Positions 1-64,000 of a stretch of DNA of 64,000 nt are shown here, piece by piece (position 1 is the stretch's first letter; each line of letters begins with the position of its first letter). The DNA is from Cellulomonas soli (GTDB lineage: Bacteria; Actinomycetota; Actinomycetes; Actinomycetales; Cellulomonadaceae). The stretch spans positions 3,348,001 through 3,412,000 of the forward strand of contig NZ_JACBZJ010000001.1 of assembly GCF_013409305.1 (NCBI RefSeq). Direction: 5' to 3'. The notes beneath the pieces were generated by a model that saw only the letters and a list, made by a program, of their open reading frames with translations, searched no databases and was not told the origin of the DNA. Made by a program: the position numbers and the translations under genes.

Positions 1-85
1 GCCACCACGAGCAGGCGCTCATCGCACGCAGACCCAGGACGCCGACGGCGTCCGTAGTCGATCGACGAGGGGTGGACCCACGACG

Positions 86-451
86 ATGACCGACCCGCAG
101 AACACCGCACGCCTGCGAACCGCGTACCGCGACCTGGCGCTCGACTGGCAGGCAGAGGCGGGCAGCCCGGCTCGTGCCGAGCGCACCTTCCACCGGCTGC
201 GCGCGCTGCACGATCAGCTCCGGGAGTCCGAGGACGGACGCGAGGCGATCATCGAGCTCCTCGACGACCCGGTGACCGTGGCGCGCTGGATGGCGGCCAG
301 CGGGGTGCCCGGCTGGGCGCCCGGGCTGCCCGCACCGTGGATGGAGAGGATCGAGTCGCCGACGGTCCCGAACGAACCGCCGCAGGACCGCGCGACGGAC
401 CCGACGGCACCCGCCACAGCACGCTCCCGTCGAGCGTGCGAAGGCGCCTGA
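86..451 (+). CDS. hypothetical protein, 121 aa
   Basis: The protein is soluble and mostly helical in its first 75 residues, with many Arg/Glu/Ala pairs. The last 45 residues are Pro/Thr/Arg-rich and probably disordered. No signal peptide or membrane segment is seen. A GAGGGGTGG purine run lies upstream of the ATG, slightly far away. I do not recognise the family. It stands with two other very small plus-strand genes, left of the conjugation module. It could be chromosomal or part of the element, because the left boundary of the element is not visible. Confidence 0.6.
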   Translation: MTDPQNTARLRTAYRDLALDWQAEAGSPARAERTFHRLRALHDQLRESEDGREAIIELLDDPVTVARWMAASGVPGWAPGLPAPWMERIESPTVPNEPPQDRATDPTAPATARSRRACEGA

Positions 452-512
452 ACGGCCGCGCGCTCGAGCGATCGACCGGCTCTCGGTCTTGACGACGTCG
501 CCGCGCGGGGCG

Positions 513-725
513 ATGGTCGAGCGCATGGAACTCGACGAAGAACGCGCCCTCACCGAGCTCGTCGGCCGACTCGAGACACGCTTCCCCACGCTCGGTCGAG
601 ACCAGATCGAGCGCGACGTCACGGCGCACCACGTGCGGTTCGAGGACGTGACGATCCACGACTTCGTCCCCGTGCTCATCGAACGCCAGCTGGTCGAGGC
701 CTACCGCGAGTCCGCTCAGGAGTAG
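513..725 (+). CDS. three-helix bundle dimerization domain protein
   Basis: A protein of about 70 residues with the pattern of the small actinobacterial three-helix bundle family. It has a 'LxxRLETRFPTLGRDQIERDV' helix pair, followed by 'RFEDVTIHDFVPVLIER' and a final helix. Members of this family are short, cytosolic and probably dimerise; no biochemical role is established. The start is uncertain. In-frame candidates are TTG at 489, ATG at 513 and ATG at 525. None has a well-placed ribosome site, and the conserved part begins right after the second ATG. Confidence 0.65.
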   Translation: MVERMELDEERALTELVGRLETRFPTLGRDQIERDVTAHHVRFEDVTIHDFVPVLIERQLVEAYRESAQE

Positions 726-913
726 CGGGGCCCGCGTCGTCCGGGCCTTGCGTGTCGCGCGGACCACCCCGACGCCAGGAGTTCACGACGACGAAACGGC
801 TCGGCCATGGTTGGCCGCTAGCGTGGCGAACGCTGAAGACACCTCGACGTCGGTGAAACGGCTGCACCCTTCGCCCAGGGCGTCGCGTGGCAGCCTGGGA
901 CGGAGGACGACAC

Positions 914-1153
914 ATGCCCGAGTACACCTTCATGGATGGAGTCCTCCGCGACCGCGCGCTCAGCGCCGCGGAGACGCCGCTGGGCGGCACGCTCACCGTC
1001 GCGGTCGTCGACCTCGGGCTGGACGAGGGCGACGAGCCCGAAGCCGACTACGCCGTGTCACGCGCCCCTGACGGGGCCGCTCCTGGCGAGCTGCGCTTCA
1101 TCACCGCGAGGGGACGCTGGCCAGACGGGGACGCCGAGCCGAGCCTGACCTGA
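914..1153 (+). CDS. small acidic hypothetical protein, 79 aa
   Basis: The ATG at 914 is chosen because GGAGG at 902-906 lies seven bases upstream. A GTG at 887 is in frame but lacks such a site. The product is acidic and looks all-beta in the middle (GGTLTVAVVDLGL), with an E/D-rich linker and no membrane segment. I do not recognise a family. It is followed by the convergent remnant of a cell-wall anchored protein. Confidence 0.6.
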   Translation: MPEYTFMDGVLRDRALSAAETPLGGTLTVAVVDLGLDEGDEPEADYAVSRAPDGAAPGELRFITARGRWPDGDAEPSLT

Positions 1154-1178
1154 CTCAGCAGGCGAGTCGCGGCCCCAG

Positions 1179-1500
1179 TCACCGCCTCCGGCCCCGGCGA
1201 GCGACCGCCACCGTCGCCAACCCGGCCAGGAGCAGCGCGATCGTGACAGAGAGCAGCCATCCGAGCTCGGCGCCCGTCATGGCGAGCACCCCTGTGCGGC
1301 TCTGGCTGGGAGTTTCGCCCCCGAGGCCGCACCAGACCCGTCGGTGCCCGCCGACGCGTCGCCACCGGGGGCGGCTGGGGCGACGGTGCGGTGCACGAGG
1401 ACCGTGTAGGCGTGCGTGACCTCGCAGTCGCCCTCCGAAGGCGTGATCGTGCTGCCGAGGCGGCTCAGCTCGAGCGCGCCTACTCCGGACAGTCCTGACC
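1179..1500 (-). pseudogene. C-terminal remnant of an LAXTG sortase-anchored surface protein
   Basis: Read on the minus strand, bases 1280-1179 encode LAMTG followed by a hydrophobic stretch (LLSVTIALLLAGLATVAVA) and an Arg-rich tail. That is the cell-wall sorting signal used by class E sortases of GC-rich Actinobacteria. The residues that should precede it lie in another frame, from about 1500 to 1282. That frame reads a Thr/Val-rich stretch (CEVTHAYTVLVHR) and an Ala/Pro/Gly linker, then ends at a stop just beside the LAMTG. The two pieces therefore look like one gene broken by a frameshift, with its N-terminal part lost or unrecognisable. An independent 33-residue membrane peptide starting at 1280 is the alternative. 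Confidence 0.45.
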
Positions 1501-1704
1501 TCCTGCTCGAACGAACGCGACATGACCGTCGAGGGATGCTGGGCGGTGCGGATCATCGTCGCCATGGCGAGTCTCGGGCTGGCAGGAGGCGTCTGACTCA
1601 TCTGGCACCCGGGCGTGGGCGTCGTGTGTTGCGTCGCGCTGATGCACCCCTGCCGGTGTGGACCGGGAGCGGATCGGGCGTAGCGGTGGTGAGCCGCGGT
1701 GGTG

Positions 1705-4700
1705 ATGACGTTGCACCGCCTGACGGCGGGTGCCGGGTACCGGTACCTGTTGCGGCACATCGCCACGGGTGACTGCGCGCGGACCGGTCGGGCCCCGGTG
1801 ACGTCTTACTACACCGAGTCGGGCAACCCGCCTGGTCGCTGGTTCGGTCGTGGCCTGGATCGGCTAGGTGCGGCGCGCAGTGACCTGGAGCCGATCGGCC
1901 TGGAGGTCGGGACGGTGGTGGTTGAGGACGCGATGGGTCGCCTGTTCGCTCACGGCCTGGATCCGATGACCGGCGTGCCGCTGGGCCGCGCGTACCCGAG
2001 TGCGACCTCGCCGGCCGATCGTGTCGCCGCGCAGACCCGCAAGCTCCCCGAGGCCATGGATGCGCAGGCGCGCGAGGCGGCGATCGAGGCCATCACCCGC
2101 GTGGAGCTGGGGCGGGAGGCGAATCCGGCGGTGGCGGGGTTCGATCTGACGTTCACGGTGATGAAGTCGGTCTCGACGTTGTGGGCGTTGGGTGATGTGC
2201 GGGTGCAGCAGGCCGTCTACGACGCGCACATCGCGGCGGTCGCTGCGGCGTTGCGGTTCGTGGAGGACCGGGCGCTGTTCACCCGGACGGGGCATGGCGG
2301 GTGTCGTCAGGAGGCGACGCGGGGTGCGGTGGCGGCGGCGTTCGATCACTGGGACTCGCGGGCCGGTGACCCGAACCTGCACACGCACGTCGTGGTGGCC
2401 AACAAGGTGCAGGGGCTCGACGGCACGTGGCGTTCTCTCGACTCGCGCGCGTTGCATCACGCGGTGGTGGCGGTGAGCGAATTGTACGAGGCGTTCCTGG
2501 TGGACGAGGTGGCCGGTCGGTTGCCGGTGCGGTGGGGGTGGCGTGGTCGCGGCCCGCGCCGTTCGCCGGCGTTCGAGCTGGAGGGCGTGGGCGAGGAGTT
2601 GCTGAGCGTGTTCTCCCGGCGCGCGACGCAGATTGACGAGGCGATGACGAGGGCGGTTGCCCGGTTCGCGGCCGGACATGGTCGGGGTCCGAACCGGATC
2701 GAGATCATCCAGTTGCGCCAGATGGTCACCCGGGCCACGCGCCCGGCCAAGAAGGTCCACCCGCTGGCTCAGCTGCTTCAACGCTGGCGTGACCGCGCCA
2801 CCCGCACCACCGGGATGAGCCCTGAGCAGCTGACCGAGCAGGTTCTGCGTGGCGCCGGTTTTCGTCCGGCGCGGTGTCGTGATCTGTCGGCCACCGTGGT
2901 CGACGAGCTGGCCACCCGGGTTCTGGAGGGGGTGCGGGAGCGGCGCTCGACCTGGACGCGGTGGAACGTCGAGGCCGAGGCCCTGCGGCTGACCAAGCCC
3001 TTGATCGCTGCATCGGTGGCGGAGCGTGTGGCGATCACGGCCGCCATAGCCGAGGCGGTGCTCGGTCGGTGCGTGAGCCTGGAGGCCCCGGCGGCGTTCA
3101 CCTCGACCGGGCGGTACGCGCGGGCGGACGGGACCAGCGTGTTCGACCGGCCCAGCGAGCACACGTACACCGACGCCGTGATCCTCCAGGCCGAGGACGA
3201 CCTCCTGGAAGCCTCCACCGACATCACGGCACCGACCGCGCGGGTCCTGCACGCCGACCTGAACCGAGGCGATGGCGAGCAACTGGCAGAAGACCAGGAG
3301 GCGGCCGTGCGGCAGATCGCCGCCTCGGGGCGGGCTGTCGACCTGCTGGTCGGTCCGGCCGGGTCGGGCAAGACGACCGCGTTGGCGGCGTTGCGGGCGG
3401 TGTGGGAGCGGCAGCACGGGCGCGGGTCGGTCATCGGCCTGGCGCCGTCCTCCAGTGCGGCGGCGAACCTGGCCGGTGCGTTGGGCGTCCTGTGTGAGAA
3501 CACCGCCAAGTGGCTGCACGAGTCGACCGGACCCGGTGGCAAGCAGCGGCGCGCCGTCATCGACCAGCTGGTGCACGAGCGGCGCGGCACCGGGATCGAC
3601 CTGATCCGTGCCCGCACGATCGACACCGCGACCGCGGCGCTGATCGGGGAGGACCGCCGCTGGCGCCTGCAAGGCGGGCAGCTCGTCATCGTCGACGAGG
3701 CATCCCTGGCCGGCACGCTCGCCCTGCGCGATCTGACCGCCCAAGCGCGCCGCGCCGGAGCCAAGGTGCTCCTGGTCGGGGATCACGCCCAGCTGTCCGC
3801 GGTCGACGCCGGAGGGGCCTTCGCCCTGCTGGTCGATCGGACCGGGGGTGCGCGACTGCGCACCCTGTGGCGGTTCACCCACCCCTGGGAAGCCGCGGCG
3901 ACCGCTGGACTGCGCGCCGGGGACCGCCGTGCGCTGGACGCCTACGAGGACGCAGGTCGCGTGCATGCCGGGCCGGGGGAGTCCATGCTCGAGGAGGCCT
4001 ACGCAGCCTGGTCCGCCGACGTCGCCGCGGGCGCGGCCGCGATCCTGCTCGCCCCCGACGCCGGCACCGTGACCGCCCTGAACTCCCGCGCACACAACGA
4101 CCGCGTCCTGGACGGACTCGTCCGCCCCGGTGGCATCACTACCGCGTCCGGCACGGTGATCGGTGTGGGGGACCGGGTCGTCACGCGGCTCAACGAGCGG
4201 CACCTGCGAGTCGGCGGCGGGTACGTCCGCAACGGAGACCTGTGGGACGTACGCGGCATCGACCCCGACGGCAGCCTCCTGGTCGTCCGCGCGCACACCC
4301 GCCTGGCGCGCCGCGGCGTGGTCGGCATGACTGGATCCGACGAGCACGCCCTGGTTCACCTGCCCGCCGGGTATGCGTACGAGCACGTTGACCTGGCCTA
4401 CGCCACCACCACCCACCGGGCGCAGGGCATCACGGTGGACGCCGCGCACGTGCTCGCACACACGGGGATGACCCGGGAGAACCTGTACGTCGCGATGACC
4501 CGCGGACGAGACACCAACCACCTCTACCTGGCCGTCGACGGCATCGACAACGACTGCGACGGCCCGCCCGACCCGCACGCCCCCGGCGACGCCCGCGACA
4601 TCCTGACCACCATCCTGGGCACGAGCGGCGCCGAGCGGTCCGCGACCGCGACCATCGCCGCCCGCCTGGACGAGGCGAGTTCGCTGCGCCGGCTCGAACC

Positions 4701-5247
4701 CATCGCCCGCACCCTGCACGCCGACGCCGCCCACACCCGACTGGCCACACGCCTCACCGCGCACGGCATCGAGGCCGCCTCGGCACGCGCGATCATGACG
4801 TCCCCGGACGCCGGGCGTCTCGCCACCACCCTCGACCAGATCGCGGCCACGGCCGACAACCCCGCGGCCACGATCACCAGGATCTTGCACACCGGTCAGG
4901 CACCCGCCAGCCCCGATGCGCTGCTCGGGCGCGCCGCGGCCTGGCTGCGCCGACACCACCAGGACGCCGCTGAGATCCGGCCCGTACGCGACCCGGACGG
5001 CCTCGACGCCGACGGGCTCACCCTGCTCGACCAGATCGAGCACCTCATCACCGACCGCACAGCCGTCCTGACACGAGCCGCGATCGAAGACGCGCCGATG
5101 TGGCTCGACGAGCTCGGACCCGCACCCGCACCTGGACCGGCACGAGAGGCGTGGCTCGCGGCGATCGGCGCCCACGCCACACACCTCGACCGGCGAACCC
5201 CGGCAGCCCCCGCGACACGACCAGCCACACCGACCCCGGCGAGGTGA
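1705..5247 (+). CDS. MobF (TrwC/TraA-type) relaxase-helicase
   Basis: This is the conjugative relaxase of the element. It would nick oriT, stay bound to the 5' end, and unwind the strand. The ATG at 1705 begins the family-typical MTLHRLTAG. The catalytic Tyr pair lies near residues 35-36 (TSYYTESG). The metal-binding histidines are near residue 215 (DHWDSR) and residues 226 and 228 (NLHTHVVV). The C-terminal half is a RecD-like helicase with Walker A VGPAGSGKT near residues 549-557, Walker B LVIVDEAS, and late motifs TTHRAQGITVD and LYVAMTRGRD. The length of 1180 aa is normal for a fused TrwC/TraA protein, and all key residues are present. It is transcribed away from the mating-channel operon. 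The next gene starts four bases after its stop. Confidence 0.93.
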   Translation: MTLHRLTAGAGYRYLLRHIATGDCARTGRAPVTSYYTESGNPPGRWFGRGLDRLGAARSDLEPIGLEVGTVVVEDAMGRLFAHGLDPMTGVPLGRAYPSATSPADRVAAQTRKLPEAMDAQAREAAIEAITRVELGREANPAVAGFDLTFTVMKSVSTLWALGDVRVQQAVYDAHIAAVAAALRFVEDRALFTRTGHGGCRQEATRGAVAAAFDHWDSRAGDPNLHTHVVVANKVQGLDGTWRSLDSRALHHAVVAVSELYEAFLVDEVAGRLPVRWGWRGRGPRRSPAFELEGVGEELLSVFSRRATQIDEAMTRAVARFAAGHGRGPNRIEIIQLRQMVTRATRPAKKVHPLAQLLQRWRDRATRTTGMSPEQLTEQVLRGAGFRPARCRDLSATVVDELATRVLEGVRERRSTWTRWNVEAEALRLTKPLIAASVAERVAITAAIAEAVLGRCVSLEAPAAFTSTGRYARADGTSVFDRPSEHTYTDAVILQAEDDLLEASTDITAPTARVLHADLNRGDGEQLAEDQEAAVRQIAASGRAVDLLVGPAGSGKTTALAALRAVWERQHGRGSVIGLAPSSSAAANLAGALGVLCENTAKWLHESTGPGGKQRRAVIDQLVHERRGTGIDLIRARTIDTATAALIGEDRRWRLQGGQLVIVDEASLAGTLALRDLTAQARRAGAKVLLVGDHAQLSAVDAGGAFALLVDRTGGARLRTLWRFTHPWEAAATAGLRAGDRRALDAYEDAGRVHAGPGESMLEEAYAAWSADVAAGAAAILLAPDAGTVTALNSRAHNDRVLDGLVRPGGITTASGTVIGVGDRVVTRLNERHLRVGGGYVRNGDLWDVRGIDPDGSLLVVRAHTRLARRGVVGMTGSDEHALVHLPAGYAYEHVDLAYATTTHRAQGITVDAAHVLAHTGMTRENLYVAMTRGRDTNHLYLAVDGIDNDCDGPPDPHAPGDARDILTTILGTSGAERSATATIAARLDEASSLRRLEPIARTLHADAAHTRLATRLTAHGIEAASARAIMTSPDAGRLATTLDQIAATADNPAATITRILHTGQAPASPDALLGRAAAWLRRHHQDAAEIRPVRDPDGLDADGLTLLDQIEHLITDRTAVLTRAAIEDAPMWLDELGPAPAPGPAREAWLAAIGAHATHLDRRTPAAPATRPATPTPAR

Positions 5248-5251
5248 CTCA

Positions 5252-5647
5252 GTGACCGCCCCAGACGATCCCTTTTACCCACCCCGGCTCCTGACGCAGC
5301 CAAACTCGCTGCCCGTGCCGATCGTCTGGTGCGCGCACACACCCGAAGATCAGCTCCTCATGCTCGAGGAGCTCGACCTGTGGGTCGACTGGCTCATCGA
5401 CCGCTACCGGCTCGACCAGCGCGTGATCCCGCCCTGCTGGCACGAGCACCCTGAGCTCCTGGAAGAGCTCGCAGCGCTGCACCTTGCGTGGCAAGGTGCT
5501 TTCGCCTCCACCGCGGCCCCCGACGCGCCGCTCCACTGGCACGAGCACTTCGCTGCCGCGACCTCGCGGCTGGGCGACTGGGCAGCGCGGACAGGGTGCC
5601 GGCCACGGGGGCATCGTCCTCGGTCTGGGCTTGCGGTTCGTGAGTAG
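5252..5647 (+). CDS. DUF4913-like small protein downstream of relaxase
   Basis: The GTG start lies four bases after the relaxase stop, so translation is probably coupled. The 131-residue product has the pattern of proteins commonly found beside actinobacterial relaxases: an aromatic 'LDLWVDWLIDRY' helix, then 'CWHEHPELLEELAALHLAWQ', then 'HWHEHF'. This resembles DUF4913 (W..HPEA..RL.ALW..W). The function is unknown. It is probably a conjugation accessory protein. The tail after residue 110 is Arg/Gly-rich and unconserved-looking. Confidence 0.6.
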   Translation: MTAPDDPFYPPRLLTQPNSLPVPIVWCAHTPEDQLLMLEELDLWVDWLIDRYRLDQRVIPPCWHEHPELLEELAALHLAWQGAFASTAAPDAPLHWHEHFAAATSRLGDWAARTGCRPRGHRPRSGLAVRE

Positions 5648-5731
5648 ATCAGGTGACGGGCCATGTGCGCGGAGCGGGGCTGCGAGGAACGCTCTGCGTG
5701 CTCCGCGAGTGGCTCCCACCGTCGGCGGCGA

Positions 5732-6910
5732 CTAGCCAGCGTTCACACTGGCTAGTCGTGCCCGCCAGATCTCCGCACGATGGAGTTCCCCAAGCTCTAG
5801 CGCGAGTTCGCTTGCGACGGCAGCGAGCTCCTGGCGGACGTCCGATGTCTCGGCCCCCTCGAAAGCCGATCCGCTTCGCCGCCAGACGTAAGCAGGCACT
5901 GGCACGGACTCCAGAGATTCGAGCCAGTGTCGGTTCGCCTCGAAGATGACCTCTCGCTTCTGGGTCTCCGAGGTAGCGCAACAGGCGCGGTTGTAGAGCA
6001 GGAGCGCAGTGGGCTCAAAGCCAAGGCGCTGGGCCTCTCGCAACAGCGCGTAGGCGTCGGAGGGCCGCGTGGTGATCAGGCAGAAGGCGAAGTTGTTGCG
6101 GAGCCAGGCGTCAGCCGGTGCTCGGCTGATGAGGAACTCGAAGAGGGCAGCCGCCTCCGAGCAACGACCTTGCCCGAGGAGCATCTTGGCCTGCTTCAAG
6201 ACCCCGGAGCGGACGGAGGTCCAGCTAGCCTCTTGACGCTCGTCGTCGTCGGTGAGCGCCTTCCGGGCGAGTGCGTGCGCGAGGCGGTCGCTATCGATCG
6301 CCACCGACTCAAGCAACTGGCTCGGCAAGTTCGGCCCTTGGGCCATCACGCTGTATCGATACTCCATCTTGAGAGAAGTCGTGTCCCACTCGTCGAGTCC
6401 AGGCTCAAGCAGGCGCCGGACCGCCCAGCGATAGGTGTCAGTCGACGCTCGCGTTGACTCATCGACGGCGCTGGCCCAGGTGTCCAGTCGATCCCTGTCG
6501 GGGGGCTCCATGCGCAAGAGCTCACCGAGCGGCGCGAAGGCGATCCACCCGTTGAGGAGGTAGCTCGCGTGGCCCAGGGCCTCGCTCAGCTCGTGCGTTC
6601 GCCCTTCGAGCCCCATCGATCGACGCCACTGTGCGACATCGAGTACCTCCTCGACGCCGTCCAGTAGAGGTGCATGGGACTCGACCAGGAGCGCGACCGC
6701 GACTGTGCCGAGGATCGGTGCCCCGAAGAGGTGAGCGAGCCCGAACCGGATGATGCTCTCGCCGTCGAGCCCTCGATCCTCAAGTGCATAGCTGATAGTG
6801 CTGACGAGCTCGGCGCGCGCATCCCAGTCCGTTGGGCATCGCGGGGGCACTTCGAGCGTCGAAGCTGAGAGTCGGAGCAACTCGGCAACGGACGCAGACT
6901 TGAGGTCCAT
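5732..6910 (-). CDS. TPR-like helical protein of unknown function
   Basis: A 392-residue all-helical, soluble protein. The ATG at 6910 has GGGGA seven bases upstream; a TTG one codon earlier is less likely. Residues 255-320 read like tetratricopeptide repeats (AKMLLGQGRCSEAAALFEFL, then APADAWLRNNFAFCLI and a third helix pair). The first 200 residues show Leu/Ala-rich helices with no recognised domain. It is divergent from the adjacent toxin-antitoxin pair and shares its roughly 100-bp promoter region. It may be a third component, a sensor, or unrelated cargo. No signal peptide or membrane segment is seen. Confidence 0.7.
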   Translation of the reverse strand: MDLKSASVAELLRLSASTLEVPPRCPTDWDARAELVSTISYALEDRGLDGESIIRFGLAHLFGAPILGTVAVALLVESHAPLLDGVEEVLDVAQWRRSMGLEGRTHELSEALGHASYLLNGWIAFAPLGELLRMEPPDRDRLDTWASAVDESTRASTDTYRWAVRRLLEPGLDEWDTTSLKMEYRYSVMAQGPNLPSQLLESVAIDSDRLAHALARKALTDDDERQEASWTSVRSGVLKQAKMLLGQGRCSEAAALFEFLISRAPADAWLRNNFAFCLITTRPSDAYALLREAQRLGFEPTALLLYNRACCATSETQKREVIFEANRHWLESLESVPVPAYVWRRSGSAFEGAETSDVRQELAAVASELALELGELHRAEIWRARLASVNAG

Positions 6911-6962
6911 CAACTGTCCCCGCCCTTCGGCTCATCAGGTGATGCACCTCACCGATACTGTG

Positions 6963-6999
6963 GCTAAGATCCTAGCAAGATCTTGGGTAGGATCCTACG
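6963..6999. promoter_or_regulatory. palindrome cluster in the TA promoter region
   Basis: Overlapping palindromes built on GATC lie here: AGATCCTA, then AAGATCTT, then TAGGATCCTA. GATCCTA and TAGGATC form arms around the central AAGATCTT. The cluster sits between the divergent TPR gene (start 6910) and the antitoxin (start 7014), next to a possible -10 element TAAGAT at 6965-6970. This is the layout expected for an operator bound by a Phd-type antitoxin. Binding is inferred. Confidence 0.5.
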
Positions 7000-7013
7000 A
7001 CGTGAGGGCCACC

Positions 7014-7466
7014 GTGGACACGATCTACCAAGCATCAGACCTGGCAACAAAGAGGCGCGAGTTCATCGACGCGGCGCGCGTGGGCCGCGCGCACCTGCGA
7101 GACACGGACGGGACTGAGCTGGTCGCACTCCGGGCAGGAGAGCTGGAGGTACTCGAGGGCTTGGCCTACTGGTCGGGGCAGCATCGGCGCATCGAGCGAC
7201 TGCTACGAGATGTCGCGGAACCGAACGTTGAGCAACTCGGCGACCTGGCTTGGCTGCGCGCGTTTGACCGAGACGACCTACTCGCGTTCGTTGACGAGCT
7301 CTACGACTGCCTCATCGCGGCGTCGGCGGATCGTGATCTCGGAGTCCTCGGCAGTGCGATCGCCGCCTGGCGCGCGACAGCCCAACAGCTGGAGGACCCG
7401 CTGCGTCGCAGCGTCCTACTGGCACGGCACGATCCCGCTGACTTCGTCGAGGCCGACCGTCCGTGA
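7014..7466 (+). CDS. Phd/YefM-like antitoxin with C-terminal extension
   Basis: The N-terminal 55 residues (IYQASDLATKRREFIDAAR, then GRAHLRDTDGTELVALRAGE) follow the Phd/YefM fold: a short strand, a helix, and a 'xLRDxDGxxxVAL' hairpin. About 95 further helical residues follow and could be the toxin-neutralising part. The GTG at 7014 is preferred because GAGGG lies five bases upstream and the palindrome cluster would then be upstream of the gene. An in-frame ATG at 6942 would place the palindromes inside the coding region. Its stop overlaps the start of the next gene in GTGA, as in type II toxin-antitoxin operons. Confidence 0.65.
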   Translation: MDTIYQASDLATKRREFIDAARVGRAHLRDTDGTELVALRAGELEVLEGLAYWSGQHRRIERLLRDVAEPNVEQLGDLAWLRAFDRDDLLAFVDELYDCLIAASADRDLGVLGSAIAAWRATAQQLEDPLRRSVLLARHDPADFVEADRP

Positions 7467-7855
7467 CGCCCGGGGGGAGCGCATACCGGCCGCTTGAGCC
7501 TGCCCGGCGGCCAGGAGGCAAGCCTGAAGCTGCGCCCGCGTATCGCGTGCTCGTTCATCGGAAGTTCGCGGGTAAGTGGTCGCAAGTGGTGAGTCGGGTG
7601 GGGCTGGATGCTGCTCAGGCACTCTGGGATCACCTCGCGACAGCGCCAGGGTCGCCGCCGCCCACGTCTGCTACGTGCTACTTGCGTGGCAAGGCGGGCT
7701 TGCCGCAAGGCCCGGGTTGGTCGAGGACGGTTCACTACGAGCTATCGAGTATGGCAAGAGTGAACTACCAGTTTCACGACGCCTTCCGGGCTTCCGACTC
7801 GGGCGATGAGCATCGTGTCGTTGGGATCTTGTCGATTGACTACTCCAGCCACTGA
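7463..7855 (+). CDS. putative RelE-like toxin of a type II TA pair
   Basis: A 130-residue basic protein that overlaps the antitoxin gene by four bases. After a Pro-rich lead, the core runs YRVLVHRKFAGKWSQVV, a helix with ALWDHLAT, an Arg/Lys-rich turn, then VHYELSSMARVNYQFHD and a closing strand RVVGILSIDYSSH. This order (strand, helix pair, R-x-N/I-Y strand, terminal strand) matches the RelE/ParE ribonuclease fold, but sequence similarity is weak. Its position after a Phd-like gene supports a toxin role. Target and activity are inference. Confidence 0.55.
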   Translation: MTPGGSAYRPLEPARRPGGKPEAAPAYRVLVHRKFAGKWSQVVSRVGLDAAQALWDHLATAPGSPPPTSATCYLRGKAGLPQGPGWSRTVHYELSSMARVNYQFHDAFRASDSGDEHRVVGILSIDYSSH

Positions 7856-7887
7856 CCCGTCTACCGAGTTCGGCACGGCCCCGGCGG

Positions 7888-8847
7888 TCAGTCGAGTGCC
7901 AGGGTGCGTGGTTGAGGAGCGACCGACGCGGGGCTGGTCAGATTGGCTTCGAGGGACGGCGGCCGGACACCCGAGGTGAGGGGAAGCTCCCGCAAGAGGG
8001 AGCGCGACGAGGCGATGATGATGCTCAGACTCTGTCGGAGTCGATCGAGCGCGCCATCCGCCCAAGCAGCGACGTAAGGCACGGTGTACGGATCGGCGAC
8101 CATCCCGGCATGAGTCGTCACGATGTACGCGATGGACTCGGCCTCCACCTCTGCCTGCCCCCGGCAGGTCAGGTCCGAGGCGTACTCGGGGAAGCGTGTG
8201 GTGTGGTCGGCGCGGATGTGTCCGAGCTCGTGCGCGAGGGTCTTGACCGCCTGCGCTGGGTCGACGTCCTCGCGCACGCGCACGCGCCGGCTGGTGAAGT
8301 CGGTGTAGCCGTTGACGCCTGGCGGGCAGCCGCCCCGGTCGAGGGTGTACCCGTCCTCGCGCACGAGACCGGCGAGGTGATCCCAGAGTCCCGCGGGGGC
8401 GTCGCCGAGGAGGAGCTCGGGTGTGTTGTCGGGCACGGGGTCGCCGTCGGTCTGGGTGATGTCGAAGACGTGCACGATCTTGAACCCGCGCAGCACCCGC
8501 GCGGGGGCCGCTGCGTCATCGCCCGGTCCGGCGTGGTCGGTGGTGGGTGGTGTCGTGGTGTCGTCGTCGAGCTGCCGGTAGATGCAGGGGGCGAGGATCG
8601 CGATGCCGTGCTCGCCCTTGGTGACGCGTCGGCCCAGGGAGTTCCAGGTGCGGATGCCGGCGACGCGGGTGGCGTCGGGTCGTTGGGTGGCGATGAGTAG
8701 CACGTTGGAGGGGGAGTAGGTGGGGAACCGGGCGGCGATGGTGAGCATGGTGGCCCAGGCCTCGGAGTGGACGAGGTTCTCGACGGCGTCGACGAGCTGG
8801 GCGTGGATCGCAGCGAGTCGTTCGTCGGGGGAGGGTCGTTCGGGCAT
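7888..8847 (-). CDS. ArdC-like antirestriction protein with zinc-peptidase domain
   Basis: The N-terminal part resembles the ArdC single-stranded DNA-binding domain (SEAWATMLTIAARFPTYSPS, then NVLLIATQRPDATRVAG and TWNSLGRRVTKGEHGIAILAP). The C-terminal part is an ImmA/IrrE-type metallopeptidase domain with HELGH in AVKTLAHELGHIRADH near residue 206. In known conjugative plasmids ArdC protects incoming DNA from restriction. Here it is the last gene of the minus-strand transfer operon, starting six bases after the wall-hydrolase stop, which fits early expression with transfer. The length of 319 aa is normal. Confidence 0.85.
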   Translation of the reverse strand: MPERPSPDERLAAIHAQLVDAVENLVHSEAWATMLTIAARFPTYSPSNVLLIATQRPDATRVAGIRTWNSLGRRVTKGEHGIAILAPCIYRQLDDDTTTPPTTDHAGPGDDAAAPARVLRGFKIVHVFDITQTDGDPVPDNTPELLLGDAPAGLWDHLAGLVREDGYTLDRGGCPPGVNGYTDFTSRRVRVREDVDPAQAVKTLAHELGHIRADHTTRFPEYASDLTCRGQAEVEAESIAYIVTTHAGMVADPYTVPYVAAWADGALDRLRQSLSIIIASSRSLLRELPLTSGVRPPSLEANLTSPASVAPQPRTLALD

Positions 8848-8853
8848 GGTCGC

Positions 8854-10074
8854 TCACCTGCCTGGGGGTGCGGGGTGGATGGTGTCGGCGGGCAGCAGCG
8901 CGCCGCGGCAGACGGGGTCGGACCAGCCGAGGTACCCGCCGCCGCGGTAGAAGCCGGTGAGCTGGGCGAGGGTGAGCAGGTAGACGCCGCCGTGGTTGCC
9001 GGTGGCGGCGTCGAAGGCGCCGTTGGAGGTGACCTTGATCTGGGTCGGGTCGCAGCGTCCGGGGTCGGCCTGCACGACGATGGAGACGTGGCCGAAGGGT
9101 CGGCCGGTGTCGAAGAAGACGAACGAGCCCAGCGGTGGGCAGAGGTCGTCGGGGTGGGCGTGCCCCTCGGTGAGCATCTGGTGCCAGTGGGCGGTGGCGG
9201 AGGGATACCCGGAGCCGAGGTACCCGTAGGCGCGGCACGCGAGCCGGTCGCACAGCTGGGTCCACCCGGAGGTGACCCCGACGTAGGCCATGGCGTTGCG
9301 CACCGCGGTGGCCACGTCGACCGGTGTACCTGCCGGCACTCGGACGTCACCGCGGCCGAGGTCAGGCACGCAGCCGGCAGAGCCCTGGGTGCCGGACGCG
9401 TCGGCGATGCTCGGGTCGGGTGCCGGCTCGGGGTTCTCGGCTTGGGCGCCGGAGACGGGGTCGGCGGTCCAGGCGGCGACCCGTTCGGCGACGTTCGCGA
9501 TGAAGTCGCGGGTGGTGGCGGGGATGGTCGGGTAGGTGCGTAGCCGGGACTCGCCGGCGTTGTGGGCGATGATCAGCGCGTCCAGGACGGGGATGGTGGA
9601 GGAGGCCCAGTCGGGGTGCTCGGTGCGGATCTGTCGCACCCCGGTCAGTCGGTCGCAGAGGTAGCGGCCGGCGACGGTGGCGTGGATGTCGGGGTCTTGC
9701 ACGTCCCAGGTGCCGTTGCCGTTGAGGTCCGCTGACCAGGGGTGCCCGTAGGCGTTCTGCCAGATGGTGGCGTTGAGCTGGAACAGGCCCCAGGTGCCGC
9801 CGTTGGCGTCGTCGGCGTAGGCGTCGGGTCGGAACCCGGACTCCTGGGCCATGACCGCGGCAATCCACGGCTCGGGCAGGTCGGGGCACCCGGCGCGCAC
9901 CTCCGCCACCCACCCCCGCGCCGCCACCGGGACCGGCGCGTCGTCAGACAGGGTGCCGCCGCCAGCGGTGGCCAGGCACTCGTGCGTGCCGAACGCGACC
10001 CCGAGGGCCGTGACGATGGCGAGGGCGGGGACGGCGAGGATGCCCAGGGCGCCGAGGGTGAGCTTGCCGATCAT
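8854..10074 (-). CDS. bifunctional peptidoglycan hydrolase of the mating channel
   Basis: The protein has an N-terminal membrane anchor (residues 5-28). A lytic transglycosylase domain follows, with the catalytic-type Glu in AAVMAQESGF and GLFQLNATIW. After a Pro/Glu linker comes an NlpC/P60- or CHAP-like cysteine peptidase domain with a Cys-containing helix (QLCDRLACRAYG) and the partner His in FGHVSIVV. Two-domain hydrolases of this type (VirB1/TraG-like) open the wall for conjugation. Its ATG overlaps the coupling-protein stop in ATGA. It acts outside the membrane and is 406 residues long. Confidence 0.85.
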   Translation of the reverse strand: MIGKLTLGALGILAVPALAIVTALGVAFGTHECLATAGGGTLSDDAPVPVAARGWVAEVRAGCPDLPEPWIAAVMAQESGFRPDAYADDANGGTWGLFQLNATIWQNAYGHPWSADLNGNGTWDVQDPDIHATVAGRYLCDRLTGVRQIRTEHPDWASSTIPVLDALIIAHNAGESRLRTYPTIPATTRDFIANVAERVAAWTADPVSGAQAENPEPAPDPSIADASGTQGSAGCVPDLGRGDVRVPAGTPVDVATAVRNAMAYVGVTSGWTQLCDRLACRAYGYLGSGYPSATAHWHQMLTEGHAHPDDLCPPLGSFVFFDTGRPFGHVSIVVQADPGRCDPTQIKVTSNGAFDAATGNHGGVYLLTLAQLTGFYRGGGYLGWSDPVCRGALLPADTIHPAPPGR

Positions 10075-11876
10075 GTGGGCACCGCCGCCCCGGTCGCGGT
10101 GGCGTGCTCGACGGCCTGCTGGTCGGCGCGCAGGGTCGCGGCGTCGTGTCGCCCGGTCCAGGGGGTGAGGTCGATGACGGTGGGTCGGGTCTGGCGCAGC
10201 AGGAGCACGCCGGTCCCGAACGGCAGGGTGCGCAGTGCCGAGGCGGGCATGACGGGCACGGTGCGCAACGAGGTGGAGGTGGAGCGTTCGCCGCCGCGGC
10301 TGCTGGCGCGGGTCTGGGTGAGCTCGTCGATCTCGCCGAGCAGGCGGGCCACGTCGTCCAGGTCGCGGTACTTGGCCAGGCCGCCCAGGACGATCTTGAC
10401 GGTGGCGGCGTCCCAGATCGCGTCGGCGGCGTGCTCGCCCCAGCGGGCCCTGGCCTGTGCCAGGGACTGCAGGACGGCCAGGGTGGTGATGCCGGATCCG
10501 CCGCCTTCGGCCATGAGGGAGGGCAGGGACGGCAGGGGGGTGAGGTTGGCGATCTCGTCGAGCGCGAGCAGCAGCGGCGGGTCGAGCCGCGCGCCGGGTG
10601 AGCGGGCGGCGAGGGCGCGGGCGGTCTCGGTGATGTCCTCGACGAACGCGGCAACGAGGGGTGCGCAGGATCCGGAGGCGACGGCGGAGGCGAGCAGGTA
10701 GAGGGTGCCGGACTGGGCGAGGAAGGTGGCCGGGTCGAACTCCTCGCCCGGGGGTGGGTCGACGGCCTCGAGCACATCGGGGTCGGCGAGGGCGGCCAGG
10801 GACTGGCGCACGCCGAGCCAGATGGAGTCGCGGGTGCGCGGATCGGAGTGGATGGTCGCGTCGAGGGCGTCGGCCCACCCGTCGGCGGAGCGGGTGCGGT
10901 TGAGGATGGTGACGGCGTCCTCGGCCAGGGCCGGGTTCAGCGACCAGCGGTACAGGTCGACGGCGCGGCGTCCGTCGAGGGCTGCGGCGTGCAGGAGGCA
11001 GCGCAGGGCGGTCTCGGTCTGCCCGGCCCAGAAGTCGGAGTCGGAGACGGTGCGACCGAAACCGGCCCCGGCCGCCAGCCCGCGGGCCCGCACGAGGGCG
11101 GTGCGGGGTGTCTCGCAGCCGCGCACGGGTGACCAAGCCAGCCCGCCGGGCAGACCGGCAAGGCGTTGGGGGTCGAAGATCGCGACGGGTCCGCGGGTGC
11201 GCCGGTGGCGCAGGGTGACGGCCAGGGTGTCGGGGCGGGTGGAGGTGGCCACGACGGGGCCGGGTGCGTCCAGGACCCAGGGGATGAGCAGGTGCAGGCC
11301 CTTGCCCATGCGGGGCGGTCCGACCAGCAGGGAGGAGTCCTCCACGGTGCACCACAGGTCGCGTCCGCGCAGCGTCCCGAGCCGGTACCCGACCTGCGCG
11401 GCCTGCGCGGTCCGATCCAGCGACGGTCGCACGACGGCGGCCCGCCCACGCAGGGCGCGACGCCCGGCGACGGCCAGGACCTCGCTCGGGGACGCCATGC
11501 CCGGCAGGGCGCGCAGCTCGTCGATGCCATGCCCGAGCCGCCGGCGACCGAGCCGCGAGCAGATCAGGGCCACCGAGGCGACCACGACGGTGACGACGAG
11601 GGTCGTACTCGCCCAGTACGCGACGGGTCCGGGCATCAGGTCGGGACGAGGCCAGGCCAGGGCCGGGTTGCCGGGGTGCGCCACGGCCCCCAGGGCGGTC
11701 AGCATCCCCGCCTGCGGCAGGGCGCGGCCGGTGAGCAAGCACGCGACAGCGGCGCCCACCCACAGCACGGCCGCGACGACGAGCACGCCGGAGAGGGCGG
11801 CCAGTGCCCAGTCGGTCAGGTCCGGCCCGCCCACGGACCCGGCGCCTGGTCGCACCGGGGGCCGTCGCCCGTTCAC
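10071..11876 (-). CDS. type IV coupling protein (TraD/TraG/VirD4 family)
   Basis: A 601-residue membrane ATPase that links the relaxosome to the channel. Two N-terminal membrane helices are visible (ALAALSGVLVVAAVLWVG; ASTTLVVTVVVASVALI). Walker A, VGPPRMGKG, is near residues 183-191, followed by a substrate-site strand with TRPDT. Walker B is in LLLALDEIANL. The C-terminal TraM-recognition part contains SGITTLAVLQSLAQARARWG. The GTG start overlaps the preceding stop as GTGA, and its own stop overlaps the hydrolase start as ATGA. All catalytic motifs look intact. Confidence 0.9.
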   Translation of the reverse strand: MNGRRPPVRPGAGSVGGPDLTDWALAALSGVLVVAAVLWVGAAVACLLTGRALPQAGMLTALGAVAHPGNPALAWPRPDLMPGPVAYWASTTLVVTVVVASVALICSRLGRRRLGHGIDELRALPGMASPSEVLAVAGRRALRGRAAVVRPSLDRTAQAAQVGYRLGTLRGRDLWCTVEDSSLLVGPPRMGKGLHLLIPWVLDAPGPVVATSTRPDTLAVTLRHRRTRGPVAIFDPQRLAGLPGGLAWSPVRGCETPRTALVRARGLAAGAGFGRTVSDSDFWAGQTETALRCLLHAAALDGRRAVDLYRWSLNPALAEDAVTILNRTRSADGWADALDATIHSDPRTRDSIWLGVRQSLAALADPDVLEAVDPPPGEEFDPATFLAQSGTLYLLASAVASGSCAPLVAAFVEDITETARALAARSPGARLDPPLLLALDEIANLTPLPSLPSLMAEGGGSGITTLAVLQSLAQARARWGEHAADAIWDAATVKIVLGGLAKYRDLDDVARLLGEIDELTQTRASSRGGERSTSTSLRTVPVMPASALRTLPFGTGVLLLRQTRPTVIDLTPWTGRHDAATLRADQQAVEHATATGAAVPT

Positions 11877-12982
11877 CGGGACACCACCTGCCCGGCATCC
11901 CGCCCGACACCGGTCGGGTTCGGCGACGCGGCGGCGACGGCGGTTGTCTGCGGTGCCAGGGCGGTGGCCGTGATCCGCAAAGCGCTGGTGATGGCGTGCC
12001 CGGCATCCACCAGGTCGCCGACGAGGGTGGCCGGGTTGGTGGCGGCAGCGCGCAGGTGGCCGGCTCCGACGTCGGCCAGGTGGCGGACCTGGTCGGCGGC
12101 CACCTGGCGGATCACCTGCGGCGGATGGGCGTACCAGCCAGCCTCGACCGCGGCGGTCAGGTCCTCCAGGGCGGGCAGGTCTGGGCCGTGATGGGCGTGC
12201 GCGTGCGCGGCCCACGCCACCGTGGTCAGGTCGACGCGTTGCCCGAGCTCGGCGAGCTCGATCGTCGTCCCGTACACGGCCCGCCACCCGGGGTCCTCGA
12301 CCCGGGTCGGTGGCAGCCAGTCGACCACGTCGGGTACCAGGTCGGGGTGGGCGATAAGGGTGCCGACGAGCGCGACGAGGTGGGCGTGCTCGGCGTCCGG
12401 GTCGCGGAGCGGGTGCGCCTGCAGGTACTTGTCGGCGGCCGTGCGGGCCGCCAGGCCGGTGTTGCGGGTCGCCGCGCGCAGGTGCAGGGGCACGACCACG
12501 TCGTCGTGCGGTCGCCCGGTCGCCTGCGCCCAGCGAGCCCCGACCAGGTCCAGGTCCGCATCGACGACGGCGCACGTGGTGGTCAGCGGGGCGGGGTCGG
12601 CGTGCGTGACCGCGTTCAGGGCAGAGGCTTGCAGCAGCACGCCCAGCCCCGCGGTCTCCCGGCGCAGTCCACCGTCGGCGACCATCCGCGCGTAGGCGAG
12701 CGGCTGCGGGTCCGGGGGAGTCGCCGTCAGCAGCTGCGTGAACCGGGGCAGGTCCGCGACGCGCGGGCCGAGGCGGTCGAGGAGGACCGCGGCCATCGAG
12801 TTCGGGTCCAGGCCGCCGACGTGGTGCCTCTCGAGGAGGGCGGTGTAGACCTGGGTGTGCCACAGGTCTGCGAAGTCGTCGGGCCGCAACCACCTGCGCA
12901 CCTGCTCCAGGGCGTCGGGCCGCAGCATCAGCGCACCGAGGGTGCCCTGTTCGGCGAGTCGGACGACGTCGTCGTGGTTCAT
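11873..12982 (-). CDS. DnaB N-terminal-like protein of the transfer operon
   Basis: A 369-residue protein with two copies of a DnaB-N-like helical module. The first (residues 8-70) runs EQGTLGALMLRPDALEQVRR and continues to LWHTQVYTALLERH. The second (about residues 200-265) runs VALVGTLIAHPDLVPDVVDW and continues to WRAVYGTTIELAELG. There is no ATPase domain. Proteins like this recur between VirB4-like and coupling-protein genes in actinobacterial elements. A role in docking replication or relaxosome proteins is inference. It overlaps both neighbours by four bases. Confidence 0.75.
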   Translation of the reverse strand: MNHDDVVRLAEQGTLGALMLRPDALEQVRRWLRPDDFADLWHTQVYTALLERHHVGGLDPNSMAAVLLDRLGPRVADLPRFTQLLTATPPDPQPLAYARMVADGGLRRETAGLGVLLQASALNAVTHADPAPLTTTCAVVDADLDLVGARWAQATGRPHDDVVVPLHLRAATRNTGLAARTAADKYLQAHPLRDPDAEHAHLVALVGTLIAHPDLVPDVVDWLPPTRVEDPGWRAVYGTTIELAELGQRVDLTTVAWAAHAHAHHGPDLPALEDLTAAVEAGWYAHPPQVIRQVAADQVRHLADVGAGHLRAAATNPATLVGDLVDAGHAITSALRITATALAPQTTAVAAASPNPTGVGRDAGQVVSR

Positions 12983-14292
12983 CGCGATCCACCTCCCAGA
13001 TCGGTCTCCTCACGCATGGCCGCGTCGGTGTCGACGACGGCCAGCTCGGCGGGGTGCAGCAGGTGGTGCACGACGTGCGTGCGCGCCGGCATCGTCCACA
13101 GCCCGCTCCCGCGCGGCAGTAGCGGCAGCAGGTCCCGCTCGGCACGCGTCAGGCCCAGCGCGGTGGCGGTGCCGGCGAGCTGGTCGGACTCCTGCCGGTA
13201 GATGACTCGGGTCGAGCAGTCCGCCAGCAGCCCCTCGGCCAGGGCGCGGGCCTCCGAGCCCTGGCGGCCGATCGCGTCCAGGTCGGACAGGCGGTGCAGC
13301 ACCATGAGGTTTGCGATGCCGTGCGCGCGCGACAGCTTCCACTGGGCCTGCATGCGGCGCACCAGGGCGACCTGTCGCAGTAGCCGCCACGCCTCGTCGT
13401 AGATCACCCACCGCTTGGCCGACGTGGCCAGCAGCGCCCCCTCGAGCCACGCCGCCGAGCACGTCATCGCCAACGCGAGGGCGTCCTCGTCCGAGCCGAG
13501 CCCGGACAGGTCCAGCACGACCATCGGGGCGTGCGGGTCCAAGTTCTGGGTGGATCGTCCGTCGAACAGGCCGGCCAGGTCGCCGCGCACCAGGCGCCGC
13601 AACCCGTGGGTGACGTCGCGCCCATCGGCCACGCGGTCCTCCACCCGCAAACCGTCTGCCTTCGCGGCTGCTCGGTCGGGTGCGCCGAGGGCCTCGACGA
13701 CGGACCCGATGGTGGGGGAGGCGTCGTGCTCTTCGGTGAGGGCCAGTGCGGCATCGAGCGCGCCCTGCTCGGCCGCACCCAGCTCGCGACGCAGCGTCAG
13801 TGCCGCGACAGCGGCCAGGACCCGCCCGCGCGTCGCGTGCACGTCGACGCCGGGTGCCACGTCCAGCGGGTTGAGCCGGGTCGACAGCCCCGGGCCGAGT
13901 CGCACGACGGTCCCACCGGCCGCGCGGGCGACCGGGGCCCACTCACCCTTCGGGTCGCCCGGCACGTACACGGCCCGACCGGCGGCGATCGAGCGCAGCG
14001 CCAGGGACTTGGCCAACGCGGACTTGCCCTGACCGATGACCCCGGCCAGCAGCACGTTCGGGTTCGTCAGCTCACCCGCGCCGTACAGCGCCCACGGATC
14101 GAAGCAGAACAGCCCACCGGTGAACGCCTCCACGCCGACCGGCACCCCGAGGTCGCACGGCGGGGTGGCCAAGAACGGGTACGCCCCACCCAACACCGCG
14201 GAGGAGGACCGATGCGCAGGCAACCGCAGACGCGGCCCCGCCACGTACCGACCGCCACGGGTGCGGAACCGGGTCGCGGCTGCGCCGGTCAC
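12979..14292 (-). CDS. VirB4/TraC-like conjugation ATPase
   Basis: The GTG at 14292 is chosen because it overlaps the upstream stop in GTGA. The product is 437 aa. Walker A is GVIGQGKSALAKSL. The nucleotide-pocket strand YVPGDPKGEW follows, with Walker B-like segments MVVLDLSGLG and RWVIYDEAWRLL, and the motif SRAHGIANLMVLHRLSD. This is the C-terminal ATPase part of VirB4. The N-terminal VirB4 domain is missing or replaced by the separate SCO6880 protein encoded just upstream, the usual arrangement in actinobacterial conjugative elements. It powers channel assembly at the inner membrane face. Confidence 0.87.
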   Translation of the reverse strand: MTGAAATRFRTRGGRYVAGPRLRLPAHRSSSAVLGGAYPFLATPPCDLGVPVGVEAFTGGLFCFDPWALYGAGELTNPNVLLAGVIGQGKSALAKSLALRSIAAGRAVYVPGDPKGEWAPVARAAGGTVVRLGPGLSTRLNPLDVAPGVDVHATRGRVLAAVAALTLRRELGAAEQGALDAALALTEEHDASPTIGSVVEALGAPDRAAAKADGLRVEDRVADGRDVTHGLRRLVRGDLAGLFDGRSTQNLDPHAPMVVLDLSGLGSDEDALALAMTCSAAWLEGALLATSAKRWVIYDEAWRLLRQVALVRRMQAQWKLSRAHGIANLMVLHRLSDLDAIGRQGSEARALAEGLLADCSTRVIYRQESDQLAGTATALGLTRAERDLLPLLPRGSGLWTMPARTHVVHHLLHPAELAVVDTDAAMREETDLGGGSR

Positions 14293-15707
14293 AGCACACC
14301 CCTGGCCAACGGCAGGCACGCCGCCGCGTGCGCCACACCCTGCTGCCCGACCAGGCGACGCACCTCGCACATCGCCTGCGCCGCCGCCGACTCCATGGCC
14401 GCGCACCGCTCCTCCAGCTCCGAGGTGCCGCTGGCGCTGACGGTGATCAGGCCGGTGAACCGCAGGTCGCCGTGCCCGGCCACGAGCTCGGCCTCCCGGC
14501 GCTCCAGGTCGGCGACCTCGGCCCGGGTCGACTCGTCCTCGATCTGCCCGATGCGCGCCCGCTGCGCGGCGTCCGCCGCATGCTCGACCTTCGCCCGCCG
14601 GATCTCCCGCAACGCCTGCGCCGTCGGCAACGGCTCGGCGACCAGCGTCACCGTCCGATCCGTCGCCTCACCCAGCAGCAGGGGCTGAAGGAACGCCGGG
14701 TGCACCTCGGTGCGCGGCCACTGCGACACCCAGTACGTCGCATGCACCCCGGTGCCCGTGGCGAGCGAACCCCACCGCTCCCGAACCCCCGGACTCCCCA
14801 CGAGCGCCGCGGGCGTCTCCTCGGCACGCGCCGTGGCTCCAGGCTCGTAGGCGGCGCGCAGCACACGCGCCAGGTCAGCCCTGCCGATCCACCCCCCTGC
14901 GCGCAGCCCCGCGACCTGCACCGCCGCCCCGAACGACTCCAAGTGCCGAGCGACCAGTGCCAGGTCGGATGCGGACAGCCGACGGCGACCCCGCGGGGCC
15001 CGCACGGCGATGGCGACGAACGTCTCGCGCACGTGCGGGACCACGAACCCCTCGTCGAGCATGCCCGCCAGCTCCGCACTCAGGCCGGGCTCTGACGCGT
15101 TGCAGTGCTCGCGCCACCACCGGCGCGCCGGCGCCAACCCACCGGACCGCGTGTTGACCAGCACCTGCACCCGCACGATCGCCGACTGCTGACAGGCCAC
15201 TGCCAATGCCCGACCCCACGCGGCGACCTTGTGCTCCTGCGCGGCCGCGTCCTCCAGCACGAACCCGGTGCCCGTCGCCCGCAGCACACCCGTCACGGTC
15301 CCCGTCCGACGCTCGAGCACCAGCACCCCACCGAGCTCGTCGCAGTCCACGAGCTCGAGGCGCCCGGGCAGACCCGGCAGCGTGAGCCACCGGCCGGGCG
15401 CGACGTCGCCCGCGGTCGCCACAGTGCTCGTGGCGCCGGTGCCCTTCCGTGCATGCCACTGCGCCAGCAGCGGCACCCACCCCACGACCGGGCGCCCACC
15501 GACGCTGACCGAACCGGCCACCAGCAACGTGGCCCACACCGGCGACGCCACCACCAAGCCGGACATCCCCGCCGAGTAGACCGCCACCACCGCGACCACC
15601 GTCGCCGTCCCCACGACCGCCAGCTGCGTGCCGGACAGGCCGAGCAGCACCCCACGCGTCTCCAGGCGACCGAACCGCGTCGTCGGGCCGACGTCGGGCG
15701 CGCTCAT
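14289..15707 (-). CDS. SCO6880-family type IV secretion protein
   Basis: A 472-residue protein with a PrgI-like N-terminus containing two membrane helices (AVVGTATVVAVVAVYSA; VVASPVWATLLVAGSV). A large mixed alpha/beta domain follows, with WLTLPGLPGRLELVDCDELG, LAVACQQSAIVRVQVLVNTR and a late coiled helix (VADLERREAELVAGHGDLRF). This pattern is that of SCO6880-family proteins, which stand in for the N-terminal half of VirB4. It overlaps TrbL-like and VirB4-like genes by four bases on each side. Confidence 0.82.
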   Translation of the reverse strand: MSAPDVGPTTRFGRLETRGVLLGLSGTQLAVVGTATVVAVVAVYSAGMSGLVVASPVWATLLVAGSVSVGGRPVVGWVPLLAQWHARKGTGATSTVATAGDVAPGRWLTLPGLPGRLELVDCDELGGVLVLERRTGTVTGVLRATGTGFVLEDAAAQEHKVAAWGRALAVACQQSAIVRVQVLVNTRSGGLAPARRWWREHCNASEPGLSAELAGMLDEGFVVPHVRETFVAIAVRAPRGRRRLSASDLALVARHLESFGAAVQVAGLRAGGWIGRADLARVLRAAYEPGATARAEETPAALVGSPGVRERWGSLATGTGVHATYWVSQWPRTEVHPAFLQPLLLGEATDRTVTLVAEPLPTAQALREIRRAKVEHAADAAQRARIGQIEDESTRAEVADLERREAELVAGHGDLRFTGLITVSASGTSELEERCAAMESAAAQAMCEVRRLVGQQGVAHAAACLPLARGVL

Positions 15708-16831
15708 GACCCCTCACCACCTGGACGACGCGTCGCGGGCGCCGGTGGTGGCGGGCTCGGGTGGGGGAGTGCACCGACCTTCGCTCCGCCCGCCGCCTTG
15801 GCCGCGCCCGCGCCACGCACGGCTGACCCGACGCCACCGGTGACGGCGCTCATGGCGACCTGCTGCGCGGCGTAGCGCGTGGTGCTGCCGGCCGAGCGGG
15901 CGACCTTGCTGATCGGGTTCGCCGCCACCGCTCCGTGCATCACCGCGGCGGCCTCCATTCCCGACCAGTGCACGAACCGCCACGTCAGCCACGGCGCCCA
16001 CACCGCGATCGCCAGCAACAAGATCCCCACGAGCGTGTCCGAGAGCCCCGCAGCACCACCCGGGCTCGGCGTAGCCGCCTCGCCGTCGGCGGGGCCGGTC
16101 CCGGTGAACGCCGAGGCCCCCACCACGAACGCGACGACGATGACGACCTTGCTGAACACCAGCGCCGCGACGACCTCCAACCACCGACGCGTCCACACCC
16201 GCGTCTGATCCCACGCCGACCCGGCAAACGCGATCGGCGCGAACACGGCCACCAGCACCAGCGCCGCCTTGCGGAAGAGCAGCACCCCCCACAGCAAGAC
16301 GAACCCCACCGTCAGCGCCACACCCATCAGCAGCTGCAACCCCGGCGCGAAGCTCGCCATCGCCGCGAAGTCGAAGAACTGCCCGGCCGCCTCCGCGACC
16401 GTCATCCCCGCAGCCCCGGCGATGTACGCGCAGATCCCGTCGACCGCCGTCAACGCCACCTGCGTCACCGCCAGCGCGAGCACCGCCCCGAGCAACGCCT
16501 TGCCGACCCCGACCACCGCGCGCACCAGCCCACCCGGCTCCCGGCGCAGCACCGCGGTCAGCACCTGCACGACGAACAGCCCCACCACCACCGGCAGCGC
16601 CACCGCGGCGATCACCGAGACGTTCGCCTGGAACCAGCCGACACCCAGGTCGATCGTGGTCGTCGAGTCCAGCGCCGACATCGCGAGCTCGCCGACCTGA
16701 GCCGCACCCTCCACGAACGCCGACCCCAGCCCACCCAGGACGTACTGCGAGGCGGCGTTCTGCGTCGAGGCGGCGGCATCGCAGGCGAACGCGACCGGGC
16801 CGATGCACGGGTCGAGCATCGGGACGGCCAT
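15704..16831 (-). CDS. TrbL/VirB6-like polytopic channel protein
   Basis: A 375-residue membrane protein beginning at ATG 16831, one base after the stop of the pilin-like gene. About six or seven hydrophobic helices are visible, including VSVIAAVALPVVVGLFVVQV, GLQLLMGVALTVGFVLLWGV and KVVIVVAFVVGASAF. The short Cys-containing region before the first helix (DPCIGPVAFACDAA) is typical of this family. The last 60 residues are Ala/Gly/Pro-rich and cytoplasmic or disordered. It would form part of the inner-membrane pore of the mating channel. Confidence 0.8.
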   Translation of the reverse strand: MAVPMLDPCIGPVAFACDAAASTQNAASQYVLGGLGSAFVEGAAQVGELAMSALDSTTTIDLGVGWFQANVSVIAAVALPVVVGLFVVQVLTAVLRREPGGLVRAVVGVGKALLGAVLALAVTQVALTAVDGICAYIAGAAGMTVAEAAGQFFDFAAMASFAPGLQLLMGVALTVGFVLLWGVLLFRKAALVLVAVFAPIAFAGSAWDQTRVWTRRWLEVVAALVFSKVVIVVAFVVGASAFTGTGPADGEAATPSPGGAAGLSDTLVGILLLAIAVWAPWLTWRFVHWSGMEAAAVMHGAVAANPISKVARSAGSTTRYAAQQVAMSAVTGGVGSAVRGAGAAKAAGGAKVGALPHPSPPPPAPATRRPGGEGS

Positions 16832-16832
16832 G

Positions 16833-17144
16833 TCAGATCTGCCCGCCCAGGCCGGAGAAGAACGCCACGATCGCGTTCGCCCCACCGATCAGCAACGCAC
16901 CCCCCGCCGAGACCAGCACACCGGTCTTGCCGCCCGAGGCGTACCCGTAGTTGCCCTGCTGACGGGCCACCGCCCAGATGATCACCGAGACGACCAGGCC
17001 TGCGACGCATGCCACCAGGCCCCAGGTCAGCAGTGCCCCGACGATCTCCTTGACGACCGCCAGGCCGGGGAGTCCACTGTCGTTCGGGGTGACTCCGGGG
17101 TCTGCGCCCGGGATTGTCAGGTGCAGCTCTGCAGCGAATCGCAT
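16833..17144 (-). CDS. VirB2/TrbC-like pilin, DUF6112-type
   Basis: A 103-residue protein with two membrane helices (LTWGLVACVAGLVVSVIIWA; GVLVSAGGALLIGGANAIVA) joined by a short polar loop with GNYGYASGGKTG. This is the topology of VirB2/TrbC pilins and fits the DUF6112 proteins found first in actinobacterial transfer operons. The ATG has AAGGGGCG about six bases upstream. It is the first gene of the eight-gene operon that ends with ArdC, so its upstream region probably carries the operon promoter. Confidence 0.75.
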   Translation of the reverse strand: MRFAAELHLTIPGADPGVTPNDSGLPGLAVVKEIVGALLTWGLVACVAGLVVSVIIWAVARQQGNYGYASGGKTGVLVSAGGALLIGGANAIVAFFSGLGGQI

Positions 17145-17180
17145 GGTGCGCGCCCCTTATCGGCCTGGCACCGTGGCTCG

Positions 17181-17387
17181 GTGCCCTCGCCAGCAGGAGC
17201 GCCGTCAGGAGAGTCAAGACGCGACGGGCCTGATGACCTTGCGCGGGTGGTGCGGGGTCGGCCGGGGCGTCGCGCCGAAGCGCTACTGCGCAAGCGGCTG
17301 GTGTTCGAGTGGCGCTTCTCGGACGCCCTCAACCCCATCGAGGAGCCCGACAACTCGATACTCGGCGCCTGGGCCGAAGACGCATGA
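17181..17387 (+). CDS. possible small protein or gene remnant, 68 aa
   Basis: A GTG-started open frame whose second half looks coding: GC-rich third positions and a mixed aromatic/acidic tail (LVFEWRFSDALNPIEEPDNS). The first half is Arg/Gly/Pro-rich and weak. No clear ribosome site is seen. It lies between the divergent transfer operon and the TIGR02391 gene. It could be a real small protein or the end of a truncated gene. No family is recognised. Confidence 0.3.
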   Translation: MPSPAGAPSGESRRDGPDDLARVVRGRPGRRAEALLRKRLVFEWRFSDALNPIEEPDNSILGAWAEDA

Positions 17388-17417
17388 CGGCCTGGAGTGT
17401 CGGTCCGCTCGGGCACC

Positions 17418-18152
17418 ATGTGTTCCATGAGGAAGCTGGACACCGAGTGGGCCACCCAGGAGATTGACAAGTTCCTCCACGTCACCGCGCAGACATCGGT
17501 GGACATGGGGCCGGGCGTCGTCTACTTCGGGACCGTGATGCGCGGCCCCAAGACCGAGGCGGCTGCCGCCGCCCACGTCGTGGAGCAGATTCTTGACCGC
17601 GTGCTTCCGGGGTGGAGCCGCGAGCGTCCGGAGAAGGACAAGGAGTACCGCTGGCTGCGTGACCAGGCGGCGCGCGGGAAGACTGCGCTGCTCCGCGAAG
17701 CCGAGCTAGCCGAGAAGCTTGGCGACAACGCGCCAGAGATGGACGCGGCGAACCTGCACCCGTGGTCATGGGAGAACGGCCGCAGCTACTGGAACACCGG
17801 TCACTACCACCAGGCGGTGATGCAGGCGGCAATCAGGATCAACGCGGAGACGCAGGCCAAGTTGGGTCGCATGGACGTGTCGGAGACGGACCTGTTCAAC
17901 CAGGCGTTCTCCCTCTCGGCACCGACCACCGACGTGCCCCGGCTCCGGCTGATGGACGATGACGGCAGCAAGACCTACAAGAACGTCCACCGGGGCGCCA
18001 TGGCGTTCGCCGAGGGGCTCTACGCTGCGATCCGCAACCCCGGCATGCATGTGCCCCACGACGGTGGCGAGGAGCAGCTCGCGCTGGAACAGCTCGCCGC
18101 GTTCAGTCTGTTGGCTCGCTGGGTGGACCAAGCGAAGGTCGAGCGCCCATAG
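17418..18152 (+). CDS. TIGR02391 (Ymh) family protein
   Basis: The C-terminal half matches the TIGR02391 pattern: 'LHPWSWENGRSYWNTGHYHQ' and a helix with AVMQAAIRINAE, then 'DLFNQAFSLSAP', then a late helix with GAMAFAEGLYAAIRNP followed by Gly-Met-His. The R-N-P-x-x-H signature is characteristic and resembles HEPN-type RNase domains, so an RNA-cleaving or abortive role is possible but unproven. The N-terminal 100 residues look helical. Three start codons are in frame (17397 GTG, 17418 ATG, 17427 ATG) without a decisive ribosome site. The next gene begins two bases after the stop, suggesting a functional pair. Confidence 0.75.
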   Translation: MCSMRKLDTEWATQEIDKFLHVTAQTSVDMGPGVVYFGTVMRGPKTEAAAAAHVVEQILDRVLPGWSRERPEKDKEYRWLRDQAARGKTALLREAELAEKLGDNAPEMDAANLHPWSWENGRSYWNTGHYHQAVMQAAIRINAETQAKLGRMDVSETDLFNQAFSLSAPTTDVPRLRLMDDDGSKTYKNVHRGAMAFAEGLYAAIRNPGMHVPHDGGEEQLALEQLAAFSLLARWVDQAKVERP

Positions 18153-18154
18153 CC

Positions 18155-18820
18155 GTGACCGGGAGCGCGCAACAAGTCGAAGACATCACGCGGTGGCTCG
18201 GGCTCGCGATTGCTGTTGTCGGCGCTCTGCTGGCCAGCCCAGAAGCCACCGCGCACACGTGGGGTCAGTTCCGCACATGGCTGCGGACTAGTGCCAATCG
18301 GGTCCGGGGCCAGCTCGCGCGCGTCCTCCCGTTCCTCCGGCGAAGCGCCCACGTCCACATCTCATCCGTGATGGGCGTGGTGGACGGCGTCACCGCCACA
18401 CTCACAGCCGAGGGTCGTGGCCTCGCGGGCTGGCGTGACGACGTGACCGTCGGGGCGAAGCTGGCGATCTTGGATGAGCGGACCAAGGCAATGGATCGTG
18501 AACTGGGCCAGCTTCAAGCCGACCTGAAGCGTGTCGAACGCCGTGCCGAGGCGCGCCTGAGCGAGACGGCGGACGCGCTCCGCCGCGACATCGCCGACGT
18601 GCGGGCAGAGGTTGGCGCGCTGCGTGGCGAGACGGTCCGCACCGACGCTTCCGCATTGCCGCTCATCGTGCTGGGCGTCGTTCTGTCGGGCATCGCGGCC
18701 GACGCCGCAGCATTCCAGCTCTGGTTCTGGTTGCTTGTCCTCGTGGGGGCGGCGGTCGCAGCGGCCGCGCTCGCGTCGAGGATCGTGCGCGAGTGGAGGC
18801 GTCGTGCCCAGCCTTCATGA
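18155..18820 (+). CDS. coiled-coil protein with C-terminal membrane hairpin
   Basis: The GTG lies two bases after the TIGR02391 stop. The 221-residue product has a hydrophobic N-terminal segment (WLGLAIAVVGALLAS). It then has a long charged coiled coil (residues 100-165, rich in Glu/Arg/Leu heptads such as RTKAMDRELGQLQADLKRVE). Two closing membrane helices follow (LPLIVLGVVLSGIAADAAAF; WFWLLVLVGAAVAAAALAS) with a basic tail. No family is recognised. A membrane partner or effector for the upstream TIGR02391 protein is inference from the coupling. Confidence 0.65.
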   Translation: MTGSAQQVEDITRWLGLAIAVVGALLASPEATAHTWGQFRTWLRTSANRVRGQLARVLPFLRRSAHVHISSVMGVVDGVTATLTAEGRGLAGWRDDVTVGAKLAILDERTKAMDRELGQLQADLKRVERRAEARLSETADALRRDIADVRAEVGALRGETVRTDASALPLIVLGVVLSGIAADAAAFQLWFWLLVLVGAAVAAAALASRIVREWRRRAQPS

Positions 18821-19149
18821 CTACGCACCTCGGGTGCTATCGGTTACCGCACGCGGTGCGATCAGGCAGTGAGCATCGAGAGGCTCGGTCCGACACGCTG
18901 AGGCGGCAGCCTCCGGACTCTGTCCAGGACTGCATCGTCGAGCGAAGGTCACCTAGACGTGGACTCTGAAGCGCCCACGATCGGGTTGGCGAGGCCACGG
19001 CCGGTGCGCCACGCCGCGCCGGTCGGACCACGATGGTCGGCGGTGAACCAGCGCTCGGCGACGACCCCGGTGGCCTGCGGCCTGGGCTCCGGCTGGCGCC
19101 GTAGCGGGTGGTCGAGGCCGGAGCACGTGTGCAGCAAGGGGCGTCCCGG
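18821..19149. other. gene-free gap between convergent operons
   Basis: This stretch separates the end of the TIGR02391 operon from the end of the DUF6338/peptide operon. I see no convincing gene, no further peptide with the G-Y-x-P motif, and no strong hairpin terminator. Confidence 0.4.
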
Positions 19150-19338
19150 TCAGTCTTGTTTCGACTCGCTCTTCGCGACCGGAACGGCTGGCTGGGTCTT
19201 CGGCGGAGGACCGGACCCGGCCGGAGCGGTCCGCGAGGTCGGGGTATACCCGGCGTACAGGCTCGCAGGATCGTCGCTGCCGCGTCGGTGCACGGGATGT
19301 TCCGGCGGGACGCCGTAGAAGACGTCTTCGGTGCCCAT
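19150..19338 (-). CDS. array peptide 5: small Gly/Pro-rich protein
   Basis: A 62-residue protein, last in the DUF6338 peptide array. It carries the shared C-terminal motif AGYTPTSRTAPAGSGPPPKT followed by QPAVPVAK. This aligns with GYVP...GKPPSTPPATPTAK in array peptide 2. The N-terminal part (EDVFYGVPPEHPVHRRG) is unlike its sisters. No signal peptide or hydrophobic segment is present. It starts 105 bases after the previous array gene, with GGGAAGGG upstream of the ATG. Function unknown. Confidence 0.6.
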   Translation of the reverse strand: MGTEDVFYGVPPEHPVHRRGSDDPASLYAGYTPTSRTAPAGSGPPPKTQPAVPVAKSESKQD

Positions 19339-19443
19339 CGCGTCGTGCCCTTCCCTGCGGTTCAGAACTGTGGTCGGCGTTCGCCTCTTGTTGTCCGCGG
19401 CCAGGCTACGGTGACATGGACTGCCGTAGTCGGGGTGTAGCTG

Positions 19444-19644
19444 TCAGTGTGACCCGCTCTGGTTCGACGAGCCGCTGCACTGCGCCGGCGGCGTTGCCGA
19501 GGGCGTCCGCGGGGGTCGCCCGGCCGGGACCGTCCTTCCGGAAACCACCGTGTAGCCGCGCTCCTCGTAGTCGCCCAGCCGCGGCGCGAATGCCGGCCTG
19601 CTCGCCTGGTTCTCGTCCGGGCGAACTGCCATGTCCTCAGGCAC
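19444..19644 (-). CDS. array peptide 4: small Gly/Pro-rich protein
   Basis: A 66-residue protein whose GTG start overlaps the end of array peptide 3 by eight bases, so the two are co-translated. The shared motif is ERGYTVVSGRTVPAGRPPRT followed by PSATPPA. An N-terminal acidic/polar lead (PEDMAVRPDENQ) and a Ser/Gly-rich tail frame it. No membrane segment is seen and one Cys is present. It looks disordered apart from the motif. No known family is recognised. Confidence 0.62.
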   Translation of the reverse strand: MPEDMAVRPDENQASRPAFAPRLGDYEERGYTVVSGRTVPAGRPPRTPSATPPAQCSGSSNQSGSH

Positions 19645-19774
19645 CAGTGCCCTCCTTTGGCTTGGCTGGCGATGTAGCAGGTGGCGTCTTCGGCGGACCT
19701 GAAGGGCTCTCGAGGCCCTTGTTCGGCCGGTAGCCCTCCTGGATGTGCTGGTCGCTGGGAGGCTTCTCAGCCAC
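19637..19774 (-). CDS. array peptide 3: 45-residue Gly/Pro-rich protein
   Basis: Start GTG at 19774, stop at 19637; GAGG lies four bases upstream of the start. The product has QEGYRPNKGLESPSGPPKTP followed by PATSPAKP, the clearest copy of the array motif. It is very short and low in hydrophobic residues. It begins seven bases after peptide 2 ends and overlaps peptide 4. Such a short frame could be chance alone, but the motif and the chained overlaps with its sisters argue that it is real. Confidence 0.6.
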   Translation of the reverse strand: MAEKPPSDQHIQEGYRPNKGLESPSGPPKTPPATSPAKPKEGTGA

Positions 19775-19780
19775 GCATCC

Positions 19781-19951
19781 TCACTTCTTCGCCGTCGGGG
19801 TTGCGGGTGGTGTGCTCGGCGGCTTGCCGGGGTTGGGCACCTTCGCTGTAGGCACGTATCCGTGCTGGAGGCTTGCTCCGGATCCGTTCGTGTCAGTCGT
19901 CCTGGGTGGACGTGCCGAAGACGATGGACGCGATGACTGCTTGTCGCTCAC
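19781..19951 (-). CDS. array peptide 2: 56-residue Gly/Pro-rich protein
   Basis: The GTG start overlaps the stop of array peptide 1 as GTGA, and the stop is at 19781. The N-terminal half is Ser/Arg/Thr-rich. The C-terminal half holds the motif QHGYVPTAKVPNPGKPPSTP followed by PATPTAKK. It is basic, has no hydrophobic segment, and is probably unstructured until bound. The four-base overlap ties it to the DUF6338 transcript. Confidence 0.6.
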   Translation of the reverse strand: MSDKQSSRPSSSARPPRTTDTNGSGASLQHGYVPTAKVPNPGKPPSTPPATPTAKK

Positions 19952-20136
19952 GGAGTCGGGTTCCCCTTCTTCCCCTGTGTTCGGCGCACGCCTTCTGCAC
20001 TGGCCGGTCCTTTCGGCGGCTTGCCGGGGCTCTCAACGAGCGTTCCACCTGGACCTAGGCCGCTGTAGCCGCCGGACGGAGGAGCGAACCACTTGGCCGC
20101 CGGGCGCGCCTTCGCCTTCTCGATTCGCTTCGACAT
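19948..20136 (-). CDS. array peptide 1: 62-residue Gly/Pro-rich protein
   Basis: The ATG overlaps the DUF6338 stop in TGATG, so it is translationally coupled to the membrane protein. It has a Lys/Arg-rich N-terminus (SKRIEKAKARPAAKW) and a divergent motif copy: GGYSGLGPGGTLVESPGKPP followed by KGPAS. It is the most basic of the five array members. The basic lead could bind membrane phospholipid or nucleic acid; that is speculation. No known family is recognised. Confidence 0.65.
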   Translation of the reverse strand: MSKRIEKAKARPAAKWFAPPSGGYSGLGPGGTLVESPGKPPKGPASAEGVRRTQGKKGNPTP

Positions 20137-20783
20137 CAGCTCGCCTCCTGCCCTTCGTAGTCGCCGGCCTGCTCCTCAGTATCCGTAGTGAGCGGGAGGA
20201 AGTCCACGCTCACCGCCCTGTCGCACTTGATGACCATGCCGTTCGGAGCGTGGCATACGTCGGTGAACGTCCCGTCGACGTCGATGACCCACCCTTGCTC
20301 GACGAAGACTTCCTGCGGGTACGGGTAGGAGCTCGCGTATGACCGCCAGCCGTAGAACCCGCCGAGCCAGAGCCCATCGTCAAGGCGGACACGCACCCAT
20401 CCGGCCTCGCCCTGCTTGAACGCCCAATCCCAAGCCGTCGGGGTCGAGTCGTAAGGGCGGCGCAGACGAAGCGTGTCCAGCACCCAAGCGGAAGCGATGC
20501 CGAACCACCGTGCGCTCAGGATCCAGTAGCTGACCCGCGCGACGACCCACGGAACGACGAGCGCAAGGACGACGAACGCCACCCCGATGCGCTGAACGTG
20601 CGCAAGCGCGAGGTCCGGATCTCGCGCGTACTCGACGACGTGCTTACCAAGGAAGAACGCATAGATGCCACCGAACGCTGCTGTGGAGACGATCGCGTGC
20701 AGGATCTTCGCGCTGAAGTCGGCCTGTTCAGGATCGGGGCCAGCGACGGCACGCTTGGAGGCTTGGTAGACGAAGCCGGGCAC
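20136..20783 (-). CDS. DUF6338-family membrane protein
   Basis: The core matches DUF6338: AWDWAFKQGEAGWVRVRLDD, then GLWLGGFYGWRSYASSYPYP, then VFVEQGWVIDVDGTF. The GTG at 20783 is the first standard start codon. It would cut off most of the first membrane helix, because the frame continues upstream through VQAAVILTLVVPGFVY to an ATC codon at 20828. That codon stands exactly where relatives begin with Met-Pro-Thr-Ser, and it has GGAGAGGAG upstream. Two more membrane helices follow (ILHAIVSTAAFGGIYAFFLG; GVAFVVLALVVPWVVARVSY), then a soluble beta-rich domain. Its stop overlaps the first peptide gene (TGATG), so the membrane protein and five peptides form one operon. Confidence 0.78.
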   Translation of the reverse strand: MPGFVYQASKRAVAGPDPEQADFSAKILHAIVSTAAFGGIYAFFLGKHVVEYARDPDLALAHVQRIGVAFVVLALVVPWVVARVSYWILSARWFGIASAWVLDTLRLRRPYDSTPTAWDWAFKQGEAGWVRVRLDDGLWLGGFYGWRSYASSYPYPQEVFVEQGWVIDVDGTFTDVCHAPNGMVIKCDRAVSVDFLPLTTDTEEQAGDYEGQEAS

Positions 20784-20828
20784 GACGAGAGTCAGGATGA
20801 CGGCGGCCTGGACCCAGCTAGTGGGGAT

Positions 20829-21350
20829 GCCGGTCTCCTCTCCTGGGGTTCACGGGTGCGGAGGTCACCGTCGATCTTGCCCGGAGTCGCGCTGTTGTGT
20901 CGCCGGTTTCGGCGGCAGATCGGTGGAGGCTGCCGCGGAGCGGTCGTCACGCAAATCAAGGACCAAGCCCACGAGGGCGAACTACTCGCCGGCGCCGGAC
21001 GTCCCAGGCCTCACGCGCGTGCTGGCGCCGGGGCCGTCGCGATCGTCCCGCCGGCCGGCGTACCACGCCGTTGCGGTCTCGCGGCAACCGATGGCGCCGA
21101 CACCCTGAGGCCGGGGCCGGCAGTGCGGACGAGGGTCGATCGGGTGCGTGCAGCCGTGGTGCGAGACCATCGAATTCAGGGACGTGAGCGGCCTTGCCGG
21201 CGCCGGGTAGGGGGCCACCAGGCGCCGACAAGACCTACAGCGAGACTAGCGATCGCAAGCTCGGGCGGGGCCGCAGTCTGAGCCTGGGTCCGGGCGAACT
21301 TCGCGGGCGCCTGACTTGACCGCGGGCGTCCGTCGAGGTGCGGTGCCACG
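20829..21350. other. gene-free region upstream of DUF6338 and Lsr2 genes
   Basis: The divergent DUF6338 operon and the first Lsr2 gene share this stretch of about 520 bases, so it should contain promoters for both. I see GC-rich sequence without a convincing reading frame, strong inverted repeat or RNA element. Confidence 0.35.
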
Positions 21351-21677
21351 ATGTCGAGGGTGGGGCGAAGAGTGCTGCTCACCCTCGTCGATGATCTCGA
21401 CGGTTCTGGTGCGACCCGGACGCACACGGTGCGCCTGGACGATCACACCGTCCAGATCGACCTCAGTGACGCCCACAGTCAGGTCCTTCAGGAGGTTCTC
21501 GCCCCGTACCTGGCTGCGGGCAGGCGACCTGACCCGGCGCCGCCACGACGCGACCACAGCCGCACCGAGAACCAGCTGATCCGCTGCTGGGCCAGCGAGC
21601 ACGGGCTGCGGGTCAGCGATCGCGGCGCCATCCCCAGGACGATCCTGACCGCCTACGAGAGCGCGCACCGACCCTGA
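21351..21677 (+). CDS. Lsr2-like nucleoid-associated protein
   Basis: The protein has the Lsr2 layout. The N-terminal dimerisation strands are VLLTLVDDLDGSG, then HTVQIDLSDAHSQVLQEVLA. The C-terminal DNA-binding domain is IRCWASEHGLRVSDRGAIPR followed by TILTAYE. The R-G-x-hydrophobic-P AT-hook-like loop appears as DRGAIPR. Lsr2 proteins bridge AT-rich DNA and silence foreign genes in Actinobacteria. The length of 108 aa is normal. GTG codons at 21360 and 21372 are alternative starts. A second copy lies 2.6 kb away. Confidence 0.88.
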   Translation: MSRVGRRVLLTLVDDLDGSGATRTHTVRLDDHTVQIDLSDAHSQVLQEVLAPYLAAGRRPDPAPPRRDHSRTENQLIRCWASEHGLRVSDRGAIPRTILTAYESAHRP

Positions 21678-21896
21678 CCGGTCGGTGCGCGCAGCGTGCA
21701 CCGGGTGAGTTCTCGTTCCCGGCACCGGCGGTCTTCAGGACGGACCGTGGGTGACCGATGGGATCTGAGGTCGAAGCCGCCCGGAGCGGGTCGACCCTGG
21801 CCCGCTGTGGTGCGACGGGTCCTCTGCGCCGCCCAGACGCCCCCTGGGGCGCGGTCCGGGGTGGGCCCCGACCGGCAGAGGAGGACGAGAGGGCTC

Positions 21897-22154
21897 ATGG
21901 CGATCACGCGGCGCACCGCACACTTCGGCCTGCTGGCAACCCTGGCCGAGAGGCACCTGGCCGAGCTCGGCTACCAGGTCGAGCCCGCTGTCATCGACGC
22001 CGCCTTGAACCGGCAGTGCGAGAGCGCGGGTGCCCTGCTGGGCATCAGCGCCCGTGCCGCGCTGCCGCACGCCGCAGACTCCTCGGCGCTGAGCCTGGCC
22101 GAGGACATCGCCACGATCCTGCGGGTCGCCGACGAGGGCCGCGAGCGGCCCTGA
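21897..22154 (+). CDS. hypothetical protein, 85 aa
   Basis: The ATG at 21897 has GAGAGGG six bases upstream. The product is helical: MAITRRTAHFGLLATLAERH, then a helix with VIDAALNRQCESAGALLG, then LSLAEDIATILRVADE. The order of helices could form a small helix-turn-helix or dimer fold, but no family is recognised. It follows Lsr2 and precedes the diguanylate cyclase on the same strand. Confidence 0.55.
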   Translation: MAITRRTAHFGLLATLAERHLAELGYQVEPAVIDAALNRQCESAGALLGISARAALPHAADSSALSLAEDIATILRVADEGRERP

Positions 22155-22256
22155 CCTGCGCCTGCTCGGCAGTCCCCGCAGATCGTGGACGGTGCTGTGA
22201 CCTACGTGTCACGGCCGGCCGCTGTCGATGTCCGTCCCTTGTGCCGATAGGTGGGC

Positions 22257-23315
22257 GTGAACAGCGACCGTGACGTGCCCTCGGCGCAGGGCGGCCACCG
22301 GCCCCGGAACGGCACGGGTGACGGGGCGCCGTCCTGGTTGGGTACGGACGTGGCGGCTCCTGCGTTCGGTCGGGGGCTGCTGGTGGCGACCGCGTTCGCG
22401 ATGCTCGCCGGGTCGGCGTTCCTGTCCCTGGACTCCCATTCGTGGGCCGTGGTCGGCACCCTCAGCGCCGTCCTGCTCGGTGCGTGCGCCGCGAGCTTGC
22501 GCGTGCCGTGGCAGCGGCACCCGGCGGCGAGCATCGCGTTCCCGTTGACGGTGCTGGCAGCCCTGGGTGTGGTCGGGTTGATGGCGCAGGACGTCAGCGT
22601 GGCGTTCGCCAGCCTGATCCCGGTGTGCTTCGTGTTCACCGGGCTGTTCCACCGCGCCCGGGCCACCCTCGCGCTCGTCCCGTTCGCGGTGGCGGCCTAC
22701 CTGTCGTTGATGACCGTGTTCCGCGCCACGACCTGGGTGCGGGTGGCGATCGCGGTGTTCACCTGGCTGGTGATCGGGCAGGTGCTGTCCCTGACGGTCG
22801 CCCATCTGCGGCGGCTGACCCGGCGGCTGGAAGTCGATGCCCGCACGGATCCGCTGACCCGGCTGGCCAACCGGCGCGCCCTGTCCGAGCAGCTGGAGGC
22901 CCTCGAGCCGGGCGACGCGGTCGCGATCTTGGACCTGGACCACTTCAAGCAGATCAACGACGCCTGCGGGCACACCGCCGGGGACGCGGTCCTCAAGGAG
23001 TTCGCCCGCACGCTGGAGCTGGCGGTGCGTCGGCGTGACTTCGTCGCCCGGTACGGAGGGGAGGAGTTCGTGATCGTCTGCCCCCAGTCCTCAGCCCTGC
23101 AGGTGCTCGACGTCCTGGCGGTGGTACGCGAGGACTGGACCGGACGTCACGGCGGGGTGACGTTCTCTGCCGGGGTCTCGCGGGTGACGACCGACCTGCC
23201 ACCCGCGGCCGCCCTCGCCGCGGCCGACGTCGCGCTCTACCAGGCCAAGCAGGCAGGACGAGACGGCGTGCGCGTGCACGACGTCGCCACCCCCGCCTCG
23301 CGGTGGCGCAACTGA
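22257..23315 (+). CDS. membrane-bound GGDEF diguanylate cyclase
   Basis: GTG at 22257 is chosen for the AGGTGGG just upstream; GTG 22251 is also possible. The N-terminal 180 residues hold about six membrane helices (GLLVATAFAMLAGSAFLSL onward). A full GGDEF domain follows with DPLTRLANRRAL, LDLDHFKQINDACGHTAGD, the active-site loop RYGGEEFVIV and the ending ALYQAKQAGRDGV. GGEEF is a catalytically competent form, so it should make cyclic di-GMP. No RxxD inhibitory site is obvious before the loop. On a mobile element it could shift host c-di-GMP, which in this genome also has a riboswitch target upstream of bldC. Confidence 0.88.
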   Translation: MNSDRDVPSAQGGHRPRNGTGDGAPSWLGTDVAAPAFGRGLLVATAFAMLAGSAFLSLDSHSWAVVGTLSAVLLGACAASLRVPWQRHPAASIAFPLTVLAALGVVGLMAQDVSVAFASLIPVCFVFTGLFHRARATLALVPFAVAAYLSLMTVFRATTWVRVAIAVFTWLVIGQVLSLTVAHLRRLTRRLEVDARTDPLTRLANRRALSEQLEALEPGDAVAILDLDHFKQINDACGHTAGDAVLKEFARTLELAVRRRDFVARYGGEEFVIVCPQSSALQVLDVLAVVREDWTGRHGGVTFSAGVSRVTTDLPPAAALAAADVALYQAKQAGRDGVRVHDVATPASRWRN

Positions 23316-23509
23316 GGGCTGAGGTCGCAGACGTTCGGTGCCTCAGGGCGCGACACAGCGCGTGCCACGTCGTCAGGGTCAGGGGTACGACCCGGCGGTG
23401 CCTGATCAGCCGCTCTGGCGGCCGGACCGGGATCTGAGCGCAACCCGATCCGTGCGCGCCGCCACCCCCGAGGCTGCCCGTGCCCGAGGCCAGGTCACCC
23501 TGAGCCCTC

Positions 23510-23809
23510 TCAGGAGGCGAGCCGGATCGCGGCCGCCCGGCGGGCGCCGCGTCCGCGCGTGCCGGTCTTGGTGAGGCGGAGAGCGGCGTCTGCGCGTGCC
23601 TGGACCTCAGGGCGCAGACGGTCCCACAGCTCGGCGTAGCGCACGGAGAACTGCGGCACGTCGCCCACCTGCTCGCTGATCGCCAGATTCACCGCCGAGT
23701 AGGCCTCACCGCGCTCGGCCAACGACAGGTCGAACCGCGCACCGCGCAGGTCGCTGAGGACCTGGGCACGACGGACCACCTGAACGAACTCCCTGCTCAC
23801 CGTTTCCAT
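23510..23809 (-). CDS. hypothetical helical protein, 99 aa
   Basis: Starts METVSREFVQVVRRAQVLSD and is mostly helical with a basic tail (KTGTRGRGARRAAAIRLAS). No membrane segment or recognised family. It is divergent from the small plus-strand gene at 23991. The 180 bases between them are less GC-rich than the surroundings (CATATG and AAATCAGAAG) and probably hold the promoters. Confidence 0.5.
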   Translation of the reverse strand: METVSREFVQVVRRAQVLSDLRGARFDLSLAERGEAYSAVNLAISEQVGDVPQFSVRYAELWDRLRPEVQARADAALRLTKTGTRGRGARRAAAIRLAS

Positions 23810-23990
23810 CGCCTGTCTGAATCGTCTTTCCCAACACCATATGAGCCAAATCAGAAGATCCGTTCACCCAGACCCGCGAATTCACCCGCCAAGGATGTCG
23901 AATGTCCCACTTCGACCCCTTTGTTCCGGCTGGCGCGGACGGCCGCTCGCCGTGCAGGGCGAGGTCGGAGACGATGGCGGGGGAGACCTG

Positions 23991-24209
23991 ATGGAGGAGT
24001 GGGAGCAGAAGGAGCAGCAGCTGCGCGCAGCGGTCGACAAGGCCGCCGCCGCACTGGAGTTCGCGCACGAGCAGGTCGAACGGATGCCCGGCATGTCACC
24101 GGACCACAAGCCGGTGCTGCGCCGACTGTTCCTCGCCGACCACGCCCACCTCAAAGCCCTCGAGCGCTACGAGCAGTTCTGCAGCACGCACCCCGAAACG
24201 GACCCATGA
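23991..24209 (+). CDS. small helical hypothetical protein, 72 aa
   Basis: The ATG at 23991 follows GGGGGAG by six bases. The product is one long charged helix pair (EEWEQKEQQLRAAVDKAAAA, then KPVLRRLFLADHAHLKALER), likely a short coiled coil. It precedes the second Lsr2 gene by 61 bases on the same strand. The function is unknown. A partner of Lsr2 is possible but unsupported. Confidence 0.55.
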   Translation: MEEWEQKEQQLRAAVDKAAAALEFAHEQVERMPGMSPDHKPVLRRLFLADHAHLKALERYEQFCSTHPETDP

Positions 24210-24270
24210 GCAGGACACCGGATGGTGGGGCATCGCGCGCGGGAACGGCGGGTGCGGGAAGATCGCCGGC

Positions 24271-24585
24271 ATGGCGACGACGACCCGTGTGATCATCACC
24301 GACGACCTGGACGGCAGCGAAGGCGCGACGACCGTCGGGTTCAGCTGGCAGGGCACCACGTACGAGGTGGACCTGAGCGACGCGCACAGGGAGGAGTTCC
24401 TGCGCGTGCTGCAGACCTACATCACTGCCGGACGTCGGACCCGGCCGAGCGCGCCTCGCACGGGCGAGCGCCCGGACCAGGAGCGGTCGGCTCAGGTCAG
24501 GGCGTGGGCGGCCGCCAACGGGCACCACGTCAGCGACCGGGGCCGCATCCCTGCTCGCGTCCTGGAGGCCTACGAGAACCGGTGA
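24271..24585 (+). CDS. second Lsr2-like nucleoid-associated protein
   Basis: A 104-residue protein with the Lsr2 pattern: VIITDDLDGSEGATTVGFSW, then YEVDLSDAHREEFLRVLQTY, and the C-terminal DNA-binding part VRAWAAANGHHVSDRGRIPA followed by RVLEAYE. DRGRIPA is a classical Lsr2 minor-groove loop. It differs clearly from the copy at 21351, so this is not a recent duplication. GGGAAGA lies upstream of the ATG. Confidence 0.9.
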   Translation: MATTTRVIITDDLDGSEGATTVGFSWQGTTYEVDLSDAHREEFLRVLQTYITAGRRTRPSAPRTGERPDQERSAQVRAWAAANGHHVSDRGRIPARVLEAYENR

Positions 24586-24806
24586 GCCTCGCCAGCGTGC
24601 CGCTCGACCCGGCAGCTTCCTCGAGACCGACGAGCGTGGCAACGCTCGTGTGATGGACAGTCGAACACGACACGCGCTGACCACCCACAGGGGGCCCGCT
24701 GTGACACCCCGGCCCTCGCCACAGCGCGGACCGGCTCAACCCCGCGGTCGCACGCCCGGGGCCTCGTCCGGGCAGGCGGGGATGAGCTGGGCGAGGTCGG
24801 CGCTGC

Positions 24807-25457
24807 TTGGCAGAGCGGCGCGCAGGTCGGCCGGCAGGGTGCGGTCGATGGTGTAGCTCGCCACGGCCAGGGGCGCGCGCGGAACTCGGCGCGGGCGACT
24901 TCATCGACGTCTGCGCCGGGACCTACACCACCCGCTGGGCCGAAGCGACAGCCCTGGCCCTCGAGATCATCACGATGCGGCCGGTGTCGGCGGTGCGGTC
25001 CCTTGCTGTGCGCGGACCGGCTGCTGCAGAGGGCGCGGCAGGCCTGGCGCAACTCTCCACCCGAAGTGCACCCTCGACCACCGCCCTGGGCGTCGGGGCG
25101 ACGTCGGCGGAGGAACTCCTCGCAGCGAACGCCGCGGTTGACGGAATGGTGGGGGTGCGGGCTGCTGGCGCTGCTGGTGAGCAGGCAGCCGGTATCATCA
25201 AGAACACTCAGCGCATCCCGTCGTTGAGTGGCACGGCGTCCTATCGGATCCCGGACGAGTTGACGAGCACGGCTCTGGGCGAGGTGAAGAACGTCGCAAA
25301 CCTGAGCTACACGAACCAGTTGCGCGACTTCGCTGCCTATGCCGAGCAGGAGGGCATGGGGTTCAACCTGTACGTCCGCGACTCGACGACGCTCTCGGGG
25401 CCACTGCAGGACGCGGTCAGTGCTGGCCAGATCAACTTGATCAGGAGTCTGCCCTGA
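24807..25457 (+). CDS. truncated polymorphic toxin with Tox-REase-7-like C-terminus
   Basis: The last 90 residues are a restriction-endonuclease-fold toxin domain: YRIPDELTSTALGEVKNVAN, then TNQLRDFAAYAEQEGMGFNL, then YVRDSTTLS. The R-I-P-D and E-V-K-N pair gives the PD-(D/E)xK catalytic arrangement of Tox-REase-7. The upstream 100 residues are an Ala/Gly-rich linker. There is no secretion (WXG, RHS, signal) domain and no clear start codon, and the frame begins in mixed-composition sequence. It is therefore an orphan toxin tip left after recombination. Its stop overlaps the immunity gene as TGATG. Confidence 0.65.
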   Translation: MAERRAGRPAGCGRWCSSPRPGARAELGAGDFIDVCAGTYTTRWAEATALALEIITMRPVSAVRSLAVRGPAAAEGAAGLAQLSTRSAPSTTALGVGATSAEELLAANAAVDGMVGVRAAGAAGEQAAGIIKNTQRIPSLSGTASYRIPDELTSTALGEVKNVANLSYTNQLRDFAAYAEQEGMGFNLYVRDSTTLSGPLQDAVSAGQINLIRSLP

Positions 25458-26059
25458 TGTGCTCGGCGGCGCCTGTCCCTGGCGAGGAGCCGATCTTGGT
25501 CGACCTTGCTGCGGTTGGATTCGAGATGGGCTCGCTGGCGGACCTGCGGCTGTCCGGTGTCCGGTATCGCAAGGCGATCCCGGTCCTGGTCGATTGGCTC
25601 GGTCGTGCGAGCGATCCGAAGCTCCAGGGTGAACTCGTTCGGACGCTGTCGGTGCCGTGGGCCAATCCCGCTGCAACGCGGGCGGTAATCGACGAGTTCC
25701 GCGCGGTTGACGCGCGAGTCGATCCAACCGGCACGGGGTTGCGCTGGACGATGGGCAACGCACTGGAGGTGCTGTTCGACGATGCTGACTTCGGTGCCTT
25801 CGTTGAGCTAGCCGTCGACGAGCGGTACGGCAAGGCGCGGCAAATGATCGTGCTGGGGTTGGCCAAGTCAAAGAACCCTCAGGCCGTCGACGTGCTGCTC
25901 GGCCTGGTCGAGGACCCGGACGTCGATGGGCAGGCCGTGAAGGCGCTGGCGAAGCTCGGGGATCCCGCGGCGCGGCCAGCCTTCGAGTCGAAGCTCGGTG
26001 ACAGCCGTGCCTGGGTGCGGAACGAGGCGCGCAAGGGGCTGAAGAAACTGACCGGGTGA
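25457..26059 (+). CDS. HEAT-repeat immunity protein
   Basis: A 200-residue helical-repeat protein. HEAT-like pairs are visible in KAIPVLVDWLGRASDPKLQG, KARQMIVLGLAKSKNPQAVD, ALAKLGDPAARPAFESKLGD and RAWVRNEARKGLKK. The ATG overlaps the toxin stop (TGATG). HEAT-repeat proteins are frequent immunity partners of REase-fold polymorphic toxins, so neutralisation of the upstream nuclease is likely. It appears intact although the toxin has lost its delivery part. Confidence 0.75.
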   Translation: MCSAAPVPGEEPILVDLAAVGFEMGSLADLRLSGVRYRKAIPVLVDWLGRASDPKLQGELVRTLSVPWANPAATRAVIDEFRAVDARVDPTGTGLRWTMGNALEVLFDDADFGAFVELAVDERYGKARQMIVLGLAKSKNPQAVDVLLGLVEDPDVDGQAVKALAKLGDPAARPAFESKLGDSRAWVRNEARKGLKKLTG

Positions 26060-26145
26060 GTGCTCAGCCGTTCCGAATGTGGCGGGTGCCAGGTCCGGCC
26101 TGGATCTTCGGGCACCGGCCACGTTAGGCCGGCCCACTCGGATCG

Positions 26146-26394
26146 ATGGGCCGGGTCGCCTCGAGCGTGGACAACACGACGATGGAGTCGACCTGGTCGA
26201 GCCTGCAGCGCGAACTCCTCGACCGTCGCGCCTGGGCCAACCGCGAGGAGCTCGCCTCGGTGGTCTTCGGGTGGATCGAGGGCTTCTACAACCCCGTCCG
26301 GCGCCACTCCAGGCTCGGCTACCAGTCCCCGAACGAGTTCGAGGACCTTCACACCACCGCTAGCGCGGCGGCATCATCAACCAACCGCAGCTGA
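26146..26394 (+). pseudogene. 3' remnant of an older IS3-family transposase
   Basis: The frame encodes the end of an IS3 OrfB integrase domain: NTTMESTWSSLQRELLDRRA, then VFGWIEGFYNPVRRHSRLGY followed by QSPNEFE. The N-terminal two thirds, with the first two catalytic Asp residues, are missing. The present stop codon is supplied by the left end of the intact IS3 element inserted at 26392. The old right terminus reappears at 27643, beyond that insertion. Confidence 0.8.
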
Positions 26395-27642
26395 TCCTGA
26401 CCCGGTTCGACGGACTCAGCGGTGAGGAGCCGTGGGCTGCTGGCGGGTGGTGTTTTCGAACTCTACGGGGTTGTTCCAGCCAAGTGCGGAGTGGCGTCGG
26501 CGGCGGTTGTGGAAGCCCTCGATGTACTCGAAGATCGCGTTGGCGAGCTCGACTCGGGTGTTCCAGCGTCGGCGGTTCAGCAGTTCGGTCTGCATGCGTC
26601 CCCAGAACGACTCGACCACCGCGTTGTCATACGGGTCGCCCACGGTCCCCAGGGAGGGCAGCAGCCCGGCGCGGCGGGCGCGTTCGGTGAACGCCCAGGA
26701 GGTGAACTGCGGGCCGTGGTCGCCGTGGATGATCGTTCCTGGTGATGGCGTGCGCGAGTCGATTGCCATCCCCAGGGCGTTGGTGGCCAGGTCGGCGCGT
26801 TGCCGGGAGTCGATGGCCCAGCCGACCACGCGCCTGGAGTAGGTGTCGATGACGACGCAGCAGTAGAGCTTGCCTTCACGGGTGGGGTGTTCGGTGATGT
26901 CGGTGACCCAGAGTTGGTTCGGCCCGGTCCGGTGGAAGTCGCGGCGCACCAGGTCGGTCACGGTGATCTCGCGTCGGGAGCGTTTGCCTCTGCGGTGTGT
27001 GGGCAGGCCGGCCAGCTGTGCGCGACGCATGAGCAGTCCGACGGTGTTGTGCCCGACGACCACGCCGCCGGCGTGCACGAGTTCGGCGTGCACCCGCAGG
27101 CGCCCGTAGGTGCCGTGGGAGGCGGCGTGGATCGCGGCGATCTGATCGCCGAGCCAGGCGTGTCGGATCGCGCGGGCAGACGGAGCACGCGAGGCCCAGT
27201 CGTAGTAGCCGGAGCGGGACACTCCCAGCATCAGGCAGGCGCGGACGACCCGGACACCGTCACCGTGCAGTTCCGCCACGAGGCGGAACCGCTCTTTTGG
27301 GGGCACCACCGCCTCGACCGCAGCGGCGGCCTTACGCAGGATCTTGACCTCTTCCTCCAGGTCCCGGATCCGGGCGTGCGCCGAGGCGAGCTCGGCACTC
27401 TCGCTCGAGGAGGGGCCGAGCTTCAGCCCGCGGTCGACCAGGTCGCGCTGACGCCACCGGTGCAGCGCGGACTCGGCGATGCCGAGCGAGGCTGCCACGT
27501 CACGAAGGGTGCGACCGGACTCGACAAGATCGAGTGCGCGGCGGCGAAACTGCGGCGGATACGGCCTCGGCATGATCCATCCTCTCGGACGAAGCAGCCA
27601 TGGTCACCTCACCCGCAGGTCCGTCGAACCGGGTCAAGATCA
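26392..27642 (-). mobile_element. complete IS3-family insertion sequence
   Basis: The element is 1251 bp. Its ends match over 24 bases with one mismatch: TGATCCTGACCCGGTTCGAC... at 26392 and TGATCTTGACCCGGTTCGAC... reading inward from 27642. AGC is duplicated on both sides (26389-26391 and 27643-27645), giving a 3-bp target duplication. It carries one transposase frame on the minus strand. It is inserted inside the older IS3 copy. Confidence 0.92.
26416..27573 (-). CDS. IS3-family transposase, OrfA-OrfB fused in one frame
   Basis: A 385-residue protein. The N-terminus is an OrfA-type helix-turn-helix (RALDLVESGRTLRDVAASLG) with a Leu-rich coiled coil (ARIRDLEEEVKILRKAAAAV). The HTH_21 domain and integrase core follow, with DDE residues in LWVTDITEHPT, IIHGDHGPQFTS and DNAVVESFWGRMQTEL. 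Most IS3 elements make the fused product by ribosomal frameshifting. Here both parts are in one continuous frame without an internal stop. All catalytic residues are present, so it may be active. Confidence 0.92.
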   Translation of the reverse strand: MPRPYPPQFRRRALDLVESGRTLRDVAASLGIAESALHRWRQRDLVDRGLKLGPSSSESAELASAHARIRDLEEEVKILRKAAAAVEAVVPPKERFRLVAELHGDGVRVVRACLMLGVSRSGYYDWASRAPSARAIRHAWLGDQIAAIHAASHGTYGRLRVHAELVHAGGVVVGHNTVGLLMRRAQLAGLPTHRRGKRSRREITVTDLVRRDFHRTGPNQLWVTDITEHPTREGKLYCCVVIDTYSRRVVGWAIDSRQRADLATNALGMAIDSRTPSPGTIIHGDHGPQFTSWAFTERARRAGLLPSLGTVGDPYDNAVVESFWGRMQTELLNRRRWNTRVELANAIFEYIEGFHNRRRRHSALGWNNPVEFENTTRQQPTAPHR

Positions 27643-27663
27643 AGCTGTCCGGGAGACCGGGTC
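27643..27663 (+). repeat. right terminus of the older IS3 copy
   Basis: AGCTGTCCGGGAGACCGGGT followed by CA resembles the right-end inverted repeat of many actinobacterial IS3 elements. It directly continues the sequence broken at 26391 once the inserted IS and the duplicated AGC are removed. Confidence 0.6.
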
Positions 27664-27898
27664 AGGCTACGCGCGCGTTCTTATCGGAAGTCACCCACAC
27701 GACACGGTTGCGCGATGTGGGTTGTGCGAGGGCTTCTGGAACACGACTCACCGCCCGGAACGCGCCGGGGGGAGGGGCGACCGGCGAGCGTCCCACTTCC
27801 AAGGAATCGAGACGCACGAGATCCGGGGGGAGCCGCCCCACGTGCAGGTGAACTCCTGCAAGCATGTACTCGTTGCTGTCGACCAACGGAGGTTCGCC

Positions 27899-28054
27899 AT
27901 GTCTCAGAAGCCGAGCGCCGAGCACGACGAGGGATCCCGTCCCCCGAGGAAGTTGGAAGAGAAGGGCATCGATGTGGTCAACATGCCGTTGCGCCCACCG
28001 ACCGGTCAGGTGCTCCCTCAGAACACCGGAACCAGCGACCCGGACGTTGACTAG
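27899..28054 (+). CDS. small Pro-rich protein paired with second DUF6338 gene
   Basis: A 51-residue protein starting at ATG 27899 with GGAGG seven bases upstream. It begins MSQKPSAEHDEGSRPPRK and ends in NMPLRPPTGQVLPQ and an Asp-rich tail. It is polar and lacks membrane segments. Its start (M-x-x-K-P) and Pro/Gly content recall array peptide 3, but the G-Y-x-P motif is absent. It abuts the DUF6338 gene with no spacing, so the two are co-translated. Confidence 0.6.
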   Translation: MSQKPSAEHDEGSRPPRKLEEKGIDVVNMPLRPPTGQVLPQNTGTSDPDVD

Positions 28055-28702
28055 TTGATCACGGAGAACTGGCTGGGGATCCTGCTCTTCTTCCTCTTCG
28101 CCGCACCCGGCCTGCTGTACGACCTTCGGGAGGATCGGTACCGGGCTACGGTGAAGGAGAGTGCGTTCCGCGAAGCCGGTCGCACAGCACTTGCGTCGGT
28201 TCTGCTAGCGAGCGCAGCCCTGCCGTTCACCTACCTGGCGTCGCTGCTTCTTCCAGCCGTGTTCGCGTCGCCTGCCGAGGCCTTGCGCGCAGGAGCAGGA
28301 GCGGTGAGGGTCGATCCGGCACGGCTCGGAGCAACCGTCGCCGTCCAGGTGGGCGTGGCACTGGCGCTCGCCTGGCTCGTGCAGTGGCTCAGGCGCCGCA
28401 GCTCGGAGACGAACATCGTCGCTGACTCGTTGTGGACTCTGTCGCTGCGAGACCAGAAGACTCCCGATTCCCGTGTGCTCGTTCGGGCGCGGCTCAAGAG
28501 CGGCGAGATCTGGTCGGGGCTCGTCGAAGGGTTCAGTGCAGACCTAGAAGTCGCCGATCGGGAACTAGTCCTTGGACCGCCACTGTCCCGAATCTCGAAC
28601 CGCAAGTCACAGGAGATGCCGCAGGAGTGGGTGCGCGTCGTGATCACCGGGACTGAGATCGAATACCTCATGGTCCAATACGTGACCCTCGACGAGGGGT
28701 AG
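28055..28702 (+). CDS. second DUF6338-like membrane protein
   Basis: A TTG start directly follows the stop of the small Pro-rich gene. The N-terminal helix LGILLFFLFAAPGLLYDLRE, the conserved charged loop (ATVKESAFREAGRTALAS) and two further membrane helices are followed by a soluble domain: SLWTLSLRDQKTPDSRVLVR, then ARLKSGEIWSGLVEGFSAD and WVRVVITGTEIEYLMVQYV. This matches the DUF6338 architecture, although it is distant from the copy at 20136. Function unknown. Confidence 0.7.
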   Translation: MITENWLGILLFFLFAAPGLLYDLREDRYRATVKESAFREAGRTALASVLLASAALPFTYLASLLLPAVFASPAEALRAGAGAVRVDPARLGATVAVQVGVALALAWLVQWLRRRSSETNIVADSLWTLSLRDQKTPDSRVLVRARLKSGEIWSGLVEGFSADLEVADRELVLGPPLSRISNRKSQEMPQEWVRVVITGTEIEYLMVQYVTLDEG

Positions 28703-28778
28703 CCCCTCGCGAGGAAGTGCTCGTCGGCCGTCGCGGCTTGCGGCTCGTTCGCTCGCATCCCAGCGACCTTCGAGTTGG

Positions 28779-29261
28779 TCAGAGCAGGTCGGGCAGAGTC
28801 CCGCCCAGGTCGAGCCAGTGCCGCACCAAGGCGAGCTCCGGGGCTACTCGCCAGGTCTCCTGGAGCTTCGCGTCAAGTTCGGACAACGTGTTCGCAGTGG
28901 AAGCGTCGACGGAGGCGTTCGTGACGTCCTCGGCCTCGGTGCTGCCAGGGAGTATCTGTTCAAGCTTGGCAATCACCTGACGCTGCGCCGGGCGGTGAGC
29001 CGTCGCGGCGGCGTGGGCCTCGCGCACTCGGCGAGGCTGATCAAGGACGACGAGGTCACCAGCGTCCACGATCAGTCCCACTCGGCTCACGCGTCCGAAG
29101 CGAATGGCCAGTCGAAGGGTCTCAGTGTCCAGCACACGTTCCGCCGCTAGCCAGTCGAGCCGATCGAGATCCCCTCCGTGCTCGTCGACCGCGGCGAAGT
29201 CCTGTCTCCCTATGTGGTCGACCCAACGGGTCGTCCCATCAGGACGGATTTGGTACAGCAC
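28779..29261 (-). CDS. hypothetical protein, 160 aa
   Basis: The GTG at 29261 is chosen because GAGGGGG lies five bases upstream. The first 45 residues look like a small beta domain (LYQIRPDGTTRWVDHIGRQD), followed by a Leu/Arg-rich strand region (LRLAIRFGRVSRVGLIVDAG) and a helical C-terminus. No signal peptide and no recognised family. It lies tail-to-tail with the second DUF6338 gene. Confidence 0.5.
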   Translation of the reverse strand: MLYQIRPDGTTRWVDHIGRQDFAAVDEHGGDLDRLDWLAAERVLDTETLRLAIRFGRVSRVGLIVDAGDLVVLDQPRRVREAHAAATAHRPAQRQVIAKLEQILPGSTEAEDVTNASVDASTANTLSELDAKLQETWRVAPELALVRHWLDLGGTLPDLL

Positions 29262-29454
29262 CCCGGCCCCCTCACCCCGCCGAACTGCTCGGCGGTGCTT
29301 GGAGGCTAGTGCCAAGCATCCTGGCGCACGCATCGGCTCGCGCCCCGCGCCGCTCGATTCGCGCCCGTAAACCGTACTGGCACCTCTGCGTATCAAGGTC
29401 GGTCGTACTAGGACGCTCAGTGCCCGGGCGGCGAGAGCCGCCCGGGCACGTTGG

Positions 29455-30300
29455 TCAGGCGCGAGGCTTGGGACCGTGGTGCTCGGTCGCCGTGTCGGTC
29501 AGTCCGTCGAGGAGGGCCATGTGCTCGTCGGTGATGGTGAAGCCGAGGTCGGCGTTCTCGACCATCCGTGACGGCGTCGTGGTCTTCGGCAAGGGGACGA
29601 CTCCGCGCTGCTGCACGTACCGGATGCACAGCTGCGCGACGGACCGGTCGTAGGTGCGCGCGACGTCCAGCACGTCGGCGTTGGACAGGATCGACCCGGT
29701 CGCGAGGGGCGAGAAGCCCTCGACGAGGATGTCGTGGGTCTGGCAGTAGCGGGTGATCTCGTCCTGGGTGTTGCCGATGTAGAACTTGATCTGGTTGACC
29801 TGCGGCTTCAGGCGGGAAGCCGCGATCAGCTTCTCGAGGTCGGAGACGGCGAAGTTGGACACGCCGATCGCGCGGGCCAGGCGGTGTTCGTGGGCGCCCT
29901 CCATCGCGGCCCATGCCAGGGCGTTCCCGGTGGCGTGGTCGGCGCCCATCTGCGCCCAGGGCCAGGGCGCGTGGATCAGGTACAGGTCGACGTACGCCAG
30001 CCCGAGCGCGGCCAGGGACTCCTGCAGGCTGGTCGCGGCAGCGTCGTGGTCCTTGATCTCGGCGGGCAGCTTGGTGGTCACGAAGACGTCCTCGCGGGCC
30101 AGGCCGGAGTCGGCGATCGCGCGGCCGACGGAGGACTCGTTGCCGTAGGCGCGGGCGGTGTCGATGTGCCGGTACCCGGCCGCCAGAGCCGCGGAAACCG
30201 CGTCATAGGCCGCCGCGCCGTCCGGGATCTGCCACGTGCCGAACCCGAGGGTGGGAATCTGCACGCCGTTGGTGAGGGTGAGCTGGCCAGAGCTGGTCAT
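29455..30300 (-). CDS. aldo/keto reductase
   Basis: A 281-residue NADPH-dependent reductase. Family motifs are GFGTWQIPDGAAAYDAV, GYRHIDTARAYGNE (catalytic Asp and Tyr), VFVTTKLPAE (catalytic Lys), YLIHAPWPW (catalytic His), IGVSNF and the cofactor motif LPKTTTPSRMVEN. It is the last gene of a three-gene operon with an MFS pump and an SDR oxidoreductase, divergent from a TetR regulator. Substrate unknown; detoxification of small carbonyl compounds is plausible. Confidence 0.9.
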   Translation of the reverse strand: MTSSGQLTLTNGVQIPTLGFGTWQIPDGAAAYDAVSAALAAGYRHIDTARAYGNESSVGRAIADSGLAREDVFVTTKLPAEIKDHDAAATSLQESLAALGLAYVDLYLIHAPWPWAQMGADHATGNALAWAAMEGAHEHRLARAIGVSNFAVSDLEKLIAASRLKPQVNQIKFYIGNTQDEITRYCQTHDILVEGFSPLATGSILSNADVLDVARTYDRSVAQLCIRYVQQRGVVPLPKTTTPSRMVENADLGFTITDEHMALLDGLTDTATEHHGPKPRA

Positions 30301-30335
30301 GGTGGTGGAGCCTCCGGGATGGGTGCGCGGGTTGG

Positions 30336-31832
30336 TCATCGGGCGGTCAGGGCGGTCAGGGCGCGGTGGGTGCGGCGGTCGGTCCCGGCCAGGACGAGCG
30401 CGGCGACCACGGCCAGGGCGGCGATCACGGTCGCGCCGAGGTAGGCGCCGTGGACGCCGGTGGCCTCGCCGGCGCCGGGCCCGTCGGCGGCGCTGGTCGT
30501 CATCAGGGCGACCAGGACTGCGGTGCCGGCCGCGCCGGCGAGCTGCTGGACGGTGGAGTAGGTGGCCGATCCGTGGGAGTGCAGCTCGGGCCGCAGCGGG
30601 CTGAGCGCGGACGTCATGAGCGGGGTGAACAGGAACGCCAGAGCGATGTGCATGAGTGTGAACAGCGCCATCGCGACCCACGGGGAGGTGCCTGGTCCCA
30701 GGGTCAGCGCGAAGCCCGCCTGCGAGGCGGCCAGGACCAGCGCGCCGGGGATGACCAGCGGCCCCGCTCCGAGGCGGTCGTAGAGGCGGCCGACCACCGG
30801 GGACAGCACCGCCATGAGCACGCCGCCGGGGAGCAGCAGCAGACCGGTGGTCAGGGCGCTGGTGCCCAGCACGTCCTGCAGGTAGAGCGGCAGCACCGTC
30901 AGGGTCCCGAACAGGGTCATCACGACCAGGGCCAGTGCGACGATCGCCACGGCGAACGTCGGGGTCGCGAACGTGCGCAGGTCGAGCAGGGCGCGATCGG
31001 CGCGCGCGAGGTGCCGCTGGCGGTGGATGAACCAGGCGAGGAACCCCGCGCCGACCACCAACGCGATCCACGGCGGCACCGGGGCGTGCCCGCCGGTGGC
31101 CTCGCCGATGCTCGACAGGCCGAAGACGATCGCGCCGAATGCGATCGCCGAGACGATCACGGAGGGCGCGTCCAGCGGCGCCGGGACGGTCGCGGTGACG
31201 TTCTTCAGCCGCCACGCCCCCAGGGCCACCATCACCAGCGCGATCGGCAGGACCGTCCAGAACAGGACGTGCCAGTGCGCGGCCGACAGGATCGCCCCGG
31301 ACAGGGTCGGGCCGAGCGCGGGGGCGACGGCGGTGACGATCGAGATCGTGCCCATCATCGACCCGCGCCGTCCGGCCGGCACGATGGTCAGGACCGCGGT
31401 CATCAGCAGCGGCATCATCACGGCCGCACCGGCGGCCTGGACGATCCGCCCGGTCAGGAGCACCCCGAACCCGGGTGAGAGCGCGGCGATCAGCGTGCCG
31501 GCAGCGAACAAGGACATCGCCGTGAGGAACACCTGCCGAGTGGTGAAGCGCTGCAGGATGAACCCCGAGGTCGGGATGACGATCGCCATGGTCAGCAGGT
31601 ACCCGGTGGTCAGCCACTGGGCGGTCGCTGCGGTGATGCCCAGGTCGGCGATCAGGCTCGCCAGGGCGACGTTCATGATCGTCTCGTTCAGGATGACCAC
31701 GAACGTCGAGACGACCAGCAGCCCGAGCACGACCGGCGTGCCGGGCGTCAGCGTGCCGGCAGCCGGTGCGGCTGGTACGGCGTCCCGGAGCGGGCGTCCC
31801 GGTGCGATGGGGGCGGCGGAGTCGGTGGTCAC
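30336..31832 (-). CDS. MFS drug transporter, DHA2 (14-helix) type
   Basis: A 498-residue polytopic protein with about 14 membrane helices. Motifs are LNETIMNVALASLIADLGIT (motif D1 of DHA2 pumps), AQWLTTGYLLTMAIVIP, GRIVQAAGAAVMMPLL and ALGPTLSGAI (motif C). The GTG start overlaps the SDR stop in GTGA. It should export drugs or metabolites using the proton gradient. TetR control through the divergent promoter is inferred. Confidence 0.9.
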   Translation of the reverse strand: MTTDSAAPIAPGRPLRDAVPAAPAAGTLTPGTPVVLGLLVVSTFVVILNETIMNVALASLIADLGITAATAQWLTTGYLLTMAIVIPTSGFILQRFTTRQVFLTAMSLFAAGTLIAALSPGFGVLLTGRIVQAAGAAVMMPLLMTAVLTIVPAGRRGSMMGTISIVTAVAPALGPTLSGAILSAAHWHVLFWTVLPIALVMVALGAWRLKNVTATVPAPLDAPSVIVSAIAFGAIVFGLSSIGEATGGHAPVPPWIALVVGAGFLAWFIHRQRHLARADRALLDLRTFATPTFAVAIVALALVVMTLFGTLTVLPLYLQDVLGTSALTTGLLLLPGGVLMAVLSPVVGRLYDRLGAGPLVIPGALVLAASQAGFALTLGPGTSPWVAMALFTLMHIALAFLFTPLMTSALSPLRPELHSHGSATYSTVQQLAGAAGTAVLVALMTTSAADGPGAGEATGVHGAYLGATVIAALAVVAALVLAGTDRRTHRALTALTAR

Positions 31833-32647
31833 TCGCCCACCGCGGTCTCGGACACCTCGGCCCACGTCTGCCACTCCTGGAGCCGGCGCGCGTACTCCTC
31901 CTGGACCAGGCCGACCGGGCCCCTGCCGAGGAACAGCCGCAGCGGCGGGTTCGGGGCATCGACGAGCGTGAGGATCGCATGCCGGGTCGAGGACGGCGCG
32001 GCCAGGTCGCCGGGACCACCCGCCGCCGCCACTGCCCGGCGCAGCTGGTCGTAGGAGCTGATCGGCTCGGCGTGCTGAGCCGAGGAGAACGCCCAGTCCG
32101 TGGAGAACCCGAACGGCTCGACCAGGGTGACCTTGATCCCGAACGCGGCGACCTCCTGGGCCAGGGAGCTGCTGAAGCCCTCCAGGCCCCACTTCGAGGC
32201 GTGATAGAGCCCGAGCTCGGGGAAGGCCAGCACGCCGCCGATCGAGGAGACCTGCACGATGTGGCCCGAACCCTGCGCCCGCATGATCGGCAGCGCGGCC
32301 TGGGTGACCCACAGGGCGCCGAACAGGTTGGTCTCGATCTGCTGGCGCGCCTCGGCCTCGGACAGCTCCTCCAGCATCCCGAACATGCCGTAGCCGGCGT
32401 TGTTGATCACGACGTCGATTCGGCCGAAGTGCTCGGCGGCGCGTTGCACGGCGGCGAAGGCGGCCGCACGGTCGGTGACGTCGAGCTCGAGCGGCAGGAC
32501 CAGGTCGCCGTACCGCGCGACCAGCGGCGCGAGCGAGGACAGGTCGCGAGCGGTGGCCGCGACCTTGTCGCCGCGCTCGAGCGCCGCACTTGCCCACTCG
32601 CGACCGAAGCCACGGGACGTGCCGGTGATGAACCAGATCTTGCTCAT
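31829..32647 (-). CDS. short-chain dehydrogenase/reductase
   Basis: A 272-residue SDR with the nucleotide-binding TGTSRGFG at residues 8-15, NNAGYGMFG, the active-site Ser in VSSIGGVLAF and YHASKWGLEG (catalytic Tyr-x3-Lys). The C-terminal extension is typical of classical SDRs acting on larger substrates. It is the first gene of the operon and is divergent from the TetR gene, with an operator-like palindrome between them. Confidence 0.9.
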   Translation of the reverse strand: MSKIWFITGTSRGFGREWASAALERGDKVAATARDLSSLAPLVARYGDLVLPLELDVTDRAAAFAAVQRAAEHFGRIDVVINNAGYGMFGMLEELSEAEARQQIETNLFGALWVTQAALPIMRAQGSGHIVQVSSIGGVLAFPELGLYHASKWGLEGFSSSLAQEVAAFGIKVTLVEPFGFSTDWAFSSAQHAEPISSYDQLRRAVAAAGGPGDLAAPSSTRHAILTLVDAPNPPLRLFLGRGPVGLVQEEYARRLQEWQTWAEVSETAVGE

Positions 32648-32695
32648 CAGGGTGGTTCCTCTCAGGTTCTGGGGCGCTCCCGTAACCGGAGCGAC

Positions 32696-32723
32696 ACTCC
32701 ACTATAAGCGGAGTTGAACTCCG
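32696..32723. promoter_or_regulatory. operator-like inverted repeat between SDR and TetR genes
   Basis: CGGAGTTGAACTCCG at 32709-32723 is a perfect 7-bp inverted repeat around one base. A second arm (ACTCC at 32696-32700) pairs with the first GGAGT. TATAGT on the minus strand (32706-32701) fits a -10 element for the SDR operon. Binding by the divergent TetR protein is inferred. Confidence 0.6.
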
Positions 32724-32788
32724 GTACCATCGGGTGTGGCGCAGCGGACACCGCGTAGGCTGCGTCGCCGTACCGAGGAGGTCGCCCC

Positions 32789-33397
32789 ATGCCGAGCCCA
32801 GCAGCACAGGACGCCCCGCCACCGCAGCGCACCAGCCCCACCGGGCGTCCGATGCGCGCCGACGCTCGCCGCAACCGCGAGCGGCTGCTCGCCGCGGCCC
32901 GGGAGGTGTTCGCCGAGAAGCCCAACGACGCGTCCATGGACGACGTCGCCCGCCGGGCCGGCGTCGGGATCGCCACCCTCTTCCGGAACTTCCCCAAGCG
33001 GATCGACCTCGTCGGGGCCCTCTACGACGAGGACCTCGATGCCCTCGCCGACCGCGCCGCCGAGCTGGCCGCAACGCGCCAGCCATGGGAGGCGCTGACG
33101 GAGTGGCTCGACGCGTTCGTCACCTTCACCCAGGCCAAGCGCACGATCTTCGCCGAGGTCATCCAGTCCTTCGAACGGGACCCCGAGTCCGCCCAGCGCA
33201 CCCGCGACCGCATCGACGCGGCGGTCGGCACCGTCCTGGAACGCGCGCACGCCGCCGGTGAGGTCGACCCCGACCTGACCGTGCACGACCTCATCCAGCT
33301 CATCGGCGGGCTCGTGCTGTCGGTCGCGACCGACGACTCACGCACCCCGTACCTGCTCGGCCTCGTGCTCCGCGGGATCCGCGCACCTGGACGCTGA
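32789..33397 (+). CDS. TetR-family repressor
   Basis: The N-terminal helix-turn-helix reads RNRERLLAAAREVFAEKPND, then MDDVARRAGVGIATLFRNFP, a typical TetR DNA-binding domain at residues 27-75. The 120-residue ligand domain follows. The ATG has GAGGAGG upstream. It is divergent from the SDR-MFS-reductase operon and probably represses it until an inducer binds. Confidence 0.9.
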   Translation: MPSPAAQDAPPPQRTSPTGRPMRADARRNRERLLAAAREVFAEKPNDASMDDVARRAGVGIATLFRNFPKRIDLVGALYDEDLDALADRAAELAATRQPWEALTEWLDAFVTFTQAKRTIFAEVIQSFERDPESAQRTRDRIDAAVGTVLERAHAAGEVDPDLTVHDLIQLIGGLVLSVATDDSRTPYLLGLVLRGIRAPGR

Positions 33398-33597
33398 CCG
33401 GAGAACGTCCGACTGCAGCCCAGAACGCCAGGACGGCTCGCAGGAGGGGCAGGCTGGCCGTGCGCCCGTGAACACGTTGGTCAGCGGCATACGCAGACTA
33501 CGGAATGTCATGAGAGAACTTATCGGCGCTTGATATGGGTCTGTGCCAACCAGATGTGAGCGCTCGCCAGTAGGTGCGATCCGCTGAGCCAGAACAC

Positions 33598-36192
33598 CTA
33601 GTCCTCAGCCCGAAGGTACGCGTCCCGAGCAGCCTTCAGCTCCTCCCAGTGCGCTTCGAGTCCCGTGAGGGTGGGTGCGATGTCGAGAGTCGTGAGGGGC
33701 TGGGAGTGGGAGTCGATGTAGCGGCACGCCTCTTCGAAGATGCGGAGGACCGGCTCGATCGCGACGGGGAGCGCTCCGCTCTTGATCTTCCCGAGCTGCG
33801 TCATGTGAACGGCGGGCTGGTGCCGCTGTGTGACGCCCTGGAGCAGCTCGGTCTCCGTGAAGACCTCGCACCAGGAGCGGAGCCAGCCGTACCCGGTACG
33901 GACCAGGGCGGCGCGGGCCTGACCCTCTTCGGCGCGGGCGGCGGCGATGGTCTCATTGATGTTCTTCTTGAGGCCGCCGATGGTGTCCCAGCGCGGGTGG
34001 CTGGATCGGGTGACCCGTCCCTTGCCTTCCTCGTCGTCGATCTGGAAGTACACGCAGCGCTTGGATGCCTCCATGAGGTGCAGGAGCGTCATCGTGAACG
34101 CAATGTCGTGAGTGAAGACGATCACCTGTGCGCTCTGCGCCAGGTTCGCGATCCGCGCGGCGACCTCGTTGATGCGGCGGTGATCCAGGCTTGAGACGGG
34201 GTCATCGAAGATCACGGGTGCTGAGATCCCGGACAGGCGGGCCTCGGCGAGGAAGTCGGCGAGGGCGAGGACCTTCTGCTCGCCCTCGGACAGCACCTTC
34301 GACGGCCGGTGATTCTTGACGAGGACCTTGCGGCGTTTCGCGGTGCCGTCCCGCCCGATGTACTCGACCTTCAGCGACGGAGCCCGCAGGGACGCGCACT
34401 CCTCGGCGAAGTAGATGGCGAAGCTCTGGTTGATGAGCGCGTCACTCGCGGTTTTCGACAGCGCTGTGACGGCGCGGCGCAGCGCCGGTGCCGGTCGCGC
34501 GAGCACCGTGAGCCGGTCAGCCTCTTTGGCGTTCTTCACTTTGGTGTCGATCAGGGCCCACGACCGTCCGAGCTCGGCCGCGGCGGTGAGCTCGACAAGC
34601 TCCCGGCGCTTGGTCTGCAGCGCCTCGGCGCGGTTGGCGTCTTCAGACTCGAGCCGTTCGACGTCGCCCTCGATCTCAGCGAGGCGCGCCGTCAGCACGG
34701 CGTGAGCCGTCGCGACCCGGGCGGTGAGGTTGTGGTCGACAGCGGTGCCGCTTCGGGTGCTCGCCTTGACCGCGTCTAGTGCGGACGCGATGGATGCGAC
34801 CTGCGCGTAGGAGTCCGGCTGCTCGGTCTGCTCGGCCAACTCAGTGACCCACGCGGTCACCTCGGGAGCGTCGATGCTCACGACGGTCCCCGTCGCCGTC
34901 GCGAGTGACTTCCTCGACTCGGCGATGTCGGCGCCGATCTTGTCCGCGAGGTAGTCGGCGTACTTGGCGACGAGCTCCTGGGCCCGGTCGCCGATCGGCT
35001 GACGACAGTACAGACAGCGGTTCTCATCGTGCGCGCCGGCCGTGATGAGGTGCTGCCGATAGGACTCACCGGCCTCGACGAACGTCTTCCACGTGTCGTC
35101 CGGAGTCGCGGGAAGGTCGGCTGCCTCGAACAGCTCCGCGCGGACGAGCGCGTAGTCGATCTCGAGGGCCGCGATGGTGGTCCGCGTGGTGTTGAACGCG
35201 TCAATGTCGAACGCCTCGATCCTCGCCGCGACGGAGCTCGCCTGTGCCAACACCCGGGCGACTCGCTGCTGGGCCCTAATGGTCGTCGACAGGGTGCCCG
35301 CCTCCAGCGCCGCGACGGCTTTCTGCAGGACCGCGACCCGCCCGTCAACGTCGCCCGAGGCATCAGCCAGCGCCCGCAGCGTGTCGAGGTCGCTGGACGC
35401 ACCGAGCGTCTCCACGAGCGGGTATGCGGTCGCGTCGCGCGGAATCCGGGACAGCAGCGCCGATGCGCCGGTCGCGAGGGCTGCGAGCTCCGTGGCGATC
35501 CGCGCCTCGATGACCTGGATGGCGGCGTTCACGTGGTTGAACAGCGCCAGGCTCGCGGGCACGTAGACGTACTCGAGGTCGGCGTCGACGTGAGCGTTGA
35601 CCGACGGACTGTCGAAGATCGACATGCGGGTAAACGGCGCCACACCGCCCGTCTCTCCGGACCAACGAAACGTGTGCCCAGTCTCGCCGAGGTCGTAGGC
35701 GATCAGGGCGCTCTGTGCCGTTGTGTTCGCCTGGGAGACGTCGCCGAGGATCTGGTCCGCGTTCCGACTGCCGGCGAGGGTCTTGAAGAGCCGGGAGTAC
35801 CCCGTCTTCCCTGTGCCGTTCTCACCGTAGAGGAGCGTGAGGCCCGCGTGCGGAGTGATGACGGCACCGGAGACGAGCGCGTTGACACCCGTGACCTCAG
35901 ACAGCGACGTGATGCGCAAGACCTCATCCGACTCCGCCGGCGACGCCGCGACCGCCAGGAGCGGCTCCTTCGGGAGCGTGCGGCTGTCAAGGGCCTTCTC
36001 CTGACGGAACAGGGCGTAGACCTCGTCGACGTCGGAGTCCACCAGAGCCCGCCCGGCGCTGAGGACCCGGCGCACGATCGCGCGGACCCACTCATCGTTA
36101 TCGTTCGCCCAGGTGCTCAAGAGGACGCGCGCATCCGCGGCGCTGCTGGTGGAGGACTCGCTGTCGCCCACGTGCTGCCCCCTTTGTGACAT
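33598..36192 (-). CDS. AAA_13 (RloC/PrrC-like) ATPase with zinc hook
   Basis: An 864-residue SMC-like protein. Walker A is LLYGENGTGKTGYSRLFKTL. A long coiled-coil region follows, with CLYC near residue 391 that could act as a RloC-type zinc hook. Then come the ABC signature KVLSEGEQKVLALADFLAEA and Walker B PVIFDDPVSSLDH. The C-terminal 130 residues include LRSWCEVFTE, an R-x3-E followed by histidines, reminiscent of the anticodon nuclease part of PrrC/RloC; the spacing is not verified. It is likely an antiphage protein. A GTG at 36171 has AAAGGGGG ideally placed and may be the true start instead of the ATG at 36192. Confidence 0.8.
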   Translation of the reverse strand: MSQRGQHVGDSESSTSSAADARVLLSTWANDNDEWVRAIVRRVLSAGRALVDSDVDEVYALFRQEKALDSRTLPKEPLLAVAASPAESDEVLRITSLSEVTGVNALVSGAVITPHAGLTLLYGENGTGKTGYSRLFKTLAGSRNADQILGDVSQANTTAQSALIAYDLGETGHTFRWSGETGGVAPFTRMSIFDSPSVNAHVDADLEYVYVPASLALFNHVNAAIQVIEARIATELAALATGASALLSRIPRDATAYPLVETLGASSDLDTLRALADASGDVDGRVAVLQKAVAALEAGTLSTTIRAQQRVARVLAQASSVAARIEAFDIDAFNTTRTTIAALEIDYALVRAELFEAADLPATPDDTWKTFVEAGESYRQHLITAGAHDENRCLYCRQPIGDRAQELVAKYADYLADKIGADIAESRKSLATATGTVVSIDAPEVTAWVTELAEQTEQPDSYAQVASIASALDAVKASTRSGTAVDHNLTARVATAHAVLTARLAEIEGDVERLESEDANRAEALQTKRRELVELTAAAELGRSWALIDTKVKNAKEADRLTVLARPAPALRRAVTALSKTASDALINQSFAIYFAEECASLRAPSLKVEYIGRDGTAKRRKVLVKNHRPSKVLSEGEQKVLALADFLAEARLSGISAPVIFDDPVSSLDHRRINEVAARIANLAQSAQVIVFTHDIAFTMTLLHLMEASKRCVYFQIDDEEGKGRVTRSSHPRWDTIGGLKKNINETIAAARAEEGQARAALVRTGYGWLRSWCEVFTETELLQGVTQRHQPAVHMTQLGKIKSGALPVAIEPVLRIFEEACRYIDSHSQPLTTLDIAPTLTGLEAHWEELKAARDAYLRAED

Positions 36193-36579
36193 CGCGTAGA
36201 TGCGTGCCAGATCCTAGAGACACCTTTCACCCGGCCGACACTGCCGCCAAGGATTTTCGTCCTTCCGGAGTAGTGATGCGATCCGTGTCGCGGACGTCCG
36301 AGACCGTCCTCTGGCTCGTGCAGGCACTGCCTAGATCGAACGGTCGATCAGGTCGAGACGCGCCCCGCGCGGACATGTTCCCGAGGTCGTACCAGGCCAG
36401 ACTGGATGACGGCCGACGCCAGCGCGGCATCGATCAACCGGTTGCACGGCCCGTTTGGGCGTCTGTTGCTGGCCACCGGATCGCCGCCGCGACGGCGCCG
36501 ACCACCACGGTGACATCGAAGGACGATCGTGTGATGAGCAGTGTCCATGTGCACGGACGCCTTGCGCGGCGGTCGCGGG
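36193..36579. other. gene-free gap between defence ATPase and secreted nuclease
   Basis: No convincing gene is seen on either strand. The part next to the ATPase start must contain its promoter. The rest is GC-rich with short frames only and no strong hairpin. Confidence 0.35.
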
Positions 36580-37932
36580 TCAGGGCGCACCGGGAAGTGA
36601 CTCGCAGGGGATGCCGTCGTTGTCGGCATCGAGTCCCGCGACGTCGCCGTAGGCGGGCAGGTAGGTCTGGAACCAGGCGTTGGCGTCGGCCCAGGTAGCG
36701 AAGTCGCCGCAGTTCTTGGAGTCGCCCGGGTTGCCGACGGGTGCGGGTGCGGCGGGTGCAGCCGGTGCCGGCTCAGCTGCGGGCTCGGGCTCGGTGGCTG
36801 GTGCGGCGGCCGCGGGAGGGTTGGCTGACGACCCGCGTGCCGAGCTGGTGTCCTCGCTGACGGGGGCTGGCGGGGGTTGGACGGCGGTCGGAAGTGCGGA
36901 TCCTTCGGGCAGCGGCTGGTCGGGGCAGCCGGCCAGGACGGAGGCCATGGTGTCCTTCTCGGCCTGGGTGACCGTCAGGCCGTAGGTGTACTTCACGCCG
37001 ATCTGGATGGCGACGTACTGGCAGTCGAACGTCGTGTTAGGGGGCAGCCAGCGGGCGGCGTTGTCGTTGGACTTGGCCCTGTTGAGGCCGGAGTCGACGG
37101 CGAGCGTGTTCATCGGGTCGTTGCCGAACTGGTGCTGGGTGTCGGCGTCCCAGGCCCAGGCGCCGGAGATCCAGGCGTCTCCGAGGCTGACGACGTGGTC
37201 GATGTCCAGGGTGGAGGCGGCCGAGGTGAACGCTGTCGTCTTGCCCGAGTAGGGGTCGGGATTCAGGGTGCCGGTGGCGACCTTGCAGTTCCCGGACGTG
37301 TAGGTGACGTCGGTGAGGTCGCGGGCGAGGACGTCGTTGCGGACGTCGCACCCGTTGTGGTCGGTGTCGTACGCGCGGTACCCGAAGGCGTCGCGGTCGT
37401 AGCTGGCCGCGTGGGTCGGGATGTCGACGGTGAGCTCGGCGAGGGCGACGAGCGCGCTCTGCCCGATCGCGGCCTGGAGGGCTGCGGTGCCCGCGGTGGT
37501 GTCGAGGCCGGTGCTGGTGTCCGCGGCGGCGAGGTTGACCTCGTCGTCCTCGACGTCCTCGGTCGGCGTGGGCGTGGGCGTGGGTGTGGCGGTGGACTTC
37601 GCCGTCGTCCGGGTGGTGGAGGTGGAGGCGGCGGGTGCGTTCGGGGTGTCAGAGCTGGGGGGCAGCAGGCTGCCCCCGGTGAGCGTAACGACGAAGGCCA
37701 GGCCCGTCAGGGCAGCGCCCCACCGGCGCCCTCGCAGCCTCAGACCAGGCAGAGGCTTCCCGGTCAGCAGGTGCCACAGGCCGCCGAGCAGCAGCCCGAT
37801 GCCGAGCATGACCAGCGCGCCACCCAAGCCGCCGACCAGGCCGAAGAGGAACAGCAACGTGTTGCCGGCGAGCGGGATCGCGTTTGCAGGGCGCTGCCAC
37901 CACGGTCGCTGGGCGGGAGGGCTCATGCTCAC
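36580..37932 (-). CDS. membrane-anchored HNH nuclease with Excalibur domain
   Basis: The N-terminus has two membrane helices (TLLFLFGLVGGLGGALVMLG and the one around WGAALTGLAFVVTLTGG), followed by a Thr/Pro linker. The HNH (DUF1524/GmrSD-C-like) domain reads TLDIDHVVSLGDAW, then FGNDPMNTLAVDSGLNRAKS. Paired Cys residues suggest an exported, disulphide-stabilised enzyme. After another Ala/Pro linker comes an Excalibur calcium-binding motif, NCGDFATWADANAWF ending in LDADNDGIPCE. It should degrade nucleic acid outside the cell. GTG 37932 and ATG 37926 are both possible starts. Confidence 0.85.
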   Translation of the reverse strand: MSMSPPAQRPWWQRPANAIPLAGNTLLFLFGLVGGLGGALVMLGIGLLLGGLWHLLTGKPLPGLRLRGRRWGAALTGLAFVVTLTGGSLLPPSSDTPNAPAASTSTTRTTAKSTATPTPTPTPTEDVEDDEVNLAAADTSTGLDTTAGTAALQAAIGQSALVALAELTVDIPTHAASYDRDAFGYRAYDTDHNGCDVRNDVLARDLTDVTYTSGNCKVATGTLNPDPYSGKTTAFTSAASTLDIDHVVSLGDAWISGAWAWDADTQHQFGNDPMNTLAVDSGLNRAKSNDNAARWLPPNTTFDCQYVAIQIGVKYTYGLTVTQAEKDTMASVLAGCPDQPLPEGSALPTAVQPPPAPVSEDTSSARGSSANPPAAAAPATEPEPAAEPAPAAPAAPAPVGNPGDSKNCGDFATWADANAWFQTYLPAYGDVAGLDADNDGIPCESLPGAP

Positions 37933-38071
37933 AGGAAGACCCTAGGTTGACCTTCAGCCGGGCCCGCGCCCATTTCGCACATCTTCACCCGAAGCCCCGC
38001 CGGCAGTCCGGTGACAGAACGTCCGGTATCGGCAACTTGCGCTGCCCCGGCTAGGTGAGGCGGCTGGCCCT

Positions 38072-41071
38072 CTAGCGGGGGGCGTCGGCCTCCAGCTCAA
38101 GTGCTTGCGTCGCGAATCGCTCGCGGAGGTCGGCCGCCCGATCGGCTCCTTGGCCCGACTCGGCAGCAGCGAGGGCCAGGCACTGGAGGTCCTCGGAGTA
38201 AGGGTTGACCGCAAGTGCATGGAGCGCCGAGCCGAGTGCGTCGCGGGCGCGATTCGCTTCGAGCTGGTGTCGGGCGAGGAGGGTCGCCGCGTCGGTGATG
38301 GTCTCGGTCATTCGCTGGATGTCGTAGTCGGCCCAGGCGTACGCACTTCCGCTGATTCCGCGGAACGGGCGGTCGCGCACGTAGGAGAGCGCTTCGGTGA
38401 GCGTCTCGATGGGTGCGTAGCAGTCGTCCCGCACCCCGTCGGCCACCCGGCACTGGAACCTGTCCCAGTCGTTCGTGACCGCGTCGCCGAGCCTGTAGAG
38501 CCCGTCGCTGCTGGCCAATGGGAGTACGTGCTCGCCGACGTGGCGTCGGGTCCGGTACATCAGCGCGTTGCGGGTTCCCGGCCGGATCCGCACGCCGTTG
38601 TAGAGGACTTCGTCGAGGTCAGCGCCAGTGGTCGGTCCGTGCAGAGCGAGGTAGACGAGCAGCTCGGTCATGCGCGGGGTGAGCGGTCCGTGGCCTTCGG
38701 GCAGTCCGACGATCTCGATCGGGCCGAGCACGCGGATGGTCACCGTCGCTTCCGGCGCTGGGGGCTCCGGAGGCGCGGGGAGTGCGTCGCGCATGGTGCG
38801 CAGTTCGTCGTCGAGGGGCGGGAGGGTTGTCGGTGGCCCGTTGGTCGGCGTGGGTGGGACGGCGACCTCAAGGGTGTGGCGCAGTGCTGCCAGTTGGTCG
38901 GGGTTGAGTCGTTGGGGTTGCAGGGTGATGCCGAGCGGCTCGAGGCGGGCGTCGCCCTGTGGGTTCGTGGTGAGCGTCCATGCCGTGGCGTCGGCGGTCG
39001 GTTGTCGGGTCAGGAGTGTGGCGCCGCACCATGGCTGGCAGGAGTGGCCGGTGTTGGTGCGTTCGACGAAGGCCACGGGGAGCCAGGTGTCGATGGCCTG
39101 CCGGTCGCCGCGCGCCTGGAGGGTGTCGTCCAGCCCCTGCGCTGCCAGGGCGTCGGCGATCGCCTGGACCGTGTTTGCTCGTTCGTCGGACTCGTGGATG
39201 GTGCGCAGGCGTTGCGCTTCGAACGCGCCGATCAGGCCGGTGAGCTCGTCGTCGGGTGGGATGCACACGCATAGGCGTCCTGCGAGGTCGGACGTGGCGG
39301 CCTCGAGCACGAGGGCGCGCAGGACCTCGTCCGCGGCTGTGTCGTCGCCGAGGATCGCGAGGGTGCCGGCGGCCTCGAGGTTCACAAGGAAAGTCGCGCC
39401 GTCGGTGTGCCCGAGGGTCACCAGCAGGGGGTAGGGCACGCATCGATCCGGGTCGTCGATCTCCGTCTCGGCGGCAACGTCTGCGGTCGAGGCCGTCCAG
39501 GTGCGTGGGTCGTTCGCGATGAACGGTGCGAGGGCGTCGGGGTCGTCCTCGACGAGCAGCAGGGTCAGGGTCGTTTCGTCGAGCAGTAGTGCGCCGACGC
39601 GGGGGAGTTCTCGGCCGGCGTCGTAGCAGCGGCAGCCCAGGTTGGTCAGGGTGGTGCTGATGGCGTCGATGCTCACGGGTGTGGGTGCCGAGCGGAGCGT
39701 GGACTCGGCGCGAGCGGCTGGCGTCGCGCGCTCGGGTAGGGGGATGTGCTCGCCGAGTCGGCGCGCCCGCTGCTGGAGGCGTCGTCGCCGCGTCAGCTCT
39801 CCGACGAGTCCTGCGGCGGCCAGCGCAGTCAGACCCACAAACCACGCTCGTTGCGTGCTCGCGTCGCTCCCTTCGGTCTCGTCGCCATCCTCGATCGTCG
39901 GTGAGGCGTCGGAGTCCCGGGTCGAGGACTCGGCCGCCGGGGACGACACCTCGCCCTCGGGCGCCGGCTGACCTTGTTGAACTGGTTCGTCGACGTTGCC
40001 GGGTGGCTCCGGGGCGCGTGAGGCGCCCTGCTCGGGCGCCGGCTCGGCGGTCGTGCTCGTTGCGGCGGGTGGCATCGGCCCGGGGGCTTCGGGTGCCGGT
40101 GCAGGGGGGTGGGGGAGCAGCAGGATCCACCCGGGCTGCAGATGGTCGGCGTCAGTAAGTGCCTGCCCGTCGGGTTGGGTGCGGCCGCGGTTCAGATCGA
40201 CGATCTCCGTGTAGCGGGTGCCGTCGCCGAGGTGGGTGGTGGCGATGTCCCAGAGGGTGTCGCCGGGCAGGACGGTGACGATCGCCTGCGCGACAGGCGC
40301 GGCGGATGCGGCGATCGCCGCCGGGCTCCCGGCAGGCACGCCGATCGCGTCGACGGGAAGGCGCAGCGTCCAGCCGGGCAGAATCCAGTCCGCGTTGGTG
40401 AGGGAGCGCCCGTCGGGTTGAGTGCGCCCGCTGTTGAGGTCGCGGATCTCGGTGTATCGGGGGCCGGAGCCGAGGTGGCGTTCGGCGATGCCCCACAGCG
40501 TGTCGCCGCGCTGCACGGTGACGACCGGGAGGGCCGGCTCGTCGCGGGCGACCGCGGCCGCCGGCGCTGTCGTCGCTTCGAGATGTACTGGTGTGATGGG
40601 TGCCGCGTCGGAGTGCGGGTGCCGCGCCTGGTCGAGAACTTGTGGCGTGGTGGCCTGTGCGGGTGCCGCGCGGGCGATGGTTCCCGATGACAGAGCCAGC
40701 AGGATGCCCGCAGTCGCGAGGAGTCGCGAGGCAGAGTTCTGCACGCCGCCGAGCAGCGGCAGCCGCGGTGCGCGCGTGCGGCGCGCGCTCGCGATCACCT
40801 CGAGGAGGACGCTCGCGCTGAACACGACCCATGCGATCCACGCGATGAGCGCGAGGACGCCGAGCAGCAAAGTCCCGTCATCCGGACCCGTCAGGAGCCC
40901 ACGGATCTGCCCCGGGGTGGGGATCGCGTCGGGCAGGTAGAGCGGGGCGAGGGCGAGCAGCGCGACCGGCACGCCGACGACGAACACGAGGAGCGTGAGC
41001 GCGGCCCCGAGCCCCCAGGCAAGGTCTCGCAGGCGCCTGGTGCTGGGTTGGGTGGGCAGGGTGGCGGTCAT
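38072..41071 (-). CDS. membrane LysM-BTAD regulatory protein
   Basis: A 999-residue protein. Three N-terminal membrane helices are followed by two LysM domains (VTVQRGDTLWGIAERHLGSG; VTVLPGDTLWDIATTHLGDG) with conserved linkers (RDLNSGRTQPDG). A Pro-rich segment, another membrane helix (WFVGLTALAAAGLVGEL) and a large domain follow. The C-terminus has VTIRVLGPIEIVG, a winged helix-like segment, and a BTAD tetratricopeptide part (DALGSALHALAVNPYSEDLQ). BTAD is normally found in SARP activators. Here it is joined to wall-binding domains, as seen beside Tad pilus genes in Actinobacteria. It could report pilus or wall state to transcription. It overlaps the pseudopilin gene by four bases. Confidence 0.85.
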   Translation of the reverse strand: MTATLPTQPSTRRLRDLAWGLGAALTLLVFVVGVPVALLALAPLYLPDAIPTPGQIRGLLTGPDDGTLLLGVLALIAWIAWVVFSASVLLEVIASARRTRAPRLPLLGGVQNSASRLLATAGILLALSSGTIARAAPAQATTPQVLDQARHPHSDAAPITPVHLEATTAPAAAVARDEPALPVVTVQRGDTLWGIAERHLGSGPRYTEIRDLNSGRTQPDGRSLTNADWILPGWTLRLPVDAIGVPAGSPAAIAASAAPVAQAIVTVLPGDTLWDIATTHLGDGTRYTEIVDLNRGRTQPDGQALTDADHLQPGWILLLPHPPAPAPEAPGPMPPAATSTTAEPAPEQGASRAPEPPGNVDEPVQQGQPAPEGEVSSPAAESSTRDSDASPTIEDGDETEGSDASTQRAWFVGLTALAAAGLVGELTRRRRLQQRARRLGEHIPLPERATPAARAESTLRSAPTPVSIDAISTTLTNLGCRCYDAGRELPRVGALLLDETTLTLLLVEDDPDALAPFIANDPRTWTASTADVAAETEIDDPDRCVPYPLLVTLGHTDGATFLVNLEAAGTLAILGDDTAADEVLRALVLEAATSDLAGRLCVCIPPDDELTGLIGAFEAQRLRTIHESDERANTVQAIADALAAQGLDDTLQARGDRQAIDTWLPVAFVERTNTGHSCQPWCGATLLTRQPTADATAWTLTTNPQGDARLEPLGITLQPQRLNPDQLAALRHTLEVAVPPTPTNGPPTTLPPLDDELRTMRDALPAPPEPPAPEATVTIRVLGPIEIVGLPEGHGPLTPRMTELLVYLALHGPTTGADLDEVLYNGVRIRPGTRNALMYRTRRHVGEHVLPLASSDGLYRLGDAVTNDWDRFQCRVADGVRDDCYAPIETLTEALSYVRDRPFRGISGSAYAWADYDIQRMTETITDAATLLARHQLEANRARDALGSALHALAVNPYSEDLQCLALAAAESGQGADRAADLRERFATQALELEADAPR

Positions 41072-41517
41072 GGTCCACCTCCGGTGATGCCGTCAACGAG
41101 TGCAGCTTGGGCGCTGCCGGTCACGGTGACCCGGTCGATGCCGATCAGCCCGAGGAACGCGGTGGGTGCGGCGTCTTGGACGGTGACGAGCAGCCGGGTG
41201 CGGTCCTCGCTGATCGTGACGGTGCCGGTCGCGCCGGCGGTGTCGAGGTACGCCTGCGCGGCGCGAGTCGCCACGGCGCGGTCGACGCGGTCGTGGGTGC
41301 CGGCGACGGCTGCGGCCAGGTCGAGTGCTTGGCCGCCGGCGCGGGCGGCTTCGGCCGCGGTGGCGTCGGCACGTTGGGTGGCGCGCAGCTTGGCGCCGCC
41401 GTCGGCGACCAGGCCGACGAGCAGGAGCAGGCCCAGGGTGCTGATGGCCACGAAGACCGTGACAGACCCGGCCTCGGCGTCAGTGGCCCGTTGCAGGCGT
41501 GCTCGCAGCCAGTTCAT
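41068..41517 (-). CDS. TadG/TadE-like minor pilin
   Basis: A 149-residue protein with a short basic N-terminus and one membrane helix (AGSVTVFVAISTLGLLLLVG), followed by DGGAKLRATQRADATAAEAA, the signature of TadE/TadG-like pseudopilins. The extracellular part is small and beta-rich. It overlaps its neighbours by four bases on both sides, so it belongs to one long transcript with tadABC. Confidence 0.8.
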   Translation of the reverse strand: MNWLRARLQRATDAEAGSVTVFVAISTLGLLLLVGLVADGGAKLRATQRADATAAEAARAGGQALDLAAAVAGTHDRVDRAVATRAAQAYLDTAGATGTVTISEDRTRLLVTVQDAAPTAFLGLIGIDRVTVTGSAQAALVDGITGGGP

Positions 41518-41936
41518 CGGGATCGGTACCTGTCCAGCGGCGACCGGGCGGTGGCGGTCATGGTGCGGGTTCCGGGGAGCCCGGGGACGGCCAGGTCGGC
41601 GATGCTCACCGTGCAGGTGACTGTCACCGCCACCGAGGCGTCGGTGCCCACGGGGGTGGCGAACCCTGCGGTGTCGGTGGTGACGTTCGTCGCGACGCAG
41701 CGGCTGTCGGCGAGCTCACGGGTGGCCGCGGTGGTGGCTGCGGTGCGGGCGGCGTCGACGGTGCGGGCCAGCGAGGCGGCGCGCGCGGCCGACCGGGCGG
41801 CCTGCTCAACGGCGGAAGTGGCGACCTGGATGCGGCCGGCGAACACCAGCAGACCGAGCAGCAGGATCAGTGCGGGGGCGAGGATCGCCAGCTCGAGCGT
41901 GGCCGATCCGCGGTCGTCCCGTCGGCGGCGGCTCAT
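41514..41936 (-). CDS. TadE-family pseudopilin
   Basis: The ATG at 41936 overlaps the upstream stop in ATGA. The sequence RDDRGSATLELAILAPALIL, then LLLGLLVFAGRIQVATSAVE, is the TadE signature (basic lead, G-S-A-x-x-E cleavage site, membrane helix). The 140-residue product has two Cys residues in the exported part. It would be processed by a prepilin peptidase, which is not visible in this window. Confidence 0.85.
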   Translation of the reverse strand: MSRRRRDDRGSATLELAILAPALILLLGLLVFAGRIQVATSAVEQAARSAARAASLARTVDAARTAATTAATRELADSRCVATNVTTDTAGFATPVGTDASVAVTVTCTVSIADLAVPGLPGTRTMTATARSPLDRYRSR

Positions 41937-42349
41937 GGTTGGGCCTGCGTAAAGCGCTCGATCGGCCCGGCCGCCGACTGACGCACCGTCGCGCCGCCGA
42001 CCCCGGGGATCACGGACAGGGCGCGCCCGGAGACGACGATCTCGACCTGCCCAGCGCCGGGTGTGGTGAGGATGGCGGTCGCGCTCAGGAGGGTGCCGCC
42101 GCCGTGCTGGTCCACGAACCCCAAGGCCACGCCGGGCCCGTCGCTTCTTGGGGCGTTGTACGTGCGCGCGGCGGCGACGCCTTCTTGGGCGGCGGCCAGG
42201 GCGATGGAGCGGGCGTGGAACCACAGCCCGTACTGCACGAGCGCGGTCACCAGGAGCAGCAGTGCGGGGAACAGGATGGCCAGCTCGACCGTGGCCGACC
42301 CCCGCTCGCCGCGCAGGCGGGCGCGGTGCGGGGTGGTCGCGGTGGGCAT
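41933..42349 (-). CDS. second TadE-family pseudopilin
   Basis: A 138-residue protein with RGERGSATVELAILFPALLL, the TadE cleavage and membrane signature. An exported domain follows with AAQEGVAAARTYNAP and GQVEIVVSGRALSVIPG. It stands immediately after the Flp-like pilin gene and overlaps the next pseudopilin. As a minor pilin it probably sits at the base or tip of the fibre. Confidence 0.85.
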   Translation of the reverse strand: MPTATTPHRARLRGERGSATVELAILFPALLLLVTALVQYGLWFHARSIALAAAQEGVAAARTYNAPRSDGPGVALGFVDQHGGGTLLSATAILTTPGAGQVEIVVSGRALSVIPGVGGATVRQSAAGPIERFTQAQP

Positions 42350-42351
42350 GG

Positions 42352-42558
42352 TCAGTTGATCTGGTCGACGCGTCGCTGGACGGCTGCGGTGAGGGCCACG
42401 ACGAGGACCCCTGCGACTGCGATCAGGCCCAGGATGATGATGACGAGCTCCAGGGTCGAGGCCCCGGTCTCGTGGTGGACCTGGTCGCGGTCGCGGACGC
42501 GGTGTCGTGCGGTGGTGAGCAGCGCGTCGAGGTAGGCCAGGGCGATGAGGGTGGGCAT
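42352..42558 (-). CDS. Flp-type major pilin candidate
   Basis: A 68-residue protein starting at ATG 42558. The N-terminal lead of about 32 polar residues ends in ETGASTLELVIIILGLIAVA, a Flp/TadE-like processing site with Glu at position +5, followed by a hydrophobic helix and a short polar tail (VQRRVDQIN). The small size and position before the two TadE genes fit the major pilin subunit. Confidence 0.75.
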   Translation of the reverse strand: MPTLIALAYLDALLTTARHRVRDRDQVHHETGASTLELVIIILGLIAVAGVLVVALTAAVQRRVDQIN

Positions 42559-42571
42559 GGGTGTTCTCCCG

Positions 42572-43468
42572 TCAGGCGAGCAGGATCCGGACGAAGGCGG
42601 GGTAGCCCAGGAGGGCCATGAAGCACAGGCCGAGCAGGGAGACCGGCACGACCATGTGCTCGGAGGCGGCGTTGGCCTTGGCGGTCGCCGTGGCCAGCAG
42701 CTGGGTGCGAAGGGATGAGGCGCGGGCGCGCAGCGTGGAGTAGACGGCGGCGCCGTCGCGTCCGGCCAGCCGCATGATGTCCGCGGCGTCGGCGAGCTCG
42801 GTGACACCGGTCGCCCCGGCCAGGTCGCTCAGCCCGTTCCATGACGGCTGCCCCGCCAGTTCTGCCCGCAGCAGCGCGTCGCGGATGCGCGCGAACTCGC
42901 GCGAGCCGCCGATCCCGGCCGCGCGGTCGAGCGCTTCGGTCGGGCCGGCGTCGGCGAGGCGTTCCATGGCGACCAGCTCCAGGAACACGCAGGTGGCCTC
43001 GCGCAGGGTGGCGCGGGCGGCGGTGGCGTTCTGGCGCAGGGTGAGGTCGGGCAACCAGAAGAAGAGCCCCCCGAGGACGAGCCCGGCGAGGGCAGGCAGG
43101 GCGAAGGGCAGGCGGGTGCCGGCCAGGAGCATCAGGGCGGACATCACCGCGGGGAACGCCAGACCGAGCAGGGCGTAGCCGATCTTGCGGGCGGCGAGCG
43201 TCTCGGGTGCCATCTGGACCATGTGCAGGTCGGCCACGTAGCGGCGCAGCCCGAAGGCCCGCACCGCACCGGGCAGGACACGCGCCTGCAGTCCCGCGAG
43301 CCTGCCGCTGGCCACCGGTGCTGGCGGGCGGGCGCCGCGGTCGGTGGGCAGGAGCCGGTGGACGGCGTCGGCCAGGTCGGGGCGTGCGGGGCTCAGCCCG
43401 GCGCTGGCCACCACGAGTCCGCCGCCGATCAGGCCGCCGGCGAGCAGGACGAGCCAGGTGCCGGTCAT
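42572..43468 (-). CDS. TadC inner-membrane protein (GspF family)
   Basis: A 298-residue protein beginning at ATG 43468, overlapping tadB by four bases. Membrane helices surround cytoplasmic T2SSF-type segments: LREATCVFLELVAMERLADA, then EFARIRDALLRAELAGQPSW, then AAVYSTLRARASSLRTQLLA. It ends in a helix pair (VVPVSLLGLCFMALLGYPAF). TadC and TadB form the platform on which TadA assembles the pilus. Confidence 0.85.
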   Translation of the reverse strand: MTGTWLVLLAGGLIGGGLVVASAGLSPARPDLADAVHRLLPTDRGARPPAPVASGRLAGLQARVLPGAVRAFGLRRYVADLHMVQMAPETLAARKIGYALLGLAFPAVMSALMLLAGTRLPFALPALAGLVLGGLFFWLPDLTLRQNATAARATLREATCVFLELVAMERLADAGPTEALDRAAGIGGSREFARIRDALLRAELAGQPSWNGLSDLAGATGVTELADAADIMRLAGRDGAAVYSTLRARASSLRTQLLATATAKANAASEHMVVPVSLLGLCFMALLGYPAFVRILLA

Positions 43469-44316
43469 GGTTGGCGCTCCGCGTCGGTCAGGAATCGCGG
43501 TGTGGGGGTGGCCAGGGTCAGGGAGCGGATCCACAGCAGGCAGCCGGTGAACGCGGCGGCGATGGCCAGCAGGACGAGCTGGCCGAGGCCGTCGCCGTAG
43601 GGGGCCAGGTAGGTGCCGTTGAGCATCAGCAGCCCCGCGACGGTCAGCGTGATGAGGGTGACCAGGCGTGCGGTCGAGCGGGGCTTGGCCCGTTCGGCTT
43701 CGATCTTGCGGCGGGCGGCGACCTCGTCCGCGACCGACCCGGCGGCCGCCGTCAGCACGGAGGACAGCCCGGGTCCGCGGCGTCGTGAGCCGAGCAGCAG
43801 TGAGGCGACGACGAAGTCCCCGGCAGCGTCGTCGAGGTCGTTGGCGAACGCGCGCAGTGCCTGCTCGGTGGGCCACCGCGCTGACAGTCGCGCCACCAGC
43901 GAGGCGACCTCCTTGCCGATCGCCGGAGGGCAGGTCGCCGCTGAGGCGAGCAGTCCTTGTTCCATGCCGACGCCGGTGGCCAGGACGTCGGCCAGCCGCC
44001 GGGTCCACTCCTCGATCGCCTCCACGCGGTCGATCGACCGCGCCGCGACCTTCTCCGACCCCACCAGGTACGGCAGCCCGATCACCGCGGCGGTGAGGAT
44101 CAAGCCCACCACCGGCCATCCGGTGATCGCCCACGCGAGCAGACCGGCGGTCCCCGCGATGAGCCACCGCCAGCGCGCCCACCGGCCCTCCGTGGCGCGC
44201 CGCGCCCGCCTGCGCTGACGTGGGGGTGCGGGCTCAACCCGGCGAAGTCCGGCGGCAGTGAGGAGGCTCCCGGTAACGAGGACGGCACCGGCCGCCCCGG
44301 CCAGGACGGCGGTCAT
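43465..44316 (-). CDS. TadB inner-membrane protein (GspF family)
   Basis: A 283-residue protein. N-terminal and central membrane helices (LIAGTAGLLAWAITGWPVVG) precede a T2SSF cytoplasmic domain with IEEWTRRLADVLATGVGMEQ and AAGSVADEVAARRKIEAERA. A terminal helix pair follows. It overlaps both tadA and tadC by four bases, as in other actinobacterial Tad loci. Confidence 0.85.
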   Translation of the reverse strand: MTAVLAGAAGAVLVTGSLLTAAGLRRVEPAPPRQRRRARRATEGRWARWRWLIAGTAGLLAWAITGWPVVGLILTAAVIGLPYLVGSEKVAARSIDRVEAIEEWTRRLADVLATGVGMEQGLLASAATCPPAIGKEVASLVARLSARWPTEQALRAFANDLDDAAGDFVVASLLLGSRRRGPGLSSVLTAAAGSVADEVAARRKIEAERAKPRSTARLVTLITLTVAGLLMLNGTYLAPYGDGLGQLVLLAIAAAFTGCLLWIRSLTLATPTPRFLTDAERQP

Positions 44317-45788
44317 CGTCGATCACCGCCCGGCCCGTAGACCCAGGTGCCCTGCCGGTGGTCCAGGAGGGTCTCGTCGAACCCCGCGCGCACCAGGTCG
44401 GCCAGGCACTCGGGACGGTGCAGCGGGACCGCGCGCCCGTCCGGGCCCGGCCCGAAGACGAGGGTGGTGGCGGGCCGGTTGCGTTCACCGAGGCCGTTGA
44501 CCTCGACGACCTGGGACACGAACCGGTGCCGCTGCCCACCGGTGGCGCTCTGGTCGAGCAGCTCGATGTGCACGAAGAAGTCGACGGCACCGGCCAGCAG
44601 CCGGTAGGCGAACGTGTCGGTCATCTGCACCCCGGCTGACAGGCACAAGGTGACGATGCGGTCCACGGCGTGCTGGGCGGAGCGCGAGTGCAACGTGCAC
44701 AGGGACCCGTCGCCGGTCGACATCGCCTCGAGCATCGGCAGCACCTCAGGTCCGCGGACCTCGCCGACGATGATGCGCCGCAGGTTCAGTCGCAGCGCCG
44801 TGTTCACCAGCTCGGTCAGGGTGACCTCCCCGGCGCGGTGCCCGTAGCTGTCGACCTCCGCGGACCCCTCCCGGCCTTCCATGGCCACGACGCGCGGGTG
44901 GCGGCCGGGTAGGTCCTGCAGGTGCAGCTCGTACTCCTTCTCGATGGTCGCGAAGCGCTCCATCGGGGCGAACTCGTTGGCCAGGGCGCGGATGAGGGTG
45001 GTCTTGCCGGCGTTCTGCAGCCCGGTCACCACGACGTTCTTGCCCGCCCGGATCGTCGAGCGCAGGAACGCGGCCAGCACCGAGTCCAGGGTGCCCAGCT
45101 CGACCATGTCGTCCAGGTCGACGTCGCGCACCCGGTGCCGGCGGATGACCACGTGCACCCGAGGTGTCGTCCAGGCGACCGCGGCCAGCCGCGAGCCGTC
45201 CTCCAGGCGCAGGTGCAGGGCCGGGTGGGCGGAGGAGAACGTGCGTTCAGCGCTGCCGGTGCGGGCGGCCAGCAGCTGCAGGATCTCGACGAGCTCCGCG
45301 TCGGACTCGGCCACGGGCGGGTGGGGTTCGATGCGCCCGTCGGCGTAGGAGACCCACACCCGGTCGTGCCCGTCGACCTCGATGTTCTCCACCGACGGGT
45401 CGTCGATCAGCGGCTGCAGTCGCCCCAGCCCGAACAGTGCGGCCATGACGGCCTGGGCGGTGGCCATCTCCACCTCGAACGGCCACGGCTGCTCCCCGTG
45501 CCGCACTCGGTCACGGCCGCGTTCACTCAACTCGGTCGCTACCAGGGAGCGGGCCAGCTCGCGGCGCGCCTCAGGGGTGTCGATCCGTTGGGACTGCAAC
45601 CGCTCTGCCAACCGCTCAGCCACCGCCGAGCGGACCTCCCGGACCACCGCGAGATCCGGACTGGGGAGCACCAGATCCGCGTTGTCGGGCAAGGTCGTCG
45701 AGGTCGGACTCGACGCGGCGGCGCGTCGCACGGGCGGTGTGGCCCGGCCGGGTGTCGCGGTGGGCAGGGTCAGGTCGTCGAGGCTCAT
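44313..45788 (-). CDS. TadA/CpaF pilus assembly ATPase
   Basis: A 491-residue secretion ATPase. The N-terminal helical domain ends near VENIEVDGHDRVWVSYADGR. Walker A is NVVVTGLQNAGKTTLIRALA, with N-A in place of the usual G-S-G/T but the Gly-Lys-Thr kept. The Asp box (FATIEKEYELHLQDLPGRHP), Walker B (LRRIIVGEVRGPEVLPMLEA) and His box (GDGSLCTLHSRSAQHAVDRI) follow. It powers assembly of the Tad pilus. The ATG at 45788 overlaps the CpaE-like gene. Confidence 0.9.
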   Translation of the reverse strand: MSLDDLTLPTATPGRATPPVRRAAASSPTSTTLPDNADLVLPSPDLAVVREVRSAVAERLAERLQSQRIDTPEARRELARSLVATELSERGRDRVRHGEQPWPFEVEMATAQAVMAALFGLGRLQPLIDDPSVENIEVDGHDRVWVSYADGRIEPHPPVAESDAELVEILQLLAARTGSAERTFSSAHPALHLRLEDGSRLAAVAWTTPRVHVVIRRHRVRDVDLDDMVELGTLDSVLAAFLRSTIRAGKNVVVTGLQNAGKTTLIRALANEFAPMERFATIEKEYELHLQDLPGRHPRVVAMEGREGSAEVDSYGHRAGEVTLTELVNTALRLNLRRIIVGEVRGPEVLPMLEAMSTGDGSLCTLHSRSAQHAVDRIVTLCLSAGVQMTDTFAYRLLAGAVDFFVHIELLDQSATGGQRHRFVSQVVEVNGLGERNRPATTLVFGPGPDGRAVPLHRPECLADLVRAGFDETLLDHRQGTWVYGPGGDRR

Positions 45789-46549
45789 CGCAGCACCGCC
45801 CGCTCCGGCACGAGGGCACCGACCCGCTCGACCGCCGCGCGAGCCGCACGCAGCAGCGGCGAGCGTTCGAACCGCCACCCGGCGACCTCCCCGGCCGCGA
45901 ACGCCCGCGCCGCCCACTCATCGGCGGCCAGCTCGAGGACCTCGGTGACGCCCATCGCTTCGGCGATCTGCACCCGCGAGTACCCGCCAGCATCGGTGAC
46001 CACCCCGACCGGTGCCAGCCGCCCGGTGCGCTCGACCGCCAGCCCCCGCACCGCCGCCGCAGCCGGCGCGACCGAGGCCACCGTGCCCGCCACCACCACA
46101 CCCACCAGGTCGGCCTGCGTGAGCCAGACCCGCGGCTCGAACTGGTGACCGACCCGCCCGACGTCCACCACCACATCGACTCCGGCATCCGACAGGTCCC
46201 GCGCCGCCGACACCAGCGCGGTCCACATCGACCCCAACGGCCGCGCCTGAACCGGATCAGCCACGCCCGGCAGCACCATGCGTGCCCCCTCGGCGTCCAG
46301 GGCCAGACTGCAGCCGATCACCTGCTCCGGGGTGAGCGCGCCGCGAGCCGCCGCCAGCACGGACACACCAACGCTGTCCGGGACGCCGGGGGACAGGTAC
46401 CCGGTCAGGAGCCCGGACCCGGCCGGATCGGCGTCAACCAGCAGCACCCTGCGGCCGGGGCGCGCCTGCGGCCACGACCAGCACAGCGCCAGTGCGGCCG
46501 TCGTGACACCCGGCGCCCCGTGCGCCGAGCACAGAGCCACCACGCTCAC
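45785..46549 (-). CDS. CpaE/TadZ-like MinD-family protein
   Basis: A 254-residue ParA/MinD fold protein with ALCSAHGAPGVTTAALALCW, RRVLLVDADPAGSGLLTGYL and VDVVVDVGRVGH. The P-loop lacks the usual Lys residues (G-A-P-G-V-T-T), so ATP hydrolysis may be lost or changed, as in some TadZ proteins. It probably places the pilus machine in the cell. It lies between the SAF protein and tadA, overlapping both by four bases. Confidence 0.8.
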   Translation of the reverse strand: MSVVALCSAHGAPGVTTAALALCWSWPQARPGRRVLLVDADPAGSGLLTGYLSPGVPDSVGVSVLAAARGALTPEQVIGCSLALDAEGARMVLPGVADPVQARPLGSMWTALVSAARDLSDAGVDVVVDVGRVGHQFEPRVWLTQADLVGVVVAGTVASVAPAAAAVRGLAVERTGRLAPVGVVTDAGGYSRVQIAEAMGVTEVLELAADEWAARAFAAGEVAGWRFERSPLLRAARAAVERVGALVPERAVLR

Positions 46550-47226
46550 GGGGTCACCTGCGCCGGCTGGACCACGATCGCGAACCGCCCCGTCGCCGCA
46601 CGCGTGGCAAGTGCAGGTCCGTCCTGCGCTGAGGTCACGACATCGGCCACGACCATGCCGTTCACGTCCGGCGGCCCCACCCGCACCACACGAGCCTCGA
46701 ACGACATCGGCGCACCCGGCAGCGGATCGGCACCCTGCGGGGGCGCATCCACCACCAGCAGCCGGTCGCCAGCGGCCAGGCCACCGGCAGGAACCCGGTC
46801 CGCCGTCAACGGCAACGGCACGAGCACCTCACCCGGTCCGACTACACCGGCGTCGGTGACGTCGCCCGGGGTGACCAACGACCCACGCTGCAGGTTCGAG
46901 GTGGCCACCAGGCCGACGAGCTCGCCGGAGTCCTCCGCGGCGACGAGCCGCACCGTCGGCTCCACCGACACCGCGGTGGTCGTCAGGTCCTCGGCGGTGA
47001 TCGTCGACCCGTAGGCCACATCACGCGCCATCAGCACGACCTCGAAGCGCTGCCCGGTAGACGTCACCAGCCACATCGCGGCCAACGCCCCCAGCGCGAC
47101 CATCGCCACACCCGCGATCACGAACGCCGGTCGACGTCGGCCCCGCGGACCGACGACGACCCCGGGCCGCAGCTCGGTCGTGGCCTGCTGCCCGTTCATC
47201 TTGCGCTTCTCGTCGGTCGCCGTCAT
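46546..47226 (-). CDS. CpaB/RcpC-like SAF-domain protein
   Basis: A 226-residue protein with one N-terminal membrane helix (FVIAGVAMVALGALAAMWLV). A SAF domain follows: EVVLMARDVAYGSTITAEDL, then VGLVATSNLQRGSLVTPGDV. A beta-rich C-terminus (ADRVPAGGLAAGDRLLVVD) matches the RcpC/CpaB pattern. In Tad systems this protein faces the cell envelope and supports the pilus. It precedes the CpaE-like gene. Confidence 0.85.
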   Translation of the reverse strand: MTATDEKRKMNGQQATTELRPGVVVGPRGRRRPAFVIAGVAMVALGALAAMWLVTSTGQRFEVVLMARDVAYGSTITAEDLTTTAVSVEPTVRLVAAEDSGELVGLVATSNLQRGSLVTPGDVTDAGVVGPGEVLVPLPLTADRVPAGGLAAGDRLLVVDAPPQGADPLPGAPMSFEARVVRVGPPDVNGMVVADVVTSAQDGPALATRAATGRFAIVVQPAQVTP

Positions 47227-47253
47227 GGCACCTCCAAGGACCAGGGGAGCGTC

Positions 47254-48153
47254 CTACTCCTGCGTGATCAGCACCTGCACCTCACCGATGCGCACGCTCG
47301 CCGTCGACTGCCGTGTCACGCTCAGCGAGCCCGAAGCCCCACCGCCGCTCCACGTCACGTCCCACGTCGTCGTCGCCGTGACCGGGTACGCCCCATCGGG
47401 CTGCCCGGCGGACGCCTTCTCGTAGATGTGCTGACACGTCGGCGACGTGATCCCGCCGGCGTAGTACGGGGTGCCCGGACCGGCGCACGTCTCCGACCGC
47501 CCATCACCCATTGACCACACGATCCGGCGTGCCTGCGCCGTGGCCGTCACTGACAGCCCCGGAACGCTCGCCGTAGCCGAGTTCGGACCCCACGTCGTCG
47601 GGCCGACCTCCGTCCACAGCCACAGCGGGACACCGACCACGCCCGACTCGTCGCCATCGATCGTCATGCGGATCGCCGGTCCCGACAGCTCCATCCGGGA
47701 GATCGCCTGCTGAGCAAGCTGCGCAGGCGTGACGCCGACTCCGCCGTAGCCCGGCGGTTCTGTCGCGGACCACACCCAGCCGTCAGATCCGCCGGGTCGA
47801 GTCGCGGCGCAGGAGACCGCGTAGATCGCCCCTTCGGGGTACCGCCCGCCCCAGATGGGATCCGTCTCGGGTGGCTGGTGCTCGAGCAGACGCCAGTAGC
47901 AGTCGTCCGCGTCGTTGAACCAGCCGAGCGGGCCCTCGCACGTCACCGCCTGCCCCGTCTGCGAGACCACGCAGCGGCGCTCGATGACCGGGTCCAGGCT
48001 GCTGCCTCCGCCACCAGGGTCGCCGGGCGTCCCCGGTTGCTCGACGTCGATGACGCAGAAGGTCGTGTTCGGTGAGCAACTCACGCCGCTAGGGACGACC
48101 GTGGACGGGGCCATGAGTGCGAGCCCTGCGGCGACTGCGAGTGCGGTCAGCAC
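47254..48153 (-). CDS. secreted Tad-locus protein of unknown function
   Basis: The GTG at 48153 overlaps the upstream lipoprotein gene by seven bases. A short hydrophobic signal (VLTALAVAAGLALMAPSTVV) is followed by a Cys-containing export region and a C-terminal beta domain. That domain has RIVWSMGDGRSETCAGPGTP, then ITSPTCQHIYEKASAGQPDG, then YPVTATTTWDVTWSGGG, which reads like a PKD/Ig-like fold. The 299-residue protein recurs in type beside actinobacterial Tad operons. Surface exposure is likely; the role is unknown. Confidence 0.65.
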   Translation of the reverse strand: MLTALAVAAGLALMAPSTVVPSGVSCSPNTTFCVIDVEQPGTPGDPGGGGSSLDPVIERRCVVSQTGQAVTCEGPLGWFNDADDCYWRLLEHQPPETDPIWGGRYPEGAIYAVSCAATRPGGSDGWVWSATEPPGYGGVGVTPAQLAQQAISRMELSGPAIRMTIDGDESGVVGVPLWLWTEVGPTTWGPNSATASVPGLSVTATAQARRIVWSMGDGRSETCAGPGTPYYAGGITSPTCQHIYEKASAGQPDGAYPVTATTTWDVTWSGGGASGSLSVTRQSTASVRIGEVQVLITQE

Positions 48154-48743
48154 GGGGCCCCCCGGTCGACCTCCGAGGTGCGGATCGTCCAGTGATCGAC
48201 GTAGTAGTACGCCGTCGACGTCGTCGTGAGGCGAGTGGCCTGCCCCGGCACGGCAGCCGGCTCGCCTGTGGCCACGTAGATGGGCTGCCACTGCGAACCG
48301 TCCACGCAGTCGACGATTCGAGCCGAACCCTCGCTTCCCGTCACGATCTCGCTGACGGTCGGCGAGAGCACGGGCGCGCCCGTGACCTTGATCCCGTTGC
48401 GGCGGAAGGTGAACACGCTCGACGCGACGTCGGCGAACGCCTGATCCACCGCGAACTGCTCGAGCTCGGCGCCGGGATCGCTGGCAGGGTCGCTGAACGC
48501 CGCGACCTTCGCGTCCCAGTACCCCTGGTACGCCTCGAGGATCGCGGCCTCGGCCTGCGCGATCGTCGGGTCGACCGACGGCATCGGGGTCCGAGACGGT
48601 GTCGGCGTCGCCGGGGCTGTCGCGTGGTGGGTGCGCGTTGGAGTGGGTGGTGGTGACGGGGATGAGCAGGCAGCGAGGAGTCCCGCGACGATGAGGATTG
48701 CTGCTGTGGTCGCGGTTCGTGACGTGATGTGTGGAGGTCTCAT
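48147..48743 (-). CDS. lipoprotein at head of the Tad operon
   Basis: A 198-residue protein with a signal peptide ending in a lipobox (AAILIVAGLLAACSS). A Thr/Pro stalk follows. The globular part has AILEAYQGYWDAKVAAFSDP and a closing NTF2-like beta pattern (WQPIYVATGE; AYYYVDHWTIRTSEVD). It is the first gene of the minus-strand run that leads through the Tad genes to the LysM-BTAD protein. Lipid anchoring is likely; the partner is unknown. Confidence 0.75.
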   Translation of the reverse strand: MRPPHITSRTATTAAILIVAGLLAACSSPSPPPTPTRTHHATAPATPTPSRTPMPSVDPTIAQAEAAILEAYQGYWDAKVAAFSDPASDPGAELEQFAVDQAFADVASSVFTFRRNGIKVTGAPVLSPTVSEIVTGSEGSARIVDCVDGSQWQPIYVATGEPAAVPGQATRLTTTSTAYYYVDHWTIRTSEVDRGAPC

Positions 48744-48946
48744 CGGCGTCCACCTGCCCCTGCAGGGCCCGCGGTGCCCGCGAGCCGGCCCGGCGCCTTA
48801 GCCAGAGCGGCCATTGCACACCCGGCCGGGTGAAGTACGCATCTCGGACACCGGTCCGAGATCGGCGCGCTCGTGTAGCTCATGCCTGCAGGTGTGCCAC
48901 ACGCTGCGCAAGACGCGACGGCCGATCTGAGATCTGTGGGCGGTCC

Positions 48947-49876
48947 TCAGCTCGCGGCCCGCTGTGGACCGTGAGTCGCCGAGACTGCCAGCTCGGCAGC
49001 GAGGGCGGGGGAGCGGTGGCGCCTGACGCGCGTGGCACGCAGCGCCGCCCGCATCTCCGGGGAGTCGACCGCGTCGGGCCCCTCCGAGAGCACCCGTGCG
49101 AACAGACCACGCCACCGCGCAGTGCCACGCAGCGCCACGCACAGTCGCCGCGCCTGCCACGGCGGCAAGTCCAGGTCTGCGGCCATGTGGCGCCACCCGA
49201 GCGCACCGCTGCGCGGATCGGTCGCGGGGTCGGGCAGATCCATGACCGTCGCGACGATTCTGCCGGCGTCCTCCACGGCCCACCCCGCGTCGATGAGCCC
49301 GTGCGCCGCGACCGTGCACACATCGGCCAGGCCCGGCACGGGTGCCGTATGCCCGGCCAGATCCCAGCCGGCATCCAGCAGCACGTCGAGGCTCAACGGC
49401 AGGCGCACCGGCTCGGCGCCACTCGTGGGACGCAGCAACTCCCACGCACGCCGCTCGGCCTTGCCGTAGCGGGCGGCCACCACCTCGCCAAGCGCGGCTC
49501 GCTTCGCGGCCCGCCACAGCACACCCCACGGCGATGCGGCCCGCCGCAGCTCCGGCTTGGTCATCGCGATCCACGCCGCCTGCCATGCCGAGGCCTCCGC
49601 CTGCGACGCCGCAGCACCGCGCAGCCCGACGTCGATCGCGAGCGGTCGAGCGATCTCGAGCCGCACGAACGTCAGCAGGCGCGTCGCGGTGGGGCCCTCC
49701 CATCCCTCGTCGTCGATCGCTGCCAGTGCCGCAAGAAGCCCGTCGCGATCCCGCTTGATCGGCAGCGGCTCGCGCCGACCGCCAGCATCCACGTCGCCCA
49801 TCTCCGCCTCCGGTGTCGTAGGGACACCAGCGAGGCTCCACACCGCCGATAGACCGTCCGATGACGAGGCGCTCAT
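48947..49876 (-). CDS. conserved element protein of unknown function
   Basis: A 309-residue soluble, helical protein rich in Trp and Arg: WQAAWIAMTKPELRRAASPW, then GVLWRAAKRAALGEVVAARY, then WRHMAADLDLPPWQARRLCV. The second half suggests a helix-turn-helix (DLPPWQARRLCVALRGTARW), so a DNA-binding or replication role is possible. The ATG at 49876 is preferred over TTG 49888, though no good ribosome site is seen. Three 18-bp repeats with ~105-bp spacing begin 20 bases upstream of the start, which suggests autoregulation or an origin. No named family is recognised. Confidence 0.6.
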   Translation of the reverse strand: MSASSSDGLSAVWSLAGVPTTPEAEMGDVDAGGRREPLPIKRDRDGLLAALAAIDDEGWEGPTATRLLTFVRLEIARPLAIDVGLRGAAASQAEASAWQAAWIAMTKPELRRAASPWGVLWRAAKRAALGEVVAARYGKAERRAWELLRPTSGAEPVRLPLSLDVLLDAGWDLAGHTAPVPGLADVCTVAAHGLIDAGWAVEDAGRIVATVMDLPDPATDPRSGALGWRHMAADLDLPPWQARRLCVALRGTARWRGLFARVLSEGPDAVDSPEMRAALRATRVRRHRSPALAAELAVSATHGPQRAAS

Positions 49877-50293
49877 GACGTGCCGCAAGGCATCGCGTCA
49901 TCGCGCGGTCTAGTAGGGCGACGGCCACGAACGCGCCGCGCCGTCGGCCGGGCATCGAGCCCACGCCTGCGAACCCCCAGGCCAAACGGACGCCGCTCGC
50001 ACGTCATCGCTGCGTCTATCGCCGCCGGTTGAGCGCGCGCGTCGTCGCGCGGGACGGTCTCACCCAGACTCCACAGGCTCACTCCGCGCTCGCGGCCGTC
50101 GGCGGCCGTCATCGGCTCGTCTATGGCGTCCATGGACCATGCGCGCCGCACGCCGAGCGGAGCTCGTCCATCGGTCGCAGCGGTCGCGACCGGCTGAACG
50201 GCACGCCATTCGTCGCGAGCCGCTCATGGTGTTGCTAGCGGTAGAAGTCCTGTTCGCCGTCGCGCGGCCTTTGCGCCTGGCAGCATCGACGGC
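49877..50293. other. repeat-bearing intergenic region (candidate origin/control site)
   Basis: No gene is seen. The region holds three copies of an 18-bp sequence at 49896, 50002 and 50107, 106 and 105 bases apart. A weak fourth resemblance starts at 50211. A short palindrome TCCATGGA lies at about 50129-50136. The spacing is close to ten helical turns. It separates the unknown element gene from the K+ channel gene. Confidence 0.5.
49896..50124 (+). repeat. 18-bp direct repeats A, B and C
   Basis: A (49896-49913) is CGTCATCGCGCGGTCTAG, B (50002-50019) is CGTCATCGCTGCGTCTAT and C (50107-50124) is CGTCATCGGCTCGTCTAT. The consensus is CGTCATCG-n3-CGTCTAT. A fourth copy, identical to C, lies at 51659-51676 in front of the excisionase gene. 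The outer eight and seven bases are conserved while the middle varies, as expected for a protein-binding site. Confidence 0.65.
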
Positions 50294-51031
50294 ATGTCGC
50301 GTGTCGAGCGGTGGGAACGGCGAGCGGAGTGGCCCTTGCTTGCCGCCGCTCTGGTCTTCCTGGCCGCGTACGCGATCCCCATCGCCAACCCGGACCTCTC
50401 GGCGGGCGTCGTGCGAGCGTGCTCGGTCGTCGTCCTAGCGACCTGGGTCGCGTTCGGGGTCGACTACCTCGGTCGCCTGCTTCTCAGTGAGGACCGGGCG
50501 ACGTTCGTCCGCCGGAACGTGTTCGACCTCGCGGTCCTGGTGCTGCCGATGCTGCGACCCCTGCGGCTGATCCGGTTCGTGACCCTGCTGTCGGTGCTGA
50601 ACCGCAACTCCTCACGCGGTCTGCGCGGCCGGGTCGTCGTCTACGTCGTCGCGGGCACCTCACTGCTCGTTCTGTGCGGGGCGCTGGCCGTCACCGACGC
50701 CGAGCGTGGCGCACCGGAGGCGAACATCCGCAACGTCGGGGACGGGCTGTGGTGGGCGCTGTCCACCATGACCACGGTCGGCTACGGCGACCGCTACCCG
50801 ACCACCACGACCGGCCGGTTCGTCGCCGGCGCCCTCATGCTCGGCGGCATCGCTCTGCTCGGAGTCGTCACCGCGACGCTAGCGTCCTGGCTCGTCGAGC
50901 GCGTCGCCGAAGCCGGGGAGTCCGAGCGGGCCGCCACCCACGCCCAGGTCGAAGCCCTCACGGCCGAGGTCCGAGCACTCCGCGCCGAGCTCGCCGACCG
51001 GCCTGGGCAATCGCCACGCGGGCCGGAGTAA
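50294..51031 (+). CDS. voltage-gated-type potassium channel
   Basis: A 245-residue membrane protein. The N-terminal half has four helices, including an Arg-bearing S4-like segment (MLRPLRLIRFVTLLSVLNRN). The pore domain follows: ALSTMTTVGYGDRYPTTTTG with the selectivity filter TVGYGD, then MLGGIALLGVVTATLASWLV. A charged C-terminal coiled coil (THAQVEALTAEVRALRAELA) probably assembles the tetramer. Why a transfer element carries a K+ channel is unclear; it may be cargo. Confidence 0.88.
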   Translation: MSRVERWERRAEWPLLAAALVFLAAYAIPIANPDLSAGVVRACSVVVLATWVAFGVDYLGRLLLSEDRATFVRRNVFDLAVLVLPMLRPLRLIRFVTLLSVLNRNSSRGLRGRVVVYVVAGTSLLVLCGALAVTDAERGAPEANIRNVGDGLWWALSTMTTVGYGDRYPTTTTGRFVAGALMLGGIALLGVVTATLASWLVERVAEAGESERAATHAQVEALTAEVRALRAELADRPGQSPRGPE

Positions 51032-51061
51032 GCGGAAGTGACCTGGGCTCGCACCGTGCGG

Positions 51062-51334
51062 TCAGGCGGGACGTACGGCGCCGATGTCGACCCAGGCACA
51101 CCACCGCCGCGTGCCCGTCGGCCCGCCGGACACGTCCTGAAGAACGCACAGCACTCCAGCGCCACGGGCCACGACACTCACCGGGACGTCGGCCCACGTC
51201 CCGTCGTAGTGGCGCGCACGCGCAATCGCGGGCCGCGGGGGAGTCACCAGCCACTGCGGCTTCGGCTCGGGCTGGGTGACGATCCACCGGGCGTACCAGT
51301 CGGTGCCGGGCGGCGTACGGGGCGCAGCGCTCAC
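51062..51334 (-). CDS. small element protein, 90 aa
   Basis: The GTG at 51334 overlaps the stop of the gene before it as GTGA. The product is rich in Trp/Arg/Pro: GTDWYARWIVTQPEPKPQWL, then ARARHYDGTWADVPVSVVAR, then CVLQDVSGGPTGTRRWCAWV. It looks like a compact beta domain with two Cys. No family is recognised. It is co-transcribed with the SOS-box gene upstream. Confidence 0.55.
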   Translation of the reverse strand: MSAAPRTPPGTDWYARWIVTQPEPKPQWLVTPPRPAIARARHYDGTWADVPVSVVARGAGVLCVLQDVSGGPTGTRRWCAWVDIGAVRPA

Positions 51335-51621
51335 ATGGGCCGCCGTGTGACAGCCGAAGCCCACACCCACACCCAGCCCTCACGCTCGTCCGCGTCGAAG
51401 TAGTGCAGCGACACTGTGCGCCTCGTCCACGCCACGGCTTCGGCAGCGATCTCCACGTCGCGCCCGCGGCCGTCGATGATCCACGCCGTCACGGGCACCG
51501 GGATGTCCGGGCGCTGGATCGGGGTGTCGGCGATCTTCGCCGGCACGGACCGTGCCGTCGCACGTGGGGGGACTCGGTCGACCACGGGACGAGCGTAGAT
51601 CGAACACGTGTTCGATTGCAT
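51331..51621 (-). CDS. small element protein under an SOS box
   Basis: A protein of up to 96 residues with a beta-rich core: DIPVPVTAWIIDGRGRDVEI, then AAEAVAWTRRTVSLHYFDAD and EREGWVWVWASAVTRRPM. The ATG at 51621 would place the LexA palindrome inside the coding region. A start at GTG 51585, with a leaderless transcript, puts the palindrome at the promoter instead and is more likely. No family is recognised. The overlap with the next small gene suggests one two-gene operon. Confidence 0.55.
   Translation of the reverse strand: MQSNTCSIYARPVVDRVPPRATARSVPAKIADTPIQRPDIPVPVTAWIIDGRGRDVEIAAEAVAWTRRTVSLHYFDADEREGWVWVWASAVTRRPM
51600..51615. promoter_or_regulatory. LexA/SOS box
   Basis: TCGAACACGTGTTCGA is a perfect palindrome and fits the actinobacterial LexA site (TCGAAC-n4-GTTCGA). 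It extends to ATCGAACACGTGTTCGAT at 51599-51616. It lies between the divergent small-gene operon and the excisionase gene, so DNA damage could derepress one or both. Confidence 0.75.
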
Positions 51622-51658
51622 CCCTCGAGCGTGCGGGCGCGGCCGCGATACCCCGCCC

Positions 51659-51676
51659 CGTCATCGGCTCGTCTAT
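51659..51676 (+). repeat. 18-bp repeat, copy D, upstream of excisionase
   Basis: CGTCATCGGCTCGTCTAT is identical to repeat C at 50107. It lies 48 bases upstream of the excisionase start and 43 bases from the LexA box, so it is well placed as a promoter or operator element. Confidence 0.65.
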
Positions 51677-51724
51677 CGCTCGTCGCGATGCTTGCCCGGT
51701 GGACGCGAGTGAGGGAGTGGACCA

Positions 51725-52006
51725 GTGGCGACGACTTCGCATCAGGGCTTGCGGGAACCGTGCCTCACGGTGGCTGAGGTTGCCGACCTTCTGCATGTCA
51801 CGGAGGGGTTCGTCCGTCGGTTGATCGCGACCGGGGAGCTGCCGGCGGTGCGACTCGGAACGCGGCTTGTCAGGGTGCGCGCGGCCGAGGTGGAGGCGTT
51901 GCTCGACCCGGGTGTTGCGCTGCCGGCATCGCATCTGCCGACGGCTGAGGCTGTGCCCCTCGGGCGGCGTAGGCGGGGGCGCGCTCGACCCGACCAGTCG
52001 ATCTGA
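51725..52006 (+). CDS. xis: excisionase / recombination directionality factor
   Basis: A 93-residue protein with a MerR-type winged helix: LTVAEVADLLHVTEGFVRRL, then IATGELPAVRLGTRLVRVRA, then AEVEALLDP. This is the HTH_17 excisionase pattern found beside tyrosine integrases. The basic tail (PLGRRRRGRARPDQS) would contact DNA. The start is GTG with GAGGGAG about eight bases upstream. In most elements of this type the integrase follows and ends at the tRNA. Here only 273 bases separate xis from tRNA-Asn and no integrase is present. Confidence 0.8.
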   Translation: MATTSHQGLREPCLTVAEVADLLHVTEGFVRRLIATGELPAVRLGTRLVRVRAAEVEALLDPGVALPASHLPTAEAVPLGRRRRGRARPDQSI

Positions 52007-52225
52007 TCGGAGACGGCGGGACAGCAGGCCCAGCGCGTAGCGCCGCGGCGTGCGGAGGGCCGTTCGTCGGGCGCCCGCGAGCCGCGGCTTGCGTCCGGGC
52101 ACAGCGCTCTCTCGTGCCGCCGGATGCGCTCCGAGCCTGCGCGGACTGGGCCCCGTCCGGCTCTGAGTCCTCCTGGGCGCCCCGAAAACCGGTCCGCTAT
52201 TGCACGTATGTTGCACGCGGGGCAA

Positions 52226-52272
52226 AGAGAGAGGGCCCCCGCCCAGCGTTTGTGCTGGTCAGAGGCCCTCTT
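52226..52272 (-). terminator. hairpin downstream of tRNA-Asn
   Basis: On the minus strand AGAGGGCC pairs with GGCCCTCT across about 26 bases, and an inner CCAGC/GCTGG strengthens the stem. The hairpin is followed by TCTCTTTGC. It lies just past the 3' end of tRNA-Asn and would end its transcript. Confidence 0.6.
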
Positions 52273-52279
52273 GTGCTTG

Positions 52280-52352
<73 letters not shown>

Positions 52353-52400
52353 TCGTGCGGGAAGAACTCTAGCAGCCGTCCAGAGGTCCTCAGGACGCGC

Positions 52401-52913
52401 TCAGCGCAGCAGTCCTGCGGCCTCACGGACCTGGTCTTCGGCCGCGTCGACAGCCGAGGCGACGGCCGGGTCGTCGAGGTCGACTCCCTCGTCGCCGAGC
52501 ACCTGGGTGAACAGCCGACCTGCCGGTCCGCGGCGCAGTGCGACGCGGACGAGTCGACCGCCGGGCAGCGTCACCTGCCGGTCGTGCACCACCGACTGCT
52601 GCACGCGCTCACGGAACACCTGCGCGAACCGGGGGGCGTTGCGATCGGACGAGAGCGGGAGGCTGCTCGTCGTGCCGTCGACCCAGTGGACCGTCAGGAC
52701 GCGGCTCTGTGCCTCGAGCGAACCGCGGTCGACATCAGACCAGGTGTGGTGGACGTCACCCGCCTCGTCGACCAGGTGGAGGCTCGTGCGGGTGGCGACC
52801 GCCCACCGGCCGTCGGTCAGCTCGACCGTCGTGAGCACGGCATCCCTCGGCTCGAGGTCGAGAAGTCGTCGTACGGAGCCGGGCAGAGCGCGATGAGGGC
52901 GGAACGAAGGCAC
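52401..52913 (-). CDS. conserved actinobacterial protein, 170 aa
   Basis: The GTG at 52913 has GGGGA three bases upstream. Residues 20-75 form a beta-rich domain (AVLTTVELTDGRWAVATRTS, then LHLVDEAGDVHHTWSDVDRG). The C-terminal half has QVFRERVQQSVVHDRQVTLP, then LVRVALRRGPAGRLFTQVLG. It is soluble with no signal peptide. Similar proteins sit beside tRNA genes in Micrococcales chromosomes, but no function is known to me. Confidence 0.65.
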   Translation of the reverse strand: MPSFRPHRALPGSVRRLLDLEPRDAVLTTVELTDGRWAVATRTSLHLVDEAGDVHHTWSDVDRGSLEAQSRVLTVHWVDGTTSSLPLSSDRNAPRFAQVFRERVQQSVVHDRQVTLPGGRLVRVALRRGPAGRLFTQVLGDEGVDLDDPAVASAVDAAEDQVREAAGLLR

Positions 52914-53043
52914 GTCCCCACCGTACCCGCGCGCGCTGGCACGAACCTGTGAAATCGGGCGCGCGATGCTGTGACCTGCGCAAACATTCCGGCGGAGCAG
53001 CCGGGGCTGCCGTTCGGAGCGACGTGCACGCAATGTCACAGGG

Positions 53044-53117
53044 TGGGGCAGGTGGGGCTTGAACCCACGACCCACGGATTATGAGTCCGCTGCTCTGACC
53101 GGCTGAGCTACTGCCCC
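53044..53117 (-). tRNA. tRNA-Met (CAT)
   Basis: The minus strand has acceptor stem GGGGCAG/CTGCCCC with discriminator A, D-arm TAGCTCAGCCGGTCAGAGCA, anticodon arm CGGACTCATAATCCG with anticodon CAT, and T-arm GTGGGTTCAAGCCCCAC. The first pair is G-C, which argues for an elongator rather than an initiator. A tRNA-Ile2 with modified C34 cannot be excluded from sequence alone. Confidence 0.92.
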
Positions 53118-53319
53118 TCGTACCGTCGGCCAGGCTAGTCGCTGAGGCCGGATCGCGGACGCAGGCGCCTGATCGCCCGATCGTCGGCGTCGCTCCCACG
53201 TCGGCTCCCATGCCGGGCTTCACCCGGTGACAAGGGGGCGCCATCGAAGATCACCCGTCTGCGCGCGAAACACGCGTCTCAGGAGGTTGCACAAGACCTC
53301 TCGATTCGGGCATAGTTCT

Positions 53320-53406
53320 CTTGTCAGCGATAACGGCAAACCCGCCGCAAGGTGGGGACGCAAAGCCACGGGGCCTACAGGGTCAGCCGAGCTACCGAAC
53401 GACAGG
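53320..53406 (+). ncRNA. cyclic di-GMP-I (GEMM) riboswitch upstream of bldC
   Basis: The conserved core is clear. GGCAAACC is followed by a helix CCCGCC-GCAA-GGTGGG with a GNRA tetraloop, then ACGCAAAGCC, a second helix beginning GGGGCCTA, and CAGCCGAGCTACCG. The closing stem P1 pairs CTTGTC (53320-53325) with GACAGG (53401-53406). The 3' strand of P1 includes AGG of the bldC ribosome site AGGAG (53404-53408), so ligand binding should hide it and lower translation. That direction is inferred. A possible promoter is TTGCAC (53287) with CATAGT (53311), though it leaves little room before P1. Confidence 0.85.
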
Positions 53407-53416
53407 AGTCATTCCG

Positions 53417-53638
53417 ATGACCATCACCACCGTTTCCGAGGCCCCTCTCTCGCAGGGCGCTCTGCTCACCCCCGGTGAGGTCGCGGTTCTCTTCCGCGTC
53501 GACCCGAAGACGGTCACCCGCTGGGCCCAGGCCGGCAAGCTCTCCGCCGTCCGCACCCTCGGTGGCCACCGCCGCTTCCACGAGGCCGAGGTTCGTCAGC
53601 TCCTCTCGGGTGTCCCGCAGCAGCGCGCCAGCGAGTGA
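53417..53638 (+). CDS. bldC: BldC MerR-like developmental regulator
   Basis: A 73-residue protein with the BldC sequence: LLTPGEVAVLFRVDPKTVTR, then WAQAGKLSAVRTLGGHRRFH, then EAEVRQLLSG. It is a single winged-helix domain that binds DNA by head-to-tail oligomerisation, as known for Streptomyces BldC. The ATG at 53417 has AGGAG eight bases upstream. The leader contains a c-di-GMP riboswitch. A strong hairpin follows the gene. Confidence 0.95.
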   Translation: MTITTVSEAPLSQGALLTPGEVAVLFRVDPKTVTRWAQAGKLSAVRTLGGHRRFHEAEVRQLLSGVPQQRASE

Positions 53639-53654
53639 TCGCCTCCTGATATTC

Positions 53655-53699
53655 CACGAGGGCCGGTCCCGACCGCAGAGGTCGGGACCGGCCCTCGTG
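53655..53699. terminator. strong hairpin between bldC and tetR
   Basis: A 20-bp perfect inverted repeat, CACGAGGGCCGGTCCCGACC and its complement, closes a GCAGA loop. No long T-run follows. It lies between the convergent bldC and TetR genes and can end both transcripts. Confidence 0.85.
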
Positions 53700-53772
53700 T
53701 CATGCCCGCAGCGTCCGGTGCCGGGTGCGGGCTCTTCGTCCGGTGGCGTCAGTGCACGTGTCAGTGCGCGTG

Positions 53773-54408
53773 TCAGTGCACGGCATCGAGCACGGCGGCG
53801 CGCACCTCGTCGAGCGGACGCTGCGGCTGGAACACCAGCCACGACAGGCCGGCGACCACGGCCGCACCGAACATCGCGGCGCCCGTGAGCGTGGCGTCCC
53901 GCTCAGGCCACTCCTCGGCGACGACCGCGGCGAACGTGCCGATCGCCTCGTCGTGCACGACGCGGATCGACTCCTGCCAGTCGCGCCCGGTCCGGAAGAC
54001 CTCGGCGACCAGCACCTTGGCGAAGTCCGGGTGCTCGCGGATCCGGGTGAGCAGTGCGCCGACCAGCGACTCGACGGCCGCCCGGCCGTGCAGGCCGTCG
54101 ACCGCCTCGCGCATGGCGGTGGTGAGTCGTTCGATGCCCTCGACGAGGACCGTCTCGAACAACGCCGACTTGGAGCCGAAGTTGTAGAAGACGCTGCCCT
54201 TGGCGACACCGGCCGCGCTCGCGATGTCGTCCACGGAGGTCGCCCCGAACCCGCGTTCGGCGATCAGGGCGACGGCCGCGTCGAGGATCTGCTCCCGGAC
54301 TCCCGTGCCCCGCTCCCGCCGACCGGCGCGGCGTGGCGCCGTGTCGGTCGACGGGCCGACGGCGGGCGCCGCGACGGGGTCGGCGGGAGCGGTGACGAGC
54401 GGGTCCAT
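53773..54408 (-). CDS. TetR-family regulator of the YhgE/ABC operon
   Basis: A 211-residue protein. After a Pro/Ala-rich lead, the DNA-binding domain reads REQILDAAVALIAERGFGAT, then SVDDIASAAGVAKGSVFYNF. The ligand domain contains HPDFAKVLVAEVFRTGRDWQ. It is the third gene of an operon with the ABC ATPase and YhgE/Pip protein and starts 12 bases after the latter. A CTGACCGGTCAG site in front of the operon is a probable autoregulatory operator. Confidence 0.9.
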   Translation of the reverse strand: MDPLVTAPADPVAAPAVGPSTDTAPRRAGRRERGTGVREQILDAAVALIAERGFGATSVDDIASAAGVAKGSVFYNFGSKSALFETVLVEGIERLTTAMREAVDGLHGRAAVESLVGALLTRIREHPDFAKVLVAEVFRTGRDWQESIRVVHDEAIGTFAAVVAEEWPERDATLTGAAMFGAAVVAGLSWLVFQPQRPLDEVRAAVLDAVH

Positions 54409-54420
54409 GTCCTGAGCCTG

Positions 54421-56565
54421 TCAGATCTCGAGCGCCGGGTGCAGGCGGGCCATGCTCCAGGTGCGCAGCCGGCCGGCACGCCACGCGGTCACGGCCAGCG
54501 AGCCGACCAGGAACCCGACGAGGACCGCGACCGATCCCCACAGCCGCCCGTCGATGCCACCGGTGATGACCTGCCGCAGCCCGGTGACCGCGTAGCTCAT
54601 CGGCAGCAGGGGGTGCACGACGCGGAAGAACATCGGGGTCGTCTCCACCGGGTAGGTGCCGCCCGAGGACGCGAGCTGTAGCATGAGCAGCGCGAGCACC
54701 GCGACCTTGCCCGCAGCCGGGCCGAGCAGCGCCATCAGCGCCTGCTGGAGGGCGAGGAAGGTGGCTGCCACGAGCAGCGTGAACCCGATCGTGCCGAGGG
54801 TGGTGTGCATCTGCAGGCCCACACCGAAGTGGATGACGCCGAGCATGACGGCGACCTGGGCCACACCCAGCGCGAGCGCGGGCAGGTAGCCGCTGAGCGT
54901 CGTCCGCAGACCGGATGCCGGGGTGGCCAGCGCCCGCGAGGGCAGCGGGCGCATGAGCAGCCAGGTGATGAGCGACCCGACGAACAGGGCGAGCGGGATG
55001 AAGAACGGCGCGAAGCCCTCGCCGAAGCCCTCCGCCTGCGCCACGTCGGCCGTCGAGACCGTGACGGGCGAGCTGATCACCTCGGCACGGTCGGTGCGCA
55101 GCGCGTCGGAGTCGTCCGGGATCTGGGTGGCGCCGTCGCCCAGCGCGTCAGCGAGGGTCTGGGCGCCGTCGCCGACCTGGTCCGTCCCGTCGGCGACCTG
55201 GGTCGCTCCGTCCGCCAACGTCGTGGTCCCGGCAGCGAGCTGCGAGGCGCCGTCAGCCAGGGTGTGCGAACCGCTCTGCAGCCGTGCCGCCCCGCTGGAG
55301 AGCGTGGACGACGCTGTCGCGAGCTGACCGGCGCCCGTGGCGAGCTGCGAGGTGCCGGAAGCCAGGGTCGAGGCGCCGGAGGCGAGCTCGGTGGTCTTGG
55401 TAGACAACGTGCCGAGCCCTGCGCTCAGCGCCGCGGCTCCGCTGTCGAGCTGCTTGGCGCCGTCGACGAGCTGGTCGAGCGAGGCGAGCTGGGCCGCCTG
55501 CTGGTCGGCCGTGGGCAGGTTCAGCCCTGCGACCGAGGTCCCGAACGTGCCGAGAGCGCTCGCGAGTGCGGCAGCCGTGGCGGGATCGGTGGTCGTCTGG
55601 GCGATCCCCTTCATCGAGGTTGTCAGGGTCGACACGTAGCCGGAGAGCGCTGCGGTCTTCTTCGCCGAGGCCGCGAGGGTCTGCACGCCGGTGTCCACCC
55701 GGAGAGCTCCGGCTGCCAGCGCCGTAGACGACGACGCGGCGCTGGCGGCCCCGTCCGCGAGCAGGCCCGCGCCCGTCGACAGGGTGGCCGCTCCGGAGGA
55801 CGCCTGGGCGGTCTTGGCTGCCAGGGTGCTGGCGCCCGCGGCCAGCTGGCTGGCACCCGAGGCCAGGGTGTCGGTCCCGTCCGCCAACGTGGTCGAGCCG
55901 GAGGCGAGCTGGGCCGCGCCGTCGGCGGCCGTGGTGGCCCCGTCGGCGACCTGGTGCGCCCCGTCGGAGAGGGTGCCGCTCGCGGCGGACAGGGTGAGCG
56001 CGCCGTCGGAGGCCTGCGCGAAGCCGTCGCGTGCCGAGCCGAGCCCGACGAGCACCTGGTCGACGGCCTCCTCACCCACGGTGGAGCGGACGGCGGCCTG
56101 CACCTGGGCCATGGCCGAGCGTCCGAGCGTCGAGGCGAGGAAGGAGTTCGCGTCGTTGTAGGTCACGAGCAGCGAGGCGGCCGTCGGCGTGTCCGAGCCG
56201 GCGGAGGCGATGTCCGTCGAGAAGTCGGCGGGCACGGTCACGGCGAAGTAGTACGTGCCGTCCTCGACCCCGGCGGCGGCGTCCTCGGCGTCGGTCTCGA
56301 CCCACCCGAGGTCGCCGGAGTCGACGAGCCGAGAGGTGACCTGGTCGCCGGCGTTGAGCGCCTCACCGTCGAGGGTCGAGCCCTCGTCGGCGTTGACGAG
56401 CGCGACCGGGAGCCGGTCCATGTTGCCGGTCGGGTCCCAGAAGGCCCAGAGGTACAGCGCGCCGTAGAGGAGGGGGACGAGGATCATCGCGGCGACGGCC
56501 AGGCGGGGCAGCGTGCCGCGACGGAACCGGCGCAGCTCGGTGCCGGTCGAGGTGAGGGAGAGCAT
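54421..56565 (-). CDS. YhgE/Pip-family membrane protein
   Basis: A 714-residue protein. The first membrane helix (LAVAAMILVPLLYGALYLWA) and the YhgE/Pip domain (PVALVNADEGSTLDGEALNA) come first. Next is a long region of degenerate Ala/Gly/Ser/Leu/Asp repeats (LASGASQLAAGASTLA type, residues 180-490) predicted to form an extracellular coiled stalk. Five or six C-terminal membrane helices of ABC-2 type follow. The family is related to phage-infection protein and to EsaA-like components. The upstream ATPase gene suggests an exporter. Confidence 0.88.
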   Translation of the reverse strand: MLSLTSTGTELRRFRRGTLPRLAVAAMILVPLLYGALYLWAFWDPTGNMDRLPVALVNADEGSTLDGEALNAGDQVTSRLVDSGDLGWVETDAEDAAAGVEDGTYYFAVTVPADFSTDIASAGSDTPTAASLLVTYNDANSFLASTLGRSAMAQVQAAVRSTVGEEAVDQVLVGLGSARDGFAQASDGALTLSAASGTLSDGAHQVADGATTAADGAAQLASGSTTLADGTDTLASGASQLAAGASTLAAKTAQASSGAATLSTGAGLLADGAASAASSSTALAAGALRVDTGVQTLAASAKKTAALSGYVSTLTTSMKGIAQTTTDPATAAALASALGTFGTSVAGLNLPTADQQAAQLASLDQLVDGAKQLDSGAAALSAGLGTLSTKTTELASGASTLASGTSQLATGAGQLATASSTLSSGAARLQSGSHTLADGASQLAAGTTTLADGATQVADGTDQVGDGAQTLADALGDGATQIPDDSDALRTDRAEVISSPVTVSTADVAQAEGFGEGFAPFFIPLALFVGSLITWLLMRPLPSRALATPASGLRTTLSGYLPALALGVAQVAVMLGVIHFGVGLQMHTTLGTIGFTLLVAATFLALQQALMALLGPAAGKVAVLALLMLQLASSGGTYPVETTPMFFRVVHPLLPMSYAVTGLRQVITGGIDGRLWGSVAVLVGFLVGSLAVTAWRAGRLRTWSMARLHPALEI

Positions 56566-56585
56566 CAGGGGTCCTTCGAGGGGTG

Positions 56586-57386
56586 TCAGGCGGCGGGGAC
56601 GGCGTGGGGGCCGGTGGCGAGGGTGATCTGCTCGGGTCGGCGCACCCAGCCCATGCGGGCGACCTCGTCGAGCGAGGCGACGGCGGCGATCACGGTGACG
56701 CCCTGGGCGGCGATGGCCTCCAGGCGCGCCCAGACGGTCTGCCGGCGCAGCGAGTCGTGCACCTGGTCGACGTCGTCGACCACGAGGAGCGCGGGGCGCT
56801 GCGCCATCGCGAAGGTGATCCGCAGCAGCATCGCGTCGACCTCGTCGAGGTCCCAGATGAGCGTGCTGGTGCGCGGGAGCGGTCGGTCGCCGAAGACGGG
56901 TGCGGCGAGCGCGGCGAAGGCGGCCTGGTCGACCTTGGGCACCCGCCGGTACCAGGGCGAGAGCCAGGCGAGGCGCTCACGGGTGGCCTCGCCGACGGTC
57001 ACGGCCTCGTCGAGGTCGTCGATGCCGTGGAAGCCGGCGATGGCCGCGCGCTTCTGGACGGCGTCGCGTCGGCGGGGGAGTGACTCGCCGAGCACCCGCA
57101 GGGTGCTGCCCTTGTCGGGCACCATGCGTCCGGCGAGCGTCAGCAGGAGGCTCGAACGGCCTCCGCCCTGGGGTCCTTGGACGACCGCGAGCGTCCCGGT
57201 CGGGACGTCGAGGTCCACGGGGCCGTAGACGACGCCGCGGCTGCTGCGCAGTGCGAGGTGGCGGGCGACGACCGCGTGGGCCGCGGGCTGCGGCGCCTCG
57301 CCCGTCTCGGGTCGGGTGGTCCCGGCGGTGGCGGTGGCGGCGGTGGTGCTGGCCGGGGTGGTCCGGCTCGAGGCTGCGGGGTGCAC
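56586..57386 (-). CDS. ABC-type ATP-binding protein with altered Walker A
   Basis: A 266-residue protein with an N-terminal disordered lead and an ABC fold. The P-loop reads VVQGPQGGGRSSLLLTLAGR, where Arg replaces the invariant Lys. Walker B is LLVVDDVDQVHDSL and the signature region is degenerate (DAMLLRITFAMAQRPA). It therefore may bind ATP weakly or act structurally. It is the first gene of the operon with YhgE/Pip and TetR. Confidence 0.8.
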   Translation of the reverse strand: MHPAASSRTTPASTTAATATAGTTRPETGEAPQPAAHAVVARHLALRSSRGVVYGPVDLDVPTGTLAVVQGPQGGGRSSLLLTLAGRMVPDKGSTLRVLGESLPRRRDAVQKRAAIAGFHGIDDLDEAVTVGEATRERLAWLSPWYRRVPKVDQAAFAALAAPVFGDRPLPRTSTLIWDLDEVDAMLLRITFAMAQRPALLVVDDVDQVHDSLRRQTVWARLEAIAAQGVTVIAAVASLDEVARMGWVRRPEQITLATGPHAVPAA

Positions 57387-57420
57387 GCGCGTGTCCTTCG
57401 ATCGTTCGCGGTCTCTTGAT

Positions 57421-57432
57421 CTGACCGGTCAG
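57421..57432. promoter_or_regulatory. TetR operator-like palindrome
   Basis: CTGACCGGTCAG is a perfect 12-bp palindrome 35 bases upstream of the ABC gene start. On the minus strand TTTGTA lies just before it. GACCGGTC half-sites are typical of TetR operators. Confidence 0.7.
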
Positions 57433-57610
57433 TACAAACATAGGACGAGCGGGAGACATCGACAAGTGCCGACGCCGGACGTGATGGACGACACGTCCGG
57501 GCGCGGTCGACGCCGCCGCCGTCCCCAGGTCGCCCGTCGCCCGTCGACGCGACCGGGCGGACGGGCTCGCGAGCCCGCGTCCGAGGGTCCGGACATGAAA
57601 CAATCCCGCC

Positions 57611-58099
57611 ATGGCCATGCGAGAGATCCGAACCGTCGGCGACCCGGTGCTGCGCACGCCCTGCGAACCCATCACGACGATCGACGACCGCGTGCGCGGT
57701 CTCGTCGAGGACCTGCTCGAGACGGTCGACCACGACGGGCGTGCCGGGCTCGCCGCCAACCAGATCGGCGTCGGTCTGCGCGCGTTCTCCTGGAACATCG
57801 ACGACGAGATCGGCTACGTCCTGAACCCGGTGATCGTCGAGCTGTCCGAGGACGAGTACCAGGACGGGGACGAGGGCTGCCTGTCCGTGCCCGGCCTGTG
57901 GTACCCGACGAAGCGCGCCTGGTACGCGCGCGTGGTGGGCACCGACCTGGACGGCAAGGAGGTCGCGGTCGAGGGCACCGAGCTGATGGCCCGGTGCCTG
58001 CAGCACGAGGTCGATCACCTCGACGGCATGCTCTACCTCGACCGCCTGGAGCGCTCGGTGCGCAAGAAGGCGATGCGCGCCATCCGCGACCAGCTCTGA
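57611..58099 (+). CDS. def: peptide deformylase
   Basis: A 162-residue metalloenzyme that removes the formyl group from nascent proteins. All three signature motifs are present: [19 protein letters not shown] (metal Cys) and [11 protein letters not shown] (two metal His and catalytic Glu). The second Met codon at 57617 is an alternative start. It is a housekeeping gene of the chromosomal part. Confidence 0.95.
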
Positions 58100-58262
58100 C
58101 CTGCGGGTCGAGGCGAGGTCACCCGGTCGGCAGGCTGGCGTCGGGAGCGGTTCTCCGGCATGCTGTGCCACAGCACACTGCGTGCGTATCGGTGCTGTGA
58201 GTCTCCGTCATGCGGGACGAGGTCGTTGGGGAAGGCGAACCTCGAGCCGTCAGGAGGACGAC

Positions 58263-58763
58263 ATGGCAGGTGCGATCACTCGCGGTGTACTTTTCGTGCA
58301 CTCTGCGCCCCGCGCGTTGTGCCCCCACGTGGAGTGGGCGGCGGGCAACGTGCTGAGTTCGCGCGTCACCCTGGACTGGACGCCGCAGCCCGCCGGGCCC
58401 GGCTTCTACCGCGGGGAGTACTCGTGGCAGGGCGCGCAGGGCACCGGCGCGCGCCTTGCGTCCTCGCTGCGCGGGTGGGCACACCTGCGCTACGAGGTGA
58501 CCGAGGAGGCCAGCCACGGGGCCGACGGCTCCCGCTGGAGCCACACCCCTGAGCTGGGCATCTTCCACGCTGCCACGGACGTGCACGGCAACGTCGTGGT
58601 GCCCGAGGACCGCATCCGTGCGGCCATGGAGCACGCCGACGACCCGCTCCGGCTGCGTTCCGAGCTCGACCTGGCGCTCGGTCAGGCCTGGGACGACGAG
58701 CTCGAGCCGTTCCGCTACGCCGGTGCCGGCGCACCCGTCCGCTGGCTGCACCGGGTGGGCTGA
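58263..58763 (+). CDS. DUF3145 family protein
   Basis: A 166-residue protein that starts at ATG 58263 with AGGAGG six bases upstream. ITRGVLFVHSAPRALCPHVE, then WAAGNVLSSRVTLDWTPQPA, then GTGARLASSLRGWAHLRYEV match DUF3145, a family found almost only in Actinobacteria and commonly near fatty-acid synthesis genes. It is soluble and its function is unknown. It is convergent with fabF across a terminator. Confidence 0.88.
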   Translation: MAGAITRGVLFVHSAPRALCPHVEWAAGNVLSSRVTLDWTPQPAGPGFYRGEYSWQGAQGTGARLASSLRGWAHLRYEVTEEASHGADGSRWSHTPELGIFHAATDVHGNVVVPEDRIRAAMEHADDPLRLRSELDLALGQAWDDELEPFRYAGAGAPVRWLHRVG

Positions 58764-58820
58764 CCCGGCAACGAGCCTGTTCACGGCCCGGTTCGACCGA
58801 CCGGTCGTGCCGATCGCGCG

Positions 58821-58858
58821 AAGGCCGTCGACCCCTCGACAAAGGGGTCGACGGCCTT
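58821..58858. terminator. bidirectional hairpin between DUF3145 and fabF
   Basis: AAGGCCGTCGACCCCT and its complement form a 16-bp perfect stem around a CGACAA loop. It sits between the two convergent stops, so it can serve both strands. Confidence 0.85.
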
Positions 58859-58881
58859 CGTCGCGCGGTGGGCCGTCTCCC

Positions 58882-60126
58882 TCAGACCGAGGTGACGACG
58901 AGGGCCACGTTGTGGCCGCCGAAGCCGAACGAGTTGTTCACGCCGGCGATCTGCCCGGCGGGCAGCGCCCGCGGGGTGTCCCGCACCAGGTCGAGCACGA
59001 GCTCAGGGTCGGGGTCGGTCACGTTGATCGTCGGCGGCGCCTGACGGTCGTGCAGGGCGAGGATCGTGAAGATCGTCTCCAGGGCGCCAGCACCGCCCAG
59101 CAGGTGGCCCGTCATGGACTTGGTCGCCGAGAGGGCGACGTGGTCCGCGTCGCCGCCGAGGAGGCCACGGATGCTGCGCGCCTCGATGAGGTCGCCGACC
59201 ACCGTCGACGTGGCGTGCGCGTTCACGTGCGCGACGTCGGAGGCGGAGACGCCCGACTCCCCCAGGGCCGCGCGCATGGCGCGGATCTGCCCGTCGCCCG
59301 ACGGCTCGGGCGAGGTGATGTGGTAGCCGTCGGCCGACAGCCCGACCCCGGAGATCCGGGCGTACACCCGGGCGCCTCGTGCGGCGGCGTGCTCGGCGGA
59401 CTCCAGCACCACGACCCCGGCCCCCTCGCCGATGACGAAGCCGTCGCGGGCGCGGTCGTACGGACGCGAGGCGCCCTGCGGGTCGTCGTTGCGCAGCGAC
59501 AACGTCCGGGACGCAGCGAACGCCGCGATCGGCATGGGGTGGATCGAGGCCTCGGTCCCGCCGGCCACGACCACGTCGGCGCGCCCGTTGCGGATCATCT
59601 CGACCGCGTAGCCGATGGCCTCGGCGCCGCTCGCGCAGGCGGAGACCAGGGCGTGCGCACCGGCGCGCGCGCCGAGCTCGAGGGAGACATACGCGGTGGG
59701 GGAGTTCGGCATGAGCATCGGCACGGTCATCGGGAGCACCCGGCGGGCGCCCTTCTCCCGCAGCGTGTCCCATCCGTCGAGGGTCGTCCAGATCCCGCCG
59801 ATGCCGGAGGACACCACCGAGCCGAGACGCTCGCCGTCCACCTCGGGGCTCCCCGCGTCGGCCCACGCCTCGCGCGCCGCAATGATCGCGTACTGCGCCG
59901 AGGGGTCCATGCGCTTGATCTCGGGACGTGCGAGGACGTCCTCCGGGGAGACCTTGATCGTGGCGGCGAACGTGACGGGCAGGCCGTAGGTCTCCACCCA
60001 GTCGTTGTCGAAGGTGCGGGCACCGGACTGCCCGGCGAGCGCGGCGCTCCAGGTGCTGGGCACGTCCCCACCGAGGGGGGTCGTGGCGCCCAGGCCGGTG
60101 ACGACGACGTCGGGTACGTGGCTCAT
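58882..60126 (-). CDS. fabF: beta-ketoacyl-ACP synthase II
   Basis: A 414-residue elongation condensing enzyme of type II fatty-acid synthesis. The catalytic triad is present: Cys in ALVSACASGAEAIGYAVEMI, His in VNAHATSTVVGD and His in KSMTGHLLGGAGALE. NNSFGFGGHNVALV closes the protein. NAHATST has Ala where many homologues have Gly. It is the last gene of the fab operon. Confidence 0.95.
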   Translation of the reverse strand: MSHVPDVVVTGLGATTPLGGDVPSTWSAALAGQSGARTFDNDWVETYGLPVTFAATIKVSPEDVLARPEIKRMDPSAQYAIIAAREAWADAGSPEVDGERLGSVVSSGIGGIWTTLDGWDTLREKGARRVLPMTVPMLMPNSPTAYVSLELGARAGAHALVSACASGAEAIGYAVEMIRNGRADVVVAGGTEASIHPMPIAAFAASRTLSLRNDDPQGASRPYDRARDGFVIGEGAGVVVLESAEHAAARGARVYARISGVGLSADGYHITSPEPSGDGQIRAMRAALGESGVSASDVAHVNAHATSTVVGDLIEARSIRGLLGGDADHVALSATKSMTGHLLGGAGALETIFTILALHDRQAPPTINVTDPDPELVLDLVRDTPRALPAGQIAGVNNSFGFGGHNVALVVTSV

Positions 60127-60342
60127 CGGTGCTCCAGTCAGCGGTCGAGCGGTGGCTCGCGTGGTCCGGTCGGTGGCGTGCCCTCAGGAGGGCTCGTTGC
60201 CCGGCCCCAGGTCGCGGGGGCGCCGGGTCGCGCGGCACGGACCGGGATGGTCCGGCGATGGGTCACCCCGACCGGTCGCCCACCCGGGGGTGGCGACCGA
60301 TCGGGGCCCTGCGTGCAGGGAAGACCCGTCAGGGGTGCAGGC

Positions 60343-60591
60343 TCAGGCCTGGGCCCCGGCGATGAAGGAGACGGCGTCGCCCACCGTGACGAGGTTCTTG
60401 ACCTCGTCGTCGGGGATGCGCACGTCGAACTTCTCCTCGGCGAGCGTGACGATCGTCATCATCGACAGCGAGTCGATGTCGAGGTCGTCGGTGAAGGACT
60501 TCTCGGGCAGGACGGAGTCGGTCGGAAGACCGGTCTCCTCGCTGACGATCTCGGCCAGGCCGGCCAGGATGTCCTGCTCGCTGTGGGCCAT
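60343..60591 (-). CDS. acpP: acyl carrier protein
   Basis: An 82-residue acidic protein with the phosphopantetheine site Ser in DDLDIDSLSMMTIVTLAEEK. Length and helix pattern are normal. It carries growing acyl chains between the fab enzymes. The ATG has GAGGAGA upstream. It lies between fabH and fabF, as in Streptomyces. Confidence 0.95.
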   Translation of the reverse strand: MAHSEQDILAGLAEIVSEETGLPTDSVLPEKSFTDDLDIDSLSMMTIVTLAEEKFDVRIPDDEVKNLVTVGDAVSFIAGAQA

Positions 60592-60696
60592 CGGTGTCTC
60601 CTCAAAGGTCGGCAGTCGGTGCGACTGCTGGTGACTGCTGGTGGTCGTGAACGGTACAGCCGGGCCGACGGTACCGGGGTGCGTGGGTCGCCCGGC

Positions 60697-61701
60697 TCAG
60701 GGCAGGACGACGACCTGGGCGGCGTACACCAGCCCGGCGCCGAAGCCGATCTGCAGCGCGAGCGCGCCGCTGGAGACCTGGCCCTCGCGCAGCAGGCGCT
60801 CGGTCGCGAGCGGGATCGAGGCCGCCGAGGTGTTGCCGGTGTCGGCGATGTCCCGGGCCACGACGACCGACTCGGGCAGCTTGAGCTGCTTGATCATCTG
60901 GTCGATGATCCGCATGTTCGCCTGGTGCGGGATGAACGCGTCGATCTGGTCGGCGCTCACGCCGGCCGCGTCGAGCGCCTTCTGCGCGATCGGTGCCATC
61001 TGCCACACCGCCCACTTGAAGACCGACTGGCCCTCCTGCCGCAGCGTCGGCCAGCCGGCGCCGTGGTCGCGGGTGTCGAGCCAGGAGTGCGTCTGACGGA
61101 TCGTCTGCGCCTGACCGCCGTCCGAGCCCCACACGGTCGGGCCGATGCCCGGGAAGTCGGACGGGCCGACGACCACGGCGCCGGCGCCGTCACCGAGCAG
61201 GAACGAGATCGAGCGGTCCGTCGGGTCGACGAACTCGCTCATCTTCTCCGCGCCGATGACGAGCACGTTGCGGGCCGCGCCCGAGCGCACCAGGGCGTCG
61301 GCCTGGCCGATCCCGTAGCAGTAGCCCGCGCAGGCGGCGGAGATGTCGTACGCGGCGGCGGGGGTCGCGCCGAGCCGGTCCGCAAGGATCGCGGCACCTG
61401 CGGGCGTCTGGTGGAAGTAGGTGACGGTCGACAGGATCACGGCGTCGATGTCGGCGCCGGTCAGCCCGGCGTTCTCGATCGCGGCACGCGCCGCACCCTC
61501 GGCGAGGTCGAGCACGTCCGTGCCTGCCTCGGCGCGACGGCGGGTGATGATGCCCGTGCGCTGCCGGATCCACTCGTCCGAGGAGTCGATCGGCCCGACG
61601 AGGTCGTCGTTCGGCACGACGCGCTCGCCGCGGATGCCGCCCAGCCCCAGGATGCGTGAGTAGGCGGGGCCGGAGGACTGGGTGAGGGTCGGACGGGTCA
61701 C
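60697..61701 (-). CDS. fabH: beta-ketoacyl-ACP synthase III
   Basis: A 334-residue enzyme that starts chain synthesis from acyl-CoA and malonyl-ACP. The Cys is in YDISAACAGYCYGIGQADAL, the His in AFIPHQANMRIIDQMIKQL and the Asn in DIADTGNTSAASIPL. SSDEWIRQRTGI is the usual N-terminal motif. The GTG at 61701 has AGGAGC upstream. fabD precedes it by 35 bases. Confidence 0.95.
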   Translation of the reverse strand: MTRPTLTQSSGPAYSRILGLGGIRGERVVPNDDLVGPIDSSDEWIRQRTGIITRRRAEAGTDVLDLAEGAARAAIENAGLTGADIDAVILSTVTYFHQTPAGAAILADRLGATPAAAYDISAACAGYCYGIGQADALVRSGAARNVLVIGAEKMSEFVDPTDRSISFLLGDGAGAVVVGPSDFPGIGPTVWGSDGGQAQTIRQTHSWLDTRDHGAGWPTLRQEGQSVFKWAVWQMAPIAQKALDAAGVSADQIDAFIPHQANMRIIDQMIKQLKLPESVVVARDIADTGNTSAASIPLATERLLREGQVSSGALALQIGFGAGLVYAAQVVVLP

Positions 61702-61736
61702 GACGTGCGCTCCTGGCTGCTGGGGTCGGTGGACGG

Positions 61737-62711
61737 TCACGCGTCGGCGGCCGTGTCGAGCTGCGTGCCGGCATGCCGGCGGACGAGGTCGCGAGCGGCG
61801 TCGAGGTCGGCGGGGGACTTCAGGGCGACGGTCTCGACGCCGGGCAGCGTACGCCGGGCCAGGCCGGTGAGCACCCCGCCGGGGGCCAGCTCGAGCAGCC
61901 CGGTGACGCCGTGCTCGACGAGCGTGGACTGGCACAGGTCCCAGCGCACCGGGTGCGCGACCTGGGCCACGAGGCGGGAGAGGGCGTCGGTACCGGAGGC
62001 GACGAGCGCACCGTCGGCGTTCGAGAGCAGCGGCAGCACCGGGTCGTGCACGGTGACGGACGCCGCAGCCGAGCGCAGCTCCTCGACCGCCGGTGCCATG
62101 TGCTCGGTGTGGAACGCACCGGCGACCTGCAGCGGGATCACCCGTGCGCGGGTCGGCAGGGTGGCGACGAGCGCGGCGACAGCCTCGAGGGTGCCGGCTG
62201 CGACGACCTGCCCGCCCCCGTTGACGTTGGCAGGGACGAGGCCGTGCTGCGCGAGCGAGGCCAGGACCTCCTCCGGGTCGCCCCCGAGCACCGCCGCCAT
62301 GCCGGTGGGGGTCACGGCAGCCGCGCGGGCCATCGCCGCGCCACGGACCGCGACCAGGCGCAGGGCATCCTCCTGGCTGAGGACGCCGGCGGCGGCCGCC
62401 GCGGCCAGCTCGCCGACCGAGTGCCCCGCGAGGGCGTCGGCCCGACCCGGAAGGACGTCCGCGAACGGCGTGTCCGCGTCGGTCTCCAGGACCGCGCGCA
62501 GGCTCGCGAGAGCCGAGGCGACGAGCAGCGGCTGCGCGACCGCGGTGTCGCGGATCGTGTCCGCGTCCGAGGTGGTGCCGTGCGCGACGAGGTCCAGACC
62601 GGTCGTCGCGCTCGCGCGGCCGATCGTCTCGGCGACGACGGGCAGCTCGAGCCATGGGGCGAGCATGCCGGGGGACTGGGCGCCCTGACCGGGGCTGACG
62701 ACGACGAGCAC
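61737..62711 (-). CDS. fabD: malonyl-CoA:ACP transacylase
   Basis: A 324-residue acyltransferase. The catalytic Ser is in ALAGHSVGELAAAAAAGVLS, the Arg in LVAVRGAAMARAA and the His in VAGAFHTEHMAPAVEEL. The N-terminal VVVSPGQGAQSPGM is typical. It is the first enzyme gene of the operon and follows the PucR/FasR-type regulator with a 137-base intergenic region. The start is GTG. Confidence 0.95.
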   Translation of the reverse strand: MLVVVSPGQGAQSPGMLAPWLELPVVAETIGRASATTGLDLVAHGTTSDADTIRDTAVAQPLLVASALASLRAVLETDADTPFADVLPGRADALAGHSVGELAAAAAAGVLSQEDALRLVAVRGAAMARAAAVTPTGMAAVLGGDPEEVLASLAQHGLVPANVNGGGQVVAAGTLEAVAALVATLPTRARVIPLQVAGAFHTEHMAPAVEELRSAAASVTVHDPVLPLLSNADGALVASGTDALSRLVAQVAHPVRWDLCQSTLVEHGVTGLLELAPGGVLTGLARRTLPGVETVALKSPADLDAARDLVRRHAGTQLDTAADA

Positions 62712-62769
62712 CCGTCCACTGTGCCCGCCCTGACCGGTTCGACCGGCTCACGGCGCACACCAAGGATCA

Positions 62770-62786
62770 CCGCACCCCTTGTGCGG
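62770..62786. promoter_or_regulatory. inverted repeat in the fasR-fabD intergenic region
   Basis: CCGCAC and GTGCGG are separated by five bases, about 60 bases upstream of the fabD start. This is a candidate regulator-binding site for the fab promoter, possibly for the adjacent PucR-type protein. Assignment is inferred. Confidence 0.4.
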
Positions 62787-62848
62787 GACCTACAAAGCAC
62801 CCGTGATCGCGAGAGGGGTCGTCCGTGGGTCGTGGCGGCGTCCGTGGC

Positions 62849-64000
62849 TCAGCGAGCCGGTTCGGGCGTCCCGGTCCCGTCCAGCCGCCCGACGGCCAGC
62901 GCCGTCTGCAGCACGTAGGACTCGCGCGCGTCCAGGGGGTCCCACCCGGTCACGTCAGCCACGCGGCGCAGGCGGTAGCGGACGGTGTTGGGGTGCACGT
63001 AGAGGGTGCGGGCGGCGGCCTCGAGCGATCGGCCGGTACCCAGGTACGCCGACAGCGTCTCCAGCAGCGAGCCCTGGCTGGTGGCCAGCGGCGCGTAGGC
63101 CTGCTGGATCAGCACGCGGCGTGCGGTGGCGTCGCCGACGAGCACCCGTTCGGGCAGCAGCTCGTCGGCCTGGACCGGGCGCGGAGCCTGCTCCCACGCG
63201 GCGGCGGCCACCAGGCCCGCGAGGGCGGCACGGGCCGAGCGCGAGCAGTCGGCCAGGTCCTGCACCACGGGGCCGATCACGACCGGACCCGGACCGAAGC
63301 GTGAGGTGAGCGCCTGCGCGGCGGCCAGCAGGTCTCCGCGCCCGCCCAGGAAGACGACCAGACGGTTTCCCTGGATGCCCACGAGCGCGTCGTCCACGGC
63401 GCGACGCAGCACGCGTCGCAGGTCCGCGGAGCGCACCTCGTCGAGCGGTCCGGCCGACGTCCCCGTCATGACGAGCATGGAGCCGTGACCGCTCCAGCCG
63501 AGCGCGGCGACCCGGGACCGCAGCGAGTCGTCCACGTCGCCGCGCACGAGCGCGTCCACGACGAGCGCCTCGAGCCGTGCGTCCCACGCGCCCCGGACCT
63601 CCGCCGCGCGGGCGTACACCTCGGCTGCGGAGAAGGCGACCTCGCGCGAGTACCGGAGCACGGCCTCGCGGACCTCGCGCTCCTCGCCGGGCGCTGCCAG
63701 CTGGTCGGAGTGGGCCTCGACCACGTCGACGATGACGCGCACGAGCTGCAGGGTGTGCTGCAACGAGATCGACCGGGTCAGCTCGGGCGGCGCTGCGGCG
63801 AAGATGTCGCCCACACCGTGCGGGGGCAGCGCGGGCGCGTTGAACCACGTGATGAAGGCGGTGATGCCCGCCTGCACGACCAGGCCCACCCACGAGCGGT
63901 CCTCCGCGGGCAGCGAGCGGTACCAGTCCAGGTCGGTGTCCAGCCGGCGCATCGCGGCCGCGGCCAGCAGACCGGTGCCCTCGCGGATGCGGCGCTGCGT
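62849..64000 (-). CDS. fasR: PucR/FasR-type activator of fatty-acid synthesis (partial)
   Basis: The frame is open to the right edge, so the N-terminus lies outside the window. The visible part ends in a PucR C-terminal helix-turn-helix: SLLETLSAYLGTGRSLEAAA, then RTLYVHPNTVRYRLRRVADV, then TGWDPLDARESYVLQTAL. A GGDEF-like regulatory domain precedes it (LVVFLGGRGDLLAAAQALTS). Its position directly upstream of fabD matches Streptomyces FasR, which activates the fab operon. The symbol is assigned by synteny. Confidence 0.85.
   Translation of the reverse strand, partial: TQRRIREGTGLLAAAAMRRLDTDLDWYRSLPAEDRSWVGLVVQAGITAFITWFNAPALPPHGVGDIFAAAPPELTRSISLQHTLQLVRVIVDVVEAHSDQLAAPGEEREVREAVLRYSREVAFSAAEVYARAAEVRGAWDARLEALVVDALVRGDVDDSLRSRVAALGWSGHGSMLVMTGTSAGPLDEVRSADLRRVLRRAVDDALVGIQGNRLVVFLGGRGDLLAAAQALTSRFGPGPVVIGPVVQDLADCSRSARAALAGLVAAAAWEQAPRPVQADELLPERVLVGDATARRVLIQQAYAPLATSQGSLLETLSAYLGTGRSLEAAARTLYVHPNTVRYRLRRVADVTGWDPLDARESYVLQTALAVGRLDGTGTPEPAR

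Follow-up and report, generated by a model that had tools for sequence, protein, structure and literature searches.

A DUF6338 membrane protein gene and its array of small GYxP protein genes: a conserved coupling and a tentative two-part module

The DUF6338 gene and five small frames of the window

The locus raises a simple question: are the tiny frames that follow a DUF6338 membrane protein gene in Cellulomonas soli real genes tied to that protein, and if so, what could the pair be for? The stretch of DNA analysed, called the window below, comprises 64,000 nucleotides. The first-pass annotation had described a DUF6338 gene coupled to five small frames on the minus strand, and all six frames were confirmed in place. 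The DUF6338 gene (20136..20828, minus strand) matched Pfam family PF19865 (E 3.7e-39) with 134.9 bits against a gathering score of 26.5, placing its product in that family. Its natural start holds no ATG, GTG or TTG; the likely start is an ATC at 20828-20826 (minus strand), which lies just behind a purine-rich stretch and whose position is common to the window and a relative of the same genus (L007). In three further relatives (L008, L009 and L010) the start codon is GTG. Judged from these sequence features, initiation at ATC is probable, and the end coordinate of the first-pass annotation fits it.

All five small frames lie on the minus strand. Protein A (62 aa; 19948..20136; GYSG) is joined to the DUF6338 gene by TGATG, sharing one base with its stop, and protein B (56 aa; 19781..19951; GYVP and GKPPSTPP) shares the four bases GTGA with A. 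Protein C (45 aa; 19637..19774; GYRP and GPPKTPP) follows B after a gap of 6 bases, protein D (66 aa; 19444..19644; GYTV) overlaps C by eight bases and has a clear ribosome-binding site, and protein E (62 aa; 19150..19338; GYTP and PPPKTQP) follows D after a gap of 105 bases. Purine-rich stretches resembling ribosome-binding sites were seen by eye before the small-frame starts, most clearly for A and D. Each frame of the array holds one motif. Alignment of A–E left one G and three P columns invariant, the first residue apart, with G-Y at the invariant G in B, C, D and E and the Y-x-P part deviating in A and D, so that a common motif with diverging N-terminal parts, as originally described, is borne out. 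None of the five matched a Pfam family at E up to 1.

The codon-position G+C of A, B and C was not clearly gene-like, as might be expected of chance frames in G+C-rich DNA or of local decay. We consider this explanation of the locus hardly credible in view of the family-wide counts and selection reported below and of the relatives of the frames themselves. L007 holds a clear counterpart of each of A, D and E; for A, counterparts occur in L008 and L009 as well. No clear counterpart of B or C was found in L007; these two align with gammaproteobacterial GYxP proteins, their only relatives being at the level of the motif, and for them it is such relatives alone that speak against chance. Duplication with divergence, as proposed for the array, holds only in part: A, D and E remain distinct across two species of the genus. 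A profile of A matched 17 database proteins, among which are the window's protein and one or more seed copies, and for two of these matches the longest contig had the same size as for DUF6338 proteins (4,395,128 and 7,646 bases), which suggests linkage to DUF6338 genes. Across 81 genomes of the genus, the same profile found five copies, every one of them next to DUF6338; four are profile seeds, and the copy in genome G816 is the sole independent addition. Genome G009 had a DUF6338 match and no protein-A match.

Elsewhere in the window, a second, divergent DUF6338 gene (28055-28702, plus strand) has neither small frames nor the S-F-x-S stretch discussed below, and the DUF6338 genes of L011 and L012 are like it in both respects. 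The stretch 17397-18820 (plus strand) covers a gene for a Hypoth_Ymh protein (PF09509; PADLOC Aga_HEPN, E 8.8e-9) and an adjoining frame that gave weak coiled-coil and membrane-type matches; the two perhaps form a defence pair. The region 7888-16885 (minus strand) gave matches to ArdC-like, SLT, DnaB N-terminal and TrbL families, the last just below the cut-off, and looks like part of a conjugative element.

Co-occurrence and selection across loci

A first scan of genome contigs with the window DUF6338 protein returned no relative. Loci were gathered by DUF6338 alone, with small genes ignored (35 on genome contigs and 21 on viral contigs), giving a set that is mainly gammaproteobacterial and viral. 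The motif rule was taken from the window: GY.[PVG], 3–35 residues and PP, in frames of 25–120 aa that lie on the same strand and no more than 700 bases downstream. With L080 left out, where the contig ends, and a full downstream region required, 52 of the 56 loci were testable. A motif frame followed DUF6338 in 48/52 of them, as against 0/52 on the opposite strand, 0/51 upstream, 0/47 far upstream, 1/45 far downstream and 3/1100 in shuffled downstream DNA; with one locus kept per 80% identity cluster, the count was 32/36 testable clusters. The coupling of DUF6338 with the small genes is real and conserved, not a product of chance, and the enrichment check proposed with the first-pass annotation thus came out positive in this set.

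The number of motif frames per locus varied as had been anticipated, from one to four elsewhere to five in the window: among the 52 loci, 36 had one, four had two, six had three, two had four and four had none, a few of these frames being overlapping or long-start readings. In the four loci with no motif frame by the rule within 700 bases downstream (L066, L094, L118 and L119), a small protein of L066 has SY in place of GY, and the DUF6338 match of L119 spans only query residues 96-192.

The link is looser where actinobacterial loci predominate, the group for which the enrichment had been proposed. A second, mixed set comprised 52 loci, 37 of them actinobacterial and 15 from plasmids or phages, and a blunt form of the rule found a downstream match in 29/52, some of these probably by chance, the rule being applied to G+C-rich DNA with no chance control; many actinobacterial DUF6338 genes were partnerless by the same rule. 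Matches occurred in 20 of 29 loci with the canonical DUF6338 domain type and in 9 of 23 others (p 0.049), a difference no more than suggestive of a link between the canonical type and the presence of partner genes. Among the nine canonical misses, a proline-rich frame starts at most 60 bases from the stop in L056, L058, L120, L121 and L132 (spotted after the fact, with the counts left unchanged), and in L005 and L020 DUF6338 itself carries a proline-rich tail with no separate match. Several of the nine non-canonical matches were broken, misaligned or more distant frames.

Purifying selection acts on the small genes, and most strongly on the motif. In a comparison of 13 gene pairs, which partly share loci and in many of which synonymous sites are near saturation, pN/pS was 0.203 for the small gene overall, 0.063 within the motif and 0.263 outside it, in line with the expectation that selection would act on the motif; for DUF6338 in the same pairs it was 0.131. 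Chance frames or decay are ruled out at the level of the family by the 48/52 loci set against the controls, the 32/36 clusters and the pN/pS values.

In their common form, the small proteins carry three GYQP-like repeats and end in PPKKP, PPGDE or PPKER. A profile biased toward this three-repeat form matched 255 database proteins; among the 120 listed, 103 had exactly three repeats and 45 ended in PPKKP, and proline made up 19% of residues in the profile-found proteins. Fewer repeats per protein went with larger arrays (Spearman -0.59, p 6.4e-6 over 50 loci, uncorrected for kinship). Searches of Pfam and NCBIfam gave no convincing model for the small proteins tested, and a PDB search with a small protein gave no match. 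Their composition indicates that they are proline-rich and probably disordered. At least one small partner frame each in L006, L051, L052, L054 and L056 is missing from the plasmid gene table, which is incomplete.

Small size and varying copy number could also suit precursor peptides processed or exported by DUF6338, and secreted or processed peptides had been one suggestion for the array. We judge this very unlikely: inspection by eye, without a signal-peptide program, revealed no hydrophobic signal stretch, Pfam gave no peptidase or transporter family for DUF6338, and selection acts on the motif, which is best conserved including its C-terminal PP.

The predicted Sm-like domain of DUF6338

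Hydropathy peaks at residues 2-20, 41-59 and 80-98 predict three transmembrane stretches in the window DUF6338 protein. The single-chain structure predicted for a relative, as distinct from the window protein, shows three membrane helices and, on the cytosolic side, a domain of Sm/LSm-like fold, so the window protein probably has the same layout of three transmembrane stretches followed by a cytosolic Sm-like domain. At the sequence level, no LSM family matched the window protein in Pfam at E up to 1, no Sm chain came up when the PDB was searched by sequence at E up to 5, and the literature search yielded no description of DUF6338 as Sm-like. When DUF6338 was read through its stop into the small gene and modelled as one chain, the tail was of low confidence.

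The predicted fold resembles that of Sm, LSm and Hfq proteins, and Hfq autoregulation by its own disordered tail is the subject of PMC5606850. A membrane-anchored RNA-binding ring with C-terminal tails encoded in trans would fit both the tail of Hfq and the Sm-like fold predicted for the relative. We nevertheless find such a ring improbable. In Sm proteins the D-x-x-M-N and R-G signatures hold the RNA-contact residues; in the DUF6338 family alignment, S-[FY]-A-S-S-x-P stands at the place of D-x-x-M-N, and no conserved R-G was seen by eye. Unlike Sm, LSm and Hfq proteins, DUF6338 is predicted to be anchored by three transmembrane helices, shows neither RNA-contact signature to the eye and comes with dedicated small partner genes.

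The middle domain of MscS is also Sm-like, and three transmembrane helices precede it, as is predicted for DUF6338. The family might be a minimal MscS-like channel in which the small proteins gate the Sm-like ring, a reading that we rate as unlikely, though a little less so than the RNA-binding ring. No MscS chain was among the 50 structure matches listed, and Pfam gave no match to MS_channel at E up to 1. DUF6338 further differs from MscS in having small partners and in ending at the Sm-like domain, after which MscS has a further domain.

The reading that we prefer, at close to even confidence, is a two-part module carried as accessory cargo, in which a membrane-anchored Sm-like DUF6338 protein acts with dedicated, disordered, multivalent GYxP partners. 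The first part would sit in the inner membrane by three transmembrane helices, its cytosolic domain having a predicted Sm/LSm fold; the second would be one to five proline-rich, probably disordered proteins with about one to three GYxP motifs each, the common form ending in a PPKKP-like sequence. The small genes come after DUF6338, in many cases with an overlap or only a few bases between genes, and their motif is conserved. The GYxP proteins may bind the Sm-like domain in trans as multivalent tails, with the conserved S-[FY]-A-S-S-x-P stretch as the probable site; DUF6338 may form a ring, as other Sm proteins do, and the tails would set the state of this membrane ring. Arrays such as that of the window might represent repeats spread over several chains rather than one. 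The earlier idea of ligands or adaptors is compatible with the proline-rich, disordered-looking make-up of the small proteins and with the predicted Sm-like domain.

Genomic surroundings, possible use and meaning

Besides Actinomycetota and Pseudomonadota, the module occurs on plasmids, on viral contigs and in a few metagenome bins assigned to other phyla. DUF6338 exceeded the cut-off in 8/58 relatives, 19/396 genomes of the phylum and 22/396 of the order; its distribution is patchy. DUF6338 loci lie on plasmids and phage-like contigs, some adjoining integrases, baseplate genes or a Tn7-like tnsE. The Proteus locus had one DNA match among phage records and none in E. coli genomes. The annotation of an Acinetobacter plasmid (L051, 1669-2261) splits DUF6338 into two overlapping pieces, where the relative L052 has a single gene.

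Genes of defence type adjoin a few loci: a CBASS nucleotidyltransferase and a 2TM effector in L054, TIR and caspase genes in L055, L056 and L081, a CHAT protein gene in L058, and ThiF and MPN protein genes in Acinetobacter loci. A caspase relative is also present in L023 and a weak one in L093. On the strand of the module, the TIR and caspase genes stand before it in L081 (2506-4787) and behind it in L055 (1671-3891), and the two caspases are 90% identical despite the different gene order.

The neighbour survey, made with a simple frame picker and with six near-duplicate loci dropped, took in 79 of the 89 upstream neighbours and 75 of the 83 downstream ones. It found no constant third gene, no Pfam family occurring in more than two of the 79 upstream or 75 downstream neighbours; two of the upstream ones matched caspase and two ThsB_TIR, and PADLOC, run on the upstream neighbours only, gave no constant partner. 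Since no neighbour is constant, the module seems complete in two parts. Nor did any PADLOC family match at E up to 0.1 when five DUF6338 proteins were searched. CBASS and the TIR-caspase systems of type IV Thoeris touch the DUF6338 loci in a few cases and are absent beside most of those examined; a constant nucleotidyltransferase or TIR/caspase partner was not found.

The weakest step of the proposal is its use, which may be accessory protection of the cell or of a mobile element, for example against phages, acting via the membrane. Defence is the likeliest use because some loci adjoin defence-type genes, a circumstantial argument; the conflict system suggested by the first-pass annotation gains from the few loci near such genes and loses from the lack of a constant neighbour. 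More speculatively, and with low probability, the GYxP tails could hold the Sm-like membrane ring safe; their loss or proteolysis, for instance by a neighbouring caspase or CHAT protein, would then open or rearrange it, with damage to the membrane of an infected cell. If true, the Sm fold would here form the basis of an immune effector acting at the membrane.

The overlapping or closely spaced genes, the mobile context and the toxin-antitoxin or defence genes near some loci would also suit a toxin-antitoxin-like pair, in which the small proteins would restrain a DUF6338 protein harmful to the membrane. Of the rival readings this is the least unlikely, though we still doubt it: arrays of up to five partners and the kept identity of A, D and E would be unusual for antitoxins, the partner genes come after the DUF6338 gene, and partnerless DUF6338 genes exist.

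Returning to the two-part module, the literature search for DUF6338, PF19865 and IPR045919 found nothing besides PMC10433244, and a search for GYQP found plant work only. PMC10433244 describes three proline-rich small proteins (<50 aa), seen by mass spectrometry, from a predicted DUF6338 operon of Pseudomonas stutzeri, an operon that resembles the present loci in bringing a DUF6338 gene and proline-rich small proteins together. By that paper's own search, the proteins were not conserved beyond P. stutzeri and possibly arose de novo, whereas a like arrangement occurs here in several phyla. This suggests that the P. stutzeri proteins, identified by their arrangement and not from their sequences, belong to an old and widespread GYxP family. 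The module has probably escaped recognition so far because its small genes are mostly shorter than 80 codons, of low complexity and partly unannotated.

Overall, a transmembrane Sm-like protein with multivalent disordered partners encoded in trans would show the Sm fold in a new arrangement. Mutational tests could be aimed at the tyrosine of GYxP, at the PP end and at the S-[FY]-A-S-S-x-P stretch, and the published puzzle of supposedly de novo P. stutzeri small proteins may become a testable family.
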